This document shows positions 1 through 64,000 of a stretch of 64,000 nucleotides of DNA, one piece after another. Origin of the DNA: Rhizobium sullae (GTDB taxonomy: Bacteria; Pseudomonadota; Alphaproteobacteria; Rhizobiales; Rhizobiaceae); assembly GCF_025200715.1 (NCBI RefSeq), contig NZ_CP104144.1, positions 1,612,001-1,676,000 on the forward strand, given 5' to 3'. The notes under the pieces are model-generated. The model did no database searches and was not told the DNA's origin. It was given only the letters and a program-made list of their open reading frames with translations. How positions within the stretch are numbered: the first letter of the stretch is position 1; each line of letters starts with the position of its first letter. The position numbers and the translations under genes were made by a program.

Positions 1-558
1 CGTGGAGGCGCCGAGGAATCCTCGGTCGCGCAGGTGCAGGCCCTGTTCGACGTCAATCTGTTCGGCGTCATCCGCATGACCAATGCGGTGTTGCCGGCGA
101 TGCGGCAGCACGGTGGAGGGCGCATCATCAACATAGGCTCGATCCTGGGATTGGTCCCCGCGCCATACTCGGCTCACTACTCGGCCGCCAAGCACGCGCT
201 CGAGGGCTATTCGGAATCCGTCGATCATGAGGTTCGTGCCTTCAACGTTCGTGTCTCGGTCATCGAGCCGGCATTCGTCCGTACCGTCTTCGACCAGAAC
301 GGCATCGAGCCGGATTCCGTGTTGAAAGAATACAATCGGGCTCGAGCCGGGGTCGACGCGCTCCTTCGCGATGTGATGCCGAAAGCCGACCGACCGGAGA
401 TAGTGGCGGATGTGGTCGTGAAGGCCGCGACCGATGCCCCTCCGCGACCGCGCTATACCGCCGGCAAGGCTGCGCGGCAGGTCAGCCTCTTGCGCCGCTT
501 TGCCCCCGTGGGGATATTCGACAAGAGCCTGCGCAAGCAGTTCCGCTTACCGGTCTGA
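1..558 (+). CDS. Short-chain dehydrogenase/reductase (5' end outside window)
   Basis: The reading frame is open from the first base, so the gene starts upstream and its Rossmann glycine motif is not visible. What remains (185 residues) is the C-terminal two thirds of a classical SDR: the DVNLFG segment of beta-4/alpha-4, the IINIGS strand with the catalytic Ser, and the YSAAK motif with catalytic Tyr and Lys. These reduce or oxidise a carbonyl/alcohol with NAD(P)H. The substrate cannot be told from the sequence. It lies 85 bp upstream of an alpha/beta hydrolase and an MDR oxidoreductase on the same strand, so the three may form one operon handling a small carbonyl or ester compound. Confidence 0.85.
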   Translation, partial: RGGAEESSVAQVQALFDVNLFGVIRMTNAVLPAMRQHGGGRIINIGSILGLVPAPYSAHYSAAKHALEGYSESVDHEVRAFNVRVSVIEPAFVRTVFDQNGIEPDSVLKEYNRARAGVDALLRDVMPKADRPEIVADVVVKAATDAPPRPRYTAGKAARQVSLLRRFAPVGIFDKSLRKQFRLPV

Positions 559-643
559 ACAACAGCGAGGCAGAAGATTTCACGCACATGCGACTAGCAC
601 CACAAACACAATTGCCAGGCCCTACAGGACGGAGGTGCCACGC

Positions 644-1585
644 ATGACGCATACATTCAATCAGTCGCCCCGTTCACGGACCTTGTTCCATGACACGCCA
701 ACTCGCTCTGTCGATGTCGGCGGCACGGCATTTGTCTACCGGGAGGTCGGGCCTAAGAGGGGCGTGCCGGTGATCCTGCTCAACCATCTCGCTGCTCAGC
801 TGGACAATTTTGATCCCCGCATCGTCGACGGCCTCGCTGCGACCCGGCGGGTGATTGCCTTCGACAATCGCGGCATCGGTGCTTCGGGTGGCAAAACTCC
901 GTCGACCATTTCCGAGATGGCGCGGGATGCGGTCGCCTTTATCCGGGCGTTGGGGTTCGAGGAAGTCGACCTCGTCGGCTTTTCACTCGGCGGCTTCGTG
1001 GCGCAGGAGATTGTGCTGACTGAGCCTAAGCTTGTGCACAAACTCATCCTGGCTGGCACGGGGCCGGCCGGTGGGGAAGGCATCGACAAGGTGACGCCGC
1101 TGACGATCATGGACATGATCAAGGGCGCGCTGACTTTTCGGGATCCGAAGTACTATCTCTTCTTCACAAGGACGCCGAATGGGCGCCGCGCCGCCAAGGC
1201 ATTTTTGGAACGGCTGAAAGAGCGCCGCACCGACCGGGATGGGGCGATATCGCTGAGCGCGTTCGGCGCGCAACTCAAAGCGATCAAGGCCTACGGACTG
1301 CAGGCACCGCAAAATCTGAACGCCATCCGCGTTCCTACTTTGGTTGCGAATGGCGACCAAGACAAGATGGTGCCGAGCAGCAATACCTACGATCTCGCCC
1401 GGCGTATCCCGGGGGCGCATCTGGTTATCTACCCGGATGCGGGGCATGGCGGGGTATTTCAGAACTTCGCCGATTTCGTCCCGAGAGCTCTGTCCTTCCT
1501 TGAGGCTGAGGCACTCCCGCAGGGCGGCTATGCAGCTGAAAATATTCGGCTTGTTTCGTCCCAAAACACCAACAGATCCTCTTAG
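644..1585 (+). CDS. Alpha/beta-fold hydrolase
   Basis: A 313-residue protein of the alpha/beta hydrolase superfamily. The nucleophile elbow GFSLGG (Ser) is near residue 105, the oxyanion-side segment NHLAAQLDNFDPR precedes it, the acid sits in NGDQDKMVP and the catalytic His in the DAGHGG motif near the C-terminus, so the triad looks complete. The start at 644 is chosen because GGAGG lies 8 bp upstream and the SDR gene ends at 558; a longer in-frame extension has no homology-like content. No signal peptide is seen, so it should be cytoplasmic. The family includes esterases, peroxidases and C-C hydrolases; the exact activity is not assigned. It probably shares a transcript with the flanking oxidoreductases. 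Confidence 0.9.
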   Translation: MTHTFNQSPRSRTLFHDTPTRSVDVGGTAFVYREVGPKRGVPVILLNHLAAQLDNFDPRIVDGLAATRRVIAFDNRGIGASGGKTPSTISEMARDAVAFIRALGFEEVDLVGFSLGGFVAQEIVLTEPKLVHKLILAGTGPAGGEGIDKVTPLTIMDMIKGALTFRDPKYYLFFTRTPNGRRAAKAFLERLKERRTDRDGAISLSAFGAQLKAIKAYGLQAPQNLNAIRVPTLVANGDQDKMVPSSNTYDLARRIPGAHLVIYPDAGHGGVFQNFADFVPRALSFLEAEALPQGGYAAENIRLVSSQNTNRSS

Positions 1586-1597
1586 AAAGTTACTGCC

Positions 1598-2599
1598 ATG
1601 AAGGCGTTCGTTGTCGATAAGTATAATAAAAAGGGCATTCTGCGGCTGGCCGAGATGCCGGAGCCCGAGCTTCAGGACCACGATGTCTTGGTCGAGGTCC
1701 ATGCCGCAGGGGTGAATCTGCTGGATTCAAAGATCAGAACAGGCGAATTTAAGCTCATCCTTCCCTATCGCCGACCCTTCATCCTGGGCCACGATGTGGC
1801 TGGGATGGTGGTCCGGGTGGGATCAAACGTCCGCAAATTCAAGCCCGGTGACGAAGTCTACGCGCGGCCGCGCGATGGCCGGATAGGAACGTTCGCCCAA
1901 TCGATCGCCATCAATGAAGCTGACGTCGCCTTGAAGCCCCAGAACCTCAGCATGGAAGAGGCGGCCTCGATCCCGCTGGTCGGTCTAACTGCTTGGCAGA
2001 CGCTCGTCGAAAGGGCAAAGCTGAAGAAGGGACAGAAAGTCTTCATTCAGGCCGGCTCCGGCGGCGTGGGAACACTCGCCATTCAACTGGCAAAGCAGCT
2101 CGGCGCGACCGTTGCGACGACAGCGAGCGCAGCGAGTGCCGATCTGGTCAAGGGTCTTGGCGCCGATGTCGTCGTCGACTACAGGAAAGACGACTTCGAG
2201 AACGTCCTGTCGGGCTACGATGTCGTCTTGAACAGCCAGGATACCAGAACGCTTGAAAAATCCCTGAATGTGCTGAAGCCGGGTGGGAAGCTCATCTCCA
2301 TCTCCGGTCCCCCGGATCCCGAATTTGCCAAGGAGCAGGGACTGAACCTGGTGCTGCGGTTGATACTGCACCTATTAAGCCGCGCTATTCGGATCAAGGC
2401 CAAGCACCGTGGCGTGAGATATTCGTTCCTTTTCATGTGGGCGCAGGGTGATCAGCTGAGCAAAATCACGTCCCTTATAGAATCGGGAGCGATCCGCCCG
2501 GTTGTCGATCGGGTCTTTCCATTTGAAGCGACCAACGAGGCTCTGGCTTACGTCGAAACAGGACGTGCCAAGGGCAAGGTCGTCATCAAGGTCAGATAG
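1598..2599 (+). CDS. NAD(P)-dependent alcohol dehydrogenase, quinone oxidoreductase-like (MDR family)
   Basis: A 333-residue medium-chain dehydrogenase/reductase. The N-terminal GroES-like domain has the GVNLLDSKIR and GHDVAGMVV segments. The nucleotide-binding domain has QAGSGGVGTLAIQLAK, the AXXGXXG-type cofactor loop typical of NADPH-dependent zinc-free quinone reductases, followed by LGADVVVDY. The zinc-ligand cysteines of classical alcohol dehydrogenases are absent. It probably reduces a quinone or an alpha,beta-unsaturated carbonyl. It starts 12 bp after the hydrolase stop codon, which indicates co-transcription. No dedicated regulator is visible in this window. Confidence 0.9.
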   Translation: MKAFVVDKYNKKGILRLAEMPEPELQDHDVLVEVHAAGVNLLDSKIRTGEFKLILPYRRPFILGHDVAGMVVRVGSNVRKFKPGDEVYARPRDGRIGTFAQSIAINEADVALKPQNLSMEEAASIPLVGLTAWQTLVERAKLKKGQKVFIQAGSGGVGTLAIQLAKQLGATVATTASAASADLVKGLGADVVVDYRKDDFENVLSGYDVVLNSQDTRTLEKSLNVLKPGGKLISISGPPDPEFAKEQGLNLVLRLILHLLSRAIRIKAKHRGVRYSFLFMWAQGDQLSKITSLIESGAIRPVVDRVFPFEATNEALAYVETGRAKGKVVIKVR

Positions 2600-2925
2600 C
2601 AATTTCCTTGCTTTTGTTGGAACGCAAGACGGCCTCACTCGATGTCCATCGCGCATCTGGTCGTTCCGTCGAGCTCCAGTTATCTTGGAACCGGGGACAT
2701 GGCGGTCTCCGGGAGCCAAGCTGGGCGGACGGACGTATCGGCGAGTGCTTCGTTCTTCACCCGGAAAGCCGTTTAATCTACCGGGACGACCTACAGAGGG
2801 TGATCTAGGAGCGTCTCGTATGTCACCACTGACCCGGCTTGATCATTTTGCTCAGGAACGGAGCGGGGACGGTGCCAAAAACCGACCTCGAAGAGCTCGT
2901 GTTATCCGACACCGCCCGCGATTTT
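2600..2925. other. Intergenic region, 326 bp
   Basis: This stretch lies between two convergent genes (MDR on + and DUF899 on -). Short open frames are present on both strands but none has a ribosome-binding site or recognisable motif. I see no convincing terminator hairpin with a T-tract. Confidence 0.5.
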
Positions 2926-3642
2926 TTATGTTTGAGATGAGTAGGAAAGCTTGGGATACCAATCTGCCGGACGTCCCTCCGGCGTGGCATCGAGTACCGT
3001 CCAGATCGGCATGAGGTCGGGCGCACCGCGCGGATCCTGTCCCGGATCGGCCGTCACTTGTCCCATTTCTTCGCTCCAGAAGTGGCGTATCGTGCCGTCG
3101 CGCCGGGTGAAGACATTGAACGCGGCATCATCGCTGCCACCTTCGCCGAGCGCGCGATAGTCCCGGCTGTAGTCGCCATCAATGTCCGAATAAAGCGGCA
3201 GATAGCGCCAGCCGCGCTCCTTCTTGAACGACAGCAGTCTTTCGATGGGCGAGCGAGCAACGACCGCCAGCGCTACCCGTTGCTGCATGTCGGGCACTTC
3301 ACCGTCCCAGGCAGACAGCAAGCACGTGCACATAGGACAAGGACGCTCCCGTTCGGGACCGAACATGTAGCTGTAGACAACCAATGTATCCTTGTCGGCG
3401 AACAGGTCATTCAATGTCACGGGACCGCCATTTCCCTGAAACCTATATTCCTTTCTCACCCCGCCTCCAGGCGGAAGAGCGCGCCTTTGCTCGGCGACGC
3501 GCTCGATGTGGCGGCGCAACTCGATCTCTTCGGCAAGCAGAGCATCGCGCGCACGCCGATAGTCTTCACTTTCATTTGGAAATCGCGCACCGTTTCTGCG
3601 GGCGAGTTCGATTGCAGGTGTAAGTTGCTGATGATCGGTCAT
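2926..3642 (-). CDS. DUF899 family thioredoxin-fold protein
   Basis: A 238-residue protein with the hallmarks of DUF899: an N-terminal helical region rich in Arg/Glu, the YRFQG and LVVYSYMFG strands, a Cys-rich CPMCTC segment at the thioredoxin-like active-site position, and the AFNVFTRRDGTIRHFW C-terminal block. Members are cytoplasmic thioredoxin-like proteins of unknown substrate. The start is supported by GGAGG 6 bp upstream on the minus strand. It stands alone: panB ends 255 bp upstream on the same strand, and the MDR gene converges from the other side. The sequence between it and panB holds no recognisable gene. Redox function is a family-level inference. Confidence 0.87.
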   Translation of the reverse strand: MTDHQQLTPAIELARRNGARFPNESEDYRRARDALLAEEIELRRHIERVAEQRRALPPGGGVRKEYRFQGNGGPVTLNDLFADKDTLVVYSYMFGPERERPCPMCTCLLSAWDGEVPDMQQRVALAVVARSPIERLLSFKKERGWRYLPLYSDIDGDYSRDYRALGEGGSDDAAFNVFTRRDGTIRHFWSEEMGQVTADPGQDPRGAPDLMPIWTVLDATPEGRPADWYPKLSYSSQT

Positions 3643-3897
3643 AATATCCTCCGTCGATCTGATCGTGAGAGAGGAGCCATCTGCCGTCTCTCCCAGGCTA
3701 TTGAACGCAAGGCACCGGCTGTCATTCGAATGCCGATCTGGAACTTGAGCGTTCGCCTGTGCAAGGACGATTGACGAGCGCCGAAATCGACAGCGCTGCG
3801 GATAATGTTTCCCTGTTCTTGCGAAAAAGATCGGCCTGCCCGGCTTCGAAGACTTTTTCTAAACGCCGACAGGAAGATGGTATGCAGAACCTGCGGA

Positions 3898-4728
3898 TCA
3901 ACCCGGTGGAGTTCGGATCTCGAAGGTGTGTTCCTTACCCGGGAAGCGGTGGTTTCGGACATCGTCGGCATAAGCGCTTGCCGCGTCGTCAATCGCTTGT
4001 GCGAGACCGGCATAGCGCTTGACAAATTTGGGCGTGAAATCCGTGAACATGCCGAGCATGTCGTCGGCAACCAGGATCTGCCCGTCGCAGGCCGGCGAGG
4101 CGCCGATGCCGATCGTGGGTACGTGGACCGCAGCGGTCACCTCGCGCGCCAGAGGTTCGACCATGCCCTCGATGACGACTGCAAAAGCACCGGACCCGCC
4201 AACCGCTCTGGCATCCCGCCTGATCTTGGCGGTCTCGCTTTCGCAGTGGCCGAGCGAACGGTAGCTGCCGGCCGTATGCACCTGTTGCGGCATCAGCCCG
4301 ATATGTCCGCAGACCGGCACGCCGCGGGTGGTCAGGAAGGCGATGGTCTCGACCATCTCCTCGCCACCCTCCAGCTTGACGCCATCGCAGCCGGTTTCCT
4401 GCATGATCCGCACGGCGCTTCGAAAAGCCTGTTCCTTCGATTCCTGATAGCTGCCGAAGGGCAGATCGACGATGACGCAGGCCCGTGTGACGCCGCGCAT
4501 GACCGCCTGGCCGTGGGCGATCATCATGTCAAGTGTAACGGAAATCGTGCTCGGCAGACCATAAAGCACCATCCCGACGGAATCACCGACCAAAAGCAGA
4601 TCGCAATGAGCATCAAGGGCGCGCGCCATCGGTGTGGTATAAGCGGTCAGGCAGACGATCGGCGCTGAGCCCTTCATGGACTGGATGCGAGACGGTGTCA
4701 GCCGCTTTTGACTGGAAGCCTTGCTCAT
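3898..4728 (-). CDS. panB: 3-methyl-2-oxobutanoate hydroxymethyltransferase (ketopantoate hydroxymethyltransferase)
   Basis: First committed step of pantothenate (CoA) synthesis: transfers a hydroxymethyl group from 5,10-methylene-tetrahydrofolate to 2-oxoisovalerate. The 276-residue length is normal. Characteristic segments are [13 protein letters not shown], the metal-binding [14 protein letters not shown], the VKLEGGEE strand and GHIGLMPQ. The ATG at 4728 shares one base with the panC stop (TGATG), showing translational coupling; a GTG three bases earlier is an alternative. PanB and PanC are adjacent in the pathway as well as on the DNA: ketopantoate, after reduction to pantoate, is the substrate of PanC. 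Confidence 0.96.
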
Positions 4729-5603
4729 CACGCAGCCCTCGAATGGGTTTGGCCCTGGCGGCCGATGATCCTGTTGTCGAGAAGCCTGGTCGTGCCGAGC
4801 CGTACGAAGAGGGCGACAAGCGCTGACTGATCGCGCAAAGTTTCGAGCGGCTTTAGGGTCATCGGATCGCGAACGGCGACGACTTCAGCCACGGCGAGCG
4901 GCTCGCGAGCAATGAACGCGGTCAATGCGGCCTCGAGCGCTTGCGGCTCATCGATTCCCTCATTGTAAAGTCGTTCAGCCTCATCGAGCGCCTTTGGAAC
5001 GATCACTGCAGCAGCACGCTCGTCAGCCGTCAGGTAGCTATTACGCGACGAGAACGCCAGCCCGTCTGCCTCGCGCACGGTCTCGACGGCGACAATGCGA
5101 ACCGGCTGAGCAAGATCCTCGACCATCCGTTTGATGATCATGACTTGCTGGTAGTCCTTTTTTCCGAGATAGGCCGCATGCGGCTGAATGATATTGAAAA
5201 GCTTGGTCACGACGGTCGCGACACCTGTAAAATGTCCGGGCCGCACGGCACCCTCCAACTCGCTACCAAGCGACGGTACGTCCACGATAGTCTGCATTGG
5301 GCGCGGATACATCTCGTCAGCGCTTGGGGCGAAAAGAATATCAACGCCGGCGTCAGAGAGCATGGCACTGTCCCTTTCGAGGTCTCTCGGATATCGCGTG
5401 AGGTCTTCGTTTTGGCCGAACTGCAGCGGATTGACGAAGATGGAGACGACGACGGCATCGTTCTCGCTGCGGGCATGCGCGACCAGTTCCATATGCCCGG
5501 CATGAAGGAATCCCATCGTCGGGACGAAGCCGAGCGTCCGGCCTTCATTCTTGATCGCCGCGATGTGCTCCCGCAGTTCGGCAATCCTTGTTACGAAACG
5601 CAT
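4728..5603 (-). CDS. panC: Pantoate--beta-alanine ligase (pantothenate synthetase)
   Basis: Joins pantoate and beta-alanine at the expense of ATP (to AMP and PPi). The 291-residue protein carries the N-terminal [10 protein letters not shown] motif (HIGH-like nucleotide-binding signature), [13 protein letters not shown], the FTGVATVV pantoate-binding segment, LGKKDYQQ and the SSRNSYL (KMSKS-like) motif. GGGGAGG lies 7 bp upstream of the ATG. It is the first gene of a panC-panB operon; the promoter must lie in the 308-bp gap upstream. From memory, in Rhizobium etli and R. leguminosarum panC-panB are on large plasmids instead of the chromosome, which bears on what replicon this window comes from. 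Confidence 0.97.
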
Positions 5604-5911
5604 CCTTCAACCTCCCCAGAAAGCGGTGGCGGATAGAAGTTGATTTCGCGCGAAGCGTCAACTTACCTACTAAGATAATATCGATTAGAAGCTCATCAAA
5701 CCGATTTCAGGCAATGACGAGCAGAGCGGCCTTCCAGAATGGGGTTCCCAAGCTGAGACTTCAGCATCGATGTGCGCTAGACCGATTTCCTGGGACGTCC
5801 ACCCTTGGCACCGTTCGCGCGGCTTGCTGCTATTTTTGCGGGAGAACGAGAGACAACAACCCAACAACTTAGGTATTTCAAGATCAGGCTGCCCTATCCT
5901 GGCGGCAATTG
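5604..5911. other. Intergenic region, 308 bp, with the panC promoter side
   Basis: Between the dehydrogenase stop codon (5912, minus strand) and the panC start. It should contain the panC-panB promoter. A minus-strand open frame at 5685-5867 has no ribosome-binding site or family motif and I do not call it. No hairpin terminator is obvious. Confidence 0.45.
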
Positions 5912-6805
5912 CTACGCCACACCGTTTTGCCGGGCGACGAAGTCCGCGAGATGCGGCACGTAATCCTCAGGACCGTTGCCGCCACCTGCGACTGCCGCGG
6001 CATAGGAATTCTTCACCGCACTTGCGAGTGGCGCAGCAATCGTCGCGTCATTCGCCATGGATTCCAGATATTTCAGATCCTTGTAGGCATTCGAAAGGGT
6101 GAAGCGATGGGCATTCCGGTTGCCTTCCAGGGCGCAACCCATGAAGGTTTGGTAAAATCCGCTGTCCATGCGCCCACCACGAATGACGCTGTCGAAGCGT
6201 TCGACCGAAATCCCAACCTTCCGGGAAAGTGCCAGCGCTTCGGCGAAGAGCGCGCCCATGCCCAAGGCAATGAAATTGTTGAGGAGTTTCATGCGATGGC
6301 CGTCGGCGACCCCACCGATATGGACGATCTTCGCTGCCCAGGTCGATATCACCGGCTGAATCCGCGCGAACGTCGCGTCATCCGCGCCGACCATGCAATC
6401 CAGCGTGCCCTCCCATGCTTCCTTCGGCGTCCGGCTGAGCGGCGCGTCGGCAAAGTGAACATTCTGCGCAGCGAGCGTTTCGGCCAGACGAACCGTCACC
6501 GTCGGGTCGCCTGTCGAACAGTCGACGATGACGGTTTGCGGGGCAAGAGCCGGCCGCATTTCCTCGATGACGGCGGACACTTCCTTCGAACTTGTGAGGC
6601 ATAAAAAGATCATGGTCGATTTTTTTGCGAGATCGTTGAGAGAGCTTGCCTCCCTGGCGCCGCGGCTCAGCAGATCCTCGACCGGCTTGCGATTGCGATG
6701 AGCGATCACCGTCAAGGGCAAGCCTTTTTCGACGATGTTCTTCGCAATGCCATGCCCCATCAGTCCAACACCGACAAAGCCGACTTTCTCTGGTATTTCA
6801 GCCAT
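5912..6805 (-). CDS. NAD(P)-dependent beta-hydroxyacid dehydrogenase (3-HIBADH family)
   Basis: A 297-residue member of the 6-phosphogluconate/3-hydroxyisobutyrate dehydrogenase superfamily. It has the N-terminal GFVGVGLMGHGIAKN dinucleotide-binding loop, the substrate-binding DAPLSRTPKEAWEGTL segment, and KLLNNFIALG carrying the conserved catalytic Lys. The start at 6805 is chosen for the GGGAGAG upstream; the longer frame adds 14 residues without homology. It ends the minus-strand otnK-otnC transcript, 49 bp after otnC, so it is likely to oxidise a related C4 sugar acid. It is clearly a different subgroup from the LtnD-type enzyme at 8966-9886. Exact substrate unknown. Confidence 0.86.
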   Translation of the reverse strand: MAEIPEKVGFVGVGLMGHGIAKNIVEKGLPLTVIAHRNRKPVEDLLSRGAREASSLNDLAKKSTMIFLCLTSSKEVSAVIEEMRPALAPQTVIVDCSTGDPTVTVRLAETLAAQNVHFADAPLSRTPKEAWEGTLDCMVGADDATFARIQPVISTWAAKIVHIGGVADGHRMKLLNNFIALGMGALFAEALALSRKVGISVERFDSVIRGGRMDSGFYQTFMGCALEGNRNAHRFTLSNAYKDLKYLESMANDATIAAPLASAVKNSYAAAVAGGGNGPEDYVPHLADFVARQNGVA

Positions 6806-6854
6806 TGCTCTCTCCCATTCATTCGTTCTGAAGTTCAGCCGCCACACACATGGC

Positions 6855-7496
6855 TTAAGGAAGGTTGAAACGCTTGCGCAGGTCGTCCACCTGTTCTGCG
6901 GTCAGCATCCTTTTGGCGTGATGCTGCAGCATGAGAAAAAGCTTTGCGGTTTCTTCAAGCTCTTCGGCGGCGAACTGGGCATTTGCAAGCGTCGTGCCAG
7001 CGACGACCGGCCCGTGATTGGCAAGCAACATGGCGTGATGGCGCCCGGCGAGCGACCGGACTGCGTCTGCGAGCGCCATATCGCCGGGTGCGAAATAGGG
7101 AACAAGCGGCAAGCGCCCGACGCGCATGACGTAATAGGCAGTCAGAGGCGGCAGGACGTCCTCAGGGTCGGTGTCGCTCAGGATGCTGACGGCGGTTGCG
7201 TGGCTCGAATGGAGGTGGACGACGGCACCGGCATCGCTGCGTTCGCCATACATCGAAAAATGCAGGAACGCCTCCTTGGTCGGCGCGTCGCCAGACAGGA
7301 GCTTGCCCGACGCATCGAAGAGGGAAAGGCGGGCCGGATCGAGCGAACCCATCGAGGCATTGGTTGGCGTCATCAGCCACCCGCCCTCGGAAAGACGCAC
7401 CGAAATATTGCCGGTCGAGCCGGAAGTCAGCCCGCGTTCGAAAAGCGACTGCCCCGTGCGGCAGATCTCCTCGCGCAGGCGATTGATCTCATGCAT
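6855..7496 (-). CDS. otnC: 3-oxo-tetronate 4-phosphate decarboxylase (class II aldolase/adducin fold)
   Basis: A 213-residue class II aldolase-fold protein. Visible are SGNISVR-like phosphate binding (STGNISVRL), the catalytic acid in APTKEAFLH, the zinc-binding VVHLHSSHATA pair of His, and ANHGPVVAG with the third His. In the DUF1537-linked pathways OtnC decarboxylates 3-oxo-tetronate 4-phosphate to dihydroxyacetone phosphate. The start at 7496 overlaps the end of otnK by 8 bp, so translation is coupled; a longer frame reaching 7553 lies wholly within otnK and is unlikely. Alternatives in the same fold are L-fuculose-phosphate and L-ribulose-phosphate enzymes, but the otnK partner makes OtnC the best reading. 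Confidence 0.86.
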   Translation of the reverse strand: MHEINRLREEICRTGQSLFERGLTSGSTGNISVRLSEGGWLMTPTNASMGSLDPARLSLFDASGKLLSGDAPTKEAFLHFSMYGERSDAGAVVHLHSSHATAVSILSDTDPEDVLPPLTAYYVMRVGRLPLVPYFAPGDMALADAVRSLAGRHHAMLLANHGPVVAGTTLANAQFAAEELEETAKLFLMLQHHAKRMLTAEQVDDLRKRFNLP

Positions 7497-8775
7497 CTGG
7501 AGCCTCCGTTTCAAGCAGCGCCCGTGCCTTCTGGAAAAAATCCGGGGCGCCAAAATTGCCGGACTTCAATGCAAGCACAATATCTGGACCGCCGATGCTG
7601 CGGGTCCACGGCACGCCCGGATCAATTTCAGGACCGATCGAAAGCGCCTTGATCTCGAGCGCATTGATCACCGCGCCCGATGTTTCCCCGCCGGCAACGA
7701 GGAAACGGGTAAAACCCTTCTGCAAGAGCCGCCGCGCGACATCGGCCAGCGTCTGCTCGACAAGCGCTCCGGATTCGTGCCTCCCCATGCTTGCCTGGAT
7801 GCTCAGAAGCTCGTCCGGACTGGCGCTGGAATAGATCAACGGTGCACGGTCACTGGCCTGCGCAATCGCCCAGTCGGCAATCTGCGCCGCGCTCTGGCTT
7901 CCATCTGCAATCGCCGAAATATCAAGCCGCAGAGCCGCAGCGCCGGCGTTACGGGCGACTTCTATCTGCCCACGGGTCGCAAGCGAGCAGGATCCGGCAA
8001 GGATAACCGCTCGCCCGGCCGGCGCCGTGATGCGGGTCATGGCCTTTCGGACCGCCAATTTTCCTCGTTTCCTGAAATTGTCCGGCAATCCCATGGCAAT
8101 CCCGGATCCGCCCGTGACAAGCTTCATGCCGTCGCATGCAGCACCGATCGCCCGCAGATCGGTGTCCGACAACGTGTCGACGACAAGGATGCGCTTACCG
8201 GCCGCCTCATGCCGCGCAAAGGCCGCCCGGATGGCGGTCTCCCCTCTGGCGATCACCGGCCAATCGACGAGACCGACCGGACGCCTTGTCTGCCGCTGCA
8301 GCACGCGGACGAGGTCGGGATCTTCCATCGGCGTCAACGGATGATCCTTCAGCGGGCTTTCCGACAGAAGCCGGTCACCGACAAAAAGGTGACCCTTGTA
8401 GACGGTGCGGCCCGTCGCGGGAAAGGATGGGCAGGCAATCGTCAGTCCGCCACCGGTCAGGTCCTGAAGCGCGTCGGCGACTGGCCCGATATTGCCGTCA
8501 TCGGTGGAATCGAATGTCGAACAGTATTTGAAGAGCAGTTGCTCTGCGCCGGCAGCGAGCAAATTGCGTGCCGCTGCGACCGAATCCCTGACGGCATCCT
8601 CGGACGGCGCCGTTCTTGACTTGAGCGCGACGACCACCGCATCGGCATCCGCAAAAAGAGCACCCTCTTCCGGCAAGCCGATCAACTGGATGGTTCGCAT
8701 GCCCTCACGCGACAGCATGAGGCACAGATCGGTGGCTCCAGTGATATCGTCGGCTACTGCGCCAATAAGCATCAT
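7489..8775 (-). CDS. otnK: 3-oxo-tetronate kinase (DUF1537 family)
   Basis: A 428-residue four-carbon acid-sugar kinase. The N-terminal substrate-binding domain begins GAVADDITGATDL, the Asp-rich motif typical of the family, and the FKYCSTFDST segment follows. The C-terminal nucleotide-binding domain has VILAGSCSLATRGQ and the glycine-rich VAGGETSGAV loop. It phosphorylates 3-oxo-tetronate at O4, giving the substrate for OtnC. It is the first gene of the minus-strand otnK-otnC-dehydrogenase transcript and is divergent from ltnD; the 190-bp gap between the two start codons holds a LacI-type operator (8882-8895). Family relatives act on D-threonate, but OtnI and OtnC next door favour OtnK. Confidence 0.91.
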   Translation of the reverse strand: MMLIGAVADDITGATDLCLMLSREGMRTIQLIGLPEEGALFADADAVVVALKSRTAPSEDAVRDSVAAARNLLAAGAEQLLFKYCSTFDSTDDGNIGPVADALQDLTGGGLTIACPSFPATGRTVYKGHLFVGDRLLSESPLKDHPLTPMEDPDLVRVLQRQTRRPVGLVDWPVIARGETAIRAAFARHEAAGKRILVVDTLSDTDLRAIGAACDGMKLVTGGSGIAMGLPDNFRKRGKLAVRKAMTRITAPAGRAVILAGSCSLATRGQIEVARNAGAAALRLDISAIADGSQSAAQIADWAIAQASDRAPLIYSSASPDELLSIQASMGRHESGALVEQTLADVARRLLQKGFTRFLVAGGETSGAVINALEIKALSIGPEIDPGVPWTRSIGGPDIVLALKSGNFGAPDFFQKARALLETEAPDA

Positions 8776-8881
8776 CCCTCCTCGCTCTGCCGTTGTTCAC
8801 GCTTTTCCCACGAACTGCATTTGGAAGTCCGGCCAAAAATAAGAACTTGCAATCCGTTTCACCGATAAGCTAACCATAGAG

Positions 8882-8895
8882 TGGCAGCGCTGTCA
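8882..8895. promoter_or_regulatory. Probable LacI-type operator in the otnK/ltnD divergent promoter
   Basis: The 14-mer TGGCAGCGCTGTCA is a dyad with six of seven pairs matching and the central CG that LacI-family operators usually have. It lies in the 190-bp gap between the otnK (8775) and ltnD (8966) start codons. The LacI-family gene at 10819-11844 ends the ltnD-side transcript and is the obvious candidate to bind here, repressing both arms until a sugar-acid inducer appears. A weaker match around the AGCGCT core occurs at about 10667-10680, upstream of the lacI gene itself. Confidence 0.6.
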
Positions 8896-8965
8896 TTACT
8901 TTTTCGCGGGTCACACTTCAAGCCGAATTTGGCGCGTGGAAGGAACAGAACAATGGATCTCGAAC

Positions 8966-9886
8966 ATGAGCGAACGGACAAATTCTAAGGTCTGCGTCAT
9001 CGGTCTTGGATCGATGGGTTTTGGCGTGGCGTCGTCGCTGCTGAAAAAAGGCTTTGAGACCAGCGGCTACGACATCAGCGCGGAGACTATGACCCGCTTC
9101 TTACAGGACGGCGGACGGGCGGCGGCAAGTCCGGCCGAGGCGGCTGACGGCGCCGACATCGTCATCACGGTGGTCGTCAACGGCGCTCAGACCGAAGCCG
9201 TGTTATTCGGCGAGAACGGAGCCGCCACTAAAATGCCGAAGGGCGGCACGATCCTGTCCTTTGCAACCATGCCGCCACAGACGGCCGAGGATCTGGCGCA
9301 GCGCGCCCGCGACCTCGGTCTGAACTATATTGACGGGCCTATCAGCGGCGGCGCAAAACGCGCCGCTTCCGGGGAACTCACGGTGATGGCCTCCGGACGG
9401 CCCGAGGCTTTCAACCATGCGCGCCCGGTGCTTAACGCAATCGCCATGAAGGTCTACGAACTCGGAGACCGTCCCGGCATCGGATCGTCTTTCAAGATCG
9501 TCAACCAGCTCTTGGCCGGAGTTCATATCGCGGCGGCCTGCGAGGCGATAACCTTTGCCAAGGCGCTCGGCCTCGATATCGACAAGGTCTATGAGGTCAT
9601 TACGGCGTCTGCGGGCAATTCCTGGATGTTCGAAAACCGGGTTCCGCACATCCTGCAGGGCGATTATTCCCCCCAGAGCGCCGTTGACATCTTCACAAAG
9701 GACCTCGGTATCGTGTCGGACCTTGGACGCGGACTGAAATTTCCGCTGCCTATCACCTCGACCGCACTTCAGATGTTCATTATGACGGCCGCAGCCGGCA
9801 TGGGCCGGGACGACGATGCCTCCGTCGCAAGGCTGATCGCCAAGGTGACAGGCATCGAGCTTCCCGGCGGACCGGAGGTCACCTGA
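8966..9886 (+). CDS. ltnD: L-threonate dehydrogenase-like NAD-dependent oxidoreductase
   Basis: A 306-residue beta-hydroxyacid dehydrogenase. It has VCVIGLGSMGFGVASSL at the NAD site, the substrate-binding DGPISGGAKRAASGELT loop and KIVNQLLAGVH with the catalytic Lys, the pattern of LtnD. LtnD oxidises L-threonate to 2-oxo-tetronate. The ATG at 8966 gives the normal N-terminus; a GTG at 8936 is possible but adds ten unrelated residues, and neither site has a strong ribosome-binding sequence. The stop shares a base with the start of the isomerase gene (TGATG), so the product can pass directly to OtnI. Confidence is high for the family and good for the substrate, given the neighbours. Confidence 0.86.
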   Translation: MSERTNSKVCVIGLGSMGFGVASSLLKKGFETSGYDISAETMTRFLQDGGRAAASPAEAADGADIVITVVVNGAQTEAVLFGENGAATKMPKGGTILSFATMPPQTAEDLAQRARDLGLNYIDGPISGGAKRAASGELTVMASGRPEAFNHARPVLNAIAMKVYELGDRPGIGSSFKIVNQLLAGVHIAAACEAITFAKALGLDIDKVYEVITASAGNSWMFENRVPHILQGDYSPQSAVDIFTKDLGIVSDLGRGLKFPLPITSTALQMFIMTAAAGMGRDDDASVARLIAKVTGIELPGGPEVT

Positions 9887-10662
9887 TGCCGCAATTTGCC
9901 GCAAATCTTACAATGATGTTCAACGAGGTTGCATTTCTGGAGCGGTTTGCGGCAGCCGCCATGGTGGGATTCACCGCTGTGGAATTCCTCTTTCCCTATG
10001 ACCATACGCCGGAAGTCATCGGCGAGCGCCTTCGGGAAAACGGGCTCACACCGGCACTCTTCAATATGCCGCCCGGAAACTGGCAGGCCGGTGAACGCGG
10101 CCTGGCTGCACTCGACGGCCGCCAGAACGAGTTTCGGGCGTCGGTTGATGTTGCCCTGCGGTATGCCCGAAGCACCGGTGTCCGCCGACTGCATGTCATG
10201 AGCGGCCTGGCGTCGCGGAAGGATGCGGCCGCGGTCGCGATTTACCGCAACTCTCTGACATACGCCTGCGATCAGGCGGGCGCGGACGGCATCGACATCG
10301 TCATCGAGCCAATCAATCCGCGGGACATGCCGGGGTACTTTCTCAACGACTTCGACTTTGCCGCTGATACTATCAGTGCATTGGATAGGCCAAACCTGAA
10401 GCTTCAATTCGACATCTACCATCGTCAGATCATTCACGGCGACGTGCTCACCGCACTTCGGCGGCTGATGCCGATTATCGGCCATGTGCAAATCGCTTCT
10501 GTGCCGCTGCGCAATGAGCCGGCGACAGGTGAGCTTGACGATTTTCGTCTGCTGAGAGAGCTGGATATCCTTGGCTACAAAGGCTTTGTCGGCTGCGAAT
10601 ATCGCCCGGTAGGCAACACAGTGGCCGGACTTGGCTGGATGGACGCGTTTCGCAGCCAGTGA
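9886..10662 (+). CDS. otnI: 2-oxo-tetronate isomerase (hydroxypyruvate isomerase-like TIM barrel)
   Basis: A 258-residue xylose-isomerase-like TIM barrel. It opens with MPQFAANLTMMFNE, typical of the Hyi/OtnI group, and has the metal-binding Glu in DIVIEPINPRDMPGYFL, the Asp/His in KLQFDIYHRQI, HVQIASVPLRNEP and the last Glu in GCEYRP. OtnI interconverts 2-oxo- and 3-oxo-tetronate, linking the dehydrogenases LtnD and DenD to the kinase OtnK. It is translationally coupled to ltnD. The close homologue hydroxypyruvate isomerase (Hyi) has the same motifs, so the assignment relies on the presence of OtnK and OtnC in the same island. Confidence 0.83.
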   Translation: MPQFAANLTMMFNEVAFLERFAAAAMVGFTAVEFLFPYDHTPEVIGERLRENGLTPALFNMPPGNWQAGERGLAALDGRQNEFRASVDVALRYARSTGVRRLHVMSGLASRKDAAAVAIYRNSLTYACDQAGADGIDIVIEPINPRDMPGYFLNDFDFAADTISALDRPNLKLQFDIYHRQIIHGDVLTALRRLMPIIGHVQIASVPLRNEPATGELDDFRLLRELDILGYKGFVGCEYRPVGNTVAGLGWMDAFRSQ

Positions 10663-10818
10663 ATGCAAGCGCTGCGGCAAAAGCGTAAACTGCGCCAGCG
10701 AGACGCCGTAACGTTGCATTTCGGCGCCTGCGGCTCGCAAGGCCGGGGCGCCTTGATATAAGGGCCGCGCAGTATCAGCAGATGGCGCCTGCTTGCGGGC
10801 AGAGGGCACGAGGAATCC

Positions 10819-11844
10819 ATGCAGCAAAAGCAGCGCCTGCCGGCTAGGAAAAGCAAGGTAACCGTCAAGGATATCGCGCTCCGCGCCGGGGTGGGCGAGT
10901 CGACCGTCTCGCGGATCATGCGCAACAAGGGTCCCGTGGCCGAAGAAACGCGCCAGCGGGTGATGGAGGCTGTACGGGCGACAGGCTACGTGCCCAACCG
11001 GATTGCCGGCTCACTCGCCTCGCTCGACTCACACCTGGTCGGCGTCGTCGTGCCGTCGCTTTCCAACATCGTCTTTCCGGAAGTTCTGCAAGGCGTTCAC
11101 GCCGCTCTGCATGGCAGCGACTACCAGCCGGTCATCAGCATCACGGGCTACGATATCGATCTGGAGGAAACGATCGTTCGCGGACTGCTGTCATGGAAAC
11201 CCGCAGCCATCCTGATCGCCGGTTTCGACCATACCCCGGCAACCCATCGCATGCTCTCTGAAAGCGGCATCCGCATCGTCGAGATGATGGACATCGATTC
11301 GCCGCCGATCGATATTGCCGTCGGCATGTCGCATCGGCGGGCCGGCTACGCCACCGGCCAATACCTTGTCGAGCGCGGATACCGCCGGTTCGGATATGCC
11401 GGACATGACTGGAAAGCGGACAGGCGCGCGCGGCTGCGCTATGACGGAATTTGCGACGCCCTGCGCAACGCGGAATTGGGAATTGCGGCCCACGCGATAG
11501 CTGAAGGGCCAAGCTCCGTCGGTGCCGGACGGGAGATGACCGCACGTCTTTGCGCTCAGCCGGCGAAACTGGATGCAATCATCTATTCGAACGACGATAT
11601 GGCGGTCGGCGGCGTCTTCCATTGCCTCGGTGCCGGAATTCGCATGCCGGACGATCTTGCCGTTTTTGGCTTCAACGGCTTGGATATCGGCCGCGAATTG
11701 CCGCAGCCTCTTTCGACCGTTCGCTCCAACCGCTTCCTGATCGGCCGCACATCGGTGGAAAAGGCCTTCGAAACGCCTGAACGGCCGCAAACGAGATCGA
11801 TCGTCGATACCGGCTTCGAGATTTTCCCGGGCGCCACGGCTTAA
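10819..11844 (+). CDS. LacI-family transcriptional regulator of the sugar-acid island
   Basis: A 341-residue regulator. The N-terminal HTH (about residues 15-60) reads VTVKDIALRAGVGESTVSRI followed by the hinge helix segment VPNRIAGSLAS. The rest is a periplasmic-binding-protein-like effector domain beginning HLVGVVVPSLSN and including IIYSNDDMAVGG and AVFGFNGLDIG. The gene follows otnI by 156 bp on the same strand and converges with the SDR gene at 11868. It most likely senses a four-carbon sugar acid or a phosphorylated intermediate and acts at the CG-centred dyad 8882-8895; both points are inference from position. Confidence 0.93.
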   Translation: MQQKQRLPARKSKVTVKDIALRAGVGESTVSRIMRNKGPVAEETRQRVMEAVRATGYVPNRIAGSLASLDSHLVGVVVPSLSNIVFPEVLQGVHAALHGSDYQPVISITGYDIDLEETIVRGLLSWKPAAILIAGFDHTPATHRMLSESGIRIVEMMDIDSPPIDIAVGMSHRRAGYATGQYLVERGYRRFGYAGHDWKADRRARLRYDGICDALRNAELGIAAHAIAEGPSSVGAGREMTARLCAQPAKLDAIIYSNDDMAVGGVFHCLGAGIRMPDDLAVFGFNGLDIGRELPQPLSTVRSNRFLIGRTSVEKAFETPERPQTRSIVDTGFEIFPGATA

Positions 11845-11860
11845 GGCGGTGAAGCCCGCC
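11845..11860. terminator. Small hairpin between convergent genes
   Basis: GGCGG and CCGCC flank a six-base loop immediately after the lacI stop codon, in the 23-bp gap before the convergent SDR stop. It could act on both transcripts, but there is no strong T-tract on either side, so the call is weak. Confidence 0.3.
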
Positions 11861-11867
11861 ATGTTCT

Positions 11868-12614
11868 TCAATAGGTGGCGCGACCGCCCGATAGGTCGAA
11901 CGTCGCTGCCGTGGTAAAGCTGTTTTCCTTGGAGACCAGCCAGGCAACCATGGACGCTGCCTCTTCGACCTTCAAAAAGCGGCCACGCGGGATGCGCGAG
12001 CGCATGTATTCGATGAACTCCGGCGTCAGCTGTTCGAGAATCCGCGTCTGAGCGGTTGCGGGCGTAATGCAGTTGACGGCGATGTCATAGCCGGCAAGCT
12101 CCTTGCCCAGCGATTTGGTAAGCCCGATGACGCCTGCCTTCGAGGCGGAATAGGCTGCAGCATTCGGATTGCCTTCCTTGCCTGCGATCGAGGCGATGTT
12201 GACGATGCGGCCGTAATTGCGTGCCTTCATGTCCGGAACGACGGCGCGGTTGACGTAAAAGGTGCCGGTGAGATTGATATCGATGATCTTCCGCCACATG
12301 CCGATGTCATAACTGTCAACCGGCGCGGCGTCTCCTGCAATGCCAGCCGAATTGACGACGATCGAAACGGGCGGGCGATCAGCGGCGGTGGCCGCATAGG
12401 CAGTCTCAACCTGTTCCCAGTGCGAGATATCGGCGACGGCGCTGCGAGTTCCAGCTCCGAGCGCAGCCTTGGCCTTCTCCAGCAATGGCGCGTCCATATC
12501 CCAAAGCGTCACCACCGCGCCGGAGGCGACGAGGCGGCTGGCGATCGCAAAACCGATGCCTTGTGCACCACCTGTTACGATCGCGTGCTGCCCTTCCAGA
12601 TCGATCCTGTTCAT
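11868..12614 (-). CDS. SDR-family oxidoreductase, last gene of the CUT1 operon
   Basis: A 248-residue classical SDR: VTGGAQGIGFAIA cofactor loop, the VVNSAGIAG motif, the catalytic Ser in VNIASIAGKEG, and YSASK with Tyr and Lys. It ends with LSGGRATY, the usual NAD-dependent sugar/polyol-type tail. The start at 12614 is set by a strong GGGGAGGGG sequence a few bases upstream; upstream in-frame sequence overlaps the permease gene. It is 35 bp downstream of the MalG-type permease, so it should be co-expressed with the transporter and probably oxidises an imported sugar or sugar acid. The specific substrate is unknown. Confidence 0.89.
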   Translation of the reverse strand: MNRIDLEGQHAIVTGGAQGIGFAIASRLVASGAVVTLWDMDAPLLEKAKAALGAGTRSAVADISHWEQVETAYAATAADRPPVSIVVNSAGIAGDAAPVDSYDIGMWRKIIDINLTGTFYVNRAVVPDMKARNYGRIVNIASIAGKEGNPNAAAYSASKAGVIGLTKSLGKELAGYDIAVNCITPATAQTRILEQLTPEFIEYMRSRIPRGRFLKVEEAASMVAWLVSKENSFTTAATFDLSGGRATY

Positions 12615-12649
12615 CCGCCCCTCCCCCTCACCAACGTCAACTGCACTCA

Positions 12650-13543
12650 TCATTCCTTCACCGCGCCGGTCATCGACGAGACATAGTAGTCGACGAAGAA
12701 CGAGTAGAGGATCACGACGGGCAGCGAGCCGAACAATGCACCTGCCATCAACGATCCCCATTCGAACACGTCGCCGCGCACCAGTTCCGTCAGAACGCCG
12801 ACGGGGATGGTCTTGTTTTCCGACGACTGGATGAATGTGAGCGCGTAGATGAATTCGTTCCATGAGAGCGTAAAGGCGAAAATGCCGGCCGATATCAATC
12901 CGGGCACCGCAAGCGGGAGAATGATCTTCACCAGGATCTGCCAGCGGTTCGCACCGTCGACCAGAGCACTTTCCTCAAGCTCGAAAGGGATCGAGCGGAA
13001 ATAGCCCATCAGCAGCCAGGTGCAGAAGGGGATGAGGAAGGTTGGATAGGTGAAGATCAGTGCCAGCCTGGAATCATATATTCCGAGCTTGAACACGATG
13101 AAGGCGAGCGGAATGAAGAGGATCGAGGGCGGCACGAGATAGGCGAGAAAGATCAGGAGCCCAACCGGGCGCGAGCCGGTAAAGCGCACACGCTCGATTG
13201 CATAAGCGCCGAAGACGGATGCTGCGAGCGATAGAACCGTCGAGCCGACCGCAACCAGCATCGTGTTCCAGAGCCAGCCAGGATAGGATGTTTCGAGGAA
13301 CAGATATTTGATGTGATCGAGCGTCGGCTCCACGACCCAGAAGGGACTGTAATTGTTGTAGTCGGTCAGCTGCGAGTTCGGTTTGACGGCGGTGATCGCC
13401 ATCCAATAGAACGGAAAGAGCAGCACGAAGACGAAGACCGCCATCGGCAGATAGAGCATGACGATCCGCCGTGGCAGGCGATTGAGATAGCTCATGCCCT
13501 GGACATTGTCGGTCAGAACCTGATCGGTGGTGTTGGCGTTCAT
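12650..13543 (-). CDS. CUT1 ABC importer permease, MalG/UgpE type
   Basis: A 297-residue inner-membrane permease. After a cytoplasmic N-terminus, the first membrane segment is near residues 30-52 (LYLPMAVFVFVLLFPFYW), with five more ahead of the C-terminus. The EAA loop that contacts the ATPase reads EESALVDGANRWQILVKIILP. The start is set by GGGAGA 6 bp upstream of the ATG at 13543. It pairs with the MalF-type gene 16 bp upstream and, with the binding protein and ATPase of the same operon, makes a complete carbohydrate-uptake (CUT1) system inside the sugar-acid island. Confidence 0.93.
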   Translation of the reverse strand: MNANTTDQVLTDNVQGMSYLNRLPRRIVMLYLPMAVFVFVLLFPFYWMAITAVKPNSQLTDYNNYSPFWVVEPTLDHIKYLFLETSYPGWLWNTMLVAVGSTVLSLAASVFGAYAIERVRFTGSRPVGLLIFLAYLVPPSILFIPLAFIVFKLGIYDSRLALIFTYPTFLIPFCTWLLMGYFRSIPFELEESALVDGANRWQILVKIILPLAVPGLISAGIFAFTLSWNEFIYALTFIQSSENKTIPVGVLTELVRGDVFEWGSLMAGALFGSLPVVILYSFFVDYYVSSMTGAVKE

Positions 13544-13559
13544 GATTGTCTCCCGATCC

Positions 13560-14495
13560 TTAATCCTGGCCGCCCTGCTGCCATTTGCGGCGCTGCAGAC
13601 CGAAGAAGCTGAACATGATGGCGGCAAGCAGGAAGGGAATCATCGCGACCGCAATGGCAGCACCCTCGCCCAGCTGGCCGCCCGGAATGCCGCGCTGGAA
13701 GGACAGCGTCGCCATCAGATGCGTTGCGTTGACCGGCCCGCCTTTGGTTAGCACGTAGATGAGCTGGAAATCGGTGAAGGTAAAGAGCACGGAAAAGGTC
13801 ATCACAACCGCGATGATCGGCGTCAGCATCGGCAGCGTCACGTAGCGGAACCGCTGCCAGCTGGTTGCACCGTCGAGCGAGGCCGCTTCCTGGAGCGAGG
13901 CAGGAATGGTCTGCAGGCCGGCGAGCAGCGAGATGGCAACGAACGGGATGCCGCGCCAGACATTGGCGATGATGACTGAGATGCGCGCATTGGTGGGATC
14001 GCCGAGAAAATTGATCGGTCCGTCGATCAGGCCCATCTTAATCAGCGACCAGGAGAGGATCGAAAATTGCGCGTCGTAGATCCACCAGAAGGCCAGCCCC
14101 GAGAGAACCGTCGGAACGACCCATGGAAGCAAGACGATGGCGCGGAAGAATGACTTGAATGGCAGGTGCTGGTTGAGAAGCAGCGCCAGCCAGAGGCCGA
14201 GCACGAATTTCAGGATAGAAGCGACAACCGTATAAAGCAGGGTGTTGAAGACCGAGAGCCAGAAGACGGAGTCGCTGGCAAGGAACTGATAGTTCTCAAG
14301 GCCGATGAAGATACCGTCGCGACCGATTCGGGTATCGGTGAACCCGAGCCAGACACCGAGCCCCAGCGGATAGGTGAGGAAACATACGAGAAAGATGGCC
14401 GCCGGCAGCATGAAGAGGAAGCCGTGCACATTGTTGTTCTGCATGAGCGATGCGATCGGGCCGCGCGTCGTATCCCCGGATGTCACGGTCGACAT
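13560..14495 (-). CDS. CUT1 ABC importer permease, MalF/UgpA type
   Basis: A 311-residue permease with six predicted membrane segments; the first is near residues 25-45 (GFLFMLPAAIFLVCFLTYP). The EAA loop reads QEAASLDGATSWQRFRYVTLP. The start at 14495 follows AGGAG at the right distance. It sits between the binding-protein gene (66 bp upstream) and the MalG partner. In this subfamily MalF and MalG form the heterodimeric channel that accepts substrate from the periplasmic binding protein. Confidence 0.93.
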   Translation of the reverse strand: MSTVTSGDTTRGPIASLMQNNNVHGFLFMLPAAIFLVCFLTYPLGLGVWLGFTDTRIGRDGIFIGLENYQFLASDSVFWLSVFNTLLYTVVASILKFVLGLWLALLLNQHLPFKSFFRAIVLLPWVVPTVLSGLAFWWIYDAQFSILSWSLIKMGLIDGPINFLGDPTNARISVIIANVWRGIPFVAISLLAGLQTIPASLQEAASLDGATSWQRFRYVTLPMLTPIIAVVMTFSVLFTFTDFQLIYVLTKGGPVNATHLMATLSFQRGIPGGQLGEGAAIAVAMIPFLLAAIMFSFFGLQRRKWQQGGQD

Positions 14496-14561
14496 GGTGG
14501 TATCTCCTGATGGACAATCGCAGCATGCCGTTGCCGGCATGCTGCAGACCTTTAAGCGGGC

Positions 14562-15875
14562 TTAAACACGGTAGTAGCGGTTTGCCCGGCGCTCCGCTTC
14601 CTTCATCGCGTCTTCGGGCGTCATCTGGCCCGTTACGGCAACGGCGAACATGTCGACGAGGACATAGTCGGCCATGGTGCCTGCCGAGGCATAGCCCAGC
14701 GGACCGGCATAGCCGTTCGGGCGCAGTGTCTCCGATGCACGGGCATAAGGCGCGTGTATCGGATCGGACGTCCAGACGGGATTGCTGGCGAAAGCCTTCA
14801 GAGGCTGGCAGCAATAGGCACTGGAACCCGTAATCCAGGCGTTCATCTGGTCAGCTTCCATCATGAACTTGATGTAGGCCTTGGCAGCTTCTGGATACTG
14901 GGTATGGTTGAAGAGAAGCAGCGAGCTCGTCTGGTGCAGCTCGACGCTCTTGCCGACTGGGCCAATCGGGAAGTTCGTGGTTCTCATATCCGCAGCGATT
15001 TCGGCAAGCTTTGGATCTTTCTTCGCCGCATAATAGACCGATACGCCGTTTGCGATCAGCGAAACCTGCCCGGCGAGGAATGCGCGGTTGTTGTTGATGT
15101 CCTGCCAGCTTTCCGTGCCCGGAATGAAGGTTGCATAGAGTTCCTTGGCATAGTTGATGGCAGCCAGCGTTTCAGGGCTGTTGATCGTCACCTTGCCGCT
15201 TTCGTCCACCATCTTGCCGCCATGGCTCCACAGCAGCCAATGGGCGTAATTGTTGCCGTCGCCGACAGCCTTGCCGTGCGGGAAGCCGGCGGGCGTACCC
15301 TTGGCCTTCATCGCCTTGCAAAGTTCGAGGAGGCCCGCGGTGTCCTTCGGGAATTCGCTGAAGCCTGCCGCCTTCACATGGCTGTCGCGGTACACGACGG
15401 CATTGCCGATCGCCGTCAGCGGCATAGCGATGAACTTGTCGCCGCGCGTTGCATAGCCGCGGACACCGTCATACCAGCCGCCGTACTTGTTACCGAGATA
15501 GTTGGCAAGCTCGGTCAGGTCGACGAGCTTGTCGGGATACTGGTGGGCGTCGTCGAACCAGCACATCACCATGTCCGGACCGGAACCGACATTGGCGGCA
15601 ACGGCAGCCTTCGGGCGGATATCTTCCCAGCTTTCCTTGTCGACGCGAACGTCAACGCCGGTCGCCTCGGTGAACTTCTTGGTGTTGGCCAGCCAGGCCT
15701 CCTCGTCTCCTTTGACGAACGGCGTCCAGCGAAGAAGCCTGAGGGTTGCGCCCTCTTCCGGCTTGTAGCTCGGCTCCGCCTGGGCGAAGGACGGGCGTAT
15801 GCCGAGCGGCGACAGGCCCGCGATACCGGCGGCAGCCGCCGACGCAGCAAGGAAATCACGTCTTTTGATTGTCAT
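14562..15875 (-). CDS. CUT1 extracellular solute-binding protein (family 1), Tat signal
   Basis: A 437-residue periplasmic binding protein. The N-terminus MTIKRRDFLAASAAAAG has the twin-arginine RRxFL motif followed by a hydrophobic stretch and a FAQA cleavage site near residue 33, so it is probably exported folded by the Tat system. The mature part has family 1 features (LRLLRWTPFV, PDMVMCWFDDAHQYPDKL). AGGAGG lies just upstream of the ATG at 15875. It is separated from the upstream ATPase gene by 131 bp containing a hairpin (15914-15938), which may allow separate or more abundant expression. The ligand is probably a sugar acid given the neighbours; this is inference. Confidence 0.93.
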   Translation of the reverse strand: MTIKRRDFLAASAAAAGIAGLSPLGIRPSFAQAEPSYKPEEGATLRLLRWTPFVKGDEEAWLANTKKFTEATGVDVRVDKESWEDIRPKAAVAANVGSGPDMVMCWFDDAHQYPDKLVDLTELANYLGNKYGGWYDGVRGYATRGDKFIAMPLTAIGNAVVYRDSHVKAAGFSEFPKDTAGLLELCKAMKAKGTPAGFPHGKAVGDGNNYAHWLLWSHGGKMVDESGKVTINSPETLAAINYAKELYATFIPGTESWQDINNNRAFLAGQVSLIANGVSVYYAAKKDPKLAEIAADMRTTNFPIGPVGKSVELHQTSSLLLFNHTQYPEAAKAYIKFMMEADQMNAWITGSSAYCCQPLKAFASNPVWTSDPIHAPYARASETLRPNGYAGPLGYASAGTMADYVLVDMFAVAVTGQMTPEDAMKEAERRANRYYRV

Positions 15876-15913
15876 AATACCTCCTCCTATAAAAGCGGGA
15901 GCGAATTCTCCGG

Positions 15914-15938
15914 CGTTCACTTTCCCGCTTCGTGAACG
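15914..15938. repeat. Inverted repeat between the ATPase and binding-protein genes
   Basis: CGTTCAC (15914-15920) and GTGAACG (15932-15938) are perfect 7-bp arms around 11 bases, extendable to about 10 bp with one mismatch. Position between a transporter ATPase gene and its binding-protein gene suits an mRNA-stabilising or processing hairpin, or an operator for a promoter serving the binding-protein gene. Confidence 0.45.
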
Positions 15939-16006
15939 GCGGTCATCGCATCGGCGGATGGGCAGGATAAGACTCCTCTTCTTCCCATGCCTCCGCTGAA
16001 GCGTTA

Positions 16007-17074
16007 TCAGGCACTCAATCTCTGGCCGCTTTCGGCATCAAAGAGATGCACATGTGGCGCGTCGATCGAGACGCGCAAGATATCGCCGGGCCGCGCATTG
16101 ACGCGTTCGCGGAAGATGCAGGTGACATCGCTGCCCGCGAGCTTGGCGATCAGCTGTGTCTCGTAGCCCATCGGCTCAATCACGACGATCTCCACCGGCA
16201 GGCCATTGGCGTCGAGCGTGATATATTCCGGGCGTAAGCCATAGATCAGATCGCGTCCCTTTGCGCCGGCGGGTGGATTTGCAACCGGCAGGACGGTTCC
16301 GTCCGATGCGATGAACTGATTGCCGTTGTCCGGATTGAGACGGCCCTTGATCATGTTCATCGCCGGTGAGCCGATGAAGCCCGCGACGAAAAGGTTGGCT
16401 GGTCTGTCGTAGAGATCGAGCGGTGCGCCCACCTGTTCCACGACGCCATCATGCATGACGACGATCTTGTCGGCCATCGTCATGGCCTCGATCTGATCGT
16501 GGGTGACATAGACCGTCGTGGTGCTGAGGCGCTGATGAAGCTCCTTGATCTCGGCGCGCATGGCGACGCGGAGCTTGGCGTCGAGATTGGAGAGCGGTTC
16601 GTCGAAAAGGAAGACCTGCGGATCGCGCACGATCGCCCGACCCATGGCAACGCGCTGCCGCTGGCCGCCGGAAAGCTGGCGCGGATAGCGGTCGAGAAGT
16701 TTGGTGAGGCCGAGGATGCCAGCGGCCTTGTTGACACGCTGATCCATGTCCGCCTTCGGCGCCCGTTTGAGCATCAGCGAGAAGGCCATGTTCTGCGCCA
16801 CCGTCATGTGCGGATAAAGCGCGTAGTTCTGAAAGACCATGGCGATGTCGCGTTCGCCCGGCGCCAGCCCATTGACGACGCGGCTGCCGATGCGGATTTC
16901 ACCGGCGGAAATATTTTCAAGCCCGGCAAGCATTCGCAAAAGTGTGGATTTTCCGCATCCGGACGGTCCGACCAGGATCACGAACTCCCCGTCCGCGACC
17001 TCGATGTCCACACCCTTGATGACCGGGAACGCCCCGAATGATTTCCTGACATCGACGAACTCGACACTTGCCAT
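16007..17074 (-). CDS. CUT1 ABC importer ATPase, UgpC/MalK type
   Basis: A 355-residue ATPase with C-terminal regulatory TOBE domain. Walker [10 protein letters not shown] is near residues 36-44, the Q-loop in [13 protein letters not shown], the signature [15 protein letters not shown], Walker [17 protein letters not shown] and the H-loop [11 protein letters not shown]. This subgroup commonly energises several different CUT1 permeases. That matters here because the fucoside importer at 22-25 kb has no ATPase gene of its own. The gene lies between the SDR at 17181-17957 and the binding-protein gene in one long minus-strand operon. Confidence 0.95.
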
Positions 17075-17180
17075 AAAAGTTCCTCCCAGAACTTGTCTTC
17101 GCTTTTGGCCTCCATCTGCCGGTCATCCCTCCTCCAGGATATTCACCGCCAGGACTTAAGGCCAATTGAACTCGATATGC

Positions 17181-17957
17181 CTATCCCCTGCCCACGAGCG
17201 GCATCTTTGTCGCCATCACCGTCATGGTCAGCACGTTTGCCTCCAACGGCAGGCTTGCCATGTAGACGACGGCGCGGGCGATATGCTCAGACGGGATCGT
17301 CGGCTCGCTGGCGGTCTCGCCATTTGCCTGCAGCACTCCCGAGCTCATCTTCGACGTCATGTCCGTCGCAGCATTCCCGATATCGATTTGGCCGCAGGCG
17401 ATATCATATGGCCGCCCATCGAGCGCCGTCGATTTCGTCAGGCCGGTGATCGCATGCTTGGTCGCCGTATAAGGGGCGGAATTCGGCCTCGGCGTCGTGG
17501 CGGAAATCGACCCATTGTTGATGATGCGGCCGCCGCGTGGCTCCTGCGACTTCATCAGCCTGAAAGCCTGCTGCGTGCAAAGAAAGGCGCCGGTCAGATT
17601 GGCCGCAACCACCCCGCTCCACTGATCGAAAGTAACCTCTTCCAACGGGATCGCCGGAATGTTGCTGCCCGCATTGTTGACGAGAAGGTCGATCCTGCCG
17701 AACTCGGCTTTGATGTTGCCGAAAAGATCCGCGACCCGTTCGGCAGCACCGATATCGCAGATCATCGCGCGGAGCGTGCCGCCGGTTTCGGCAGCGATCT
17801 CAGTGGCGGCCCTTTCCAGAACATCGCTCCGGCGGCCGGTGATAACGACGACATAGCCTTCGGCGCTCAGTGCCTTGGCGATGCTGCGACCGATGCCGGT
17901 GCCTCCGCCGGTAACGAGCGCGATCTTACCTTTCTGCAGGGTTGCGGATTGCGTCAT
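17181..17957 (-). CDS. SDR-family oxidoreductase
   Basis: A 258-residue [21 protein letters not shown] cofactor loop, LLVNNAGSN motif, Ser in [11 protein letters not shown] and YTATK with catalytic Tyr/Lys. The ATG at 17957 is one base downstream of the denD stop, so the pair is coupled; an upstream in-frame extension would lie inside denD and is rejected. It is followed after 106 bp by the ATPase gene. Together with DenD it may oxidise stereoisomeric tetronates or other hydroxyacids delivered by the importer. Substrate not determined. Confidence 0.89.
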
Positions 17958-17958
17958 C

Positions 17959-18951
17959 TCAGATCTTCCCCCCGAGTTCATCCTCAATGTGGATCTTGAT
18001 GATCTCGTCGAAATTGGTTTCGGCCCTGAAGCCGAGTGCGGTCGCGCGCTGCGCATCGAAATCTGTCGCCCAGCCGGAAACAATCGCACGAATGACGGGG
18101 TCGGCTTCGCGGCGGATGAGCTTGACTGCCTTGTCGCCGGCAACGCGGCGCAGCGCCTCGATCTCTTCGCCGACAAGCGCGGAAAGGCCGGGCATGGTCA
18201 GATTGCGGCGTGGGCCGATGTTGCTGGTGTCGATACGCGCGGCATGGACGAAGAAGCCGATCGCCGAACGGGGACTCGCAAACCAGTGGCGGACGTTCTC
18301 TTCAACCGGGAGGACGGCCTCCTGACCGGCAAGCGGTTCGCGCAGGATGTTGGAGAAAAAGCCGGAGGCGGCCTTGTTGGGCTTGCCGGGGCGAATGCAG
18401 ATGGTCGGCAGGCGGATGCCGATGCCGTCGAAGATCCCACGCCGTGAATAGTCGGCCAAGAGGAGCTCGCAGATCGCCTTCTGCGTCCCGTAGCTCGTCA
18501 GCGGCGTCGTGAAGAAATCATCTGCGATCTTTTCCGGGAAAGGTTGCCCGAAGACAGCGATGGATGACGCGAAAATCAAGCGCGGCGTATAAGGCGCTTT
18601 CTGGCCCTCGTGCCGGATCGCCTCGAATAGCGAACGCGTGCCGTCGAGGTTAATACGATAGCCCTTTTCGAAATCGGCCTCGGCCTCGCCGGACACGATC
18701 GCCGCAAGATGGAAGATCAGATCCGGCCGCATCGCGGCAAGCCTGGCTGCGGCGCCGGCTTCCGAGAGATCAAGCGCCAGCGCGTTGGAAACGGAGGCAA
18801 GTGCGGCAGGCAGCGGCGGAGCAATGACGTCGACGAGCGTCAGCCTGTCGATGCCGCGGCCCAGCGCTTCGGCGTCGGAGCCGAGCTTTTCCACCAGTTT
18901 GCGGCCGATCATGCCGGCTGCGCCGATAACCATCACATGCATCTCAGGCAA
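17959..18951 (-). CDS. denD: D-erythronate dehydrogenase-like NAD-dependent epimerase/dehydratase
   Basis: A 330-residue extended SDR. It has [15 protein letters not shown] at the NAD-binding site, [12 protein letters not shown], the Ser in FASSIAVFG and SYGTQK with the catalytic Tyr/Lys, followed by [17 protein letters not shown], all as in the DenD group. DenD oxidises D-erythronate to 2-oxo-tetronate, which feeds OtnI, OtnK and OtnC at the other end of this island. It is the second gene after the GntR regulator, separated by 20 bp. The family also contains enzymes annotated as UDP-glucose 4-epimerases, but the C4-acid context supports DenD. Confidence 0.83.
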
Positions 18952-18971
18952 ATCTCCTCATGCCATCCAGC

Positions 18972-19727
18972 TCAAGCCGGCCTGCCGGCGGTCAACAGGA
19001 CCCTTGTCGTTTCGTAAATACGCGTCAGATGATGCTGGAACGCCGCCACGACGGCCTCCCGGTCATGCCGCGCGAGAGCCTCGACGATCGCAACATGATC
19101 GTTGTAGCTGGCCTCGATGGCACCCGGCTGGGACATGGCGTTGCGCCGGTAGTTCATCATGTAAGTGTACAGATCGGTGACGAAGTCGGCGAGCAGCGGG
19201 TTGCCGCAGGCGCGATAGATCGCAACGTGGAATTCGCGGTCGCAGATGAGAAAGCGCATCGCATCGTCCCCGCCCAGACGCTGCGCTTCCAAAAGGCTCT
19301 GCAGCTTGTTCAGCGTTTCGCCGTCTATCCTTTCGGCGGCGTCGCCGACGATCTTGAGCTCGATATGCAGCCGCGCGGCATGAACCGATTCCAGATCGTA
19401 ACTGTCGATGGCGTTAGGGGATGCGATCGTGACGGTGATGTGGCTGAGGTCAACCTTGCCGACACGGCTGCGGCTGCCATGCGACACCTCGATAATGCCT
19501 TGCGCAGCAAGCATCTGGACTGCGCCGCGCACGGTTTCCCGGCTGACATGAAGAACATTGGCAAGCTCACGCTCGCCCGGCAGTTCGTCGCCCGGCCGCA
19601 GCATGTTTGTGGCAATCAGGACCATCAGCTTTTCAGCAATGACGTCTCGTGCGGTCTGGCGGGCGAGGCTTCGCCCGACATTCGGCACGTGCGTCAAGAT
19701 CGGGCTCTCGTCCATGATCCGCATCAC
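18972..19727 (-). CDS. GntR-family (FadR/FCD type) transcriptional regulator
   Basis: A 251-residue regulator. The winged HTH spans about residues 20-90 with LRPGDELPGERELANVLHVSRETVR. The C-terminal FCD all-helical effector domain has the D-x3-H metal motif (CDREFH) and later His in NDHVAIVEAL and QHHLTRI, so a metal-bound acid ligand is likely. The start is either 19727 or the in-frame ATG at 19715. It heads the minus-strand operon with denD and the CUT1 importer. A 29-bp dyad lies only 3 bp upstream of its start codon, which suggests autoregulation of the whole operon. Confidence 0.92.
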   Translation of the reverse strand: MMRIMDESPILTHVPNVGRSLARQTARDVIAEKLMVLIATNMLRPGDELPGERELANVLHVSRETVRGAVQMLAAQGIIEVSHGSRSRVGKVDLSHITVTIASPNAIDSYDLESVHAARLHIELKIVGDAAERIDGETLNKLQSLLEAQRLGGDDAMRFLICDREFHVAIYRACGNPLLADFVTDLYTYMMNYRRNAMSQPGAIEASYNDHVAIVEALARHDREAVVAAFQHHLTRIYETTRVLLTAGRPA

Positions 19728-19730
19728 TCA

Positions 19731-19759
19731 CTGATATACTGGTTGGTCCAGCAGATCAG
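19731..19759. promoter_or_regulatory. Probable GntR operator, 29-bp dyad
   Basis: The sequence has the form CTGAT-N3-CTGG-N5-CCAG-N3-ATCAG, a nested dyad with both arm blocks perfectly complementary. Its inner part resembles FadR-type sites (TGGT...CCA). It lies directly upstream of the GntR start codon (19727) and is the natural site for autoregulation of the denD/CUT1 operon. Confidence 0.55.
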
Positions 19760-19868
19760 TTGAGTAAAGGTTACGGGCGACAGCCGTCAAGGGACTTTCG
19801 TCGCCGCACCGCAGCATAGATTGTCCGCGACGATGCGCATTGGCGCCGATGGGCACCCTCTGAGGTTG

Positions 19869-19892
19869 CACGTGGCGCCGCGGCGCCACGTG
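19869..19892. terminator. Perfect 24-bp GC-rich palindrome downstream of the CBS gene
   Basis: Arms CACGTGGCGCCG and its exact complement meet without spacer at 19880/19881. The palindrome lies 28 bp past the CBS-domain gene stop and about 110 bp upstream of the GntR dyad. As RNA it would form a very stable hairpin without a following T-tract, so it may be a terminator/insulator; as DNA it could be a protein site. Confidence 0.4.
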
Positions 19893-19920
19893 GTGGGCTC
19901 TTCACCTCGCGGGGCAGCCA

Positions 19921-20364
19921 CTAGTGAAGGCCGCCCGACTGCGAATGCTGACCTCCGTGCCGCGATATGCCCGCAAGAGTTGCGCCTGCCGACCCTTTTT
20001 CGACGATTGTTGCCAGATCGCCAAGGGACAGTATGCCGACCAGCTGCTTGTTCCGGTTGACCACTGGAATCCGCCTGATCTGCTGATCGGCAAGATTCTT
20101 GCAGACCTCTTCCGTGTCTTGATCATCAAAGCAGTACCTGACCTCGGACGTCATGATATCGCCGACTTTCGCCTCGGGGCCCTGGCCCTGAGCAATGGCG
20201 CGCACCGCGATGTCGCGATCCGTCAGCATGCCAACGAGCCGGTCATTGTCCTGGACCGGCACGACGCCAGCGTCGAGTTCGGCCATGATCTTCGCTGCTT
20301 CCTGTATCGTGTGGTCCGGCCTGACGAGCCGGACGTCACGCGTCATCACTTCGCTCACTTTCAT
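19921..20364 (-). CDS. Tandem CBS-domain protein
   Basis: A 147-residue protein made of two CBS motifs: the first from VSEVMTRDVRLVRPD to MLTDRDIAVRAIA, the second from VGDIMTSEVRYCFDDQD to GILSLGDLATI, followed by a short Gly/His-rich tail. Stand-alone CBS pairs bind adenine nucleotides and act as energy or redox sensors; the partner is unknown. GGAGG precedes the ATG at 20364. It is divergent from the DUF2267 gene (start codons 251 bp apart); such small stress-type proteins are often neighbours in Rhizobium. Confidence 0.93.
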   Translation of the reverse strand: MKVSEVMTRDVRLVRPDHTIQEAAKIMAELDAGVVPVQDNDRLVGMLTDRDIAVRAIAQGQGPEAKVGDIMTSEVRYCFDDQDTEEVCKNLADQQIRRIPVVNRNKQLVGILSLGDLATIVEKGSAGATLAGISRHGGQHSQSGGLH

Positions 20365-20615
20365 GGTCTTTTTCCTCCGCCTTGCATGGATTTTCCACAG
20401 GGGCCGAACGTATTGGACCCCCTAATGTTCCAAGCCGCTTCGGCCAAGGTCGCGGCAGTTGTTTTTGCGGCTCGGGCCAGCCAAAAATGCGCCGATAATC
20501 CCGTCTGCTGAAGTTTTCTTTGCAGGGCAGCGAAACAATTACGGCCGATTGCGGTTGTGCTTCTAGAGATGGATTTTCGGGGTTCGACCGGCCCCTTGCA
20601 AAGGAGGGTGTGAAG

Positions 20616-21056
20616 ATGAGCACATCCGGTCTCGATGTCTTCGACAAGACACTGCAAATCACCAATACCTGGCTGAACGAAATCATGGCCGATCATGGTC
20701 CCGACAGGCACGTCGCATGGCATATACTAGGCGCCGTCCTGAAAGCTTTGCGCGACAGGCTTTCGCCGGACCTTGCCGCCCATCTCGGTGCGGAACTGCC
20801 ACTCATTGTGCGCGGCATTTACTATGACCAATACCGCCCTTCGAAGACGCCGGACAAAACGCGTTCACGTGATGAATTCCTCGAGCATATCGCGGAAGGG
20901 CTGAAATCCATTCGCCCGGTCGATCCCGCCGCTGCAGCAAAATCCGTATTCCAGGTTCTTGCCCGCCATATCGATCTCGGCCAATCGGCCAAGGTGCGCG
21001 ATGCGCTGCCGAAGGAGATCCAGGCTCTGTGGCCCGAGAGCGTCGGCGTGAAATAG
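20616..21056 (+). CDS. DUF2267 family protein
   Basis: A 146-residue protein with the DUF2267 pattern: FDKTLQITNTWLNEIM, AWHILGAVLKALRDRL, HLGAELPLIVRGIYYDQY and a second repeat-like half including VFQVLARHIDLGQ and LPKEIQALWP. Members are small, helical and of unknown function, often found near stress genes. AAGGAGG is 8 bp upstream of the ATG, which fixes the start; the longer frame from 20520 has no homology-like content. It converges with the YbhB gene. Confidence 0.9.
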   Translation: MSTSGLDVFDKTLQITNTWLNEIMADHGPDRHVAWHILGAVLKALRDRLSPDLAAHLGAELPLIVRGIYYDQYRPSKTPDKTRSRDEFLEHIAEGLKSIRPVDPAAAAKSVFQVLARHIDLGQSAKVRDALPKEIQALWPESVGVK

Positions 21057-21144
21057 CGGTGGTAGACGTGCGATCCGTCTCGGCGCGGCAGGCGCAATGC
21101 GCGACCCGATCGCAGCATTTCGGATCACATGAAATCGAACCAGC

Positions 21145-21606
21145 CTAGGACTGATACGTTCCGGTAATGGTCGCTTCCGCGAGCACGTGTTTCCTTGCTT
21201 CGTTCCACATCGACGCGATACCGGCGTCGCCGGGAATCGAAAGGCTCGGGACATCCAGAGCGGCAAGGCGAAAGATATAGTGATGCGGGCGGTCACCCCG
21301 CGGCGGCTGCGGACCGTCATAGCGCGCATTGCCGAAATCATTCTTGTAAAAGCGTGCCGTGTTTTCCGGTGCGGTATCGGCGCTTTCGGCCAGAGCATCC
21401 CAATCGGAGGGGATATTGGCAATGCCGCAATGGCGGAAGGTACCGCGCGGCGCATCCGGGTCTTCGACGACCAAGACGAAGCTCCTCGTTCCCTCCGGAG
21501 CGCCGCTCCACTTAAGAGGCGGAAACAGATTTTCGCCGGAGCGCGCATATTTCTGCGGAATGGGTTTGTCCTGGGTGAATGCCGGGCTCATCAGGGTCAG
21601 TGCCAT
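21145..21606 (-). CDS. YbhB/YbcL family Raf kinase inhibitor-like (PEBP) protein
   Basis: A 153-residue phosphatidylethanolamine-binding-protein fold. The ligand-pocket segments LVVEDPDAPRGTFRHCGIANIP and the PPRGDRPHHYIFRLAAL block are clear. Bacterial members are cytoplasmic or periplasmic proteins of unknown ligand; no signal peptide is present here. AGGAGGAA precedes the ATG at 21606. It is monocistronic, convergent with DUF2267. Confidence 0.93.
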   Translation of the reverse strand: MALTLMSPAFTQDKPIPQKYARSGENLFPPLKWSGAPEGTRSFVLVVEDPDAPRGTFRHCGIANIPSDWDALAESADTAPENTARFYKNDFGNARYDGPQPPRGDRPHHYIFRLAALDVPSLSIPGDAGIASMWNEARKHVLAEATITGTYQS

Positions 21607-22009
21607 AGCTTCCTCCTCTTTTATCCTGCTGGCTCGCGCGGCCTCGCTTTTGCGTTGAAGCTAGATCAACCTGACGGCAGCGATATTGTTCCCGAGTTAA
21701 TGGCGTTTCGAAACACTCAGACGATAGAGCACGTGCTCGGTGGCATAACGCGTCATCGGCGGCGCCCTAGAGCGTCGGATGTGGGGCAACCGTGCAGCAG
21801 CTGAACGTCTTGAATGGAGAGCCGACCTCGTGGAGCTCGACAACTCTATGTCCATTCCTTTCCAGGCGGAGAATAGAAGCGCGAACGCGCTTTGGCACGG
21901 GAAAACAGTATCCTATAGCGCCCCAATCCATCTGTTTCAGCGAGATTGCGCTTCATAACCTTGCTCGCCTAGCCAACAAGCGCGGAGCTACGGAATTGGG
22001 TTGCTGGAA
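21607..22009. other. Intergenic region, 403 bp
   Basis: Contains the YbhB promoter side and the 3' end of the fucoside operon. A plus-strand frame of 59 codons at 21779-21958 begins with ATG but lacks a ribosome-binding site and family motif; codon third positions are less GC-rich than in neighbouring genes. I do not call a gene. No tRNA or repeat was recognised. Confidence 0.45.
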
Positions 22010-22888
22010 TTAACGCCCGCCGAAGCCGGAGCCGATGGTGACGCCCCGGTAGATTACCCTCTGCAGCACGACGGCCAGGACGATGCCCGGCAGCATGGAG
22101 ATCGCCGCGCCTGCCATAATGTAATTCCACGAGGTGCCCTGTTGTGTCTGGAACAAGGTGAGCCCGAGAGGCAGCGTGGCTTTCTCCATGCCGTTGGTGA
22201 CGATCAGCGGCCACAGGAAGCTGTTCCACTGCCCCATGAAGGTGAAAAGCGCCAGCAGGCCGATGGCCGGCATGGCGAGCGGAACGATGATCGTAACCAG
22301 GATACGCAGGCGCGAAGCCCCATCGATCATCGCCGCCTCATCGAGATCCTTGGGAATGCCGAGAAAGAACTGCCGCAACAGAAACGTGCCGAAGGAGCCG
22401 AACGCGACAGGCATGATCATGCCGTGATAGGTGTTGACCCAGCCGAGCTTGCTGACCACCAGAAAGAGCGGGATGACCAGCATCACCTGCGGGATCATCA
22501 GCGTGCCGAGATAAGCCAGCAGCAGCCCCTCCCGGCCGGGAAATTTCAACCGCGCGAATGAGTAGGCGGAAAGGCAGGACACCGCAATCACGATCGCCGT
22601 GACGCCGCTGGCGACTACGAAGGAATTGAACAGGAAGGTTCCAAACGGCAGTGAGACCAATGCTTCGACAAAGGTTCCCCATTGATATTCCTGCGGCAGA
22701 ATGCGAACCGGCACGGCCAGCACTTCCGTGTTGGAGCGAACCGCGTTCGACACCATCCAGAAAAACGGGAAGAGGAAAAGCATGGCGATCAGCGAAAGCG
22801 CGGCATAACTGACGAAGGTGCCAATGCGCCGCAGGGCTCTGTTCCGCGATACGGAATTCGGGCGTAACAGGTCCGGCCTAGTCGCCAT
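22010..22888 (-). CDS. CUT1 ABC importer permease, MalG type (fucoside operon)
   Basis: A 292-residue permease with six predicted membrane segments, the first near residues 25-46 (FVSYAALSLIAMLFLFPFFW). The EAA loop reads DEAAMIDGASRLRILVTIIVP. It overlaps the preceding MalF-type gene by 11 bp. It is the last gene of the four-gene operon alpha-L-fucosidase, binding protein, MalF, MalG. No ATPase gene follows, so the energising subunit must come from elsewhere. Confidence 0.93.
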   Translation of the reverse strand: MATRPDLLRPNSVSRNRALRRIGTFVSYAALSLIAMLFLFPFFWMVSNAVRSNTEVLAVPVRILPQEYQWGTFVEALVSLPFGTFLFNSFVVASGVTAIVIAVSCLSAYSFARLKFPGREGLLLAYLGTLMIPQVMLVIPLFLVVSKLGWVNTYHGMIMPVAFGSFGTFLLRQFFLGIPKDLDEAAMIDGASRLRILVTIIVPLAMPAIGLLALFTFMGQWNSFLWPLIVTNGMEKATLPLGLTLFQTQQGTSWNYIMAGAAISMLPGIVLAVVLQRVIYRGVTIGSGFGGR

Positions 22889-23804
22889 AGTGCACCCATT
22901 TGCGCTGCATACGAAACTGCAAGATGGTCAACGCCATGATCATGATGAACATCACCCAGGCCAGCGCCGAAGCGTAGCCCATCTGGAAGTTGGCGAATCC
23001 CTTCTGGTAGATTGCGAAGCCGAGCGTGGCCGTCGCCGAGCCCGGACCGCCGCGAGTCATCGCGTAGATTTCATCAAACACCTGCAGCGAAGTGATCGCC
23101 GTCATCACGGTGGCGAAGAAGATCGTCGGCGAGATCAGTGGCAGGCGGATGCGCCAGAAACGCTGCCATGCGTTGGCGCCGTCGATTGTCGCAGCCTCGA
23201 TGTAGTGCCTCGGCACAAGGTCGAGCGCGGCGTTGAACATCACGACATTGTAGCCGACATTCGCCCACAGAGTGACGAGTACGATGGCCTGCATTGCCCA
23301 GGTCGTGCTGAGTAGGAAATTGGGCAGGCCGAGGCCAAGCGAACGGATGAGGCTGTCTGCCAGTCCATCCGGCGTAAAGATGAGCAGCCACACCACCGAC
23401 GCTGCGATCGTCGGAGTGAACGTCGGCAGGAAAAAGATCACCCGGAAGATCGCCTTGCCATGCCTCAGGCTCGATATCCATACAGCGAGCGTCAGCGAGA
23501 CGATGATGTTCAGCGTGAGATACTCGACGGCGAAGAGTAGTGTGTTGCGCAATACGGTATAAAAAGCCGGATCAACGGTGAAGAGGCGGACATAATTCTG
23601 AAAGCCGGCGAAGGACGGCGTCGAGATCAACTGCCAATTGGTGAAACTGAGCGCCAACGACGCTGCGATCGGCAAGGCCATGAAGGCCATGAATCCGAGG
23701 AAACTTGGCAGCAGGAACAGCATGGCCGTCTGCGTGTCTGGCTTCAAAAAGCGCCGCCGCTGAACGGGCTGCACGGGAACTTCGGCGACGGCGCTTTGCG
23801 ACAT
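22878..23804 (-). CDS. CUT1 ABC importer permease, MalF type (fucoside operon)
   Basis: A 308-residue permease. The first membrane segment is near residues 29-50 (AMLFLLPSFLGFMAFMALP) and the EAA loop reads IEAATIDGANAWQRFWRIRLP. The start at 23804 is chosen for GGAGG just upstream; seven extra residues are possible in frame. It follows the binding-protein gene by 39 bp and overlaps the MalG gene by 11 bp, so the two channel subunits are translationally coupled. Confidence 0.93.
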   Translation of the reverse strand: MSQSAVAEVPVQPVQRRRFLKPDTQTAMLFLLPSFLGFMAFMALPIAASLALSFTNWQLISTPSFAGFQNYVRLFTVDPAFYTVLRNTLLFAVEYLTLNIIVSLTLAVWISSLRHGKAIFRVIFFLPTFTPTIAASVVWLLIFTPDGLADSLIRSLGLGLPNFLLSTTWAMQAIVLVTLWANVGYNVVMFNAALDLVPRHYIEAATIDGANAWQRFWRIRLPLISPTIFFATVMTAITSLQVFDEIYAMTRGGPGSATATLGFAIYQKGFANFQMGYASALAWVMFIMIMALTILQFRMQRKWVHYGD

Positions 23805-23843
23805 GTTTTCCTCCATGCGCGGCAATTCCTGCCGGGGCGAGAG

Positions 23844-25064
23844 CTATTGTTGCGCGAGGCTCTGGATGGTCTCCATCGTCTGCTTGGCGTCGACACTGCC
23901 GGCGAAGGCGGGAGGAAAATACTGGTTGAAGAGGTTTTCTACCGCCGCCCAATTGTCGGTGATCGCGTAGGGTATGGAGTGCGCCAAGGAGTAGTCGAGG
24001 GCCTCGCCGCCATTGGTGATGTCTTTGGCCGCCACTTGGTACCAGGACGATTGCGCGGCAGTGCGCGCCGGCAACGCACGCCCCTTCTCGGCAAGGTACG
24101 ACAGCGCTTCAGGGCTCGTAAGCACCTGAATCGCCTTCCAGGCCGCATCCTTGTTCTGGCTGGTGGTGGAAATGCCGAAACCAGAGCCCGCCGTAACGGC
24201 CGCCAGCTCGCCCTCGTCGCGCGGCAGGGTGGTGAGACCGACCTTGAACTTGACCTCGTCTTTCATGCCAATGATGGACCAGGGACCGTCGACATACATG
24301 GCGATATTGCCTGAATTGAACCGGCCCTGGATGACCGTGCCGGCATCGTTGCCTGACGGCACAAGCGGCGCAATCTTATCCTTGGCGGCAAAGCCGATCA
24401 GCCTGTCGGCTGCGGCAATCGCGCGCGGATTGACGAGGTCGAGCTGTCCGGCGTCGTTGACGTATTTGTCGCCCCAAGCGGACGCCATGACCGAATAGTT
24501 GACCGGGGCGACACCGAAGCCGTAATTGCCGTCCTTGGTGAGCTTCTTTGCGGCATCGGTAAACTCGGCAAGCGTCCAGCCCGGTTTCGGCAAAGGAATG
24601 CCGGCGGCCTCGAAAGCCTCCTGGTTGTAATAGATCACCCATGGACCGACATCGTAAGGGAGGCCGTAAAGCTCCTTGTCAACCGACATGCCGCCGATGA
24701 TCGAGGGGGTGAAGGCGCCAAGGTCGAATTTGTCCGCCTCTATCCTCGCATTGAGCGGTTCGAGCAGCGAATAGAAGTTCGACATGCGCAATGATTGCAT
24801 GGAGACAATGTCGGCCAGCTGGCCCGACGCTGCCAACACCGGCAGCCTGGTCCAGTAGTCGACCCAGCCGGCGGTCTGCAGCGTCACTTTGATGTCTGGG
24901 TGCTTGGCACTTACCATGTCGGCCAAGTGCTGCCAGGTCTTGGTGTCGGTTTCGGAGGCGGTCCACATCTGCCAGGTCAGATTGACCTGATCGGCGGTTG
25001 CAGCCGTAGCAAAGAGGCTGCCGCCGATTGCGGCAAGCAATAGCGCTTTCTTCAGAACCTTCAT
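23844..25064 (-). CDS. CUT1 extracellular solute-binding protein (fucoside operon)
   Basis: A 406-residue periplasmic binding protein with a Sec signal peptide (MKVLKKALLLAAIGGSLF, cleavage likely after TATA near residue 24). The mature part has family 1 features: LTWQMWTASETDTKTWQ, LPYDVGPWVIYYNQEAF and MYVDGPWSIIGM. GGAGGA precedes the ATG at 25064. It follows the GH29 gene by 49 bp, so transport and hydrolysis of a fucosylated compound are probably linked. The ligand is inferred from that neighbour only. Confidence 0.93.
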   Translation of the reverse strand: MKVLKKALLLAAIGGSLFATAATADQVNLTWQMWTASETDTKTWQHLADMVSAKHPDIKVTLQTAGWVDYWTRLPVLAASGQLADIVSMQSLRMSNFYSLLEPLNARIEADKFDLGAFTPSIIGGMSVDKELYGLPYDVGPWVIYYNQEAFEAAGIPLPKPGWTLAEFTDAAKKLTKDGNYGFGVAPVNYSVMASAWGDKYVNDAGQLDLVNPRAIAAADRLIGFAAKDKIAPLVPSGNDAGTVIQGRFNSGNIAMYVDGPWSIIGMKDEVKFKVGLTTLPRDEGELAAVTAGSGFGISTTSQNKDAAWKAIQVLTSPEALSYLAEKGRALPARTAAQSSWYQVAAKDITNGGEALDYSLAHSIPYAITDNWAAVENLFNQYFPPAFAGSVDAKQTMETIQSLAQQ

Positions 25065-25113
25065 GGGTTTTCTCCTCCCTCCATGAATGCAATGGACAAG
25101 CAATGCTCGAACG

Positions 25114-26496
25114 CTACGGCTTCAGGACGATCTCGATCACCGGAACAGTAACGTCCGGCCGCCGTACCGGCAGTTCGAGCGTGATCACACCTTCCGGCAC
25201 GGTCACGCCGATATTGGAATCCACCTCCTTGATGTGGCTGAGCCAGCGCACCTCACTGGCGTCGTGCAGGAACTGCGCATAGGCGATCCTGTCCGCGATA
25301 CCCTCGATGTGGATGTGGCGGAAAGGCCAGTTGCAGATGTGCAGGTAGAGGCGGTTGCCGCGCTGGGTATAGCGGCAGCCCGACGGCACGGGATAGTCGG
25401 ACGGCCCTGCCCCGTAGATGGAGCGCCCGTTCACTGAAATCCAATTCTGGTAGACCTCAAGCCCAGCGATCGCGCGTGCATCAAGCATACCGCGGCCGGT
25501 CGGGCCGACATTCATCAGCAGGTTGCCTCCCATGGCGACGGAATCGATGAGCAGCTTGATGATTTGTTCTGGGCTCTTCCAGCTATCCTCGTCACGATGA
25601 TAGCCCCAGGAACCGCTGAAGGTATGGCAAGCCTCCCAGCGCACGGGCCGGCCAGCGATGGCGGGCGCGACGCGCGGCGTGTACTGCTCCGGTGTCACAA
25701 TGTCGGGCAGGTTGTCGCCGTCGAGCGGCAAATCGAGGCGGTTATTGACGATGATGCCTGGCTGCAACTCGCGCACCAGCCCAACCAGCCGCTCGCTCTC
25801 CCAGTCGACGCGTCCCTTGCCGGGCAGGCCGCGATATTCCCGTCGCGGATAGCTGAAATCGAACCACATGATGTCGATGCGGCCGAAGCCGGTCAGAAGC
25901 TCACGTACCTGTTCGTGCATGTAGGCGGTGTAGTTGGCCATGTTGCGGCCGGCATTCAGCGCTTTCGCGTCGGGGTGGTTGCGCAGCGGATGATGGACGT
26001 CGATCGGGAAGTCGGGGTGGTGCCAGTCGATCAGCGAATAGTAGAAGCCGATCTTCAGTCCCTCGGCGCGGAACGCCTCGACCAGCGGGGTCAGCAGGTC
26101 CTTGCCGCAAGGCGTGTTCGTCGCCTTGTAGTCCGTCACCTTGCTGTCCCACAGGCAGAAGCCCTCGTGATGCTTGGTCGTCACCACGACATATTTCATG
26201 CCGGCGAGACGGGCCCGGCGAGCCCATTCCTTGGGTTCATAGAGATCGGGATCGAAATTGTCGAAGTAGCGCTGGTACTGCTCGTCGGTCAGTTCCTCGC
26301 GGTTTTTCAACCACTCGTGCCGGGCGCCTAGAGCGTAGAGACCCCAATGGATGAACAGGCCCAGACGGTCGTGGCTGAACCACGCATGCTTGTCCACCTC
26401 CCCGAATGCCGGGCTCCCCGACTGACGCACCGCAATCGCCACAGGCCTCTCCTCCCTTGTTTCCAGTTCAGCATCCTTATCGAACCGGTTCGGCAT
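25114..26496 (-). CDS. Alpha-L-fucosidase, glycoside hydrolase family 29
   Basis: A 460-residue GH29 enzyme. The catalytic barrel has LGLFIHWGLYALG (His50), VVVTTKHHEGFCLWDS (the His109-His110 pair) and IDIMWFDFSYP with the likely nucleophile Asp213. A C-terminal beta-sandwich follows. GH29 enzymes release L-fucose with retention of configuration. No signal peptide is present, so it acts in the cytoplasm on an imported fucosylated oligosaccharide or glycoside. It is the first gene of the operon; a 12-bp palindrome lies within its first codons (26481-26492), directly over the translation start region. Linkage specificity cannot be read from sequence. Confidence 0.94.
   Translation of the reverse strand: MPNRFDKDAELETREERPVAIAVRQSGSPAFGEVDKHAWFSHDRLGLFIHWGLYALGARHEWLKNREELTDEQYQRYFDNFDPDLYEPKEWARRARLAGMKYVVVTTKHHEGFCLWDSKVTDYKATNTPCGKDLLTPLVEAFRAEGLKIGFYYSLIDWHHPDFPIDVHHPLRNHPDAKALNAGRNMANYTAYMHEQVRELLTGFGRIDIMWFDFSYPRREYRGLPGKGRVDWESERLVGLVRELQPGIIVNNRLDLPLDGDNLPDIVTPEQYTPRVAPAIAGRPVRWEACHTFSGSWGYHRDEDSWKSPEQIIKLLIDSVAMGGNLLMNVGPTGRGMLDARAIAGLEVYQNWISVNGRSIYGAGPSDYPVPSGCRYTQRGNRLYLHICNWPFRHIHIEGIADRIAYAQFLHDASEVRWLSHIKEVDSNIGVTVPEGVITLELPVRRPDVTVPVIEIVLKP
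26481..26492. promoter_or_regulatory. LacI operator copy 1, inside the start of the fucosidase gene
   Basis: CGAACCGGTTCG is a perfect 12-bp palindrome with central CG, covering codons 2-5 of the fucosidase gene. The core GAACCGGTTC followed by GAT (read on the minus strand) recurs exactly at 26635-26647, upstream of the divergent lacI gene. Confidence 0.65.
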
Positions 26497-26634
26497 TTGA
26501 TAATCGTCCTTGCCCTCTTAGCTGTCAAGCAGGAATCAAGGATTGCGAAATTCTAAGAAATTTCCTTGCAGCTTCGGGATAATCAAGATCCATGTGTTGC
26601 ATAGGCGAACAGAATCTGACACAAGAGCGTCATA

Positions 26635-26644
26635 GAACCGGTTC
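26635..26644. promoter_or_regulatory. LacI operator copy 2, upstream of the lacI start
   Basis: GAACCGGTTC, followed by GAT, lies 7 bp upstream of the lacI ATG at 26652. Its centre is 153 bp from copy 1. Two identical operators bracketing a divergent promoter region suit cooperative binding or looping by the LacI protein, repressing both itself and the fucoside operon. Confidence 0.65.
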
Positions 26645-26651
26645 GATCATA

Positions 26652-27659
26652 ATGGCAACCATCCGAGATGTCGCGCGCCTTGCGGGAGTTTCGATCTCGA
26701 CCGTCTCGCTCGCGCTGAACAGCCCGAAGCGGGTCGGGATCGAGACGCTCGACCGCATCCAGCAGGCCGTAAAAGCAACCGGTTATCGTATCGACCCGGT
26801 GGCCCAGACCCTGGCACGGGGACGCAGCTCGCTGATCGGCTTTGTCTCGGCCAATCTGGGCAACATGTTCTTTGGCGACATCCGCCGCGAGATAGAACAC
26901 CAGGCGCTGGACAACGGCTATTTCGTCCTGATCGCCGACTCCTCCGGTAAGGCGGACCTCGAGCGGGCGTTGCTGGAGCGGCTGGAAGCGCAGAGGATGG
27001 CCGGCATCGTGCTGGCTGCAAACGGGCGCGGGAACGACTACGCCGCATTCCTGCGCGACTTCAAGATACCCATCGTGATGTTCGACCAGAAGGTGGAAGG
27101 CGCCGAGCGCGATTTCGTCGGCTCCGACAACCCGCTCACCACCGCCATCCTGACGGAACACCTGCTGCAGCTCGGCCACAGACGCATCGCCTTCATCTCC
27201 GGCCCGGCCGGTCTGCACACCGCCGACGAGCGCCTGAAAGGCTATATGGACACGATGGCCGGTGCCGGCGTGGACGTCGACCCTTCGCTGGTGGTCGAAG
27301 GGGGCTACACCCGGACGGGCGGCTACAGGCAAGCGATGCGCCTGCTCGCCCGCCGCGATCGGCCGACCGCCATCATCGGCGCCAACAACATGATGGGTCT
27401 TGCAGCGCTTCAGGTGATGCAGGAGATGGGCTTCCGCTGCCCGGACGACGTGTCGCTGGCGATGGTCGACGACGTGCCCTGGAGCAGCGTGATCACGCCC
27501 CGCATCACCATGGTGGTGCAGGACGCCCAAAAGCTCGGCGAACTGGCGGCACAGCGCCTGCTGGCAAGAATCCAGAGCTCCGAGGGAGCCGCCGCGCCGC
27601 CGCAGGAACTCATCCTGACGCCGAGATTCGTGCGCGGTGACTCAACCAGGCGTCTTTGA
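26652..27659 (+). CDS. LacI-family regulator of the fucoside operon
   Basis: A 335-residue regulator with HTH MATIRDVARLAGVSISTVSL and hinge IDPVAQTLARGRSSLIG, followed by a sugar-binding-type effector domain (FVSANLGNMFFGDI; GANNMMGLAALQVM; VSLAMVDDVPW). The start at 26652 gives the exact N-terminus of the family; there is no strong ribosome-binding site, which suggests low expression. It is divergent from the fucosidase operon, with one of two identical palindromes just upstream of its ATG. The inducer is likely to be L-fucose or the imported fucoside. Confidence 0.94.
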   Translation: MATIRDVARLAGVSISTVSLALNSPKRVGIETLDRIQQAVKATGYRIDPVAQTLARGRSSLIGFVSANLGNMFFGDIRREIEHQALDNGYFVLIADSSGKADLERALLERLEAQRMAGIVLAANGRGNDYAAFLRDFKIPIVMFDQKVEGAERDFVGSDNPLTTAILTEHLLQLGHRRIAFISGPAGLHTADERLKGYMDTMAGAGVDVDPSLVVEGGYTRTGGYRQAMRLLARRDRPTAIIGANNMMGLAALQVMQEMGFRCPDDVSLAMVDDVPWSSVITPRITMVVQDAQKLGELAAQRLLARIQSSEGAAAPPQELILTPRFVRGDSTRRL

Positions 27660-27808
27660 CGTGTTTCCAGAAAAACTGAGATGCTGTCGGGTGCTCGTAC
27701 CAGGCTGATCGGCGGGTGTCGATCGATCCGTGGGATGGACAATGCGCATGCCGCGCGCCGGCAGGCGCCCGCCATCAATGCAGACTTTCTGTGTCATGGG
27801 CATTCCAA

Positions 27809-28462
27809 CTAAAGGTAAGCCGCGTTGTGAAAGTCGATCTCCAGCTGCTGGACCCGGCCGAAGATGGCGCTGAGCCGAGTGCGTTCGGCAGGATCGAGGC
27901 TGTCGCCCGCGAGATCCAGTTCGGTCTTCAACCAGCGCGCCTGGGCGGCGAAATCCTCGTGTGCGTGGAGGTCCACCCATTCCTTGAGCAACGGATCGCT
28001 GATCCGGCACTCGGCGGCCTGCCTGGACCAGGTCCAGTACATCCATTCGGCTGCGAACATTGCGGCGATCGTATCGAGGAATTTTCCGGACCTTGCAGAT
28101 TCCAGCATGCCGTCGCGGAAGGCTGCCACCTCCGGACGATTGGTGTCGAAGGCGGAGGGATCGATCCTGCGCAAATTGAACGTCTTCTCGAAATAGGCGA
28201 TCTGCTGATTGGCAAGCGCATCCAGCACGCCGATCAGCCACCGTTTCTGCGCGATGGTCGCGGCCTCGGCCATCGCGTGGGCGAAGATCGAAATGGCCGT
28301 GTCTACGAAGTCGCCTTCGTAAACAAGGTACCGGTCGAAGACTTCCTTCGACAGCCGGTCCGCCTTGATGTCCTCGACAAAGCGGTGACTGACCATCGCC
28401 TCGAAGACGGCGCGGTTTTCCCGGATGACCTGGTCCGAAAGGCTCTCCAACGTGCGGCTCAT
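27809..28462 (-). CDS. TenA-like protein without the catalytic Cys (TenA_E type)
   Basis: A 217-residue all-helical TenA/THI-4 fold protein. Aligned by eye with thiaminase II, the active-site PCYWLY block is replaced by FAAEWMYW, so the nucleophilic Cys is missing, and the pyrimidine-binding Asp of QDSYYL is replaced in VYEGDFV. The late Glu in the C-terminal helix is kept. TenA_E proteins use Glu instead of Cys and act on amino-pyrimidine compounds, but this copy sits in a sugar-type operon with no thiamine gene nearby. Its ATG at 28462 shares one base with the BtpA-like gene stop (TGATG), so the two are coupled. A 53-codon frame downstream (27642-27803) is not called. Confidence 0.85.
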   Translation of the reverse strand: MSRTLESLSDQVIRENRAVFEAMVSHRFVEDIKADRLSKEVFDRYLVYEGDFVDTAISIFAHAMAEAATIAQKRWLIGVLDALANQQIAYFEKTFNLRRIDPSAFDTNRPEVAAFRDGMLESARSGKFLDTIAAMFAAEWMYWTWSRQAAECRISDPLLKEWVDLHAHEDFAAQARWLKTELDLAGDSLDPAERTRLSAIFGRVQQLEIDFHNAAYL

Positions 28463-29301
28463 CACTTCAATGCCGGTGCGGCCGCGGCGACGAAAGCCTT
28501 GACCCGTTCGATGTCCACCGGGCTCCACCACACGCCGCCATGCTTCAGCGACGACGCGACGATGACGCCGTTGGTACGCTTTAGGATCTCGACGATATTC
28601 TCCTTGCTGACACCCGACCCGACCAGCAACGGCAACTGGGTGGCGGCGCCGATCTCCTCAATCTCCTCGATGCTCGCCGTGCTGCCGGTGCGCTGGCCGG
28701 TGGCGATGACGGCATCGGCATCGAAAAAAGCGAGGTCGCGGGTCAACTCCTGGATCGTGCGGTCGGCCGTTATGGCATGGGCGCCGTGCTTGACGTGGCT
28801 GTCGGCGAAAACGCGGATATGTTCGGCTCGCAGCATGGAGCGGTAACGCATCGCTTCAGCCGCGCGTCCTTCCATGAAACCCTCATTCGCCACATAGGCA
28901 TTGGCCCACTGGTTGACACGGATGAACTTCGCGCCGCCGGCCATGGCTATTGCGAACGATGGGATCGGCGCATTCGCGAGGACGTTGATCCCGAGGGGGA
29001 CGCCGACGGCGCGGGCGATGCGATCGGTGATGACCGACATGAAGGCCGCGGTCTCGGGGCCGATATCCTCCGGCTTCGAGAAAGGGATGTCGCCATGGTT
29101 TTCGATGATCAGGCCATGCATGCCGCCTTCAATCAGGGCCTCCGCATCACGCATGCAGGCGTCGTAGATGGCGTTCATCTCCTCACCACGATAGCGCGGC
29201 GCTCCGGGGAAGGCGGGGCAATGGATCATGCCGATCAGCGCCTTGTCAGTCCCGAATATTTCCCGTATGGCGCTTGAGGTCTTGTCGGATATTTCCTGCA
29301 T
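28462..29301 (-). CDS. BtpA/SgcQ family protein
   Basis: A 279-residue protein of the BtpA family (predicted TIM barrel). Key blocks are ALIGMIHCPAFPGAPRYRG, GLIIENHGDIPF, GINVLANAPIPSFAIA, FIRVNQWANAYV, VFADSHVKHGAHAI and the phosphate-type loop LPLLVGSGVSKENI. The name comes from a cyanobacterial photosystem I factor, but heterotrophs carry it in sugar operons (SgcQ in E. coli sgc), where it is presumed to be an enzyme. Here it precedes tenA-like, and its start codon is only 25 bp from the divergent pfkB start. The glycine-rich phosphate-like loop suits a phosphorylated sugar substrate, perhaps the product of the PfkB kinase; this is inference. Confidence 0.88.
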   Translation of the reverse strand: MQEISDKTSSAIREIFGTDKALIGMIHCPAFPGAPRYRGEEMNAIYDACMRDAEALIEGGMHGLIIENHGDIPFSKPEDIGPETAAFMSVITDRIARAVGVPLGINVLANAPIPSFAIAMAGGAKFIRVNQWANAYVANEGFMEGRAAEAMRYRSMLRAEHIRVFADSHVKHGAHAITADRTIQELTRDLAFFDADAVIATGQRTGSTASIEEIEEIGAATQLPLLVGSGVSKENIVEILKRTNGVIVASSLKHGGVWWSPVDIERVKAFVAAAAPALK

Positions 29302-29326
29302 CTGTTTCCCTTTTCGAAAGCCAGTT

Positions 29327-30223
29327 ATGCGTGCTTATGTCATCGGCAACGTCACAGTGGACGAAACTATTTCCGTATCGGCCATGCCAGAGGCAGGCGC
29401 CTCGATCCTTGGCCGCGAGGAGACCCGTGATCTGGGCGGCAAGGGTGCGAACCAGGCCGTGGTGATGGGCCGCGCAGGCCTTGCCGTTACGCTGGTTGCG
29501 GCCGTCGGCGAAGATTTTCGCGCCGAGACCATCCGCAGCCAGTTGGCCGAAGAGCCAGTCGAGGCCAGACTGATCCAGCTGGCCGGCAAGGCAAGCGATT
29601 TCTCCATCATCTTCACGACCCCCGACGGTGAGAACGCCATTGTCACGACCACGGATTCGGCCGGTTCGCTGACGCTTGCGGAGGCGGTCACTCCGCTTGC
29701 CGAAAGCATCCCCGGCGATCTCCTCGTTCTGCAAGGCAATCTCACCGACGAGGTTACCCGCGGCATCCTTGAAGAAGCCAGGCATCGCCAGCTGCTCACA
29801 GCCTTCAACCCATCCCCCCTTCGCCCCTTCTTCACCGGCCTCTGGCCGCTCATCGATATTGCCTTTCTGAATAAAGGCGAGGCCGAGAGCCTGACCGGAG
29901 CCGCAGGCCAAGCTGCCGCCTCGGCCCTGATCTCCGCGGGGGTCAAACACGTGGTCCTGACCCTCGGCGGCGAAGGCGCGATGCTGGCAAGCGAAAGCGG
30001 CGCGCTGACGATCCCGGCGACACCCGCTAGCGTCATCGATACGACAGGTGCTGGCGACACGTTCATGGGCGTCACGCTCGCGTCTGCTGCCTTGCGGGGC
30101 GTGCCGCTCGACGCACGCGCCGTAAGGCACGCGACCGCCGCCGCTGCCCTCACCGTCAGCCGACGGGGAACCCGATCTGCGTTTCCCACCAAGGCCGAGC
30201 TTCATTCCATTCTCGCCGGCTGA
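29327..30223 (+). CDS. PfkB-family carbohydrate kinase (ribokinase-like)
   Basis: A 298-residue ribokinase-fold kinase. The N-terminal signature LGGKGANQAVVMGRAGL is present, with the C-terminal DTTGAGDTFMGV motif holding the catalytic Asp and anion hole; KHVVLTLGGEGAM is the nucleotide strand. The start ATG at 29327 matches the family (MRAYVIGNVTVDET), though the ribosome-binding site is weak. The substrate is probably a sugar or nucleoside taken up by the neighbouring CUT2 system. It is divergent from the BtpA/TenA pair and convergent with the GATase-like gene (4-bp gap), so it sits in the centre of the unassigned island. Confidence 0.92.
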   Translation: MRAYVIGNVTVDETISVSAMPEAGASILGREETRDLGGKGANQAVVMGRAGLAVTLVAAVGEDFRAETIRSQLAEEPVEARLIQLAGKASDFSIIFTTPDGENAIVTTTDSAGSLTLAEAVTPLAESIPGDLLVLQGNLTDEVTRGILEEARHRQLLTAFNPSPLRPFFTGLWPLIDIAFLNKGEAESLTGAAGQAAASALISAGVKHVVLTLGGEGAMLASESGALTIPATPASVIDTTGAGDTFMGVTLASAALRGVPLDARAVRHATAAAALTVSRRGTRSAFPTKAELHSILAG

Positions 30224-30227
30224 TCCT

Positions 30228-30998
30228 TCAGCGCGCCTCCGTCATCCAGGCAAGAAGATTGATCCACAAGCGTCCATAGCCCTTCCATTCGCAGAAAGCC
30301 GGCGACAGCCAGTGAGGGCCGATGTCGGAGGTCCAGGCGGCCGTGCGGCCCTTGCCGTGCGAACCGATTACCAGCAACGGATGGCTCCCTTGATCCTCTG
30401 GCAGACGGGCAAGCACCTCAACATCGGGGCGGTCGCGCAGTTCCACCTCGTTGACGCCAAGGAGCAGCGGCCATTCGCCGTCAAGGCCGGCCATGACGGG
30501 ATGCTCCGGCTTCAGCACAACGGCGGTCGAGCCCTCTGGCATTTCGACGCGGTCGTCATAGGCAAGGCAGGTGACCGGCAGGGCATCTTCAACCGGCGTG
30601 CGGCGCCAGCGCGCCTTGCCGTCGATGCCCTGGAACGAGAAGTAGCCGCCGACCATCAGCAGGCCGCCGCCTTTTTCGACCCAGGCCTTGATGAGCTTCA
30701 GCCGGTTCGGCACCGTCTTCGAATGCAACCAGACCGCTGGCGGCAGCAGCAGCGAGTTTGCCCCGATATCGGAAAGGATGATCGCATCATAGGCGTCGAG
30801 CCCGGCCATTTCGAAGGGGAATTTTTCGACGGCCTCATGCGCCGGCATATAAGTCAGTTCGAACTCGCTGCCTTCGAGCGCCTTTACCAGCGGCTCGGCG
30901 CCCAGATGGAAGGTGACGCTGCCGAACTGGTCGAAACCCTTGTAATGGGTTGCCGAGCTGACCCAGCTTTCACCGACGAGGAGCACTTTCTTTGTCAT
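30228..30998 (-). CDS. GATase1-like (class I glutamine amidotransferase-like) protein
   Basis: A 256-residue flavodoxin-like protein resembling the GATase1_like/DUF1355 group. The first strand is KKVLLVGESWVSSATHYKGFD; YDAIILSDIGANSLLLPP and EKGGGLLMVGGYFSFQG are the core strands, and WTSDIGPHWLSP is the conserved C-terminal block. The nucleophile Cys of true glutamine amidotransferases is not visible in the usual turn, so an amidotransferase reaction is doubtful. It is the last gene of the minus-strand operon lacI-CUT2-phosphotriesterase, 42 bp after the latter. Two direct 9-bp repeats (31001-31009 and 31011-31019) precede its start codon. Function unknown. Confidence 0.82.
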   Translation of the reverse strand: MTKKVLLVGESWVSSATHYKGFDQFGSVTFHLGAEPLVKALEGSEFELTYMPAHEAVEKFPFEMAGLDAYDAIILSDIGANSLLLPPAVWLHSKTVPNRLKLIKAWVEKGGGLLMVGGYFSFQGIDGKARWRRTPVEDALPVTCLAYDDRVEMPEGSTAVVLKPEHPVMAGLDGEWPLLLGVNEVELRDRPDVEVLARLPEDQGSHPLLVIGSHGKGRTAAWTSDIGPHWLSPAFCEWKGYGRLWINLLAWMTEAR

Positions 30999-31040
30999 TG
31001 TCTTACCGTATCTTACCGTTTCTTTGAGGAGTTCCGGCCG

Positions 31041-32108
31041 TCAGGCAGAGGCTTGGAAGACCGAACGCGGGTTGTCGCGCATCATCCGGCCGATGACCGC
31101 GTCATCGAGGCCATGCCGTTTCAGGCGCGGCAGGAAATGTTTGAGAATATAGGCATAGCCGTTGCCGCCGTATTTCGTCAGCATCATCTTCAGGAAGACG
31201 TCATGGGAGAGCAGGACGCGGTCGCCATGCCCCATCCCCACGAGCCTGGCGATGGCGCGCGCGGCCTCCTCGTCGCTCGGGCACTGCACCTGCTGGTCCC
31301 CATAGAAGAAATCCATGCCGATCATGTCATACTCCAGGAATGCGCCGCGCGACGCGATCTCGCTCTGATAGCCGAGATCGTCATGCGACGGGTTCATGTG
31401 GCAAAGTACGGTGTGGCGAAGATCGCCGCCCTCTTCCGCCACGATGTCGAGCACCTTGTGGCCGAGTCGGAACCAGCCGGGCAGATGCACCATCAGTGGA
31501 AGGCCTGTGCGGCGATGAGCCTGGGCCGCACCGCGCAGCGACTTTTCTTCCTCCGCTGTGAAATCGGAAGAAACGCCAATCTCGCCGATTAGGCCGATCC
31601 TCACATCCGTGCCGTCAGCACCCTCGATCGCCTCGCGGACGATCTCGTCGGCGATTTGCGTCACACCCATGCCCGCCACCTTGGCCGGATGCGACGAGGC
31701 GAGATAGTAGCCCGCACCCATCACGATATTGAGCCCCGTCGACTTGGCTATGCGTCGGAGCGCCAGCGGGTCGCGGCCGATGCCCTGGCATGTCGGCTCG
31801 ACGACCGTCCTGCCGCCTTCTCTCGCGAAATCCTTGAGCTCGACGATCGCCAGCGCCTCGTCGTCCAGCGTTATATTGTGCTTGTTGACGAACGGATCCT
31901 GGCGGAGCTCACCGAGGATTTCCATGCACACGAAGCCGTCGGCGAGATATTGCCGCTCCGGCGTCTTCGGCGCATGCCACCAGCAGCGGCAGTCGTTGAG
32001 GATATGCTCGTGCATCAGCGTGACGCCGAGCTCATCGGCCGGAACCGGTCCGGCAACGGTCATCACGTTGCCGGATCGAAGATGGCCTTCAGAGAGTTCG
32101 GCTGCCAT
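31041..32108 (-). CDS. Phosphotriesterase-homology (PHP/lactonase-type) amidohydrolase
   Basis: A 355-residue binuclear metal hydrolase. The HxH motif is in VTLMHEHIL; the bridging acid is Glu in LIGEIGVSSDF, as in E. coli PHP, instead of the carboxylated Lys of true phosphotriesterase; further ligands are His in LPLMVHLPGW and HTVLCHMNPSHDD, and Asp in LLSHDVFLK. Relatives hydrolyse sugar lactones, phosphorylated lactones or esters. The start at 32108 is 3 bp past the permease stop with a GAAAGGG upstream; an in-frame ATG at 32063 is an alternative. Its place in a CUT2 operon suggests it opens a lactone or ester of the imported sugar. Confidence 0.9.
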   Translation of the reverse strand: MAAELSEGHLRSGNVMTVAGPVPADELGVTLMHEHILNDCRCWWHAPKTPERQYLADGFVCMEILGELRQDPFVNKHNITLDDEALAIVELKDFAREGGRTVVEPTCQGIGRDPLALRRIAKSTGLNIVMGAGYYLASSHPAKVAGMGVTQIADEIVREAIEGADGTDVRIGLIGEIGVSSDFTAEEEKSLRGAAQAHRRTGLPLMVHLPGWFRLGHKVLDIVAEEGGDLRHTVLCHMNPSHDDLGYQSEIASRGAFLEYDMIGMDFFYGDQQVQCPSDEEAARAIARLVGMGHGDRVLLSHDVFLKMMLTKYGGNGYAYILKHFLPRLKRHGLDDAVIGRMMRDNPRSVFQASA

Positions 32109-32111
32109 CGA

Positions 32112-33116
32112 TCAGCCCTTTCCCTTGCCGCCGAAACGGAATCTGGTGGTGAAGATGCGGGTATTGAGCCAGATCGCCAGGAGGATGATCGCGCCGGTGA
32201 CGATCTGCGTGAAGAACGGTGAGACATGCATCAGGATGAGTCCATTGCCGATCACCGCGATGGTCAGCGTGCCGAGTACCGTGCCGAGGATCGTACCGCG
32301 ACCGCCCATCAGCGACGTGCCACCGAGCACCACGGCCGCGACCACCTGCAATTCGAAGCCGACGGCCGCGTTCGATGATCCGGAGCCAAGACGTGCAGCG
32401 ATCAATAATCCGGCCAATGCCGACGCCACGCCGGAGACGAGATAGACGGAGGCGACGATCCATTGCGCCGGCATGCCGACGCGGCGGGCCGCTTCCATGT
32501 TGGAGCCGACCGCCACGACCTGCCGTCCATATTTTGTCGAGGAAATTACGACATAACCGATGGCAGCGACGAGAATGGCGATCAACGCCGGCACCGGCAG
32601 CCCCACGAGCTGGCCGCGTCCCAGCCAGAAAAAGCCCGGGACGTCCTTGATCGGGATCGAATATCCCTGGGTCAGATAAAGCGCCAGGCCGCGCAGGATG
32701 GAGAGCCCCGCCAACGTGACGATGAAGGCCGGAATGCCCTGGTAGGCGACGAACCATCCCTGGACGAGACCCATCAGCGCACCAAAGGCCAGCATACCGA
32801 AGACGACGACAGGCCAGGGATAACCCATGGCGAGGATGATCGCCGCCACGGCATTGACGAGCGCCACCTGCGAGCCCACCGACAGATCGATTCCGCCGGT
32901 GACGATGACCAGGGTCATGGCGACTGCCACGACGAGAATCGGCGCCGCCTGGCGTATGACGTTCAGTATGTTCCCGGCCGTCATGAATGTGTCGGTGGTG
33001 ATCGAGAAGAACACCATGCAGGCGAGGAAGAAAGAGGCGATCGAAAGGACCTGCGCATGTTCGCTGACGAAATCGGCAAGCGGCGAGCCCTTGGCGCGTT
33101 CAGTGTAGACTGTCAC
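32112..33116 (-). CDS. CUT2 ABC importer permease, RbsC/FrcC type
   Basis: A 334-residue permease with about eight to ten membrane segments; typical blocks are VTGGIDLSVGSQVAL, AFIVTLAGLSILRGLAL, GVASALAGLLIAARLGSG and LQVVAAVVLGGTSLMGGRGT. A GTG start at 33116 overlaps the ATPase gene by 4 bp (GTGA). It would dimerise to form the channel for the periplasmic binding protein encoded two genes upstream. CUT2 systems import monosaccharides such as ribose, fructose or galactose, and some nucleosides; the substrate here is not known. Confidence 0.95.
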   Translation of the reverse strand: MTVYTERAKGSPLADFVSEHAQVLSIASFFLACMVFFSITTDTFMTAGNILNVIRQAAPILVVAVAMTLVIVTGGIDLSVGSQVALVNAVAAIILAMGYPWPVVVFGMLAFGALMGLVQGWFVAYQGIPAFIVTLAGLSILRGLALYLTQGYSIPIKDVPGFFWLGRGQLVGLPVPALIAILVAAIGYVVISSTKYGRQVVAVGSNMEAARRVGMPAQWIVASVYLVSGVASALAGLLIAARLGSGSSNAAVGFELQVVAAVVLGGTSLMGGRGTILGTVLGTLTIAVIGNGLILMHVSPFFTQIVTGAIILLAIWLNTRIFTTRFRFGGKGKG

Positions 33117-33925
33117 TGTCTTTCCCCTCCGACAATGAGCTTTACCAGATCCTCGAGATTGGTTTTGCCGATATCGCGCTCGGCGACCTTGGTGCCCTCA
33201 TACATGACAGCGATACGGTCACAGACACGGAAAAGGTCCTGCAGACGATGGGTAATGAGCACGACCGAAACGCCCTTCGCCTTGACGCGATTGATGAGCG
33301 AAAGCACGGCTTCCACCTCCGCAACGGCAAGTGCTGAAGTCGGCTCGTCCATGATCAGGACCTTGGGGTTGAAGGAAGCGGCGCGGGCAATTGCAATTGC
33401 CTGGCGCTGGCCGCCGGAGAGCTTTTCGACCTTGGCCGTCAACCTCGGGATACGGATTTCCAAGGCGTCGAGCATCTTGCGCGCTTCGGCAAGCATTGTC
33501 GCACGATCGAGGAAAGGACCCTTGGTGATTTCTCGGCCGAGAAAGAGATTACCGACCACATCGATATGATCGCAGAGGCTCAAGTCCTGGAAGACCATCT
33601 CGATATTGCGCGAGCGAGCCTCGGCGGGGCCGGAAAACCGTACCTCCTCCCCGTCGATCGAGATCGTTCCGCCGTCGGGAATATAGGTCCCGGAGACGAT
33701 CTTGGTGAGTGTTGACTTACCCGCTGCATTGTCGCCGACAAGCCCGAGGCATTCGCCGGGATAGAGGTCGAGGTCGACACCGCGCAACGCCTGGTGCGAG
33801 CCGAAGGTCTTGCGGATATCGCGAAGCGACACGCGCGGCAGTCTTCCCGCCTCCCCGGACTGCCGGGAGAGCATGGCTCCCCCGGCCCCGGAGACAGCGC
33901 TTGAGTGCTGTCCATGCGCGATCAT
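33113..33925 (-). CDS. CUT2 ABC importer ATPase, single-domain FrcA type
   Basis: A 270-residue ATPase with one nucleotide-binding domain instead of the two fused domains of RbsA, as in the rhizobial FrcA group. Walker A is GDNAAGKST (Asn-Ala in place of Gly-Ser, usual in this group), signature LSGGQRQAIAIARA, Walker B VLIMDEPTSALAV and H-loop LITHRLQDL. The ATG overlaps the binding-protein stop by 4 bp (ATGA). It works as a homodimer with the RbsC-type permease. The N-terminal 20 residues are Gly/Ser-rich and poorly conserved, so the true start could be slightly downstream. Confidence 0.94.
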   Translation of the reverse strand: MIAHGQHSSAVSGAGGAMLSRQSGEAGRLPRVSLRDIRKTFGSHQALRGVDLDLYPGECLGLVGDNAAGKSTLTKIVSGTYIPDGGTISIDGEEVRFSGPAEARSRNIEMVFQDLSLCDHIDVVGNLFLGREITKGPFLDRATMLAEARKMLDALEIRIPRLTAKVEKLSGGQRQAIAIARAASFNPKVLIMDEPTSALAVAEVEAVLSLINRVKAKGVSVVLITHRLQDLFRVCDRIAVMYEGTKVAERDIGKTNLEDLVKLIVGGERQ

Positions 33926-34878
33926 TTAAAAACGGCCCTATAAGGTTCGACATTCTCCTTGGTGACGATGGTGACCGGAATGGCGATGTTTTTCTCGACC
34001 GAACCGCCGTCCGAAATCTTCTTCAAGGCATCGACGGCAGCAGCACCCATGGCTGCCGGATCCTGCTGGATCACGGCTGCGACGTAACCTGCGTCGATGC
34101 CGGCGATCGCCTGGGCGGTTAGATCCCAGCCGAACACCTTGATGGTGTCCTGTTTGCCCTGGCTTTCAACAGCTGCGATGGCGCCCATCAGCGCCGGTTC
34201 GCCGGTCGCATAGACCGCCGTCATGTCCGGATTGCCGGTAATCAGGTTTTCAGCGGCGGCCAGCGCATTGTCTTGGATGTTCTGGCCGTCGACTACGCCT
34301 GCCTTTTCAATACCGGAGACACCTTCTAATGTCTTTTCGAAGCCTTCCTGGCGGACGTTCTGGATGAACGAATTCAGCGCGCCGACGACGCCGATCTTCA
34401 CCTTGCCGTCCATGTTTGCCTTGACATAGTCGAGGAAGAACTTGCCCATGTCGGCGCCGGCCTTGGCATTGTCGACACCAATCTGTGCTTTTTGCGGGCC
34501 GTCGGGGAGGATGGCGTCGATCGCCACGACGGGGATGCCGGCGTCTGCCGCCTGCTTGACGGCCGGCATGATGCCGTTGACGTCGATGGCAACGACAGCA
34601 AGGCCGGCGACCTTTTGCTGGATGTAGGTTTCGATCGCGCTGTTTTGGGCAGCCGGATCGTTGTTGGCGTTGAAGATCACGAGTTTTGCGCCTGCGGCAT
34701 CAGCCGCCTTCTGGGCGCCCTCGTTCATCTGGTTGAAGAACAATGCCTGCTGGTTGATCTGCACCAGCGCGAAGGTTTTTTCCTGCGCCTTTGCGCCAAG
34801 CCCTGCGAGCGAGGCGGCTGCCAGTGCCGTGAAGCCGAGTGCGACTGTAAATGTTCTGCGTTTGATCGTCCGGTTCAT
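33922..34878 (-). CDS. CUT2 periplasmic sugar-binding protein, RbsB type
   Basis: A 318-residue type I periplasmic binding protein. The signal region MNRTIKRRTFTVALGF carries a twin-arginine-like pair before a hydrophobic stretch ending AKAQ near residue 31. Mature blocks include FNQMNEGAQKAADAAGAKLVIFNANNDPAAQNSAIE, IPVVAIDAIL, AVYATGEPALMGAI and IKVFGWDLTAQAI. GAGGAT upstream supports the ATG at 34878. It follows the lacI gene by 35 bp and probably shares its transcript. The ligand is unassigned; it resembles ribose/xylose-type sensors. Confidence 0.93.
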   Translation of the reverse strand: MNRTIKRRTFTVALGFTALAAASLAGLGAKAQEKTFALVQINQQALFFNQMNEGAQKAADAAGAKLVIFNANNDPAAQNSAIETYIQQKVAGLAVVAIDVNGIMPAVKQAADAGIPVVAIDAILPDGPQKAQIGVDNAKAGADMGKFFLDYVKANMDGKVKIGVVGALNSFIQNVRQEGFEKTLEGVSGIEKAGVVDGQNIQDNALAAAENLITGNPDMTAVYATGEPALMGAIAAVESQGKQDTIKVFGWDLTAQAIAGIDAGYVAAVIQQDPAAMGAAAVDALKKISDGGSVEKNIAIPVTIVTKENVEPYRAVFK

Positions 34879-34913
34879 GTTCTCATCCTCTGGTTCTTTT
34901 TTGTCCATTGCAT

Positions 34914-35939
34914 TTATGGCTTCGCAGGCGGCGCAACGGAATTCCGCACAACGATTTCGACCGGCAGGAGTTCCTCCTGAGAGGACGGAGTCCGCTCCTG
35001 CCAGTTCGTCTCAAGAAGCAGCGAGAGTGCGCGCTGGCCGATCTTCCGAACGGGCTGGCGGATGGCCGTCAGCGGCGGCGCAAAAAGATGCAGCGGCCCG
35101 ACGTCATCGAAACCGATGACCGATACGTCTTGCGGGATCGAAACGCCCTCACCGCGCAAGACTTCGATGAGGCCGATGGCGATCTCGTCCGAACTCGCGA
35201 AGATTGCGCTGGCAGGCATTCCTTCGCCGATAAAGCGCTTGGCAGCTTCCCGCCCGAAGGCAACGGTGTATTCGCCCTTGTAATTGAGGAAGGTGGCATC
35301 AGCGCCCCACCGTTCGCGCACGCCCCTTTCGAGCCCATGGAACCGGCGCTGAGCACTAATCATCCGTTCGGGCCCCCCTACGAACAGGATGCGGCAATGC
35401 CCCGTTTCGGCAAGATGCTGCCCCGCGAGATAGCCGCCCCTTTCATTGTCGCAGAAGAGCTTCGGCGCCAGTGCATCTGGTACGTCTTCGTCGACGACGA
35501 CGACCTTGCCGGTGCGATTGATGAGCGCACCAAGCTGTCCGTCATCCGGATGGTTGGTGACGAAGATCAATCCATCGACATGATTGCGCTCGATAAGCTG
35601 AAGATAGACGATCTCGCGGCCCGGTCGGTTCAAAGTCGCATAGAGCGAAACGGCAAGCCCGCGGCGATCCGCCTCCTCCTCAACCGCTGCCACCAGCGTC
35701 GCGAAGAACGGATTGGCGATGTCAGGCACCACGAGGCCGATCGTATCGGAGCGGCCGCGGCTCAGGCGCCGCGCATGGGGATTGGGCTGATAGTTGAGGT
35801 CGCGGATCGCATCCTCGATCCGCTTCCTCGTCTCGTGGGGAAGTGCCAGCGAGCCGTTCAGCAGCCGAGAAACCGTCGTCACGGAAACGCCAGCAGCACC
35901 CGCGACGTCCTTCAGGCTCGTAACTCGTTCATTCGCCAT
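34914..35939 (-). CDS. LacI-family regulator heading the CUT2/phosphotriesterase operon
   Basis: A 341-residue LacI-type regulator: HTH VTSLKDVAGAAGVSVTTVSRLLNG, hinge YQPNPHARRLSRGRSDTIG, then an effector domain (VVPDIANPFFATLVAAVEEEADRRG; IFASSDEIAIGLIEVL; VIGFDDVGPL). It is the first gene of the operon lacI, binding protein, ATPase, permease, phosphotriesterase-like, GATase-like. Two tandem operator-like dyads lie between 35948 and 35974, right upstream of its start, so it probably represses itself and the whole operon. Whether it also controls pfkB and btpA is open: I found no copy of the dyad between 29301 and 29327. Confidence 0.94.
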   Translation of the reverse strand: MANERVTSLKDVAGAAGVSVTTVSRLLNGSLALPHETRKRIEDAIRDLNYQPNPHARRLSRGRSDTIGLVVPDIANPFFATLVAAVEEEADRRGLAVSLYATLNRPGREIVYLQLIERNHVDGLIFVTNHPDDGQLGALINRTGKVVVVDEDVPDALAPKLFCDNERGGYLAGQHLAETGHCRILFVGGPERMISAQRRFHGLERGVRERWGADATFLNYKGEYTVAFGREAAKRFIGEGMPASAIFASSDEIAIGLIEVLRGEGVSIPQDVSVIGFDDVGPLHLFAPPLTAIRQPVRKIGQRALSLLLETNWQERTPSSQEELLPVEIVVRNSVAPPAKP

Positions 35940-35947
35940 GACAGCCT

Positions 35948-35974
35948 GTAAACCGCTTTAGTAAACCGATTTAC
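35948..35974. promoter_or_regulatory. Two tandem LacI-type operators
   Basis: GTAAACCGATTTAC (35961-35974) is a dyad with six of seven pairs matching around a central CG. GTAAACCGCTTTAG (35948-35961) matches it at 12 of 14 positions and shares one base with it. The pair lies 9 bp upstream of the lacI start codon at 35939. Tandem spacing of 13 bp puts both on nearly opposite sides of the helix plus a partial turn, or allows competing registers for one dimer. Confidence 0.65.
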
Positions 35975-36055
35975 TATTTAGCCCACCGATGCGTTCATGA
36001 GTCAAGCGGACTTTGCGCGCGTTGTTGCGGGCGCCGAACCACCGGCGCCGTCGCC

Positions 36056-36961
36056 TCACTGTAGTTGCGGCTTTCTAAGAAAGCTGCTGCGGTCGGCCGA
36101 CTTGATACGCAACCAGGCCTCGCGGCCGTCGCGCAATATTCTCATGGGGATCTCCACGCCAGCGGGACCGCTCTTCCAGAGCTTGCGGTAAAAATCGGCA
36201 AGGCCGTCAACCTCCCCATCCCGAATCTCCGAGATGATGTCGCCCTGACGCAAGCCCGCTTGGGCCGCCGGCCCTCCCTCGGCCACACTCATCACGACGA
36301 CGTCGCCGTTGCTTTCGGCAGAGAAGGCCCCGAGCCAAGGGCGCGGTGGCTTGTTGACTTGGCCGCGGGTGAGGAGGTCATCAAGAATTGGCGGCAGCAG
36401 GTCGATCGGCACGATCATGTTGATGTCGGCACTCTCTCCCCTTTGGCTCATTTGCAGGCGAAGCGAGCCAACGCCCAGAAGCTTGCCGTCGGAGCCGATG
36501 AGTGCTGCACCTCCCCAGGAGGGGTGGGCCGGCGCGATGAAAATCGCCTCGTCCAGCAAGTATTCCCAGTAGCCGGCGAATTCCTGCTTCGCGACAATTT
36601 GGGCCTGCACGAACTGACCGATCCCATCAGCGAGCATGACCGGAGCACCGAGCTGCGCTTCAGCCGCATCGCCAAAATCCAATGCGGGAACGTCAAGCGA
36701 CCCAAGCGCCTGTACCAGACCGAAGCCGCTTTCCTGATCGTAGGCAAGGGCATGAGCCGGAACGACATACCCGTCATTGCGTGTCAGCCAAACTTCCTCG
36801 GCCTCGGTGATCAGATAGCCGATCGTGAGCACCAACCCATTTTCCCGGATCACCACGCCACTCCCCTCCCTTTGGGTGCCCAGCGTCGTCGCCGTGAAGG
36901 CATCTTCGGGAATTGAGGCGCGAACGGCCACGACAGACCGCAAAATCCTATCGATATTCAT
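36056..36961 (-). CDS. HtrA/DegP-like protein with PDZ domain; catalytic triad lost
   Basis: A 301-residue trypsin-like fold (about residues 1-190) plus a C-terminal PDZ domain (about 205-295; PWLGAFSAE ... GLRQGDIISEI). Aligned with HtrA proteases, the usual TNAHV His site reads TIGYLI (Tyr49), the Asp site reads ESGFGLV (Gly79), and the GNSGGPL Ser site reads PSWGGAA (Trp149). All three triad residues are therefore replaced. There is no signal peptide, so unlike DegP it is probably cytoplasmic. The start at 36961 has AGGAA upstream. It may serve as a peptide-binding or scaffolding protein. The frame is intact and the PDZ core is conserved, so it is not an obvious pseudogene. Confidence 0.86.
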   Translation of the reverse strand: MNIDRILRSVVAVRASIPEDAFTATTLGTQREGSGVVIRENGLVLTIGYLITEAEEVWLTRNDGYVVPAHALAYDQESGFGLVQALGSLDVPALDFGDAAEAQLGAPVMLADGIGQFVQAQIVAKQEFAGYWEYLLDEAIFIAPAHPSWGGAALIGSDGKLLGVGSLRLQMSQRGESADINMIVPIDLLPPILDDLLTRGQVNKPPRPWLGAFSAESNGDVVVMSVAEGGPAAQAGLRQGDIISEIRDGEVDGLADFYRKLWKSGPAGVEIPMRILRDGREAWLRIKSADRSSFLRKPQLQ

Positions 36962-37240
36962 GCTTTCGTTCCTGTTGGGGCAAGATTTACGCACAGGAGG
37001 CTTCAACCGCTGGCACGCGGGCGCCTGACTTCTTTCTAAGATACGGCGCGCCACAGAGCAGCACAAGCCTTGGGGCCAATCTGCTTTCGGCCAACTGTCC
37101 TTCAATGTGACGCATGACAGAGTGTACGTGAAGGATTGACGTTTCGTACACCACAACAAGAACTCACAGAGCTCCATCCCTTGTCAGCACAGCGGCACCG
37201 TCTCAGATGAGAAGGGAATGTGCTGCGTCCGAGTCTGCCA

Positions 37241-37978
37241 ATGAAAATCATCGAGTTAGCCAGTTCTGCGTCCCGCCCTGTTTATGCCGTTGGCGATGTT
37301 CATGGAATGGCCGGCTTGCTCGAAGTTCTGTTAGCGACAATTGACGAAGACGCGGACAAAAGCGGTGCGAAGCCGCGGATCGTTTTCCTTGGCGATATCG
37401 TCGACAGAGGACCGGAAAGCCGCCGGGCAATGGAACTCGTGCACGGGACCCTTCAGCAGCGTGAGGGATCGCAACTCATTCTCGGAAATCACGACTACCT
37501 GTTCCGCGAGGCGTTGAATAATCATCTCGGCGATCTCGCTCTTGATCATTGGGTGTCAGGCCTCGGCGGAAAGGCGACCCTTCGGTCGTATACCCACCGC
37601 ATGCCGGGCTGGGCAGGAGAGCTGCCAGATATGCTGCTTCCTCGATACGCGCATCATCTGGCATTGCTAAATCAGGCCGCGGACATGGTCATCGTGAACG
37701 GCTATTGCCTCGTCCATGCCGGGATCGATCCGAAGAGACCGCTTACCGAACAGAACGAGGACGATCTTCGCGAAATACGCGAAGACTTCCTCGATGCCCC
37801 CGAGCCACTCGAAAAAGTCGTGGTGCATGGGCACACGATCACAGACTCCGAACTTCCGGAAATCCATTCGAACCGGATAGCAATCGACACAGGCGCCTAC
37901 CGCACCGGACGCCTGTCAGCCGTCGTGATTGCCGGCAACAGCGAGCCGCGCTTTCTGTATGTCTCCCACTCCGACTAG
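37241..37978 (+). CDS. PPP-family metallophosphatase (Ser/Thr protein phosphatase-like)
   Basis: A 245-residue calcineurin-like phosphoesterase. All four metal motifs are present: GDVHGMAG, GDIVDRGPESR, GNHDYLF and VHGHT, with a His in LVHAGIDPKRPL. This order is that of bacterial PPP phosphatases such as PrpA/PphA, which act on phosphoproteins or small phospho-compounds. Start uncertain: ATG 37241 is preferred, but GTG 37220 with AAGGGA close upstream is possible. It is divergent from the HtrA-like gene. No kinase partner is visible in the window. Confidence 0.9.
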   Translation: MKIIELASSASRPVYAVGDVHGMAGLLEVLLATIDEDADKSGAKPRIVFLGDIVDRGPESRRAMELVHGTLQQREGSQLILGNHDYLFREALNNHLGDLALDHWVSGLGGKATLRSYTHRMPGWAGELPDMLLPRYAHHLALLNQAADMVIVNGYCLVHAGIDPKRPLTEQNEDDLREIREDFLDAPEPLEKVVVHGHTITDSELPEIHSNRIAIDTGAYRTGRLSAVVIAGNSEPRFLYVSHSD

Positions 37979-38009
37979 AATCAATCCACATCCAGGATTC
38001 CACTTAGTG

Positions 38010-38398
38010 ATGAGTTCTGGCCCACTGAGTTCCGGATTTATGGTTCGAAGCGATCGGATGGGTGTAAAGCGGTATGCAAGCCGCAGACGCACGGTCGAAC
38101 CGGGCGATACGCTTTGGTCGGTGCTGATCGCCGCGAGAATTGTCCGATCGCTGATGGAATTGAGCTTCCTCCAGGAGCGGCGATATTGGCCGGATGGCGA
38201 ATGGTTCGGAACGGCCCTTGGACTGTCGGTCCCACCCTAGGTCCGCGACTAGACGCAATCTTAGCAGCTCAGGACGACGCAACACGCGTCGAGGCGCTTT
38301 ACGATGCCCTTGTCGATACCGGATCAATATTCCCCCAGATGTGCCGTTTGGATCTTCCCCACATTGCGCCGACAAAATCAGTTGCCCTAGTTTCTTAA
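38010..38398 (+). pseudogene. Frameshifted remnant resembling the C-terminal part of a DUF4037 protein
   Basis: One frame (to about 38225) contains R-x2-RSLMELSFLQERRYWPDGEWFGTAL, close to the LM-L-FL-ERRY-P-x3-WFGTAF pattern I associate with DUF4037. The continuation (PTLGPRLDAILAAQDDATR, ending 38398) is in the +2 frame, so at least one frameshift occurred near 38225. Only about 110 residues remain of a family normally near 300. Family assignment is from memory and moderate. It begins a run of decayed accessory genes. Confidence 0.5.
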
Positions 38399-38411
38399 GG
38401 GCAAATTCTGC

Positions 38412-38459
38412 CGCAAAAGTCAGGTGTAAAAAAGACACCTTTCGCGGCCGACTTTTGCG
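38412..38459. repeat. 48-bp compound inverted repeat
   Basis: Outer arms CGCAAAAGTC (38412-38421) and GACTTTTGCG (38450-38459) are perfect 10-mers. Just inside the left arm, AGGTGT (38422-38427) and ACACCT (38435-38440) form a second perfect dyad around AAAAAAG. A 9-base stretch separates the inner dyad from the right outer arm. It is placed between two remnant genes and could be a recombination or transposition scar, or a terminator for the upstream remnant. Confidence 0.6.
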
Positions 38460-38493
38460 ACACTCAGCTTGACGGCCCGCCGTTCTGCCTTTT

Positions 38494-38507
38494 TGTTACA
38501 TGTAACA
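38494..38507. promoter_or_regulatory. MazE-type operator (intact) before the decayed mazEF pair
   Basis: TGTTACATGTAACA is a perfect 14-bp palindrome 20 bp upstream of the mazE-like GTG at 38528. Toxin-antitoxin operons are autoregulated by binding of antitoxin (with toxin) to such a palindrome, so this is the likely relic operator. Confidence 0.6.
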
Positions 38508-38527
38508 GATTGTGCGGAGATTCCACA

Positions 38528-38749
38528 GTGCGAACGCCTGTCACCCAAAGAGTCCAGAAGCGCCGGGACGCTGCGGGCTGCTGGATTGCGCCCGGTGCGG
38601 ATATGGGTTCAGGATACGCGTCGCCGCTCTTCGACGACGAGTGCCGCCGCCAGTCACGGGCCATCGCTGCGGCTGATGCCGCCGACCGCGATCTGGACGC
38701 CTTCATGGATGCCGCCCTTGCTGATCTGGATGACGAGGCCGACACGTGA
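38528..38749 (+). pseudogene. Antitoxin MazE-family (DUF3018-like) remnant with two compensating frameshifts
   Basis: The frame starts GTG (VRTPVTQRVQKRR) with GGAGA 7 bp upstream, and ends with ECRRQSRAIAAADAADRDLDAFMDAAL...DDEADT, both typical of this MazE group. The middle of the family (LRAAGLRPVRIWVQDTRR) is found only in the +1 frame, about 38569-38625. Two small deletions (about 2 bp near 38568 and 1 bp near 38626; net 3) would explain this. The open frame is thus kept but the central block is scrambled, and function is doubtful. Its stop overlaps the toxin GTG (38746). Confidence 0.75.
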
Positions 38750-39067
38750 GGCGTGGCGATTTCGTTGCCGTCGCCATGCCGGGGCCGTCGGAAAGCCGCA
38801 CTCGCCCTCATCATCCAAGCCGATCAGTTCGAGGACACCGGCACGGCGACGGTGCTGCTGGTGTCGGGGACTTTAGTGGACGCCCTTTTGATCCGGCCTA
38901 CAGTGCGACCCACGTCCGAGAACGGACTACGCAAGCCGTCGCAAGTGATGATCGACAAGGCCATGTCGGTGAAACGCGACAAGGTCGGCCGGCCCTTCGG
39001 GCGGCTCGATGACGAAACCATGCTTTGCGTCATCCGTTCGCTGGCCGTTTTCCTCGGCCTGGCCTGA
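38746..39067 (+). pseudogene. PemK/MazF-family toxin remnant, one frameshift
   Basis: The first 13 codons (MRRGDFVAVAMPG, GTG start overlapping the mazE stop) are the MazF N-terminus. The rest of the protein (RKAALALIIQADQF, then LVSGTL, IRPTVRPTSENGLRKPSQVMID and KVGRPFGRLDDETM to LGLA) continues in the +1 frame from about 38780. A small indel in the GGGGCCGTCGG stretch near 38780 separates them, at the place where GDFGKPRPAL would be expected. MazF toxins are mRNA interferases; this copy should be inactive. Loss of the toxin would remove any need for an intact antitoxin. Confidence 0.8.
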
Positions 39068-39074
39068 GATCGTC

Positions 39075-39091
39075 TTTCACAATGTGTGAAA
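39075..39091. repeat. 17-bp inverted repeat downstream of the mazF remnant
   Basis: TTTCACA-ATG-TGTGAAA: perfect 7-bp arms around three bases, beginning 8 bp after the mazF remnant. It looks like a protein-binding site and not like a terminator (short, A/T-rich arms). No adjacent gene start explains it. Confidence 0.45.
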
Positions 39092-39212
39092 TCCAGAAAT
39101 TACGCGACAAAAGGCCTGTTCTGTCCTTCAGGCAGGAACGGACTGCGTGCGGCCCTGTTGCCGCTGCGCCGGCTCGGTCTGCTGAATTGACGCTATAGGC
39201 GAAAGCCCATTC

Positions 39213-39455
39213 TCAACTGCCTTGCAGCTTGTCAGTTTTCGCCTTCGCCGCCGCGAAAAACTCGTCTTTGGACCTATTGCCCACGCCGCTTTTCAGGCCT
39301 TCATCAACAAAACGCGGCATCGCGTCAATCTTGCCATTCCGTTCCTGATCTTTGCGAATGAGGTCGCGCACGTAATCGCTCGCATTGGCGTAGCGGCCCG
39401 TCGTGGTTTGTGCCTCGACCCAGTCTTTCATCGGATCGGGTAAGGATACATTCAT
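39213..39455 (-). CDS. ParD-family antitoxin without a toxin partner
   Basis: An 80-residue protein. The N-terminal ribbon-helix-helix MNVSLPDPMKDWVEAQTTTGRYANASDYVRDLIRKDQER is the ParD/CC2985 pattern, followed by a charged C-terminal tail that would normally wrap the ParE toxin. The ATG at 39455 matches the family start, though GGAGG lies rather far (about 15 bp) upstream. A parE gene normally follows directly; only 145 bp without any such frame separate it from the mazF remnant on the opposite strand. It is therefore an orphan antitoxin, possibly a relic or an anti-addiction element. Confidence 0.85.
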   Translation of the reverse strand: MNVSLPDPMKDWVEAQTTTGRYANASDYVRDLIRKDQERNGKIDAMPRFVDEGLKSGVGNRSKDEFFAAAKAKTDKLQGS

Positions 39456-39693
39456 TGTCGCGATTACCGACCTCCATGTAACTATGATGACATGGATTGG
39501 CAAAGTTTGGCAAAAAAGCAGATCGTTCAGACGCTAGGCCCGCCGAACCAGAGCGTGTCGCTGCACCTCAGTCAGATTCAGTAGAGCCGGGCATAAAGCG
39601 GCAGCGTTGGCGATTTCGAAAGACGACGGTGTTGCTTGACGCACTAGCCGTGTCTGCGGCTCATTTTCCATGGGCTGACTGAGCGCTTGCTGC

Positions 39694-40416
39694 TCAAATC
39701 ACCTCTGCGCGCGCCTGCTTCCAGGCCCTATAGCGCTCCAGTGTCTCGGCGTTGGGCGGGTAGACACCGAGCGTCGATTTGCCGGATTCAATCTCCGACT
39801 TCAGGAACTCTTCCTGTTCTTCCATCGCGACGGCTTCATCAGCGATTTCTTCCACATATTTTCTCGGAATGACGATGACAGCCTCACCGTCGCCGAAGAT
39901 AATATCGTCCGGATAGACGGCGACACCACCGCAGGCGATCGGCTGGTTCATATCTGAAGCATGATGTGCCACTAGATTGGCCGGTGCCGCAGGCCCCATA
40001 CAATAGGTCGGAAGACCAAGCTTGGCGATATCCGCCGTATCGCGAACGCCGCCGTCGAGAACCACGCCTGCAGCGTTCCGGTAGATAAGGCGCCGAGCCA
40101 GCATTGCACCGATACCAGCGACTTCGGCCATCGAGCGGCAGTCGAACACCAGAATGTGGCCGTCCGCAATCGTATCGATTGCCTTGCGCTGGTAATTCGA
40201 CGGGTCTGAGCTATAGGTCGATCCATCAATATCTTCTCGGGCAGGAATGTAGCGCACCGTGACAGCCGGGCCGATCATTGGTTTGTTGACATTGGAAAGT
40301 GGCCGGACGCCGCGAACAGCCGTATTCCTCAGACCCCGCTTCAAAAGCAGCGTGCTGAGACTCGCTGAATTCGTCCGCAACAACTTTGCATAAACCAATG
40401 GTTCCAGCGCTGTCAT
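39694..40416 (-). CDS. RraA-like / HMG aldolase-family protein
   Basis: A 240-residue protein of the RraA/4-hydroxy-4-methyl-2-oxoglutarate aldolase family. The metal- and oxyanion-binding block AGVVLDGGVRDTADI contains the conserved Gly-Gly and Arg-Asp used by HMG/CHA aldolases; the PDDIIFGDGEAVIVIP block is also typical. The start at 40416 has GGAGGA 5 bp upstream; an ATG at 40428 lacks one. It follows the IclR gene by 72 bp and is divergent from a Dpp-type importer. It is more likely an aldolase or oxaloacetate-type decarboxylase for an imported acid than a regulator of RNase E; this is inference. Confidence 0.88.
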   Translation of the reverse strand: MTALEPLVYAKLLRTNSASLSTLLLKRGLRNTAVRGVRPLSNVNKPMIGPAVTVRYIPAREDIDGSTYSSDPSNYQRKAIDTIADGHILVFDCRSMAEVAGIGAMLARRLIYRNAAGVVLDGGVRDTADIAKLGLPTYCMGPAAPANLVAHHASDMNQPIACGGVAVYPDDIIFGDGEAVIVIPRKYVEEIADEAVAMEEQEEFLKSEIESGKSTLGVYPPNAETLERYRAWKQARAEVI

Positions 40417-40488
40417 CAATTCCTCCATTGTCTAGTGATCCAGAACTACCATACGGGATAAAAAGTTCAATAGGGACATCTCTTCTTC

Positions 40489-41274
40489 TTATTTGGAAAT
40501 AGGATGAACACCGTTAATCGCCCTTGTCAGCATCGCAGCGCTGTCCAGGACCTCTCGCTTGATTGCCCGAGCGCGGTCTGGGGTCGCCTCCCCGATGAAC
40601 GGCACGCTGATCGAAGCGACGAGGCGGCTTTCTGAATCGAATACCGGGGCTGAGAAAGCGCGCAGCCCCAGATTGGACTCCTGATTATCCTCCGCATATC
40701 CGTTGCGGCGAATCTCGACGAGCGCTTCCTTTAGCGCATCGGGATTCGTGATTGTATAGGGCGTCTTAGCTTCTAGCCCGGCTGCGCAATATGCCTCGAT
40801 TTCACTATAATCTGAGTAGGCGAGCGCGAGCTTGCCGGCAGCGCCAACATGCTTGCGCGAGCGGCCACCGACTTTGATGAAAATCGAGTAGTCGCCGGGG
40901 CTTGGAGCGGCAAAAATCGTCATCATTTCACCCCCCTCCGGCGTGGCCAGCTTAAAGGATTCAAGGATCCGGTCTGCTGCCGCGGTCAGGATCGGCTTGG
41001 CCGCTTCGACAAGCATTGCTTTGTCGGCGCCGGGTGAAATACGCCGTGCGAGTTCGATGAACTTGGGGCCAAGCTCGTACGATGCCCCGCCGTTGACGCG
41101 GGCGACAAGACCGTGGGCCGCCAGTGAATTCAGGATGCGATAAACGGTCGAGCGCGGCACGCCTAGCCGGTCGACTAGATCTGCAAGAGAAATTCCCGTC
41201 TTGGCATCGGCGACGGCCTCGAGAAGATGCGCCGTCTTTTCCACGACTGGAGAGCCATGTTTAAGTTCATTCAT
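40489..41274 (-). CDS. IclR-family transcriptional regulator
   Basis: A 261-residue regulator: winged HTH near residues 10-70 (TGISLADLVDRLGVPRSTVYRILNSL) and a C-terminal effector-binding domain (KLALAYSDYSEIEAY, NGYAEDNQESNLGLRAFSAPVF, SISVPF). IclR proteins usually sense small organic acids or aromatic breakdown products. It is divergent from the Dpp-type operon; one palindrome straddles its own start codon and a second lies 68 bp further toward the transporter. It likely controls both the transporter and the RraA-like gene behind it. Confidence 0.94.
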   Translation of the reverse strand: MNELKHGSPVVEKTAHLLEAVADAKTGISLADLVDRLGVPRSTVYRILNSLAAHGLVARVNGGASYELGPKFIELARRISPGADKAMLVEAAKPILTAAADRILESFKLATPEGGEMMTIFAAPSPGDYSIFIKVGGRSRKHVGAAGKLALAYSDYSEIEAYCAAGLEAKTPYTITNPDALKEALVEIRRNGYAEDNQESNLGLRAFSAPVFDSESRLVASISVPFIGEATPDRARAIKREVLDSAAMLTRAINGVHPISK

Positions 41275-41279
41275 GAACT
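41264..41279. promoter_or_regulatory. Palindrome over the iclR start codon
   Basis: AGTTCAT-TC-ATGAACT: perfect 7-bp arms. It includes the iclR ATG (41274-41272 on the minus strand). Binding here would block iclR transcription or initiation, consistent with autoregulation. Confidence 0.5.
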
Positions 41280-41346
41280 ATGCATTCCTTATATGAATTA
41301 TTCTCTGTTGACATCGTGACCGCACCTAAGCATCCTCATGGAACAG

Positions 41347-41362
41347 GTGTCACATTTGACAC
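41347..41362. promoter_or_regulatory. Inverted repeat in the iclR/Dpp divergent promoter
   Basis: GTGTCA-CATT-TGACAC: perfect 6-bp arms, 127 bp upstream of the binding-protein start at 41489. A TTGACA box (41308-41313) lies before it on the plus strand. It differs from the palindrome at the iclR start, so either IclR recognises two site types or another regulator acts here. Confidence 0.45.
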
Positions 41363-41488
41363 TACGCAGTTGTTGGAGGAAGTAAAGCCACTTGCATGAT
41401 GCTGCGACGGCAGCCTTGAAACGGGGGGCATTTACGAATGCGGCATTGCTCCGGATGCGATGTCAATGGCTGGAACGAGGAGGCACCC

Positions 41489-43012
41489 ATGAACATGATA
41501 TCCATCACCAAGGCCGCAAAGGTCGGTCTGGCGGCATTTTCACTCGCAGCGAACGTTTCAATCCCGGCGCACGCCACGTCGGACACGTTGACTGTCGTGG
41601 TAACCGATGAGCCAAAATCACTTGATCCCTGCGATACGGATCTCTCAGGCAATTCGCGCATCCTGCGCAACAATATCACGGAGACGCTCGTCAACCTGAG
41701 CCCGATTGACGGGACCGTGACGCCAAGTCTCGCCACCGACTGGCGGCAGGTCGATGATCTGACTTGGGAATTCAAGCTCCGTGAGAAAGTGACTTTCCAT
41801 GACGGCAAGCCTTTTGACGCCAATGCTGTTGCAGCGGCGCTAAAGCGTGCGCAGGACCCTGCACTCGCCTGCGAAGTCGGACTCGCAACGCTCAAGGGCG
41901 TCAAATTGTCGCCCGAAGTGGTCAATCCAACAACGATCATCATCCGGACCGATGTCATAGAACCGATCCTTCCGAACAAGATGGCCGCGCTGGATATCGG
42001 TTCACCGGATATGCCGAACGATGCCAAAACGCGGGCGCCGGTCGGGACCGGGCCCTTCAAGCTTCTCGAATGGCTGCCAGGCCAATCAGTCGCTCTGCAG
42101 GCTTATGACGGATACTGGTCCGACAAGCCGTCGATCAAAAACGCAACCGTCATCTGGCGCGCCGAGTCAGCCGTCCGAGCCGCGATGGTCGAGACGGGAG
42201 AAGCCCAAATAGCCTATGAGATTGCTCCGCAGGACGGCACCAGCGATCACGATCATGCTTTCCCGAATGCGGAAACATCATTGCTGAGGATCGATCAGGA
42301 CGTGGCGCCGCTGAATGACAGGCGCGTACGCGAGGCGCTCAACCTTGCAATAGACCGCGACGGCCTCATCGGCACGATCTTCCATGAGAATGCTGAAAAA
42401 GCGATGCAGGTCGTGACGCCGTCGGTGTTCGGATACAATCCCGACATTCCTGCCTGGACCTACGATCCGGAAAAGGCCAAGTCTCTCCTTGAGGCCGCGC
42501 GGGCGGATGGCGTCCCGGTCGACAAGGAAATCGTCATCTACGGGCGTATCGGCATCTATCCGAACTCATCCGAAAGTCTTGAAGCCATTCAAGCCATGCT
42601 GGCGGATGCAGGCTTCAACGCCCGCCTCGAGATGCTCGAAACAAGCCCCTGGCTGAAGAAGCTGCTCAAGCCTTGGGCCAAGGACCGTCAGCCTTCGATC
42701 CTGCAGACGCAGATCGACAATACCGAGGGCGATGCGGTGTTCACGCTGCCGAACCGTTTCACGAGCGATGGCAACACGTCGTCGATCGTCGATCCGAAGC
42801 TCGACACAATCATCTCAGACGCTTCCAAGGCCACAGGTGACGAACGCAAGCGCCTGTTCCAGGAGGCGTTCAAGTACATCGCTGTCGATGCGGTCAACAT
42901 CGTACCTCTCTTTCATATGGTTACGATCGCCCGTGTCGCATCGGACGTGAATTACACGCCTGATGTCCAGGCCGGCAATGAGATCAAGCTGAAGTCGGTC
43001 AGCTATCGCTGA
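41489..43012 (+). CDS. Dpp/Opp-type ABC importer substrate-binding protein (family 5)
   Basis: A 507-residue periplasmic binding protein with a Sec signal (MNMISITKAAKVGLAAF...PAHA, cleavage near residue 29). Family 5 features include LTVVVTDEPKSLDPCD, WEFKLREKVTFHDGKPFDANAVAAALKR, GTGPFKLLEW, LNDRRVREALNLAIDRDGL. GAGGAGG is just upstream of the ATG at 41489. First gene of a five-gene operon. The IclR/RraA context suggests a ligand other than peptides, for example a carboxylic or amino acid derivative. Confidence 0.94.
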   Translation: MNMISITKAAKVGLAAFSLAANVSIPAHATSDTLTVVVTDEPKSLDPCDTDLSGNSRILRNNITETLVNLSPIDGTVTPSLATDWRQVDDLTWEFKLREKVTFHDGKPFDANAVAAALKRAQDPALACEVGLATLKGVKLSPEVVNPTTIIIRTDVIEPILPNKMAALDIGSPDMPNDAKTRAPVGTGPFKLLEWLPGQSVALQAYDGYWSDKPSIKNATVIWRAESAVRAAMVETGEAQIAYEIAPQDGTSDHDHAFPNAETSLLRIDQDVAPLNDRRVREALNLAIDRDGLIGTIFHENAEKAMQVVTPSVFGYNPDIPAWTYDPEKAKSLLEAARADGVPVDKEIVIYGRIGIYPNSSESLEAIQAMLADAGFNARLEMLETSPWLKKLLKPWAKDRQPSILQTQIDNTEGDAVFTLPNRFTSDGNTSSIVDPKLDTIISDASKATGDERKRLFQEAFKYIAVDAVNIVPLFHMVTIARVASDVNYTPDVQAGNEIKLKSVSYR

Positions 43013-43058
43013 ACGGCATTGACAGGTCCCCGGTTGAACCATCGCTTGAGGAGAGCCG

Positions 43059-43979
43059 ATGTCCTTCACCTATCTCCTTCGACGCACTTTCTCCGCCGCG
43101 TTCGCACTTGCAGCGTTGATGATATCCGCGTTCTTCCTCGTCAGATTGACCGGCGATCCGGTCAATCTTTACCTGCCGTTCGATGCCTCGGACGCCACGC
43201 GCGAGGCGATGCGCGTCCGGCTTGGCCTCGACCGTTCCCTTGCAGCCCAGTTTATCGACTGGGCTGCAGACATCCTTCGTCTCGATTTCGGCGTGTCCCT
43301 CTGGCATAACCGTCCGGCGATGGAGGTAGTGCTGGAGGCCTTGCCGAACACGCTTGCGCTTGGCGCGATTGCCCTGACATTGGCCTTCCTGGCAGCGGTC
43401 ATCATCGGATCGATCGCCGCCGTGAACCCCGGTGGCTGGATCGATCGCGGCTTCAATTTGCTTTCTCAGGCGGCGGCGAGCGTTCCCGACTTTTGGCTGG
43501 GTCTCATGGGTGTGCTGCTGTTTGCGGTGACATTCAAAATTCTGCCGACGTCCGGTTTCGGCGGACCGATTTATTGGATTTTGCCCGTTGCGTGTCTGTT
43601 TGCCAGACCGTTCGGAACGCTGGTACAGATTATCCGCGGGTCGATGATCGAGGCGCTCAATGCGACCTTCGTCCGCACCGCCCGGGCCAAGGGCGCTCAT
43701 GCCGGCCGCGTCACCTTTGTCCATGCACTGCGTAACGCTCTGCTTCCTGCCATTACGGTCACCGGCGATCTCGCCGCCCAGTTTGCGGGTGGTGGTGGCG
43801 TCGTTGAAGTGGTCTTCGGCTTCCCCGGAATTGGCAAACTGTTGATCGACGGCATTTTGAAGCGGGATTTCGCCATCGTGCAGGCCTCCATCTTTGCCGT
43901 CTCCGTCGTGATCTTCATCATCAACATCTTGGTCGACATGCTTTACGCCTCTATCGATCCCCGAGTGAGGGTCGAATGA
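43059..43979 (+). CDS. Dpp-type ABC importer permease, DppB family
   Basis: A 306-residue permease. The N-terminal segment MSFTYLLRRTFSAAFALAAL and the R-L-TGDP motif (VRLTGDPVNLYLP) are typical of DppB; six membrane segments are predicted. The EAA loop reads RTARAKGAHAGRVTFVHALRNALLP. It starts 46 bp after the binding-protein gene behind GAGGAGAG. The last codons overlap the DppC-type gene by 4 bp (ATGA). Confidence 0.94.
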   Translation: MSFTYLLRRTFSAAFALAALMISAFFLVRLTGDPVNLYLPFDASDATREAMRVRLGLDRSLAAQFIDWAADILRLDFGVSLWHNRPAMEVVLEALPNTLALGAIALTLAFLAAVIIGSIAAVNPGGWIDRGFNLLSQAAASVPDFWLGLMGVLLFAVTFKILPTSGFGGPIYWILPVACLFARPFGTLVQIIRGSMIEALNATFVRTARAKGAHAGRVTFVHALRNALLPAITVTGDLAAQFAGGGGVVEVVFGFPGIGKLLIDGILKRDFAIVQASIFAVSVVIFIINILVDMLYASIDPRVRVE

Positions 43980-44890
43980 CCGGCATGACGACGGAATTCA
44001 CCCCCGCTCCCGAGCGCCGCCGGCGCATCCTATGGCTGTCGCGTGCGCTTGCGGGTGATCCGATGGCGGTTGCGGCGGCAATTTGGTTGTTGATCGTGAT
44101 CCTGGCAATCGTAGCCGACGCGAGCTCCCTTCTCGGGAACAGCCGGATTTCGTTGAAAGCGCGCAATCTTCCGCCTTTCGATTTCAACCAGTCGTGGACG
44201 TTGTGGCTGGGGGCCGATGCGCTCGGCCGACCCCTCATGATGCGGCTTATCCAGGCGGCATCGACAACGGTCGGAATCGCGCTCGTAACGGTCGTGACAA
44301 GTCTCGTTGGGGGAACCCTGCTCGGCGTGATCGCCGGCTACTTCGGCGGTCTCGTTGGTAACATTATCATGCGGATCTCCGATATCATTTTAGGCTTTCC
44401 GACCCTGCTTGTTGCCCTGTTTGGTCTTTATCTGTTCGGTCCGAGCGTCACCAATCTCGTTCTTGTCCTCGCGATCACCCGGATGCCGGCCTATATCCGC
44501 GTCGCCAGAGCCGAAACGCTGGAGGTTCGCGAGCGCCTGTTCGTCGACGCTGCCCGCGTGTTCGGAGGCAGCTCGATATGGATCCTGCGCACACATATCC
44601 TGCCGAGCGTTGCGCCAACCATGCTGACGCTGGCGTCCGTCAATCTCGCCATGGTCATGCTGTTTGAATCCGGACTGAGCTATCTCGGTCTCGGCATCCA
44701 GCCGCCGGCGGTCAGCTGGGGACTTATGGTCGCCCAAGGGCAGGGATATCTTTCCTCCGCCTGGTGGCTCGGCTTCTTTCCCGGGTTGGCGGTGATGCTG
44801 ACCACCATGTCTTTCAACCTGCTCGCCAACTGGTTCCGGATTGTCAACGACCCGTCGCAGCATTGGCGTCTCATCAGGCGGAGGCGATGA
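43976..44890 (+). CDS. Dpp-type ABC importer permease, DppC family
   Basis: A 304-residue permease. It carries the cytoplasmic N-terminus, membrane segment AVAAAIWLLIVILAIVAD, the LGADALGRPLMMRLIQ block (DppC hallmark) and the EAA loop DAARVFGGSSIWILRTHILPS. Partner of the DppB-type subunit; both genes overlap by 4 bp. The stop overlaps the ATPase start by 4 bp, so translation of the operon is tightly coupled. Confidence 0.94.
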   Translation: MTGMTTEFTPAPERRRRILWLSRALAGDPMAVAAAIWLLIVILAIVADASSLLGNSRISLKARNLPPFDFNQSWTLWLGADALGRPLMMRLIQAASTTVGIALVTVVTSLVGGTLLGVIAGYFGGLVGNIIMRISDIILGFPTLLVALFGLYLFGPSVTNLVLVLAITRMPAYIRVARAETLEVRERLFVDAARVFGGSSIWILRTHILPSVAPTMLTLASVNLAMVMLFESGLSYLGLGIQPPAVSWGLMVAQGQGYLSSAWWLGFFPGLAVMLTTMSFNLLANWFRIVNDPSQHWRLIRRRR

Positions 44891-45858
44891 TGGCTCTTCT
44901 GGAAGTCAAAGACCTGCAGGTTAGTTTCGATACCGCAGCCGGAAATATCTTGGCGCTTAACGGCGTGTCCTTTTCGCTGGAACGCGGCGAGGTTTTAGCG
45001 CTTCTCGGCGAAAGCGGATCCGGCAAGTCGGTGACGGCATCGGCGATCATGGATCTGGTTCCAGATCCGCCTGGCGCCATCAACGAAGGATCGATCTGCT
45101 TTGACGGCTTGGACCTGCTTCAGCTTTCCCGGACTGCCCGGCGCGATCTTTGCGGCGATCGAATTGCGCTCATTTTCCAAGACGCTCTTGCCGCACTCAA
45201 TCCCGTTTATCCGGTCGGATGGCAGATCGCGGAGATGTTCCGAATTCACGGCCGCATGCCTGAGGGAGGCATTGAGCAAGCCGTCCTCGATCTTCTAACT
45301 GCTGTCGGCATTCCAGACCCTGCCGGCCGCAAAACGCAGTATCCGCACGAATTCTCCGGCGGCATGCGCCAGCGGATCATGATCGCCATGGCGGTGGCTC
45401 TCGAACCCGACATCATCATCGCCGACGAGCCGACGACGGCACTCGACGTCACCATTCAGGCTCAGATTGTCGATCTCCTCGAAAGAGTGCGCAAGCGAAG
45501 CGATGCTGCGATGATCTTTATTACGCATGATCTCGGCGTCGTTGCCGAAATCGCCGACCGGGTCGCTGTCATGTATGCCGGCAGGATCGTCGAGACTGCG
45601 AGCGTCTTCGAGTTATTCGAGGACGCTAGACATCCTTATAGCGTTGGACTTTTGGCCTCGCAGCCACGCATGAATAGCGACGAGAGCGAACTCGTCCCTA
45701 TCCCCGGCTCTGGGCCGAACCCGGTCGCACTGCCCTCCGGCTGTACTTTCCGCACACGCTGTTCGCGCGCCCAGGATCTTTGCGCGAGAGTTGTCCCTGC
45801 CCTTCAACCCGTAGGGCCCGGCCGTCAGGTCGCCTGCCATTTCCCGGTAACGCCATGA
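44887..45858 (+). CDS. Dpp-type ABC importer ATPase, DppD family
   Basis: A 323-residue ATPase. Walker [10 protein letters not shown] is near residue 45, the [20 protein letters not shown] block is typical of DppD, the signature is [17 protein letters not shown] and Walker [14 protein letters not shown]. The C-terminal oligopeptide-type extension ends with the [17 protein letters not shown] cysteine cluster seen in iron-sulfur-binding DppD/OppD proteins. Two ATGs in a row at 44887 and 44890 are both possible. It pairs with the DppF-type subunit. Confidence 0.95.
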
Positions 45859-46823
45859 ACGAGCCTCTTCTTAAGGTCGAGAATCTCTCCCGGCATTTCG
45901 GCAATGCGACAGCCCCTGTACGCGCGGTCGAGGACGTCAGTTTCGAAATCGCCCGAGGCGAAACGCTCGGCCTGGTCGGGGAAAGCGGCTGTGGAAAGAC
46001 GTCCCTCGTGCGAACATTGCTCAAGCTTGCGCCGGCGACCAGCGGCAGAGCGCTGCTGGACGGTGTGGATATTGCAAAAGCAAGCGGAAGGCAGTTGCAC
46101 GAACTACGCCGGAAGATGCAGGTCGTCTTCCAGGACCCCTATCAATCGCTCAATCCGCGCATGCGGGTGGATCGCCTGATCTCGGAACCCTGGGCACTTC
46201 ATCCCGGCGCGTTGCCCCGTCATCAATGGGCAGAGGAGACGGCAAACCTCCTGGAGGCGGTGGGCCTGAGGCGTGAGCACGCGATGCGTTATCCCTCCGA
46301 ATTTTCAGGAGGGCAGCGGCAGCGACTCGGCATTGCGCGGGCGCTCGCGCTCAATCCAGCGCTCCTCATCTGCGATGAGCCGGTCTCTGCACTCGACGTG
46401 TCAATCCAGGCACAGGTCATCAATCTGCTTGCCAAACTGCGGCGCGAAAGGAACCTCGCCATGCTCTTCGTGGCACATGATCTTGCGGTCGTACGGCATG
46501 TGTCGGATCGCATCATGGTTATGTATCTCGGAAAGATCATCGAGACCGGCCCGAAAGCGTCGATCTTTACGGCACCAGCCCACCCTTATACGCAGGCCTT
46601 ACTCTCTGCGGTCCCCACACCAGATCCGAGACTTCGTGGCGGGCGCAAGCGCATTGTCCTGCAGGGAGATCTGCCGAGCCCAGCAAATCCTCCAAGTGGG
46701 TGTCGCTTCCGAACCCGCTGCTGGAAGGCAACCTCCATATGCGCGGAACAGGAGCCGGCGCTTCTGGCAAGAACCACGTCCCCCGGCCTTCTGACCGCAT
46801 GCCATCATGCGAAGGCCGACTAA
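45855..46823 (+). CDS. Dpp-type ABC importer ATPase, DppF family
   Basis: A 322-residue ATPase: Walker A GESGCGKTS, VFQDPYQSLNPRMRVDRLI, signature FSGGQRQRLGIARALAL, Walker B LLICDEPVSALDV and H-loop FVAHDLAVVRHV. The C-terminal PSGCRFRTRCWKATSIC block gives a cysteine cluster like that in DppD. The start at 45855 overlaps DppD by 4 bp. It is the last gene of the operon; lysE begins 172 bp later. Confidence 0.95.
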   Translation: MNEPLLKVENLSRHFGNATAPVRAVEDVSFEIARGETLGLVGESGCGKTSLVRTLLKLAPATSGRALLDGVDIAKASGRQLHELRRKMQVVFQDPYQSLNPRMRVDRLISEPWALHPGALPRHQWAEETANLLEAVGLRREHAMRYPSEFSGGQRQRLGIARALALNPALLICDEPVSALDVSIQAQVINLLAKLRRERNLAMLFVAHDLAVVRHVSDRIMVMYLGKIIETGPKASIFTAPAHPYTQALLSAVPTPDPRLRGGRKRIVLQGDLPSPANPPSGCRFRTRCWKATSICAEQEPALLARTTSPGLLTACHHAKAD

Positions 46824-46847
46824 ACACCGGCGACCCCTAACTTCCGT

Positions 46848-46888
46848 GCTGCCAGCCTATTCCTCAAGGGCCCTGCTGACCTAGATAT
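46848..46888 (+). repeat. Duplicated 41-bp scrap of lysE upstream of lysE
   Basis: This segment matches 47326-47365, inside the lysE gene, at 35 of 41 positions with one single-base gap (both contain ATTCCTCAAGG and TGCTGAC). In lysE it encodes part of a conserved loop (FLKGLLTQI). Similarity ends sharply on both sides. It looks like the remnant of a second lysE-type gene or of a local duplication. Confidence 0.6.
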
Positions 46889-46995
46889 GATATTTTTTCT
46901 CGCCGAAGCAGCGGACGGGGAAGACGACTGCCGCGAGAGGAATAGTCTTGGTAGCCCGTCTCGAGCCGAGATATAATCAGACAAGGAACGCCGCC

Positions 46996-47628
46996 ATGGA
47001 TTCCGTGACCGCCAATCTTTTGAGCCTTTTTGCCATCGGCCTCGTCCAGTTGCTGGCGGTGATATCGCCCGGTCCAAGCTTCCTGATCACAGCCCAAACC
47101 GCGGCAGCGCGGTCGCGTTCCGATGGCCTCAAGGTCGCGATCGGTCTCGGCTCCGGTTCCGTCCTCTGGGCCGTGGCAGCGCTTCTTGGGTTGAACATGC
47201 TGTTCCAAGCCCTTCCGACACTCTTCTTCGTCATGAGGGTGCTCGGTGCACTCTTTATCCTCTGGGTCGCCTTCCAGGTATTCCGCCATGCCAAAGATCC
47301 TCTCGTCCTTGAGGGGCATGACGGCGCTGCCGGGCCATTCCTCAAGGGCTTGCTGACCCAGATATCAAACCCGAAGGTCGCCGTATTCTTCGGTTCGATC
47401 TTCGTCTCGATGCTCCCGGTGCAGGCACCGCTCTGGATGACGATCACACTGCTCGTCATCGTCTTCCTCAACGAGTTCTCCTGGTATTCGATCGTCGCCA
47501 TGCTCTTCGGGTCGGGCCGGGTCCGGGAATTCTACATCGGCATGAAGGCCTGGATCGACCGCATCACCGGCCTCTTCCTCGGAGCGCTCGGCATCAGACT
47601 GTTGTGGAGCGCGAGAGAAACCGCATAG
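46996..47628 (+). CDS. LysE/RhtB-family amino acid exporter
   Basis: A 210-residue inner-membrane protein with about six membrane segments. The family signature AVISPGPSFLITAQTAAARS is at residues 20-40, and FLKGLLTQISNPKVAVFFGSIF forms the second conserved block. LysE/RhtB proteins export amino acids or their derivatives. AAGGA lies 8 bp upstream of the ATG at 46996. It is not obviously linked to the Dpp operon (172-bp gap); its own promoter is likely in that gap. Confidence 0.93.
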   Translation: MDSVTANLLSLFAIGLVQLLAVISPGPSFLITAQTAAARSRSDGLKVAIGLGSGSVLWAVAALLGLNMLFQALPTLFFVMRVLGALFILWVAFQVFRHAKDPLVLEGHDGAAGPFLKGLLTQISNPKVAVFFGSIFVSMLPVQAPLWMTITLLVIVFLNEFSWYSIVAMLFGSGRVREFYIGMKAWIDRITGLFLGALGIRLLWSARETA

Positions 47629-47757
47629 AACTCCATCGGTGCGGGCGTTCGGATGTGGCGCTGAGCGGACGGTGCGTCCAGCTCGATCTCAGAGTTTGAG
47701 TTTGCATGCACGCGACTTCATCGCCATTGTCCCCGTGCCAAAGCTAAGAAGAGTCCC

Positions 47758-48117
47758 ATGCCGAAGGTCGTTGGAATTGGTGGTGTGTTTTTCAGGGCGG
47801 CGGACCCGGCCGGGCTCGCCGAATGGTACGAGACGCACCTTGGAATTGACGACCTGCACAAGTCCATATGGCGGCAAGAGGCAGGAACAACAATTTTTGG
47901 GCCGTTCTCTGAGAGTACCGACTATTTTGGACGTGCCGAACAGCAGTGGATGATCAACTTCCGGGTCGATGATCTCGATGGGCTCATGGCGAAACTAAGG
48001 GCAAGCGGGATCGCGGTGGAAACTAGAGCCGAGTGGAACTCGGAAGTGGGCCGTTTTGCCCGCATTCACGATCCCGAAGGCAATCCGGTCGAGCTCTGGG
48101 AACCTACGAAGGAGTGA
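47758..48117 (+). CDS. VOC/glyoxalase-family protein
   Basis: A 119-residue single-module VOC protein: VVGIGGVFFRAADPAGLAEWYETHLGI at the N-terminus, INFRVDDLDGLMAKLRASGI in the middle and HDPEGNPVELWEP with the conserved metal-ligand Glu at the end. Members include lyases, dioxygenases and resistance proteins; a specific function is not supported. Single gene with no close neighbour on its strand. Confidence 0.92.
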   Translation: MPKVVGIGGVFFRAADPAGLAEWYETHLGIDDLHKSIWRQEAGTTIFGPFSESTDYFGRAEQQWMINFRVDDLDGLMAKLRASGIAVETRAEWNSEVGRFARIHDPEGNPVELWEPTKE

Positions 48118-48362
48118 TGGCGAAGGGCTCTCCATTAGTGCCCGGATCGCGGAGCTGAGGTCCGATCTCGACCGTGGCCGTATCCCAAGCACAGATATGA
48201 CAGTGGGTGCGCGTCCCGGACATGACGCGGAGACTCGACATACCTCAGACTTCGATGACAAGCGAATTGGGACTGGCTGGCTCGGGCGTGGCCTATAAAT
48301 TCGGTCAGGGCTTTACTAGGATGGCCCCATGGATGTACAAACCAGCCGGGGGGGGAAATATT

Positions 48363-49148
48363 ATGGGGCATCAGTATATTTCGCTCGGCGCAGCGTGCAA
48401 TGCTGCGATGATGATCAAAAAGCTGGGCCTGAGAAAGACGTCCTATCCGTTTGATTGGCTACTTAATCTTGATAGCGGTCTCGCATCCGTCACCGAGATG
48501 ATTCAGGATGACTTTCAGAAGGTATGCGCACCCGATTGCTACATGCCCGCAAGCCATTCGACCATCGCAACTGAGGTAGTCGCCTATCGGGATTATCCGA
48601 CCGTACTGCACATCCACACCAATCCGATGTCGAAGACCGGCGAACATGATGAACTGGTCCGGCGGTTTGACCGCTTTCGCCGTACTCTGAGATCGAGAGA
48701 TAAGCTGCACTTCGTGTACTATCGCAATCTCGCCGCCGCACGGCTGACCGATCCGTCCGCCACGGCGCAACAGGTACTAAGGCAGCTAATCGACGAGGCG
48801 AGTGTCTTTCTCGACACCATATCTGCGTGGCGCGGCGGCGACACCTCTCTGCTTCTTGTCTTGGAATCCGGCATTGACGACATCGAGCCGGCCTCGATCG
48901 CACTGGCGTCAGTGACAGTACCGGATCGCCGCATCCAATTCGGGCACGCTATCTCACGCTATGATGAGAACCCTGTGTTCAATGATGTCTGGAAACGGCA
49001 ATGGACCGATCTGCTGCTGAACCGGACGGAGATGCCATTACACCTGACAGCCCGCGCTCTTGCCAATGTCTATTTCAGACGGCTGAAGAGCTTCATCAAC
49101 GGCGACCGCCTGCCCCCCATTTCCTTGCCCTCGCCGCTCACTCATTGA
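48363..49148 (+). CDS. DUF1796 family (putative papain-like cysteine peptidase) protein
   Basis: A 261-residue protein. The opening block ISLGAACNAAMMIKKLGLRKTSYPFDWLL matches the DUF1796 pattern (Ser-Leu-Gly...Cys; Arg...Pro-Phe-Asp-Trp). Cys11 is the likely equivalent of the proposed nucleophile. The RSRDKLHFVYYRNL strand and DTSLLLVLESG follow. The start at 48363 is chosen because the conserved block begins at once and a run of G residues provides a ribosome-binding site; the frame extends upstream without homology-like content. Function is unknown. It is followed by an unusual pair of interleaved complementary segments (49150-49215). Confidence 0.82.
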   Translation: MGHQYISLGAACNAAMMIKKLGLRKTSYPFDWLLNLDSGLASVTEMIQDDFQKVCAPDCYMPASHSTIATEVVAYRDYPTVLHIHTNPMSKTGEHDELVRRFDRFRRTLRSRDKLHFVYYRNLAAARLTDPSATAQQVLRQLIDEASVFLDTISAWRGGDTSLLLVLESGIDDIEPASIALASVTVPDRRIQFGHAISRYDENPVFNDVWKRQWTDLLLNRTEMPLHLTARALANVYFRRLKSFINGDRLPPISLPSPLTH

Positions 49149-49149
49149 G

Positions 49150-49215
49150 GAGCGATTGCGTTATAATTCACTCACCTTAAAGGCTGTTTACGCGGCGACA
49201 ATCGCTCAAGGTGAG
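49150..49215 (+). other. Interleaved complementary segments with pseudoknot topology
   Basis: GAGCGATTG (49150-49158) pairs with CAATCGCTC (49199-49207); CTCACCTT (49171-49178) pairs with AAGGTGAG (49208-49215). The order is A-B-A'-B', so as RNA the two helices would form a pseudoknot or two exclusive hairpins. Loops are 12, 20 and 0 bases. It starts one base after the DUF1796 stop codon. Confidence 0.5.
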
Positions 49216-49408
49216 ACTCGCGCTTGACGATGATGTTCGCGCAGAAGCTCAGGCCGGGGGGCCTCCAACCATAGCGCAGGTCCCGATCCGGCCGTGCCGG
49301 TGAACCGTCGCCTGCACGGCCCGCGTCCCGCCATTCCGCCCCGCTGACAAGACAAGAACCTCATATGTTTTCGGGCATGGCGCCGATCGGCGCATCTCGG
49401 CGCAGCCG

Positions 49409-50407
49409 CTATTCGCTCTGCCGGAAATTGCGGATCCGGTCGAACAGCACGGCAAGCACGATGGCGCCGCCGATGAAAGTGCCCTGCCAGAAGGCATTAA
49501 TGCCGAGCAAGCCGAGACTGTTGCGGATCACCTCGATCAGAGCGGCTCCGACCAGAGCGCCGAAAGCCGTGCCGACGCCGCCTGCCAGATTGGCGCCGCC
49601 GATGACGGCGGCCGCGATGACCTGGAGTTCCATTCCCGCGCCGATATTGGTGGTGACGGCACCGAGCCAGCCGGTCTGAACGATGCCGGCGATCCCAGCC
49701 GACAAAGCGGAGATCATATAGACCGCAATCTTGATCCGGCGCACAGGAACGCCGGTCAGCGTTGCGGCGTGCTCATTGCCGCCGATTGCGAAAACATAAC
49801 GGCCGAACCTGGTCCAGCGCAGTACAAAACCGGTCAGCAGCGCCAGGACGATCATGTAAAGAACGGGGTTGGCTATACCGAGAAACCATGCGCCGCCGCC
49901 CAGCGACAGAAGCGCCTCGTGGTCAGGACCGAATTGGAAGACGACGGTGTTGTTTGACGCGACCATCGCCAGGCTGCGCGCGATCGACAGCATGCCGAGC
50001 GTCACCACGAACGGCGGGAAGTTAAGATAGGCGATCAGCACGCCATTGAACGCTCCGATCACAAGCGCCGTGCCGATCGAGGCGGCAATGCCGATCTCGA
50101 TGCTGTAGCCGGCATGCATGACCACCGCCAACACCATGCTGCACAGGCAAAGTACCGAGCCGACGGACAGGTCGATGCCGCCGGTGATGATCACCAGCGT
50201 CATGCCGAGCGCGATGATCGCAACGAACGTGACGTTGCGGGTGATGTTGTAGAGGTTTTTCGCCGTTGCGAACGAGTCAGTAGCGAAGGATAGAAAAAGG
50301 CAGGCGAGAATGACGGCGATCAGGACCCAGAACGTCTGGCCGCCCAGTATCCCCGCAAGCCAGTTCCGCTGCTTCTGTGCAATTGTCTGGTCAAGGGTAA
50401 TTGCCAT
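49409..50407 (-). CDS. CUT2 ABC importer permease, RbsC type (second system)
   Basis: A 332-residue permease. It has the cytoplasmic N-terminus MAITLDQTIAQKQRNW, then FWVLIAVILACLFLSFATDSF, VIITGGIDLSVGSVLCL, PFVVTLGMLSIARSLAM and LQVIAAAVIGGANLAGGVGT. Downstream of it (49149-49408, 260 bp) no gene is seen. The ATPase gene is 40 bp upstream on the same strand. The binding protein of this system is on the opposite strand at 52469-53455, an uncommon split. Confidence 0.94.
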   Translation of the reverse strand: MAITLDQTIAQKQRNWLAGILGGQTFWVLIAVILACLFLSFATDSFATAKNLYNITRNVTFVAIIALGMTLVIITGGIDLSVGSVLCLCSMVLAVVMHAGYSIEIGIAASIGTALVIGAFNGVLIAYLNFPPFVVTLGMLSIARSLAMVASNNTVVFQFGPDHEALLSLGGGAWFLGIANPVLYMIVLALLTGFVLRWTRFGRYVFAIGGNEHAATLTGVPVRRIKIAVYMISALSAGIAGIVQTGWLGAVTTNIGAGMELQVIAAAVIGGANLAGGVGTAFGALVGAALIEVIRNSLGLLGINAFWQGTFIGGAIVLAVLFDRIRNFRQSE

Positions 50408-50447
50408 CGTCGACCTTCATTTCTGCCGATACCGGTAAGCAGCGCCA

Positions 50448-51188
50448 TCACACCTGTTCGATGGCGCCGGTGATAAGACCTGTGACTTCCTCGGGCGAAC
50501 TCGCCGCAATCGGCTTGTCGGCGACCTTCCTTCCCCGCCGCATCACGATGACACGATCGGCAACCGTAAAGACGTCAGGCATGCGATGACTGATCAAGAC
50601 AACCGCAATACCGCGGTCGCGCAGCTCGCGGATCAGATTCAAAACCTCGGCCACCTGACGGACGGAAATCGCCGCAGTCGGCTCGTCCATCAGCACGATC
50701 TTCGCTTCCGACAGCATCGTGCGCGCGATCGCCACCGCCTGCCGCTGGCCGCCCGACATCTTCCTTACGAGATCTCGCGGGCGTGTCTCCGACTTCAGTT
50801 CCTTGAAAATCTCTCCGGCCCGTCCGTACATTGACTTGTGGTCCAGGACCTTCAGTGGGCCGATGCCGCGCCGCAGCTCGCGTCCGAGAAACACGTTCGC
50901 CGCAGCCGTCAGATTGTTGCAAAGTGCCAAGTCCTGGTGAACGATCTCGATGCCGTGCTGACGCGCCTCCACCGGACGGTGCATGACGATTTCCGCGCCA
51001 TCGAGACGCATCGTCCCCTCGCTCGGACGGAAGTTGCCCGCGATCATCTTGACCAGCGTCGACTTGCCAGCACCGTTATCGCCCATCAGGCCGACGACCT
51101 GCCCCGCCTCCAGCGAAAGCGAAACGTCGTTGACTGCCCGGATGGCACCGAAATGTTTGGAGATGTTGGTGAGTTCGAGAACCGCCAC
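50448..51188 (-). CDS. CUT2 ABC importer ATPase, single-domain FrcA type (second system)
   Basis: A 246-residue ATPase with a single nucleotide-binding domain: Walker A GDNGAGKST, Q-loop VHQDLALCNN, signature MSGGQRQAVAIART, Walker B IVLMDEPTAAI and H-loop LISHRMPDV. A GTG start at 51188 fits the family N-terminus (AVLELTNISKHFG), with GGGAGG about 12 bp upstream. It is divergent from the epimerase gene; the 251-bp gap holds a 12-bp palindrome. Confidence 0.94.
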   Translation of the reverse strand: MAVLELTNISKHFGAIRAVNDVSLSLEAGQVVGLMGDNGAGKSTLVKMIAGNFRPSEGTMRLDGAEIVMHRPVEARQHGIEIVHQDLALCNNLTAAANVFLGRELRRGIGPLKVLDHKSMYGRAGEIFKELKSETRPRDLVRKMSGGQRQAVAIARTMLSEAKIVLMDEPTAAISVRQVAEVLNLIRELRDRGIAVVLISHRMPDVFTVADRVIVMRRGRKVADKPIAASSPEEVTGLITGAIEQV

Positions 51189-51297
51189 CAGCCTGCTAAC
51201 CTCCCCGATTCCGCGGACTGCCCGTCGCCGTCACTTATTCTTCCTGGGGCAGGCGCACCCTATCTCGCCTGTCCCATGTCCTCCCGGAACAAGCGAT

Positions 51298-51309
51298 TAA
51301 ATGCATTTA
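51298..51309. promoter_or_regulatory. 12-bp palindrome in the CUT2/epimerase divergent promoter
   Basis: TAAATGCATTTA is a perfect palindrome in the middle of the 251-bp gap between the ATPase start (51188) and the epimerase start (51440). It is the only good dyad there and could serve both arms. No regulator gene lies in this sub-locus, so the binding protein would be encoded elsewhere. Confidence 0.4.
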
Positions 51310-51439
51310 CGCAAAACCTTGCAGGACCGTCAATCAATTGTCCGGAAAATCGGGGCGTCATCACAAAAATCTGTTTTGTATGACAAATTCCATTGACGCC
51401 GAAAGCGCGCGCATATTAGCTGTTTCTGGGAGAGAGAGC

Positions 51440-52420
51440 ATGCTGATCCTTGTCACTGGCGCAACGGGCAAGGTCGGGCAGCGCTTCATTGCTGGGCTGC
51501 TTGACGATCCGAGATTTTCCAAAGCACGCATCCGCGCGCTGTGTCACAATCGTTTGCTCGAAGAGACCGACCGCGTCGAGGTGGCAAGGGGCTCCATTGC
51601 TGACCGCGATTGCGTTGTGGCCGCATTGGAAGGCGTTACCCACGTCCTGCATCTTGCGACCTGCAAGGAAACGCCTGCCGACATTATGGATGTAACGGTC
51701 AGGGGGCTCTTCTGGCTGCTTGAAGAATTTCGCGCGAGCGCCACCTCGCAACAATTCATCCTCATCGGAGGCGATGCCGGTGTCGGCCATTTCTACCATC
51801 GCCACGACGGACCGATCACCGAGCATGCGCCCCATCGTGCCTATCCGGGAGGCTACGCGCTTTCCAAGGTTCTCGAGGAGGTGATGCTGGAGCAATTCGG
51901 TATTCAGTACGGCACCAACGGCTGCTGCCTTCGCGCGCCGTGGATCATGGCAAAGGACGATTTCAAGTACACGCTGTCCTTCGGCAGCGACGTCTTCGGC
52001 GGTCCCGACTGGAAGACGCTGGTTCCGGAAGGCGACGCGAGGCGGTATGCGCAAACCGGTGCTGTGCCGCTGCTGCGCGACGCCGACGGGCGTCCGCTGA
52101 AGCGCAATTTCGTGCATGTCGACGATCTGGTCTCGGCAATATTGGCGGCAATCGACAATCCCCGCGCCAAGCGCCAGCTCTTCAACATCTGCATGGATAG
52201 CCCGGTCGACTATGGCGAGGTCGCCACCTACCTGGCGCGCACGCGGGGCCTTGCGGCTGTCGATATACCAAGCCAGTACCACTCGAACTGGATGGACAAC
52301 AGCAAGGCCAAATACCTGCTGGGCTGGCAGCCCAGTTACGATCTGGAAAGGCTTATCGACTCGGCCTGGCAATACGAGCGTTCGGAGGATGACCCTCGCA
52401 TTGTCTGGTACCCGGGTTGA
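51440..52420 (+). CDS. NAD-dependent epimerase/dehydratase family protein
   Basis: A 326-residue extended SDR: ILVTGATGKVGQRFIAGLL NAD-binding motif, THVLHLATCK, FILIGGDAGVG at the Ser strand position, and GGYALSK with the catalytic Tyr/Lys. C-terminal LLGWQPSYDLERLI is typical of sugar epimerases or dehydrogenases. The start at 51440 has GGGAGAGAG upstream; an ATG at 51380 is possible but adds residues unlike the family. It is followed after 48 bp by the sugar-binding protein gene, so it likely acts on the imported sugar (oxidation or epimerisation). Confidence 0.9.
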   Translation: MLILVTGATGKVGQRFIAGLLDDPRFSKARIRALCHNRLLEETDRVEVARGSIADRDCVVAALEGVTHVLHLATCKETPADIMDVTVRGLFWLLEEFRASATSQQFILIGGDAGVGHFYHRHDGPITEHAPHRAYPGGYALSKVLEEVMLEQFGIQYGTNGCCLRAPWIMAKDDFKYTLSFGSDVFGGPDWKTLVPEGDARRYAQTGAVPLLRDADGRPLKRNFVHVDDLVSAILAAIDNPRAKRQLFNICMDSPVDYGEVATYLARTRGLAAVDIPSQYHSNWMDNSKAKYLLGWQPSYDLERLIDSAWQYERSEDDPRIVWYPG

Positions 52421-52468
52421 TCACGTATGGCGGTCGCGCCGCGCCCGTCTGTTTCAAGGGAGGAAACC

Positions 52469-53455
52469 ATGAGGAAGGCATTATTACTTGCATTCACCGC
52501 TCTGGCGCTCACCGCCGGCCCGGCGCTTGCCAAGAAGCAGCTCGTCATCGTCGTGAAGGGCCTCGACAACCCGTTCTTCGAGGCGATCAACCAGGGTTGC
52601 CAGAAATGGAACAAGGAAAACCCAGACTCGGAATATGAGTGCTTCTACACAGGTCCGGCATCGACGTCCGATGAGGCCGGCGAGGCACAGATCGTCCAGG
52701 ACATGCTGGGCAAGGCAGACACGGCTGCGATCGCCATCTCGCCGTCGAACGCCAAACTCATCGCCCAGACGCTCAAGACCGCCAATCCGAGCGTTCCGGT
52801 GATGACGCTCGACGCCGATCTCGCGGCAGAAGATGCAGCGCTCCGCAAGACATACCTCGGCACCGACAACTACCTGATGGGAGCGCGCATCGGCGAGTAC
52901 ATCAAGAAGGCCAAGCCAAACGGCGGCAAGATCTGCACGATCGAAGGCAATCCGGGAGCCGACAACATCCTGCGCCGCGCGCAAGGCATGCGCGATACGC
53001 TCACCGGCCAGAAGGACCTTGCCGCGCTGAAGGGCGAAGGCGGCTGGACGGAAGTCGCCGGCTGCCCGGTCTTCACCAATGACGATGGCGCCAAGGGCGT
53101 TCAGGCGATGACCGACATCCTTGCCGCCAACCCGGACCTCGACGCATTCGGCATCATGGGAGGCTGGCCGCTTTTCGGCGCGCCGCAACCCTATCGCGAC
53201 CTCTTCAAGCCTATGGCCGAGAAGATCGCCAGCAACGAATTCGTCATCGGCGCCGCCGACACGATCGGCGACGAAGTGGCGATAGCCAAGGAAGGGCTTG
53301 TCACCGCGCTGGTCGGCCAGCGTCCATTCGAAATGGGCTACAAGGCACCGACCGTGATGATGGACCTGATCGCCGGAAAGCCGGTCGAGGATCCCGTGTT
53401 CACCGGGCTCGACGAGTGCACCAAGGAGACCGTCGACACCTGCATCCAGAAATAA
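52469..53455 (+). CDS. CUT2 periplasmic sugar-binding protein (second system)
   Basis: A 328-residue binding protein. The Sec signal MRKALLLAFTALALTAGPALA is followed by KKQLVIVVKGLDNPFFEAINQGCQ, the domain opening of RbsB-like proteins; SPSNAKLIAQTLKTANPSVPVMTLDADL and YLGTDNYLMGARIGEYI are further family blocks. GGGAGG lies 6 bp before the ATG. Four Cys residues (two near the C-terminus) may form disulphides. It ends an operon with the epimerase; a strong hairpin terminator follows at 53465-53492. The ATPase and permease are on the divergent strand. Confidence 0.94.
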   Translation: MRKALLLAFTALALTAGPALAKKQLVIVVKGLDNPFFEAINQGCQKWNKENPDSEYECFYTGPASTSDEAGEAQIVQDMLGKADTAAIAISPSNAKLIAQTLKTANPSVPVMTLDADLAAEDAALRKTYLGTDNYLMGARIGEYIKKAKPNGGKICTIEGNPGADNILRRAQGMRDTLTGQKDLAALKGEGGWTEVAGCPVFTNDDGAKGVQAMTDILAANPDLDAFGIMGGWPLFGAPQPYRDLFKPMAEKIASNEFVIGAADTIGDEVAIAKEGLVTALVGQRPFEMGYKAPTVMMDLIAGKPVEDPVFTGLDECTKETVDTCIQK

Positions 53456-53464
53456 CGCGCGTCT

Positions 53465-53492
53465 CGGAGCGCCCAAAACAGTGGGCGCTCCG
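53465..53492 (+). terminator. Hairpin terminator after the CUT2 binding-protein gene
   Basis: GGAGCGCCC and GGGCGCTCC form a perfect 9-bp stem (10 with the outer C-G pair) around AAAACAGT, beginning 9 bp past the stop codon. The T-tract is short, so termination may need Rho or the hairpin may simply protect the mRNA end. Confidence 0.65.
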
Positions 53493-53835
53493 GTTCCCGA
53501 TCATCTCAGCGGACACCGCGTCTCCCGGAATCTTTATAGGTGACGAAGGCTCGCCGGCGCTTCCTGTCATCGCAGCAACTTTTGACCTGGTCCGTGCTGC
53601 GGCATGCGCAGAAACGTCATGAGAACATCGAAAAAACTTCGATTGCAACAGCGACACACTGCCCGCAGTGCGGTTCGCAAGGCATTGGCAACACCGGCCA
53701 GATCATAGCCGGGCGTTCACGATGGGTGCCCGCTCCGTAGTTGTCCAAGTCATTCGGCGCACGCCGATCCGTCAAGACCGGCGTGACCGTGATGGCTGGG
53801 AAAAGCGGCGGGATGTCCAACAGCCGCCTTCACTT
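53493..53835. other. Intergenic region, 343 bp
   Basis: Between the hairpin and the TRAP binding-protein stop codon. A plus-strand frame ending at 53740 includes a Cys-Pro-x-Cys-Gly-Ser zinc-ribbon-like string (HCPQCGSQGIGNTG), but it has no ribosome-binding site and no further homology; it could be a scrap of a transposase or other gene. Nothing else stands out. Confidence 0.4.
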
Positions 53836-54951
53836 TCATTTACCGGCGGCCTGTGTGGCGTACATGTAGCTGTCGTAGCTGTATTCGGCCACGCGGAACC
53901 ACTCGAAGGATTCGTCGCGGAATTTCTTCCAGGACGGATAGATCTTCGCCCAGGCCGGATATTTGGCGCTGTATTCACCATAGAGCTCGAATGTCGCCTT
54001 ATAGGCACCATCCATGACGTCGCGCGGGAGCGGACGAAGTTTCACGCCCTTGCCGACCAGCGAACGGATCGCCTTGGTGTTCTTGACGTCGTAGAGCGCC
54101 TGCATGTTGACGTTGGCCGCCTTACAGGCGGTGTCGAGCGCCGCCTTGTAGGCGTCCGGAAGCCCTTCATACTGCGCCTTGTTGACGAAGAAGTGGATGG
54201 TCAGGCCGCCTTCCCAATAGGCGGGATAATAGTAATAGGGGGCGATCTGGTAGAAGCCGAGGCGCTCGTCATCATAAGGTCCCACCCATTCGGCCGCATC
54301 GATCGTGCCGCGTTCGAGCGCCGGATAGATGTCGCCGCCGGGAAGCTGTTGCGGAACGACACCGAGACGCGACATGACTTGGCCGGCGACGCCGGCAATG
54401 CGCATCTTAACACCATTCAAGTCTGCAAGGCTGTTGATCTCCTTGCGGAACCAGCCCCCCATTTGGGCGCCCGTGCCGCCGCCGGGTTTGCCGACGATGC
54501 CGTATTCGGAAAGAAACTCGTCATAAAGCTCGTTGCCGCCGCCGTGATAGAGCCAGGCGTTTTGCTGGCGGGCATTGAGGCCGAATGGGATCGTTGACCC
54601 GATCGCAAAGGTCGGGTTCTTGCCAGTGAAGTAATATCCGCAGGTATGGGCGATTTCGACAGTGTTCGCCTGAACGGCGTCGATTGCCTGGGGGCCCGGA
54701 ACGATCTCGCCGGCTTGAAAGACCTGGATCTGAAACTTGCCCTCGGTGATCTTGGAAAGGGCGTCGGCCATGACGACCGCTCCGCCGTAGATCGTATCAA
54801 GATTGTTCGGAAAGCCCGATGTCAGGCGCCACTTGATCGTCGGCAGTTCCTGGGCGACGGCAGGAGCAGCCAGCGCTGCACCGGCAACGGTGGCAGCGCC
54901 TCCGAGCGCTCCCTTGGTCAGAAAATTACGGCGGCTCAGTTTATCGGTCAT
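53836..54951 (-). CDS. TRAP transporter substrate-binding protein, DctP/TakP type
   Basis: A 371-residue periplasmic protein. The N-terminus MTDKLSRRNFLTKGALGG is a textbook twin-arginine signal (SRRNFL), cleaved near AVAQ (residue 35). Mature blocks are TIKWRLTSGFPNNLDTIYGGAV, GAQMGGWFRKEINSLADLNGVKMRIAG and EWVGPYDDERLGFYQIAPYYYYPAYW, close to the TakP 2-oxo acid-binding family. The conserved Arg of KMRIAG normally pairs with the substrate carboxylate. AGGAGGA precedes the ATG. It is the third gene of the Q-M-P operon. The ligand is therefore likely an organic (2-oxo) acid. Confidence 0.94.
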   Translation of the reverse strand: MTDKLSRRNFLTKGALGGAATVAGAALAAPAVAQELPTIKWRLTSGFPNNLDTIYGGAVVMADALSKITEGKFQIQVFQAGEIVPGPQAIDAVQANTVEIAHTCGYYFTGKNPTFAIGSTIPFGLNARQQNAWLYHGGGNELYDEFLSEYGIVGKPGGGTGAQMGGWFRKEINSLADLNGVKMRIAGVAGQVMSRLGVVPQQLPGGDIYPALERGTIDAAEWVGPYDDERLGFYQIAPYYYYPAYWEGGLTIHFFVNKAQYEGLPDAYKAALDTACKAANVNMQALYDVKNTKAIRSLVGKGVKLRPLPRDVMDGAYKATFELYGEYSAKYPAWAKIYPSWKKFRDESFEWFRVAEYSYDSYMYATQAAGK

Positions 54952-55013
54952 TATTTCCTCCTCGGTTGATGGCATGCAGCACTTGGCAAAGCGCAATTCG
55001 GTAAACGGTTGTG

Positions 55014-56594
55014 TTACTTGGCGGGTTCGGACGGCGGCGCGCCGAAGCTTGGGGTCGGCGATCCGAAATCCGGCGCGGGTGCCCCAAAACCCGGCGCTGC
55101 CGGCGCACCGTTTGACGGCTCGGGAGCGCCAAATGGCTGTGCGGGGGTTCCAAACGGGTTCTCTCCGCCAGCACCCGGCATCGGGACATTCAGCTGGATG
55201 GTCGACGGATCGACTGTGACCTGGCCGGACTTGTAGTGGGTGACGAGCTGCGGGAACGCGATCACAACGATGACCGTCGCAAGCTGGATCCCCAGGAAAG
55301 GCAAGGCGCCCATGTAGATCTGGCCTGATGTAACCGGCTGGATCGTCGCGCCTGAAATACGGTCCTTATAGGCCCGGCTCGGCGCGACCGACCGCAGGTA
55401 GAACAGCGAAAAGCCGAATGGCGGATGCATGAACGAGGTTTGCATGTTGATCGCCAGCATCACGCCGAACCAGATCAGGTCGATGCCGAGGCTGTCGGCA
55501 ACGGGTGCGAGCAGCGGAATGATGATGAAGGCGAGCTCGAAATAATCGAGGAAGAAGGCAAGAAAGAAGACCAGCAGGTTGGCGACGATCAGGAAGCCGA
55601 CTTCGCCGCCCGGTATCGACGTCATCAGATGCTCGACCCAAACGTGACCGTTCACTCCATAAAACGTCAGCGAAAAGACGCGCGCGCCCAACAGGATGAA
55701 GATCACGAACGACGAGAGCTTCGCCGTCGAATAAAGGGCGGCCGTGATCATCTTGAGATCGAGGCGGCGATTGAATGCCGCCAGGACCAGGGCACCGACG
55801 GCACCCATCGCACCGCCTTCGGTCGGGGTTGCAAGACCGATGAAAATGGTTCCGAGCACCAGGAAGATCAGTACGAGCGGCGGCACGAGCGATGTGACGA
55901 CTCTGCCGGCGAGCTTCCACCCGCGCAGCAAACGCGCTTCTGCCGGTAGCGCCGGAACGCTCGCGGGCCGCAGAAAGGACATCAGGATGATGTAGCCGGA
56001 ATAGACCGCCACCAACAGCAGGCCGGGCACCAGGGCACCCTTGTACATGTCGCCGACAGACCGGCCGAGCTGGTCTGCGAGGATAATCAGGACGAGGCTT
56101 GGCGGAATGATCTGCGCCAGCGTCCCCGATGCCGCGATGGTGCCGGCGGCAACGCGGCGATCATAGCCGTAACGAAGCATGATGGGCAGCGAGATCAAAC
56201 CCATCGAGATAACGGAGGCTGCGACCACGCCGGTCGTTGCGGCAAGGATGGCGCCGACGAAGATGACGGCAAACGCCAGGCCGCCGCGCACTGGTCCGAA
56301 GAGCTGGCCGATCGTGTCCAGCAGATCCTCGGCCATGCCGCTTCGCTCGAGGATCAATCCCATGAACGTGAAGAAGGGGATGGCAAGCAGCGTCTCGTTG
56401 GACATCTGCCCGAAGATTCGGTCCGGAATCGCTCCGAAAAGATTGATCGGCAGCAGGCCCATCTCGATACCGATGAAACCGAACACGAAGCCGACGAAAG
56501 CCAGCGCAAACGCCACCGGATAGCCGAGCAGAAGCACCACGATCAACGACAGGAACATGATGGGCGCGAGATTTTCCGCGAAGAAAGCAAACAT
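55014..56594 (-). CDS. TRAP transporter large permease (DctM/TakM), with a Pro/Gly-rich tail
   Basis: A 526-residue membrane protein. The first about 455 residues form the DctM channel (VALAFVGFVFGFIGIEMG, RSGMAEDLLDTIG, GVVAASVISMGLISLPIMLRYGYDR, LIWFGVMLAINMQTSFMHPPFGFSLFYLR). The last about 55 residues form a Pro/Gly/Ala-rich tail with five copies of an xFGxP motif (NPFGTP, QPFGAP, PGFGAP, PDFGSP, PSFGAP), unusual for this family and probably disordered. AGGAAA precedes the ATG at 56594. Energy comes from a sodium or proton gradient. Confidence 0.93.
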   Translation of the reverse strand: MFAFFAENLAPIMFLSLIVVLLLGYPVAFALAFVGFVFGFIGIEMGLLPINLFGAIPDRIFGQMSNETLLAIPFFTFMGLILERSGMAEDLLDTIGQLFGPVRGGLAFAVIFVGAILAATTGVVAASVISMGLISLPIMLRYGYDRRVAAGTIAASGTLAQIIPPSLVLIILADQLGRSVGDMYKGALVPGLLLVAVYSGYIILMSFLRPASVPALPAEARLLRGWKLAGRVVTSLVPPLVLIFLVLGTIFIGLATPTEGGAMGAVGALVLAAFNRRLDLKMITAALYSTAKLSSFVIFILLGARVFSLTFYGVNGHVWVEHLMTSIPGGEVGFLIVANLLVFFLAFFLDYFELAFIIIPLLAPVADSLGIDLIWFGVMLAINMQTSFMHPPFGFSLFYLRSVAPSRAYKDRISGATIQPVTSGQIYMGALPFLGIQLATVIVVIAFPQLVTHYKSGQVTVDPSTIQLNVPMPGAGGENPFGTPAQPFGAPEPSNGAPAAPGFGAPAPDFGSPTPSFGAPPSEPAK

Positions 56595-56608
56595 GAATTT
56601 TTTCCTGC

Positions 56609-57157
56609 CTAGAGAATTTGTGCTTCAGCGTCGGCAAGCGCGATCGCGTCCGGAAGATCGCCCTTCAGGATCGCGATGCGTTTGATCAGTTCCGAAAGGC
56701 CCTGAAGGGCAAGCAGGCCGAAGCCGGCAGGAATGAGCGCCCATACGGGCCATAAGAGTAGGCCGCCGGTATTGTTCGACACTTCACCGCTGACGAACTT
56801 CGAAACGACGATCGGCCAGGACAGGTAGGTCGTGATGAGACAGAACGGGAAGAGGAAGAAGATCGTGCCCAGGATTTCGATCCAAAGCTGCGCTCGCCGC
56901 GGTAGCTGACCGTAGACAAGGTCCACCTTGACATGCTCGCTCCCCAGGAGCGTCCAAGCCGCAGCGATGAGGAATGCGGCAGAAAACAGATACCACTGGG
57001 CCTCGAGCCAGGCATTCGAACTGAGGTTGAACAGCTTCCGGGTCGTTGCATTGATCGCGCTGATCAGGACGGCTGCCAACAGCAGCCAGGAAACGGATTT
57101 ACCCAAAAACGTATTGATCGCGTCGATGACGCGCGACAGCGACAGCAAGCCAGACAT
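56609..57157 (-). CDS. TRAP transporter small permease (DctQ/TakQ)
   Basis: A 182-residue protein with four membrane segments; the first near residues 20-40 (SVSWLLLAAVLISAINATTR), and the EAQWYLFSAAFLIAAAWTLL block is characteristic of DctQ. GGGAGGA precedes the ATG at 57157. First gene of the TRAP operon; it lies 107 bp from a perfect 24-bp palindrome that separates it from the response-regulator gene upstream. Confidence 0.93.
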   Translation of the reverse strand: MSGLLSLSRVIDAINTFLGKSVSWLLLAAVLISAINATTRKLFNLSSNAWLEAQWYLFSAAFLIAAAWTLLGSEHVKVDLVYGQLPRRAQLWIEILGTIFFLFPFCLITTYLSWPIVVSKFVSGEVSNNTGGLLLWPVWALIPAGFGLLALQGLSELIKRIAILKGDLPDAIALADAEAQIL

Positions 57158-57263
57158 GATGTAATCCTCCCAGCGGTCACCGGCTTTGAGAAAGCATGAC
57201 CACCGGGCAACTGGTATGGTGCGCAGTTTTTTGGAACAAGACTGAAAATGGGCAAAATACGCG

Positions 57264-57287
57264 GGCCTACCCAGTACTGGGTAGGCC
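57264..57287. promoter_or_regulatory. Perfect 24-bp palindrome between response regulator and TRAP operon
   Basis: Arms GGCCTACCCAGT and its exact complement meet at 57275/57276, so TACCCAGTACTGGGTA is the core. It begins 2 bp past the response-regulator stop codon and ends 107 bp before the TRAP start codon. NarL-type regulators bind such inverted repeats, so it may be their operator at the TRAP promoter. As RNA it is also a strong hairpin, so terminator/attenuator action is possible. Confidence 0.6.
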
Positions 57288-57289
57288 AC

Positions 57290-57934
57290 TTAACTGTCGG
57301 CCCAGGTTAATCCGTTCTCGATCGCATAGCGGGTCAATCCGGCCGTCGTCGCGATGCCGAGCTTCTTCTTTATGTTCTTGCGATGCGTTTCGACTGTTGC
57401 AGCCGAAATGCCCAGTGTCTGGGCAATATCGCGATTGCTTTTTCCTGCCGCCAGCAACAATAAAACATCATGCTCGCGCGTCGTCAGAGGAGGCGCATCC
57501 GGCGCCTCCTTTCGCTCGAGCAGAACATCCGAGACACCCGAAGAGAAGTAGGTCTTGCCATCTGCCACGGCTTCGATCGCCGCGATGATCTCGTCGGTTG
57601 AGACATCCTTGAGAATGTAGCCGGAGGCCCCGTGCAATACCGACGTGGAAATGTACTCGCGACTGTCGTGCATCGACAGCATAAGGATCCGCGTCTCAGG
57701 CAATTGTTCCTTGAAGAGCTCTATCGCATCGATGCCGCTCAGCTGCGGCATGTTGATATCCATCAACACGACGGCAGGCCTTTCCCTCTGCGCAATCTCA
57801 AGTCCGGTGCGTGCCAATCCGGCGGTGCCGACAATTTCGATGTGTTCATAGGTTTCCAGCACAGCCCCTAGCCCGTCGAGAACCAAGGGGTGATTATCGA
57901 TCAAAAGAACCTTGATACTTTTCCTGCCGCTCAT
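57290..57934 (-). CDS. NarL/LuxR-family response regulator
   Basis: A 214-residue response regulator. The receiver domain has KVLLIDNHPLV with acidic pocket Asp and the phospho-acceptor Asp59 in VVLMDINMP, plus the conserved Ser/Lys positions. The C-terminal LuxR-type HTH reads LTTREHDVLLLLAAGKSNRDIAQTLGISAATVETHRKNIKKKLGI. It overlaps the histidine-kinase gene by 4 bp (ATGA). The TRAP operon follows on the same strand, so control of organic-acid uptake is the likely role. Confidence 0.94.
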   Translation of the reverse strand: MSGRKSIKVLLIDNHPLVLDGLGAVLETYEHIEIVGTAGLARTGLEIAQRERPAVVLMDINMPQLSGIDAIELFKEQLPETRILMLSMHDSREYISTSVLHGASGYILKDVSTDEIIAAIEAVADGKTYFSSGVSDVLLERKEAPDAPPLTTREHDVLLLLAAGKSNRDIAQTLGISAATVETHRKNIKKKLGIATTAGLTRYAIENGLTWADS

Positions 57935-59322
57935 GCTGCTTCCTTGCGTTGCGCGCGGTTCACCGTGGCCGACCTTGGAAGCATCGCTGTCAGGATCGTG
58001 CCAGCCGACGTTGTCTTGATCAGCAGCAAGCCGCCGAAATGGGCCAGGCGCTCCTGCATGTTGCGCAGCCCGAGCCCACCGCCGAATGCTTTCTTTCCCT
58101 CTGCGATGTTTTCATCGAAGCCGTTGCCGTTGTCAGAGATCGTCATGCGGACACGGCCGCCAACGCTCCAAATCTTAATAGCGACACGCGTTGCTCCAGA
58201 ATGCCGCTCCACATTGTTCAACGCTTCCTGCGCAACACGATAAAGCGCCGTGCTCGCCTCGGGCTTCAGCATGTTCTTGAAGGTCAGCGCCTCAAGACGC
58301 GTGTCGATGGCAGTGCGCTCCGAGAAGTTGTCGCAAAGCGCCTTGAGCGCCGGGGTCAGGCCAAGATCATCAAGCGCCCGCGGACGCAGGTCATGCGATA
58401 GGCGCCGCACTTCCTTGATCGCGCCGTTCAGCGCCTCCGCACCCCGATCGATTGCACGAGCCGCATCCTCGGACTGGCTCTTGACCTTGCGGCTCGCCAG
58501 ATCGATTGCGTAGCGCACGCCGATCAGGTTTTGCGAAATCCCATCATGCAGTTCGCGGGCAAGGCGCGCCCTTTCCTCTTCCTGCGTGTCAATGATGCGC
58601 TGCGCAAGCTGTTTGAGCTTGCTGTCGGCGAGCCGCCGTTCTCTCAAGGTCAGCAGCATGCCGGTGGCAAAGACGGTGAGAACCGCCGGCACGGCGATCA
58701 GCGCGATGATCAGAAACGTTTTGCGGATATTGGCGCGGAAATCGGCATTTGCAGCGGCGGTCTGCGCAAAGACGTCATCGAGATAGACGCCCGTGCCGAG
58801 CATCCATTTCCATTTGTCGAGACCGACGGCGAAGGAGAGTTTGTCGGCCACCTCGCCGGAAGACGGCTTCTGCCACTTGTATTGGTGGAGTCCCCCGCCC
58901 TCCTTGGCCTTCTGGATCAGGTTGGCGATCACCTTGTCGCCATCGGGATCCGTCAGGTCGAGCCAATTATGGCCCGGGCGAAACGCCTGGCGCGGATGCA
59001 CGATATTGTTGCCATCGTAATCATAGACGAAGAAATAGCCATCCTGGCCATAGTCGAGAGCAGTCAGGATCGCGCGAACCTTCTCCTTAGCCACTTCGTC
59101 ATCCGGACCGGCAGCAGTGTAGATGTCGTGGATCGCAGAGAGCGCAAGATTTGTGAGGTTGAGGAGTTCCGTCTCCTTGGCCTTCAGCATGTTTCGCTCG
59201 AAGGTGTCGATACTGCTGCGCACGAGGGTCGCCGATTGCCACGTGATGAACGCCGTGACAATCAGGATGGCCAGGATCAACGGGATGATGGCCAGCGCCA
59301 CAATCTGATGCCTAAGGTTCAT
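57931..59322 (-). CDS. Sensor histidine kinase with Cache domain (HisKA_3)
   Basis: A 463-residue kinase. Membrane segment 1 (residues 7-28), a periplasmic single-Cache (sCache_2-like) domain (about 35-195; DYGQDGYFFVYDYDGNNIVHP), membrane segment 2 (about 202-226), the dimerisation box with His259 in ARELHDGISQNLIG, and an HATPase domain (NNVERHSGAT; ISDNGNGFD; GLGLRNMQERL). The sensing domain type is that of acid-sensing kinases and chemoreceptors. GAGGTGAGG precedes the ATG at 59322. It probably senses the same organic acid that the TRAP system imports. Confidence 0.94.
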   Translation of the reverse strand: MNLRHQIVALAIIPLILAILIVTAFITWQSATLVRSSIDTFERNMLKAKETELLNLTNLALSAIHDIYTAAGPDDEVAKEKVRAILTALDYGQDGYFFVYDYDGNNIVHPRQAFRPGHNWLDLTDPDGDKVIANLIQKAKEGGGLHQYKWQKPSSGEVADKLSFAVGLDKWKWMLGTGVYLDDVFAQTAAANADFRANIRKTFLIIALIAVPAVLTVFATGMLLTLRERRLADSKLKQLAQRIIDTQEEERARLARELHDGISQNLIGVRYAIDLASRKVKSQSEDAARAIDRGAEALNGAIKEVRRLSHDLRPRALDDLGLTPALKALCDNFSERTAIDTRLEALTFKNMLKPEASTALYRVAQEALNNVERHSGATRVAIKIWSVGGRVRMTISDNGNGFDENIAEGKKAFGGGLGLRNMQERLAHFGGLLLIKTTSAGTILTAMLPRSATVNRAQRKEAA

Positions 59323-59498
59323 ATCCTCACCTCCCCACCGCCTTCGCCAGGCGGACGAGCATATATACGAAATAGCATCGACGGATAGCGCAAGCATCGC
59401 CACATCCGCAAACTTCGTTTTTCTCTACAGATGAGATCGTGAGCTCGGCGAGGGTGTCTATTCGAGTAGACGCCTTAGTGGGCCACTTGGCGGCCCTC

Positions 59499-60005
59499 TT
59501 AGCATTTTGAGAGAATATCATTGACAACGCTGGCGAGCGGCGCAGTGGCGTCGATGCTCATCGCGTTCTTCGGAGTGTCCTCTTGCGTTGTGTGCAGCCG
59601 CACAATGGCTTCTCGTTCGCCTGGCTTTCCGCCAAACCCTCTGCTGGAAAGCCGGCTGTTCAGCGTGTCCAGATCGACGTTGAGAACGAAAACGCCGTCA
59701 AACAGATCAATAAAGCAATGGAAATTCCTGGAGCCGCCGCAGAAGAAGGTGATCGGGTGGCTTCGATCGGCGACCAGCGATTTGACTTTGTCGACGTTCC
59801 AAAGGTGGTGCTTGTGCCCAAAGGGCACATCCAGAATGTACTCGTGCGCAGAGCCGTCCAGCGGTTCACCCGTTTCTGGATCGCCTTTATAAGCCAACTC
59901 GCGGTCGCCATGGATAAGGTGGTGGCCGCGCCGCTGCAGCTCGGTGGCGACTGAGGTCTTGCCCGTCCCAGAAACGCCTTCGATCAAATAGTTCTTAACG
60001 CCCAT
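59499..60005 (-). CDS. P-loop small-molecule kinase-like ATPase
   Basis: A 168-residue P-loop protein: Walker A IEGVSGTGKTSVATEL at residues 8-23, then HLIHGDRELAYKGDPETG and the VFVLNVDLDTLNSRLSSRG block with the Arg-rich lid. The pattern is that of shikimate/nucleoside-kinase-like proteins, but no substrate motif is decisive. The ATG at 60005 is used; a TTG two codons earlier is also possible. The histidine kinase gene follows 176 bp downstream on the same strand. Confidence 0.82.
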   Translation of the reverse strand: MGVKNYLIEGVSGTGKTSVATELQRRGHHLIHGDRELAYKGDPETGEPLDGSAHEYILDVPFGHKHHLWNVDKVKSLVADRSHPITFFCGGSRNFHCFIDLFDGVFVLNVDLDTLNSRLSSRGFGGKPGEREAIVRLHTTQEDTPKNAMSIDATAPLASVVNDILSKC

Positions 60006-60332
60006 TTCCAACCCGATTTGGAAAGCTTGTTCACGCCGCCGAAAGCGACAACTGCGGTCATGGGAAGCTAATGTGAGAACGGCAAGACATTAATCACGGG
60101 GCGTCTCGGTGATAGCTTCCGGGCGCGAAGGTGCTGCTTGGCGTTGTTGCTCGAGTGTTCGCATTTAGGATGCAACGTCGAGGCGCTAAGCGACCGAGAC
60201 GGGGCGAAACGCTGATACCCCGGCACCGCATCTGCGGGCCATCGGCGGTGGGAGCGCGGCGTCCTGATCGGAGGATCCGCCCCCGCAAGGATGGGATGGC
60301 GTTGGGCTACTAGCTCTGCGCCATAGGAATCG
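60006..60332. other. Intergenic region, 327 bp
   Basis: Between the P-loop gene start and the MBL gene stop. It should hold the P-loop gene promoter and the 3' end of the MBL transcript. Small open frames on both strands have neither ribosome-binding site nor motif. Nothing is called. Confidence 0.45.
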
Positions 60333-61298
60333 TCAAAGCATGAACGTCTTGCCGACCGCGCATGGAACGATCCTATCGCCATAGGCAGCCGCAAGTGCGC
60401 TCACGGCGCGCCAACCCGTGCAGTGCCCGGGTGATATCAATTGCAGGTCAAACTGCGCCAGCGCTTCGACCGTCTCCGGGATTATTGGCTCGGTGACACC
60501 AGAGAGGTGGAAGCCGCCAAACACGCCATAGAGCGGGATATTCGGAAACCGTGCCTGGGCGTGCGTCAGAACGTTGATCAGGCCGGCGTGCGAGCAGGCG
60601 GTGAAGACGACTTGCCCCTTGCCGGCCACGTTGATCGCCACGAAACGCTCGTCCGGCATTACCTCGTCCGGCTCCCAACTGCCTGCCGCGGTTTGGCGAT
60701 ATTGGCCGGGAAAACCGCGTTCGAACCGGGTCACGCGAGGGATTTCGCCGCTCACATAGAACGTCTCGTCAAAAAGTAGCTGCTCGTCTCGGGTAACGAT
60801 GACATCGGCGCCGTTTCCGGACAGGACATCCACGCTTGGCACCAGCTCCATCGGTCGAAATTGCCCATCGCTGGATTTGGTCGCGCGCAAAGCGAACATA
60901 TCGGGATGCATGTAGGTCGGGACGGGCTGCCCACCATTGCCCATCGTGATCATCTGGAGGGCGCGCGGCATTGCTCCCCCATGATCCCAGTGACCATGCG
61001 ACAGCATCACCGCGCCAACTTCCCCGAGATCGACGCCGAGCCTGACCACGTTGCGCTCAAACACCCATTCCTCGGGCCCGGTGTCGAACAGGAGCGTGCG
61101 GCTGGCGGATCCGGTCCGGGCGGCGATCAAGCAGGAAAGCCCATGCGCGGCGCAGCACAGGCATTTCCCGGACAGCCATCGCATCCCACGACGGCGATGG
61201 CGGGCGAACTCGGTCTCGACGAAACCAGGATTCGACGAGAGACTGTCGGTCGCGTTGTCGACCAGAAACATGACTTCTGCCGTGTCAACGACTCTCAT
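60333..61298 (-). CDS. MBL-fold metallohydrolase (dihydropterin synthase-like subgroup)
   Basis: A 321-residue metallo-beta-lactamase-fold protein. The metal motif is MLSHGHWDHGGAMP (HxHxDH); further ligands are in FTACSHAGLINVL and ISPGHCTGW. This arrangement (SHGHWDHGG plus ACSHAG and GGFHL) is that of the archaeal tetrahydromethanopterin-related MBL group widespread in bacteria; the bacterial substrate is unknown. The start at 61298 fits the N-terminus; the frame extends to 61340. A dyad at 61324-61354 lies 26 bp upstream. Confidence 0.9.
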   Translation of the reverse strand: MRVVDTAEVMFLVDNATDSLSSNPGFVETEFARHRRRGMRWLSGKCLCCAAHGLSCLIAARTGSASRTLLFDTGPEEWVFERNVVRLGVDLGEVGAVMLSHGHWDHGGAMPRALQMITMGNGGQPVPTYMHPDMFALRATKSSDGQFRPMELVPSVDVLSGNGADVIVTRDEQLLFDETFYVSGEIPRVTRFERGFPGQYRQTAAGSWEPDEVMPDERFVAINVAGKGQVVFTACSHAGLINVLTHAQARFPNIPLYGVFGGFHLSGVTEPIIPETVEALAQFDLQLISPGHCTGWRAVSALAAAYGDRIVPCAVGKTFML

Positions 61299-61323
61299 GG
61301 AAGCGGCCCGCCTGAAAACGCGT

Positions 61324-61354
61324 GGAGCCACTGTACCCATTTCGGGTACGCTCC
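61324..61354. promoter_or_regulatory. Two-step dyad upstream of the MBL gene
   Basis: GTACCC (61333-61338) and GGGTAC (61344-61349) flank ATTTC; outside, GGAGC (61324-61328) and GCTCC (61350-61354) pair as well, with a 4-base bulge (CACT) on one side only. It lies 26 bp before the MBL start codon, so it is either an operator over the promoter or a leader hairpin. Confidence 0.45.
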
Positions 61355-61619
61355 GATAGGCATCCGAGGCATATGCTTTTTCTTGTGTCGATCTTGCGCG
61401 GTGTCCAAAGGGTCAGCCTTCAGTGGAGACCTGAAAGGGCTGCTTCATTTTTGCCAGGTCGGCGGCGCCCACGGGAGCGGCGCGATACTATCTGCTTTTA
61501 GCGCGAAGCCGCCGAAGGGTTCGTTGCAGTCGGCCCGAAGACGAAGCCGACATCCATAGGTGGCCACCTGTCAGGCGACGAAAGGACATTGCCGATAGTC
61601 GCCTTCTTCCTCAATCAGA

Positions 61620-62023
61620 CGACGTGGTGATCACATCGATGTTGCCGCGGGTAACTTTCGAATACGGACATGTCCTGATGTGCCGCATCGACCAAGCCCG
61701 CGTGACATCGGGCTCCAGTCCCGGCAAGCTGATATTCAGGCGAGCCTGCAAGAAGTAGGAACCAGCGACCTAACAAAGGTCCACCTCCGCGTCGACGTTC
61801 GGGGGCATTGTTGTTTTGAGCTTGCGGGCGGCGAGCGCCATTGCGCCTCGAAGCACGCTGACCAGCCAGCGGCGAGCAACTGCTCCGGATTGGTACCACC
61901 ACCGGGCCGGCTAGGTGTCGAAAGCTTGATGTCAAGGCGGCCGTCGGAACTACGTGACGCGCCGTCCCGGCCTCCTGTCGTGTGGGTCTTTGCAGTATAA
62001 TATGGGTTGTCGATCTGGGGCAC
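61620..62023 (-). pseudogene. Organic hydroperoxide resistance (Ohr/OsmC) pseudogene with several frameshifts
   Basis: A GTG at 62023 with GAGGAG upstream starts YYTAKTHTTGGRDG, SSDGRLDIKLSTPSRPGGG and TNPEQLLAAGWSACFEA, the Ohr N-terminal half including the first catalytic Cys. From there the family continues in another frame (ALAARKLKTTMPPNVDAEVDL, then a stop), and later blocks (NISLPGLEPDV; GLVDAAHQ; CPYSKVTRGNIDV with the second Cys) are spread over further frames. At least three frameshifts are needed, so this gene is inactive. No OhrR regulator is present. Confidence 0.8.
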
Positions 62024-62314
62024 GGTCGGCTCCTCGCGTTGTGCGTTAATCTGTTCGCACTCGCCAATCGAATGCCGTGAGCAAGTGTGGGCAAATGGCA
62101 TCGCGAAGATATCGAACGATGATATCGCCGATACTTTAGGATCGCTCCCGAGACCTCTGGCCGACACGGGAGGAACTTTCCGTGGAAAGCGGTATGGAGA
62201 ATGAGCAGGTGGCACCAGGTATTTCGGCATCTAAACACAACTTGCTCGGCTCCCCATTTGATCATAGACATTTTGAGAGATAGAGATTAATGTTGCTTTA
62301 TCAGTTGGTTATCC

Positions 62315-62351
62315 TTGACTTGTGTCCGAAACATGCATATTGATTCGGACA
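62315..62351 (+). promoter_or_regulatory. abiEi promoter with inverted-repeat operator
   Basis: TTGACT (62315-62320) is a good -35 box; 17 bases later TATTGA (62338-62343) is a weak -10. An inverted repeat TGTCCGAA (62323-62330) / TTCGGACA (62344-62351), perfect over 8 bp with 13-base spacer, covers the promoter and ends 11 bp before the abiEi ATG. AbiEi antitoxins repress their own promoter by binding such repeats. Confidence 0.6.
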
Positions 62352-62362
62352 GGAGAACATCC

Positions 62363-62959
62363 ATGGAAGAAGTGAAGAGCATTATCAGCCAACGGCTTCG
62401 CCGGGCACCTGCAGGCAAGATTGTGACCCCGAAGGAGTTCCTTTCCTTCGGGTCTCGAACTGCTGTTGACAAGACATTCAGTCGGCTTGCGGCAGCCGGG
62501 AAGATTATCCGTGTAGCGCGAGGAATGTATGTAGCCCCTCAGGAAAGCGAGTTCGGCACTTACCCGCCGTCTGCCGAAAAAGTCGTCAGCTCGTACGGGA
62601 AAATCACTGGCGAGAGGATCGTCCCCAGCGGAGCGAGGGCGGCCAATAATCTAGGCCTGACCACACAAGTACCTGTGGAAGAGCTTTTCCTCACAACCGG
62701 AAAGGCAAGGACTCTGATGCTCGGACGCAGGAAGGTCTTCCTGAAACATGCCCCTTCCTGGCAGACGGCAATGCCGAACTCTAAGGCAGGTGAAGCTATC
62801 AGGGCGATTGCACACATGGGCCCGCAGCGCGCAGCGTCCTTCGCAAAAGCGGTACGCAGCAAGCTGACCACCAGGGAGTGGGAGCAGGTTTCCAAGATGA
62901 AGCCAAGCGTTCCTGCCTGGATGGTAAATGCAATCAACGAGGCGGAACTTGCCAACTAA
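62363..62959 (+). CDS. AbiEi-type antitoxin (DUF6088-like), type IV toxin-antitoxin
   Basis: A 198-residue protein. An N-terminal winged-helix region (about residues 1-70; IVTPKEFLSFGSRTAVDKTFSRLAAAGKIIRVARGMYV) is followed by GERIVPSGARAANNLGLTTQVPVEELFLTTGKART, typical of AbiEi/DUF6088 antitoxins. It should repress its own promoter and neutralise the AbiEii toxin without forming a stable complex. AGGAG lies 7 bp before the ATG at 62363. It overlaps the toxin gene by 32 bp. Lower GC than the surroundings suggests horizontal transfer. Confidence 0.88.
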   Translation: MEEVKSIISQRLRRAPAGKIVTPKEFLSFGSRTAVDKTFSRLAAAGKIIRVARGMYVAPQESEFGTYPPSAEKVVSSYGKITGERIVPSGARAANNLGLTTQVPVEELFLTTGKARTLMLGRRKVFLKHAPSWQTAMPNSKAGEAIRAIAHMGPQRAASFAKAVRSKLTTREWEQVSKMKPSVPAWMVNAINEAELAN

Positions 62960-63956
62960 TTTTCTTGAATTGGACTGGAATGCCCAGGAACGGGCGCTCA
63001 GTTTCGCCTCGAATGAACTCAATCAGGCTCCGCACATCCTGGAGAAGGACGTGATGGTCGTATGGGTTCTCAACGCCGTTTTCAGGTCGAACTTCGGTGA
63101 GGCGCTGTCATTCAAGGGCGGCACGTCGCTGTCAAAGGCATACGGTTTGATTGACAGATTTTCGGAAGATGTGGATTTAACCTATGACATCCGGCGCTTC
63201 CTTCCGGGGATGAATTTCGACGAGGATGGGATTCCGCCGAGCAGGAGTCAGCAGAGCAAGCTGACAAAGGCGGTGCGCGAGAAGCTCCCGGAGTGGATTC
63301 GCAATGACCTGTCGCCTGTCCTTGAAGAAGCTATAGCGAAGGACGGGCTTCGCGCCAAGCTTGTGCAGACGACCGAGGAGACTCTCAATGTGGATTTCGA
63401 AAGCCATTTCTCGGGCCACAGCTACGTCCGTTCATCGGTGCTTCTGGAATTTGGCGCTCGCTCTACCGGCGAGCCAACAATTTCGAAGAATATCGAGTGT
63501 TATGCTCAGCACACAATTCCCAAAGTGGCCTTTCCGACCGCCACTGTGCGGACCATGAGGGTCGAGCGGACGTTCTGGGAGAAGGCAACAGCAGCGCACG
63601 TCTACAGTTTGCAGGAGAACCTAAAGAAGGACAGGTTCTCGCGCCATTGGCACGACCTCCACTACATCTTCAAGTCTCCCCACTGGGAGGTTGTTCGAAA
63701 CGACAAGGAGATCGCAAAGAAGGTTGCGGTACATAAATCGTTCTTCTTCGCCGAAAAGGACAAGGGCGGGGCCTTTATTAATTATAAGGCGGCCGTGGAG
63801 GGCAATATTAGGATCATTCCCGACGGTTCAGCTCTCAAAGAGCTTCGCGACGACTACAGAATGATGCAGGTGAGCCAGATCGTTCGCGAAGGTGCGCCGT
63901 CTTTTGACGAAATTCTCGAAAGCTGTGCCGTGATGGAGCGCGAGCTAAACATTTAA
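62928..63956 (+). CDS. AbiEii/AbiGii-family nucleotidyltransferase toxin
   Basis: A 342-residue toxin of the minimal nucleotidyltransferase group. The GGTSLSKAYGLIDRFSEDVDLTYD region holds the family signature: Gly-Gly-Thr-Ser and the Asp-x-Asp of the catalytic site (about residues 65-88). A later block, TMRVERTFWEKATAAHVY, is also conserved in the family. Toxins of this type stop growth by nucleotidylating tRNA or similar targets, in phage defence or plasmid maintenance. Start uncertain: ATG 62928 (32-bp overlap) or TTG 62949 with GAGGCGGA upstream. Its stop is the last feature of the window. Confidence 0.9.
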   Translation: MQSTRRNLPTNFLELDWNAQERALSFASNELNQAPHILEKDVMVVWVLNAVFRSNFGEALSFKGGTSLSKAYGLIDRFSEDVDLTYDIRRFLPGMNFDEDGIPPSRSQQSKLTKAVREKLPEWIRNDLSPVLEEAIAKDGLRAKLVQTTEETLNVDFESHFSGHSYVRSSVLLEFGARSTGEPTISKNIECYAQHTIPKVAFPTATVRTMRVERTFWEKATAAHVYSLQENLKKDRFSRHWHDLHYIFKSPHWEVVRNDKEIAKKVAVHKSFFFAEKDKGGAFINYKAAVEGNIRIIPDGSALKELRDDYRMMQVSQIVREGAPSFDEILESCAVMERELNI

Positions 63957-64000
63957 GCGGCAGCGGATCGCTGCGATACCGAGGATCAAGCCCCAGTGCG

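What the first reader, a model, noticed from the sequence alone, without database searches (positions are those of the whole stretch)
27809..35974. Unassigned catabolic island: BtpA/SgcQ, TenA-like, PfkB kinase, phosphotriesterase homologue, GATase-like and CUT2 importer
Six enzyme-like genes plus a LacI-controlled CUT2 importer are packed in 8 kb with overlapping or near-overlapping genes, yet none of the enzymes has an obvious textbook partner. Known: BtpA/SgcQ proteins occur in sugar operons without assigned reaction; PfkB enzymes phosphorylate sugars or nucleosides; PHP-type amidohydrolases open lactones and esters; TenA_E acts on amino-pyrimidines. Inference: an imported glycoside, nucleoside-like compound or lactone is hydrolysed (PHP), phosphorylated (PfkB) and then cleaved or rearranged by BtpA, with TenA-like acting on an amine or pyrimidine part. 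This is the best candidate for a previously undescribed pathway in the window.
Basis: partly seen in the sequence, partly recalled or inferred. Interest (0 to 1): 0.72.

Follow-up and report, generated by a model that had tools for sequence, protein, structure and literature searches.

The report
Conserved uncharacterised ribose-derivative catabolic operon
A soil bacterium carries a compact, widely conserved gene set that appears to import and dismantle a bulky, nitrogen-containing relative of the sugar ribose by a route that I could not match to any described pathway, and it includes what looks like a remodelled vitamin-B1-salvage enzyme.

Summary
In the 80 genome loci closest by BtpA, LacI, three importer genes, PTE, GATase1_like, PfkB and BtpA match in 80 of 80, TenA in 72, and an M20 amidohydrolase that the window lacks in 45; 79 are co-linear apart from pfkB. 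All 80 have LacI-type operator sites ahead of lacI, 74 as a pair in 13-bp register; none lies in the 24-49 bp gap between divergent pfkB and btpA (62 loci), so btpA-tenA may be read through inverted pfkB (untested). The binding protein keeps 6 of 10 RbsB pocket residues, the other four being Ala/Gly: I infer a ribose derivative larger than ribose. The TenA is TenA_E-like but fixed for residues that 15 outside relatives lack, with no TPP riboswitch found beside it. BtpA models as a TrpF/TrpA-like barrel and lies near a sugar kinase in 33 of 35 regions. Best reading: import, amide hydrolysis, phosphorylation, BtpA cleavage or rearrangement. Substrate and every reaction remain unproven.

The parts
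34914..35939 (-). LacI-family repressor, first gene of the operon
   Evidence: Pfam LacI + Peripla_BP_3; matched in 80 of 80 loci
35948..35974 (.). paired LacI-type operator: two 14-bp near-palindromes in 13-bp register (GTAAACCGCTTTAG / GTAAACCGATTTAC on + strand)
   Evidence: pair in 74 of 80 loci, sites without such a pair in the other 6, 159 sites in all, none in a mononucleotide shuffle
36000..36005 (-). TTGACT, possible -35 element of the lacI promoter
   Evidence: read; by a regular expression TTGAC lies within 45 bp of an operator-like half in 79 of 80 loci
33922..34908 (-). CUT2 periplasmic binding protein (RbsB-like, enlarged pocket by alignment)
   Evidence: Pfam Peripla_BP_4; PDB 5hsg 397 bits; pocket mapping
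33113..33925 (-). CUT2 ATPase, single domain; overlaps its neighbours by 4 bp on each side
   Evidence: Pfam ABC_tran
32112..33116 (-). CUT2 permease
   Evidence: Pfam BPD_transp_2
31041..32108 (-). PTE-family metal-dependent hydrolase with Glu at the metal-bridge position
   Evidence: Pfam PTE; PDB 3k2g 580 bits, Pmi1525 232, PTER 222; H33 H35 E176 H208 H237 D303 at 97% or more in 76 sequences
30228..30998 (-). GATase1_like protein (PF07090), no conserved cysteine
   Evidence: Pfam 424 bits; PDB 2gk3 and 3soz; conservation
29327..30223 (+). PfkB/ribokinase-family sugar kinase, inverted inside the run
   Evidence: Pfam PfkB; TIGR02152 189 of 299.65 bits needed; PDB 3i3y 259 bits; start read; inverted in 62 of 80 loci
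28462..29301 (-). BtpA/SgcQ-family TIM barrel, probable enzyme on the phosphorylated intermediate
   Evidence: Pfam BtpA; model pTM 0.86; fold matches
27809..28462 (-). TenA_E-like protein of a distinct clade; inferred start overlaps the btpA stop by one base
   Evidence: Pfam TENA_THI-4

Best explanation
A LacI-controlled catabolic operon for a ribose derivative that carries an N-acyl, ureido or N-heterocyclic substituent (a nucleoside- or ribosyl-ureide-like compound). SEEN in the sequence: the gene set and its conservation; one operator region, ahead of lacI; a ribose-type binding protein whose aligned pocket is enlarged; a PTE with conserved metal ligands; a PfkB kinase with conserved catalytic motif; BtpA with a phosphosugar-type barrel (predicted); a TenA_E-like clade changed at fixed positions; an M20 amidohydrolase beside it in many other strains. 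INFERRED: (1) CUT2 imports the ligand; (2) PTE, with M20 where present, hydrolyses amide or ureide bonds of the substituent; (3) PfkB phosphorylates the pentose hydroxyl; (4) BtpA, working like TrpF/TrpA-type barrels, cleaves or Amadori-rearranges the phosphopentosyl-N compound, so that ribose-5-phosphate or ribulose-5-phosphate enters central metabolism; (5) the TenA hydrolyses a C-N bond of the released part; (6) GATase1_like is not a glutamine amidotransferase and has an unknown accessory or hydrolytic role; (7) btpA-tenA are reached by read-through of inverted pfkB (a noncontiguous operon).
For: Conservation: 80 of 80 loci match LacI, importer, PTE, GATase1_like, PfkB and BtpA, 72 TenA, 45 an M20 hydrolase, none lacks both of the last two. 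Control: operator sites in all 80, a 13-bp-register pair in 74; one exact site in the own genome; no operator between pfkB and btpA in the 62 loci with divergent starts 24-49 bp apart. Ligand: 6 of 10 RbsB pocket residues kept, 4 replaced by Ala/Gly, all at 95% or more in 102 binding proteins (pocket list from a table passage of PMC2630998). PTE: metal ligands kept. BtpA: a PfkB or FGGY kinase nearby in 33 of 35 regions, including Haloferax; fold matches to TrpA, TrpF, ThiE, HisF, DHPS and MJ1099. Amide chemistry: M20 hydantoinase/carbamoylase-type next to or instead of TenA, ArgE/DapE-type M20 in the Pantoea-like version. TenA: island rows form one side of a 100/100 branch (45 rows, a sample).
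Against: No substrate, activity or expression is known. Distant BtpA relatives sit with FGGY kinase, SDR, DeoR and CUT1 genes and no amide hydrolase, and a cyanobacterial BtpA is reported to be required for the first step of tetrapyrrole synthesis (title of a cited paper, seen only as a reference); BtpA need not be an N-glycoside enzyme. The pocket comes from a sequence alignment, and in the RbsB alanine scan N190A acted through protein abundance and F164A, F16A and Q235A had no significant effect (PMC5557919), so two of the four changed positions may say little about the ligand. A shared TIM-barrel fold shows no function. Read-through of pfkB rests on missing operators only: TTGAC is absent upstream of btpA and pfkB in 62 of 62, but so, or nearly so, are control pentamers (0-1 of 62). 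The Paracoccus locus L028 has no operator site at one mismatch.
Confidence: 0.4

Rival explanations
1. Amadori- or opine-like compound: an N-glycated amino compound is imported, PfkB phosphorylates it and BtpA acts as deglycase, with PTE and M20 removing acyl groups.
For: Kinase plus BtpA plus amidohydrolases would fit; PfkB has a weak hit to fructoselysine 6-kinase among many (43.8 of 247 bits); carriers include plant-associated bacteria.
Against: Best PfkB subfamily is ribokinase and the binding protein keeps RbsB-type contacts; no SIS-type deglycase among the product names.
Confidence: 0.2
2. An ordinary ribose or nucleoside uptake route with bystander genes.
For: RbsB-like binding protein, ribokinase-like PfkB, RbsR-like LacI, all below the curated cut-offs; some changed pocket positions matter little in RbsB.
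Against: PfkB scores 189 bits against 299.65 needed for ribokinase, the binding protein 105 of 337 for RbsB; four pocket residues are Ala/Gly and fixed; PTE, GATase1_like and BtpA are kept in 80 of 80 loci.
Confidence: 0.13
3. A lactone or quorum-signal degradation operon with the PTE as lactonase.
For: Many PTE-family enzymes are lactonases (papers seen only in the listing).
Against: Closest solved relatives are 3k2g, Pmi1525 and PTER, ahead of the PDB entries named phosphotriesterase or organophosphorus hydrolase (that those include the lactonases is recalled); the metal bridge position is Glu, aligned with PTER E169; no reason for BtpA, TenA and M20.
Confidence: 0.1
4. Thiamin-pyrimidine salvage (FAMP to AmMP to HMP) with TenA_E and an M20 deformylase, like YlmB and TenA in Bacillus.
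For: TenA_E with an M20 enzyme resembles the FAMP route (PMC10470507 passages); outside relatives of the TenA lie in 5 of 15 cases near a shared gene that is an NMT1/THI5-type binding protein in the one tested, and 3 of 4 searched have a TPP riboswitch.
Against: The island TenA differs from 15 of 15 outside relatives at E51 and Q89; no TPP riboswitch in the window or in 7 of 7 relatives searched, although the own genome has three elsewhere; Sagittula stellata E-37, which carries an island-type TenA after BtpA, did not grow on FAMP (the authors suggest a missing transporter).
Confidence: 0.05

Closest known systems
RbsACB/RbsK ribose operon (CUT2 importer, ribokinase, LacI-type RbsR; composition recalled)
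   Same: importer class, LacI control, PfkB-family kinase; 6 of 10 RbsB pocket residues
   Different: four fixed pocket changes; scores below the ribose-specific models; PTE, GATase1_like, BtpA, TenA and often M20 added
Thiamin-pyrimidine salvage (ThiXYZ, YlmB, TenA)
   Same: TenA_E-type protein, with an M20 amidohydrolase in many loci, and an importer
   Different: different importer family, LacI operator and no TPP riboswitch found, TenA clade with fixed differences
sgc operon of E. coli and other BtpA/SgcQ loci
   Same: BtpA beside a sugar-phosphorylating system (content of sgc recalled, not from a call; kinase pairing)
   Different: PTS or FGGY kinase and SDR there; amide-type hydrolases here
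Cyanobacterial BtpA (photosystem I biogenesis; tetrapyrrole synthesis, Skotnicova et al. 2024, seen only as a reference)
   Same: same Pfam family
   Different: below the NF045918 cut-off (200 of 400 bits); catabolic gene context
PTER, N-acetyltaurine / N-acetyl-beta-alanine hydrolase
   Same: PTE family; E176 aligned with the metal ligand E169
   Different: PTER R204, R233 and H300 align with G211, P240 and F305, so its substrate is not expected
Noncontiguous operon (menE-menC-MW1733-ytkD-MW1731, S. aureus; review PMC7154746, passages)
   Same: one gene on the opposite strand inside a run of co-oriented genes
   Different: transcription not measured here; 18 of 80 loci have pfkB co-oriented

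Membership tests
TenA_E (TenA lacking the active-site Cys) | no Cys at the active-site Cys position, Glu next to it | tested here: met
   A140 aligns with the Cys of PDB 2rd3 (H. pylori TenA, organism recalled), E141 follows and aligns with Glu in 1z72; E141 in 103 of 103 island and 15 of 15 outside sequences
TenA_E (thiamin-pyrimidine salvage enzyme) | Asp at island position 51 and Glu at 89, as in the outside relatives | tested here: not met
   E51 and Q89 in 103 of 103; D and E in 15 of 15 outside. That position 51 is Asp44 of B. subtilis TenA, and that Asp44 recognises the pyrimidine, is inferred and recalled
Thiamin regulon | TPP riboswitch nearby | tested here: not met
   none in the window or in 7 of 7 relatives searched; positive control 3 of 4 outside TenA loci
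Ribokinase (TIGR02152) | score above curated cut-off | tested here: not met
   189.1 against 299.65 bits
PfkB superfamily kinase | Pfam match and GAGD motif | tested here: met
   153.7 bits; D241 G244 A245 G246 D247 (numbering from 29318) at 97% or more in 95 sequences
PTE family | binuclear metal ligands HxH, bridge, H, H, D | tested here: met
   76 sequences; Pfam
PTER-type N-acetyltaurine hydrolase | substrate-contacting R204, R233, H300 (docking, named in PMC11374699) | tested here: not met
   G211, P240, F305; numbering offset taken from E169, it fits H201, H230 and D298 but not the N-terminal H26/H28, where the PDB chain has a different offset
Class I glutamine amidotransferase | conserved nucleophile Cys | tested here: not met
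   no Cys among columns at 97% or more identity, 114 sequences
Photosystem I biogenesis BtpA (NF045918) | score above curated cut-off | tested here: not met
   200.2 against 400 bits; the broader TIGR00259 BtpA/SgcQ cut-off is passed, 237.2 against 153.4
Phosphoribosylanthranilate isomerase / TrpA | same fold and active site | tested here: inconclusive
   TIM-barrel match with TrpF and TrpA among many phosphate-binding barrels; only BtpA models matched the window protein
Noncontiguous operon | co-transcription across an opposite-strand gene | not testable with these tools
   architecture fits; needs strand-specific RNA data

The most novel reading that the evidence does not exclude
BtpA of this operon is a phosphopentosyl C-N lyase, hydrolase or Amadori isomerase that works in tandem with a PfkB kinase on a ribosylated ureide, formamide or modified nucleoside. 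That would be a kinase-first salvage route parallel to PsuK/PsuG, with a neofunctionalised TenA_E and an M20/PTE pair stripping the nitrogen part, expressed from one promoter through an inverted kinase gene; and it would assign a catalytic role to a family otherwise named for photosystem I biogenesis.
Probability: 0.2. Interest if true: 0.74.

Novelty: new variant of a known kind. Interest (0 to 1): 0.5.

Why it matters
Three protein families kept together here (BtpA/SgcQ, GATase1_like PF07090, the 3k2g-type PTE) have no assigned catabolic reaction that I could find. For BtpA the searches were 218 papers, 40 listed; none; the one listed paper holding both names only mentions the family and cites a cyanobacterial study. 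For the other two I made no exhaustive search. A fixed gene set with one operator region, one binding protein and one kinase makes these assayable: the binding protein can be screened for ligand and each enzyme tested in order. It also warns that TenA_E counts in metagenomes need not mean vitamin B1 salvage, which may bear on the unexplained failure of Sagittula stellata E-37 to use FAMP.

Tried and rejected
Viral contigs: a BtpA scan found no relative. Literature: BtpA/SgcQ as a catabolic enzyme, nothing found; one search listed 40 of 218 papers, mostly a Brucella protein of the same name or chemicals, and I opened one of them. Regulon search: besides the exact operator site at the lacI promoter, sites with up to two mismatches are no commoner than control (20 against 23 per strand), so no further regulon genes could be named. 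XdhC beside the M20 gene in R. tumorigenes and Rhizobium sp. K15/93 looked like a purine hint but is not listed in the other HTH-cupin loci, so I dropped it. Thiamin salvage, plain ribose, lactone and PTER-type chemistry were considered and marked down (see rivals). An outright swap of TenA for M20 was my first reading from A. vitis and R. tumorigenes; one search corrected it: 37 loci have both, 35 only TenA, 8 only M20. In 35 of the 37 the M20 match begins at or within 500 bp after the TenA match; in L082 and L106 it lies elsewhere; in 8 of the 45 the best M20 piece covers under 80% of the query. The script used an out-of-frame PfkB query; its counts are not used. A missing TTGAC box before btpA and pfkB was my argument for read-through until the control showed other pentamers equally rare there; I withdrew it, and lowered the best explanation from 0.42 to 0.40 and the novel case from 0.22 to 0.20, and raised plain ribose/nucleoside from 0.12 to 0.13 after re-reading the RbsB alanine scan; interest went from 0.52 to 0.50. 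The promoter and terminator scan found nothing beyond chance. I had taken the transporter of the E. coli plasmid cluster by eye for an EamA type; in L197 the gene at that place is Pfam YdcZ. Families not listed by the fold aligner are not excluded.

Full report
WHAT IS THERE. The window lies in G000:C2:1612001-1676000 of a 7.6 Mb, four-contig genome; the best named match of its BtpA is Rhizobium sullae, 100%. The island reads, on the minus strand, lacI, binding protein, ATPase, permease, PTE, GATase1_like, then BtpA and TenA, with pfkB on the plus strand between GATase1_like and BtpA. Genes overlap or nearly touch: ATPase and its two neighbours by 4 bp, TenA (inferred start) and BtpA by one base, SBP and LacI 5 bp apart, PTE and permease 3 bp, GATase1_like and PTE 42 bp, pfkB and GATase1_like ends 4 bp, pfkB and btpA starts 25 bp.

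CONSERVATION. tblastn of PTE and BtpA against plasmids gives 200 and 190 records. Annotated regions show the set in R. johnstonii 3841, Pantoea sp. At-9b, Pannonibacter and Paracoccus, and with an M20 hydrolase in place of TenA in R. tumorigenes (no LacI there) and A. vitis. In those 80, LacI, binding protein, ATPase, permease, PTE, GATase1_like, PfkB and BtpA match in 80 (tblastn E 1e-12 or better; one PTE, one GATase1_like, one SBP and one TenA only in part), TenA in 72; 79 are co-linear with pfkB left aside, the exception being L082. An M20 hydantoinase/carbamoylase-type hydrolase matches in 45 (both with TenA 37, TenA only 35, M20 only 8, neither 0); pfkB is inverted in 62 and co-oriented in 18. 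These 80 are the closest relatives, so the counts describe one clade. The own genome's best M20 relative is 40% identical and lies outside the window. In the genus sample 57 of 100 genomes have some BtpA match, so the island is an accessory trait.

OTHER VERSIONS. Eight distant BtpA proteins that lie with FGGY kinases are 27-31% identical; SDR and CUT1 genes are frequent beside them, and a second copy in this genome is of that kind (L161). Counting the 15 plasmid regions and the 20 regions, a PfkB or FGGY kinase lies near BtpA in 33 of 35; the exceptions are L160 and L165, the kinase matches in L151 and L168 are weak or in pieces, and in L167 the kinase is 6 kb away. GATase1_like also occurs without BtpA: of 119 genomes of one family 12 have it, and in L197 it lies with PfkB, PTE and a YdcZ-type transporter.

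CONTROL. Upstream of lacI lie two 14-bp near-palindromes (consensus GTAAANCGNTTTAC) that share one base. With at most one mismatch, all 80 loci have such sites, 74 as a pair in 13-bp register; 159 sites in all, none in a mononucleotide-shuffled control. All but one (L098, position 12655) lie just ahead of lacI. Of five plasmid loci scanned in the same call, four have them and the Paracoccus locus L028 has none. In the own genome the pattern GTAAAYCGRTTTAC occurs exactly once, here; with two mismatches its count is no higher than the control's. The divergent pfkB and btpA starts are 24-49 bp apart in the 62 loci, with no operator between them. I infer that btpA-tenA depend on the lacI promoter and are transcribed antisense to pfkB, the arrangement called a noncontiguous operon (PMC7154746, abstract and passages). 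This is not shown. The lack of TTGAC before btpA and pfkB (0 of 62) is no support, since control pentamers are as rare there (0-1 of 62).

LIGAND. The binding protein is closest to PDB 5hsg (397 bits; a Klebsiella protein as I recall) and then to ribose-binding proteins. Mapped through the HMMER alignment to 1dbp (E. coli RbsB, organism recalled), of the ten pocket residues in the table of PMC2630998 (passage), F15, F16, D89, R141, D215 and Q235 are kept, while N13, R90, F164 and N190 are A55, A132, G208 and G236; all ten are at 95% or more in 102 family sequences. The alanine scan of RbsB (PMC5557919, abstract and passages) puts D89, R141, D215 and N190 in the pocket, but finds N190A to act through protein abundance and no significant effect of F16A, F164A, F214A or Q235A. 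I read the pattern as a ribose-type core with a larger substituent; it is an inference from alignment only.

TenA. The protein lacks the catalytic Cys and has E141 as in TenA_E. Of 19 outside TenA regions fetched, 15 gave a TenA in my gene calls; the other four were dropped. Against those 15, the 103 island rows (some from duplicate records) are fixed for E51 (outside D 15 of 15), Q89 (outside E 15 of 15), H214 (outside F 14 of 15) and A58 (outside L or F). A tree of 45 rows, with 30 of the 103 island rows, separates the two groups with 100/100 support. A shared gene occurs near TenA in 5 of the 15 outside loci and is Pfam NMT1, a ThiY-type binding protein, in the one tested. TPP riboswitches lie in 3 of 4 outside loci searched (L234 has none) and in none of the window or 7 island relatives searched. 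Sagittula stellata E-37, whose plasmid has an island-type TenA directly after BtpA, is reported to hold a TenA_E (A3K4E0) yet not to grow on FAMP (PMC10470507, passages). Whether A3K4E0 is that plasmid gene I could not verify.

READING. The parts suggest import of a bulky ribose derivative, hydrolysis of amide- or ureide-type bonds, phosphorylation, and action of BtpA on the phosphorylated sugar. Which compound, in which order, and what BtpA does are open. Against a single tight pathway stand the loci with only part of the set (L150, L164, L197) and L082.

NOVELTY. All families are known; I found the pathway described nowhere in what I searched. A cyanobacterial BtpA is linked to tetrapyrrole synthesis by a paper that I saw only as a reference. 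I rate the operon a new variant of a known kind, with the BtpA reaction and the altered TenA as the parts worth a specialist's time.

Noticed in passing
window 25114-26496 (-), 23844-25103 (-), 26592-27659 (+): Next to the island, an alpha-L-fucosidase (Pfam), an extracellular solute-binding protein and a second LacI regulator look like a separate sugar locus.
   Followed up: partly
G000:C2:2429332-2430102 (L161): The same genome has a second, distant BtpA (31% identical) with FGGY kinase, SDR, DeoR and CUT1 importer genes, a common BtpA setting.
   Followed up: partly
L165 8980-9783: In an Aminobacter plasmid a BtpA lies near genes annotated as phosphoribosylaminoimidazolesuccinocarboxamide synthase, PurH and phosphoribosylanthranilate isomerase and a Rieske protein, possibly a nucleoside-type pathway.
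   Followed up: no
L053 12920-17743 (second GATase1_like also in L064, L065, L077): Downstream of the island in some rhizobia lies a second locus: in L053, by eye, a LacI-HTH/PfkB fusion, a second GATase1_like (about 71% identical) and another sugar-type ABC importer.
   Followed up: partly
L164 101-4147: An E. coli plasmid has a DeoR-HTH/PfkB fusion, GATase1_like and a PTE, with no BtpA in the annotated stretch; the PTE matches in two pieces. Described only.
   Followed up: partly
L166 7998-9768: In Haloferax larsenii BtpA lies beside a carbohydrate kinase family gene, so the BtpA-kinase pairing reaches Archaea.
   Followed up: partly
L098 13596-13831: A cobalamin riboswitch lies about 2 kb beyond the TenA gene in Alloyangia pacifica.
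   Followed up: no
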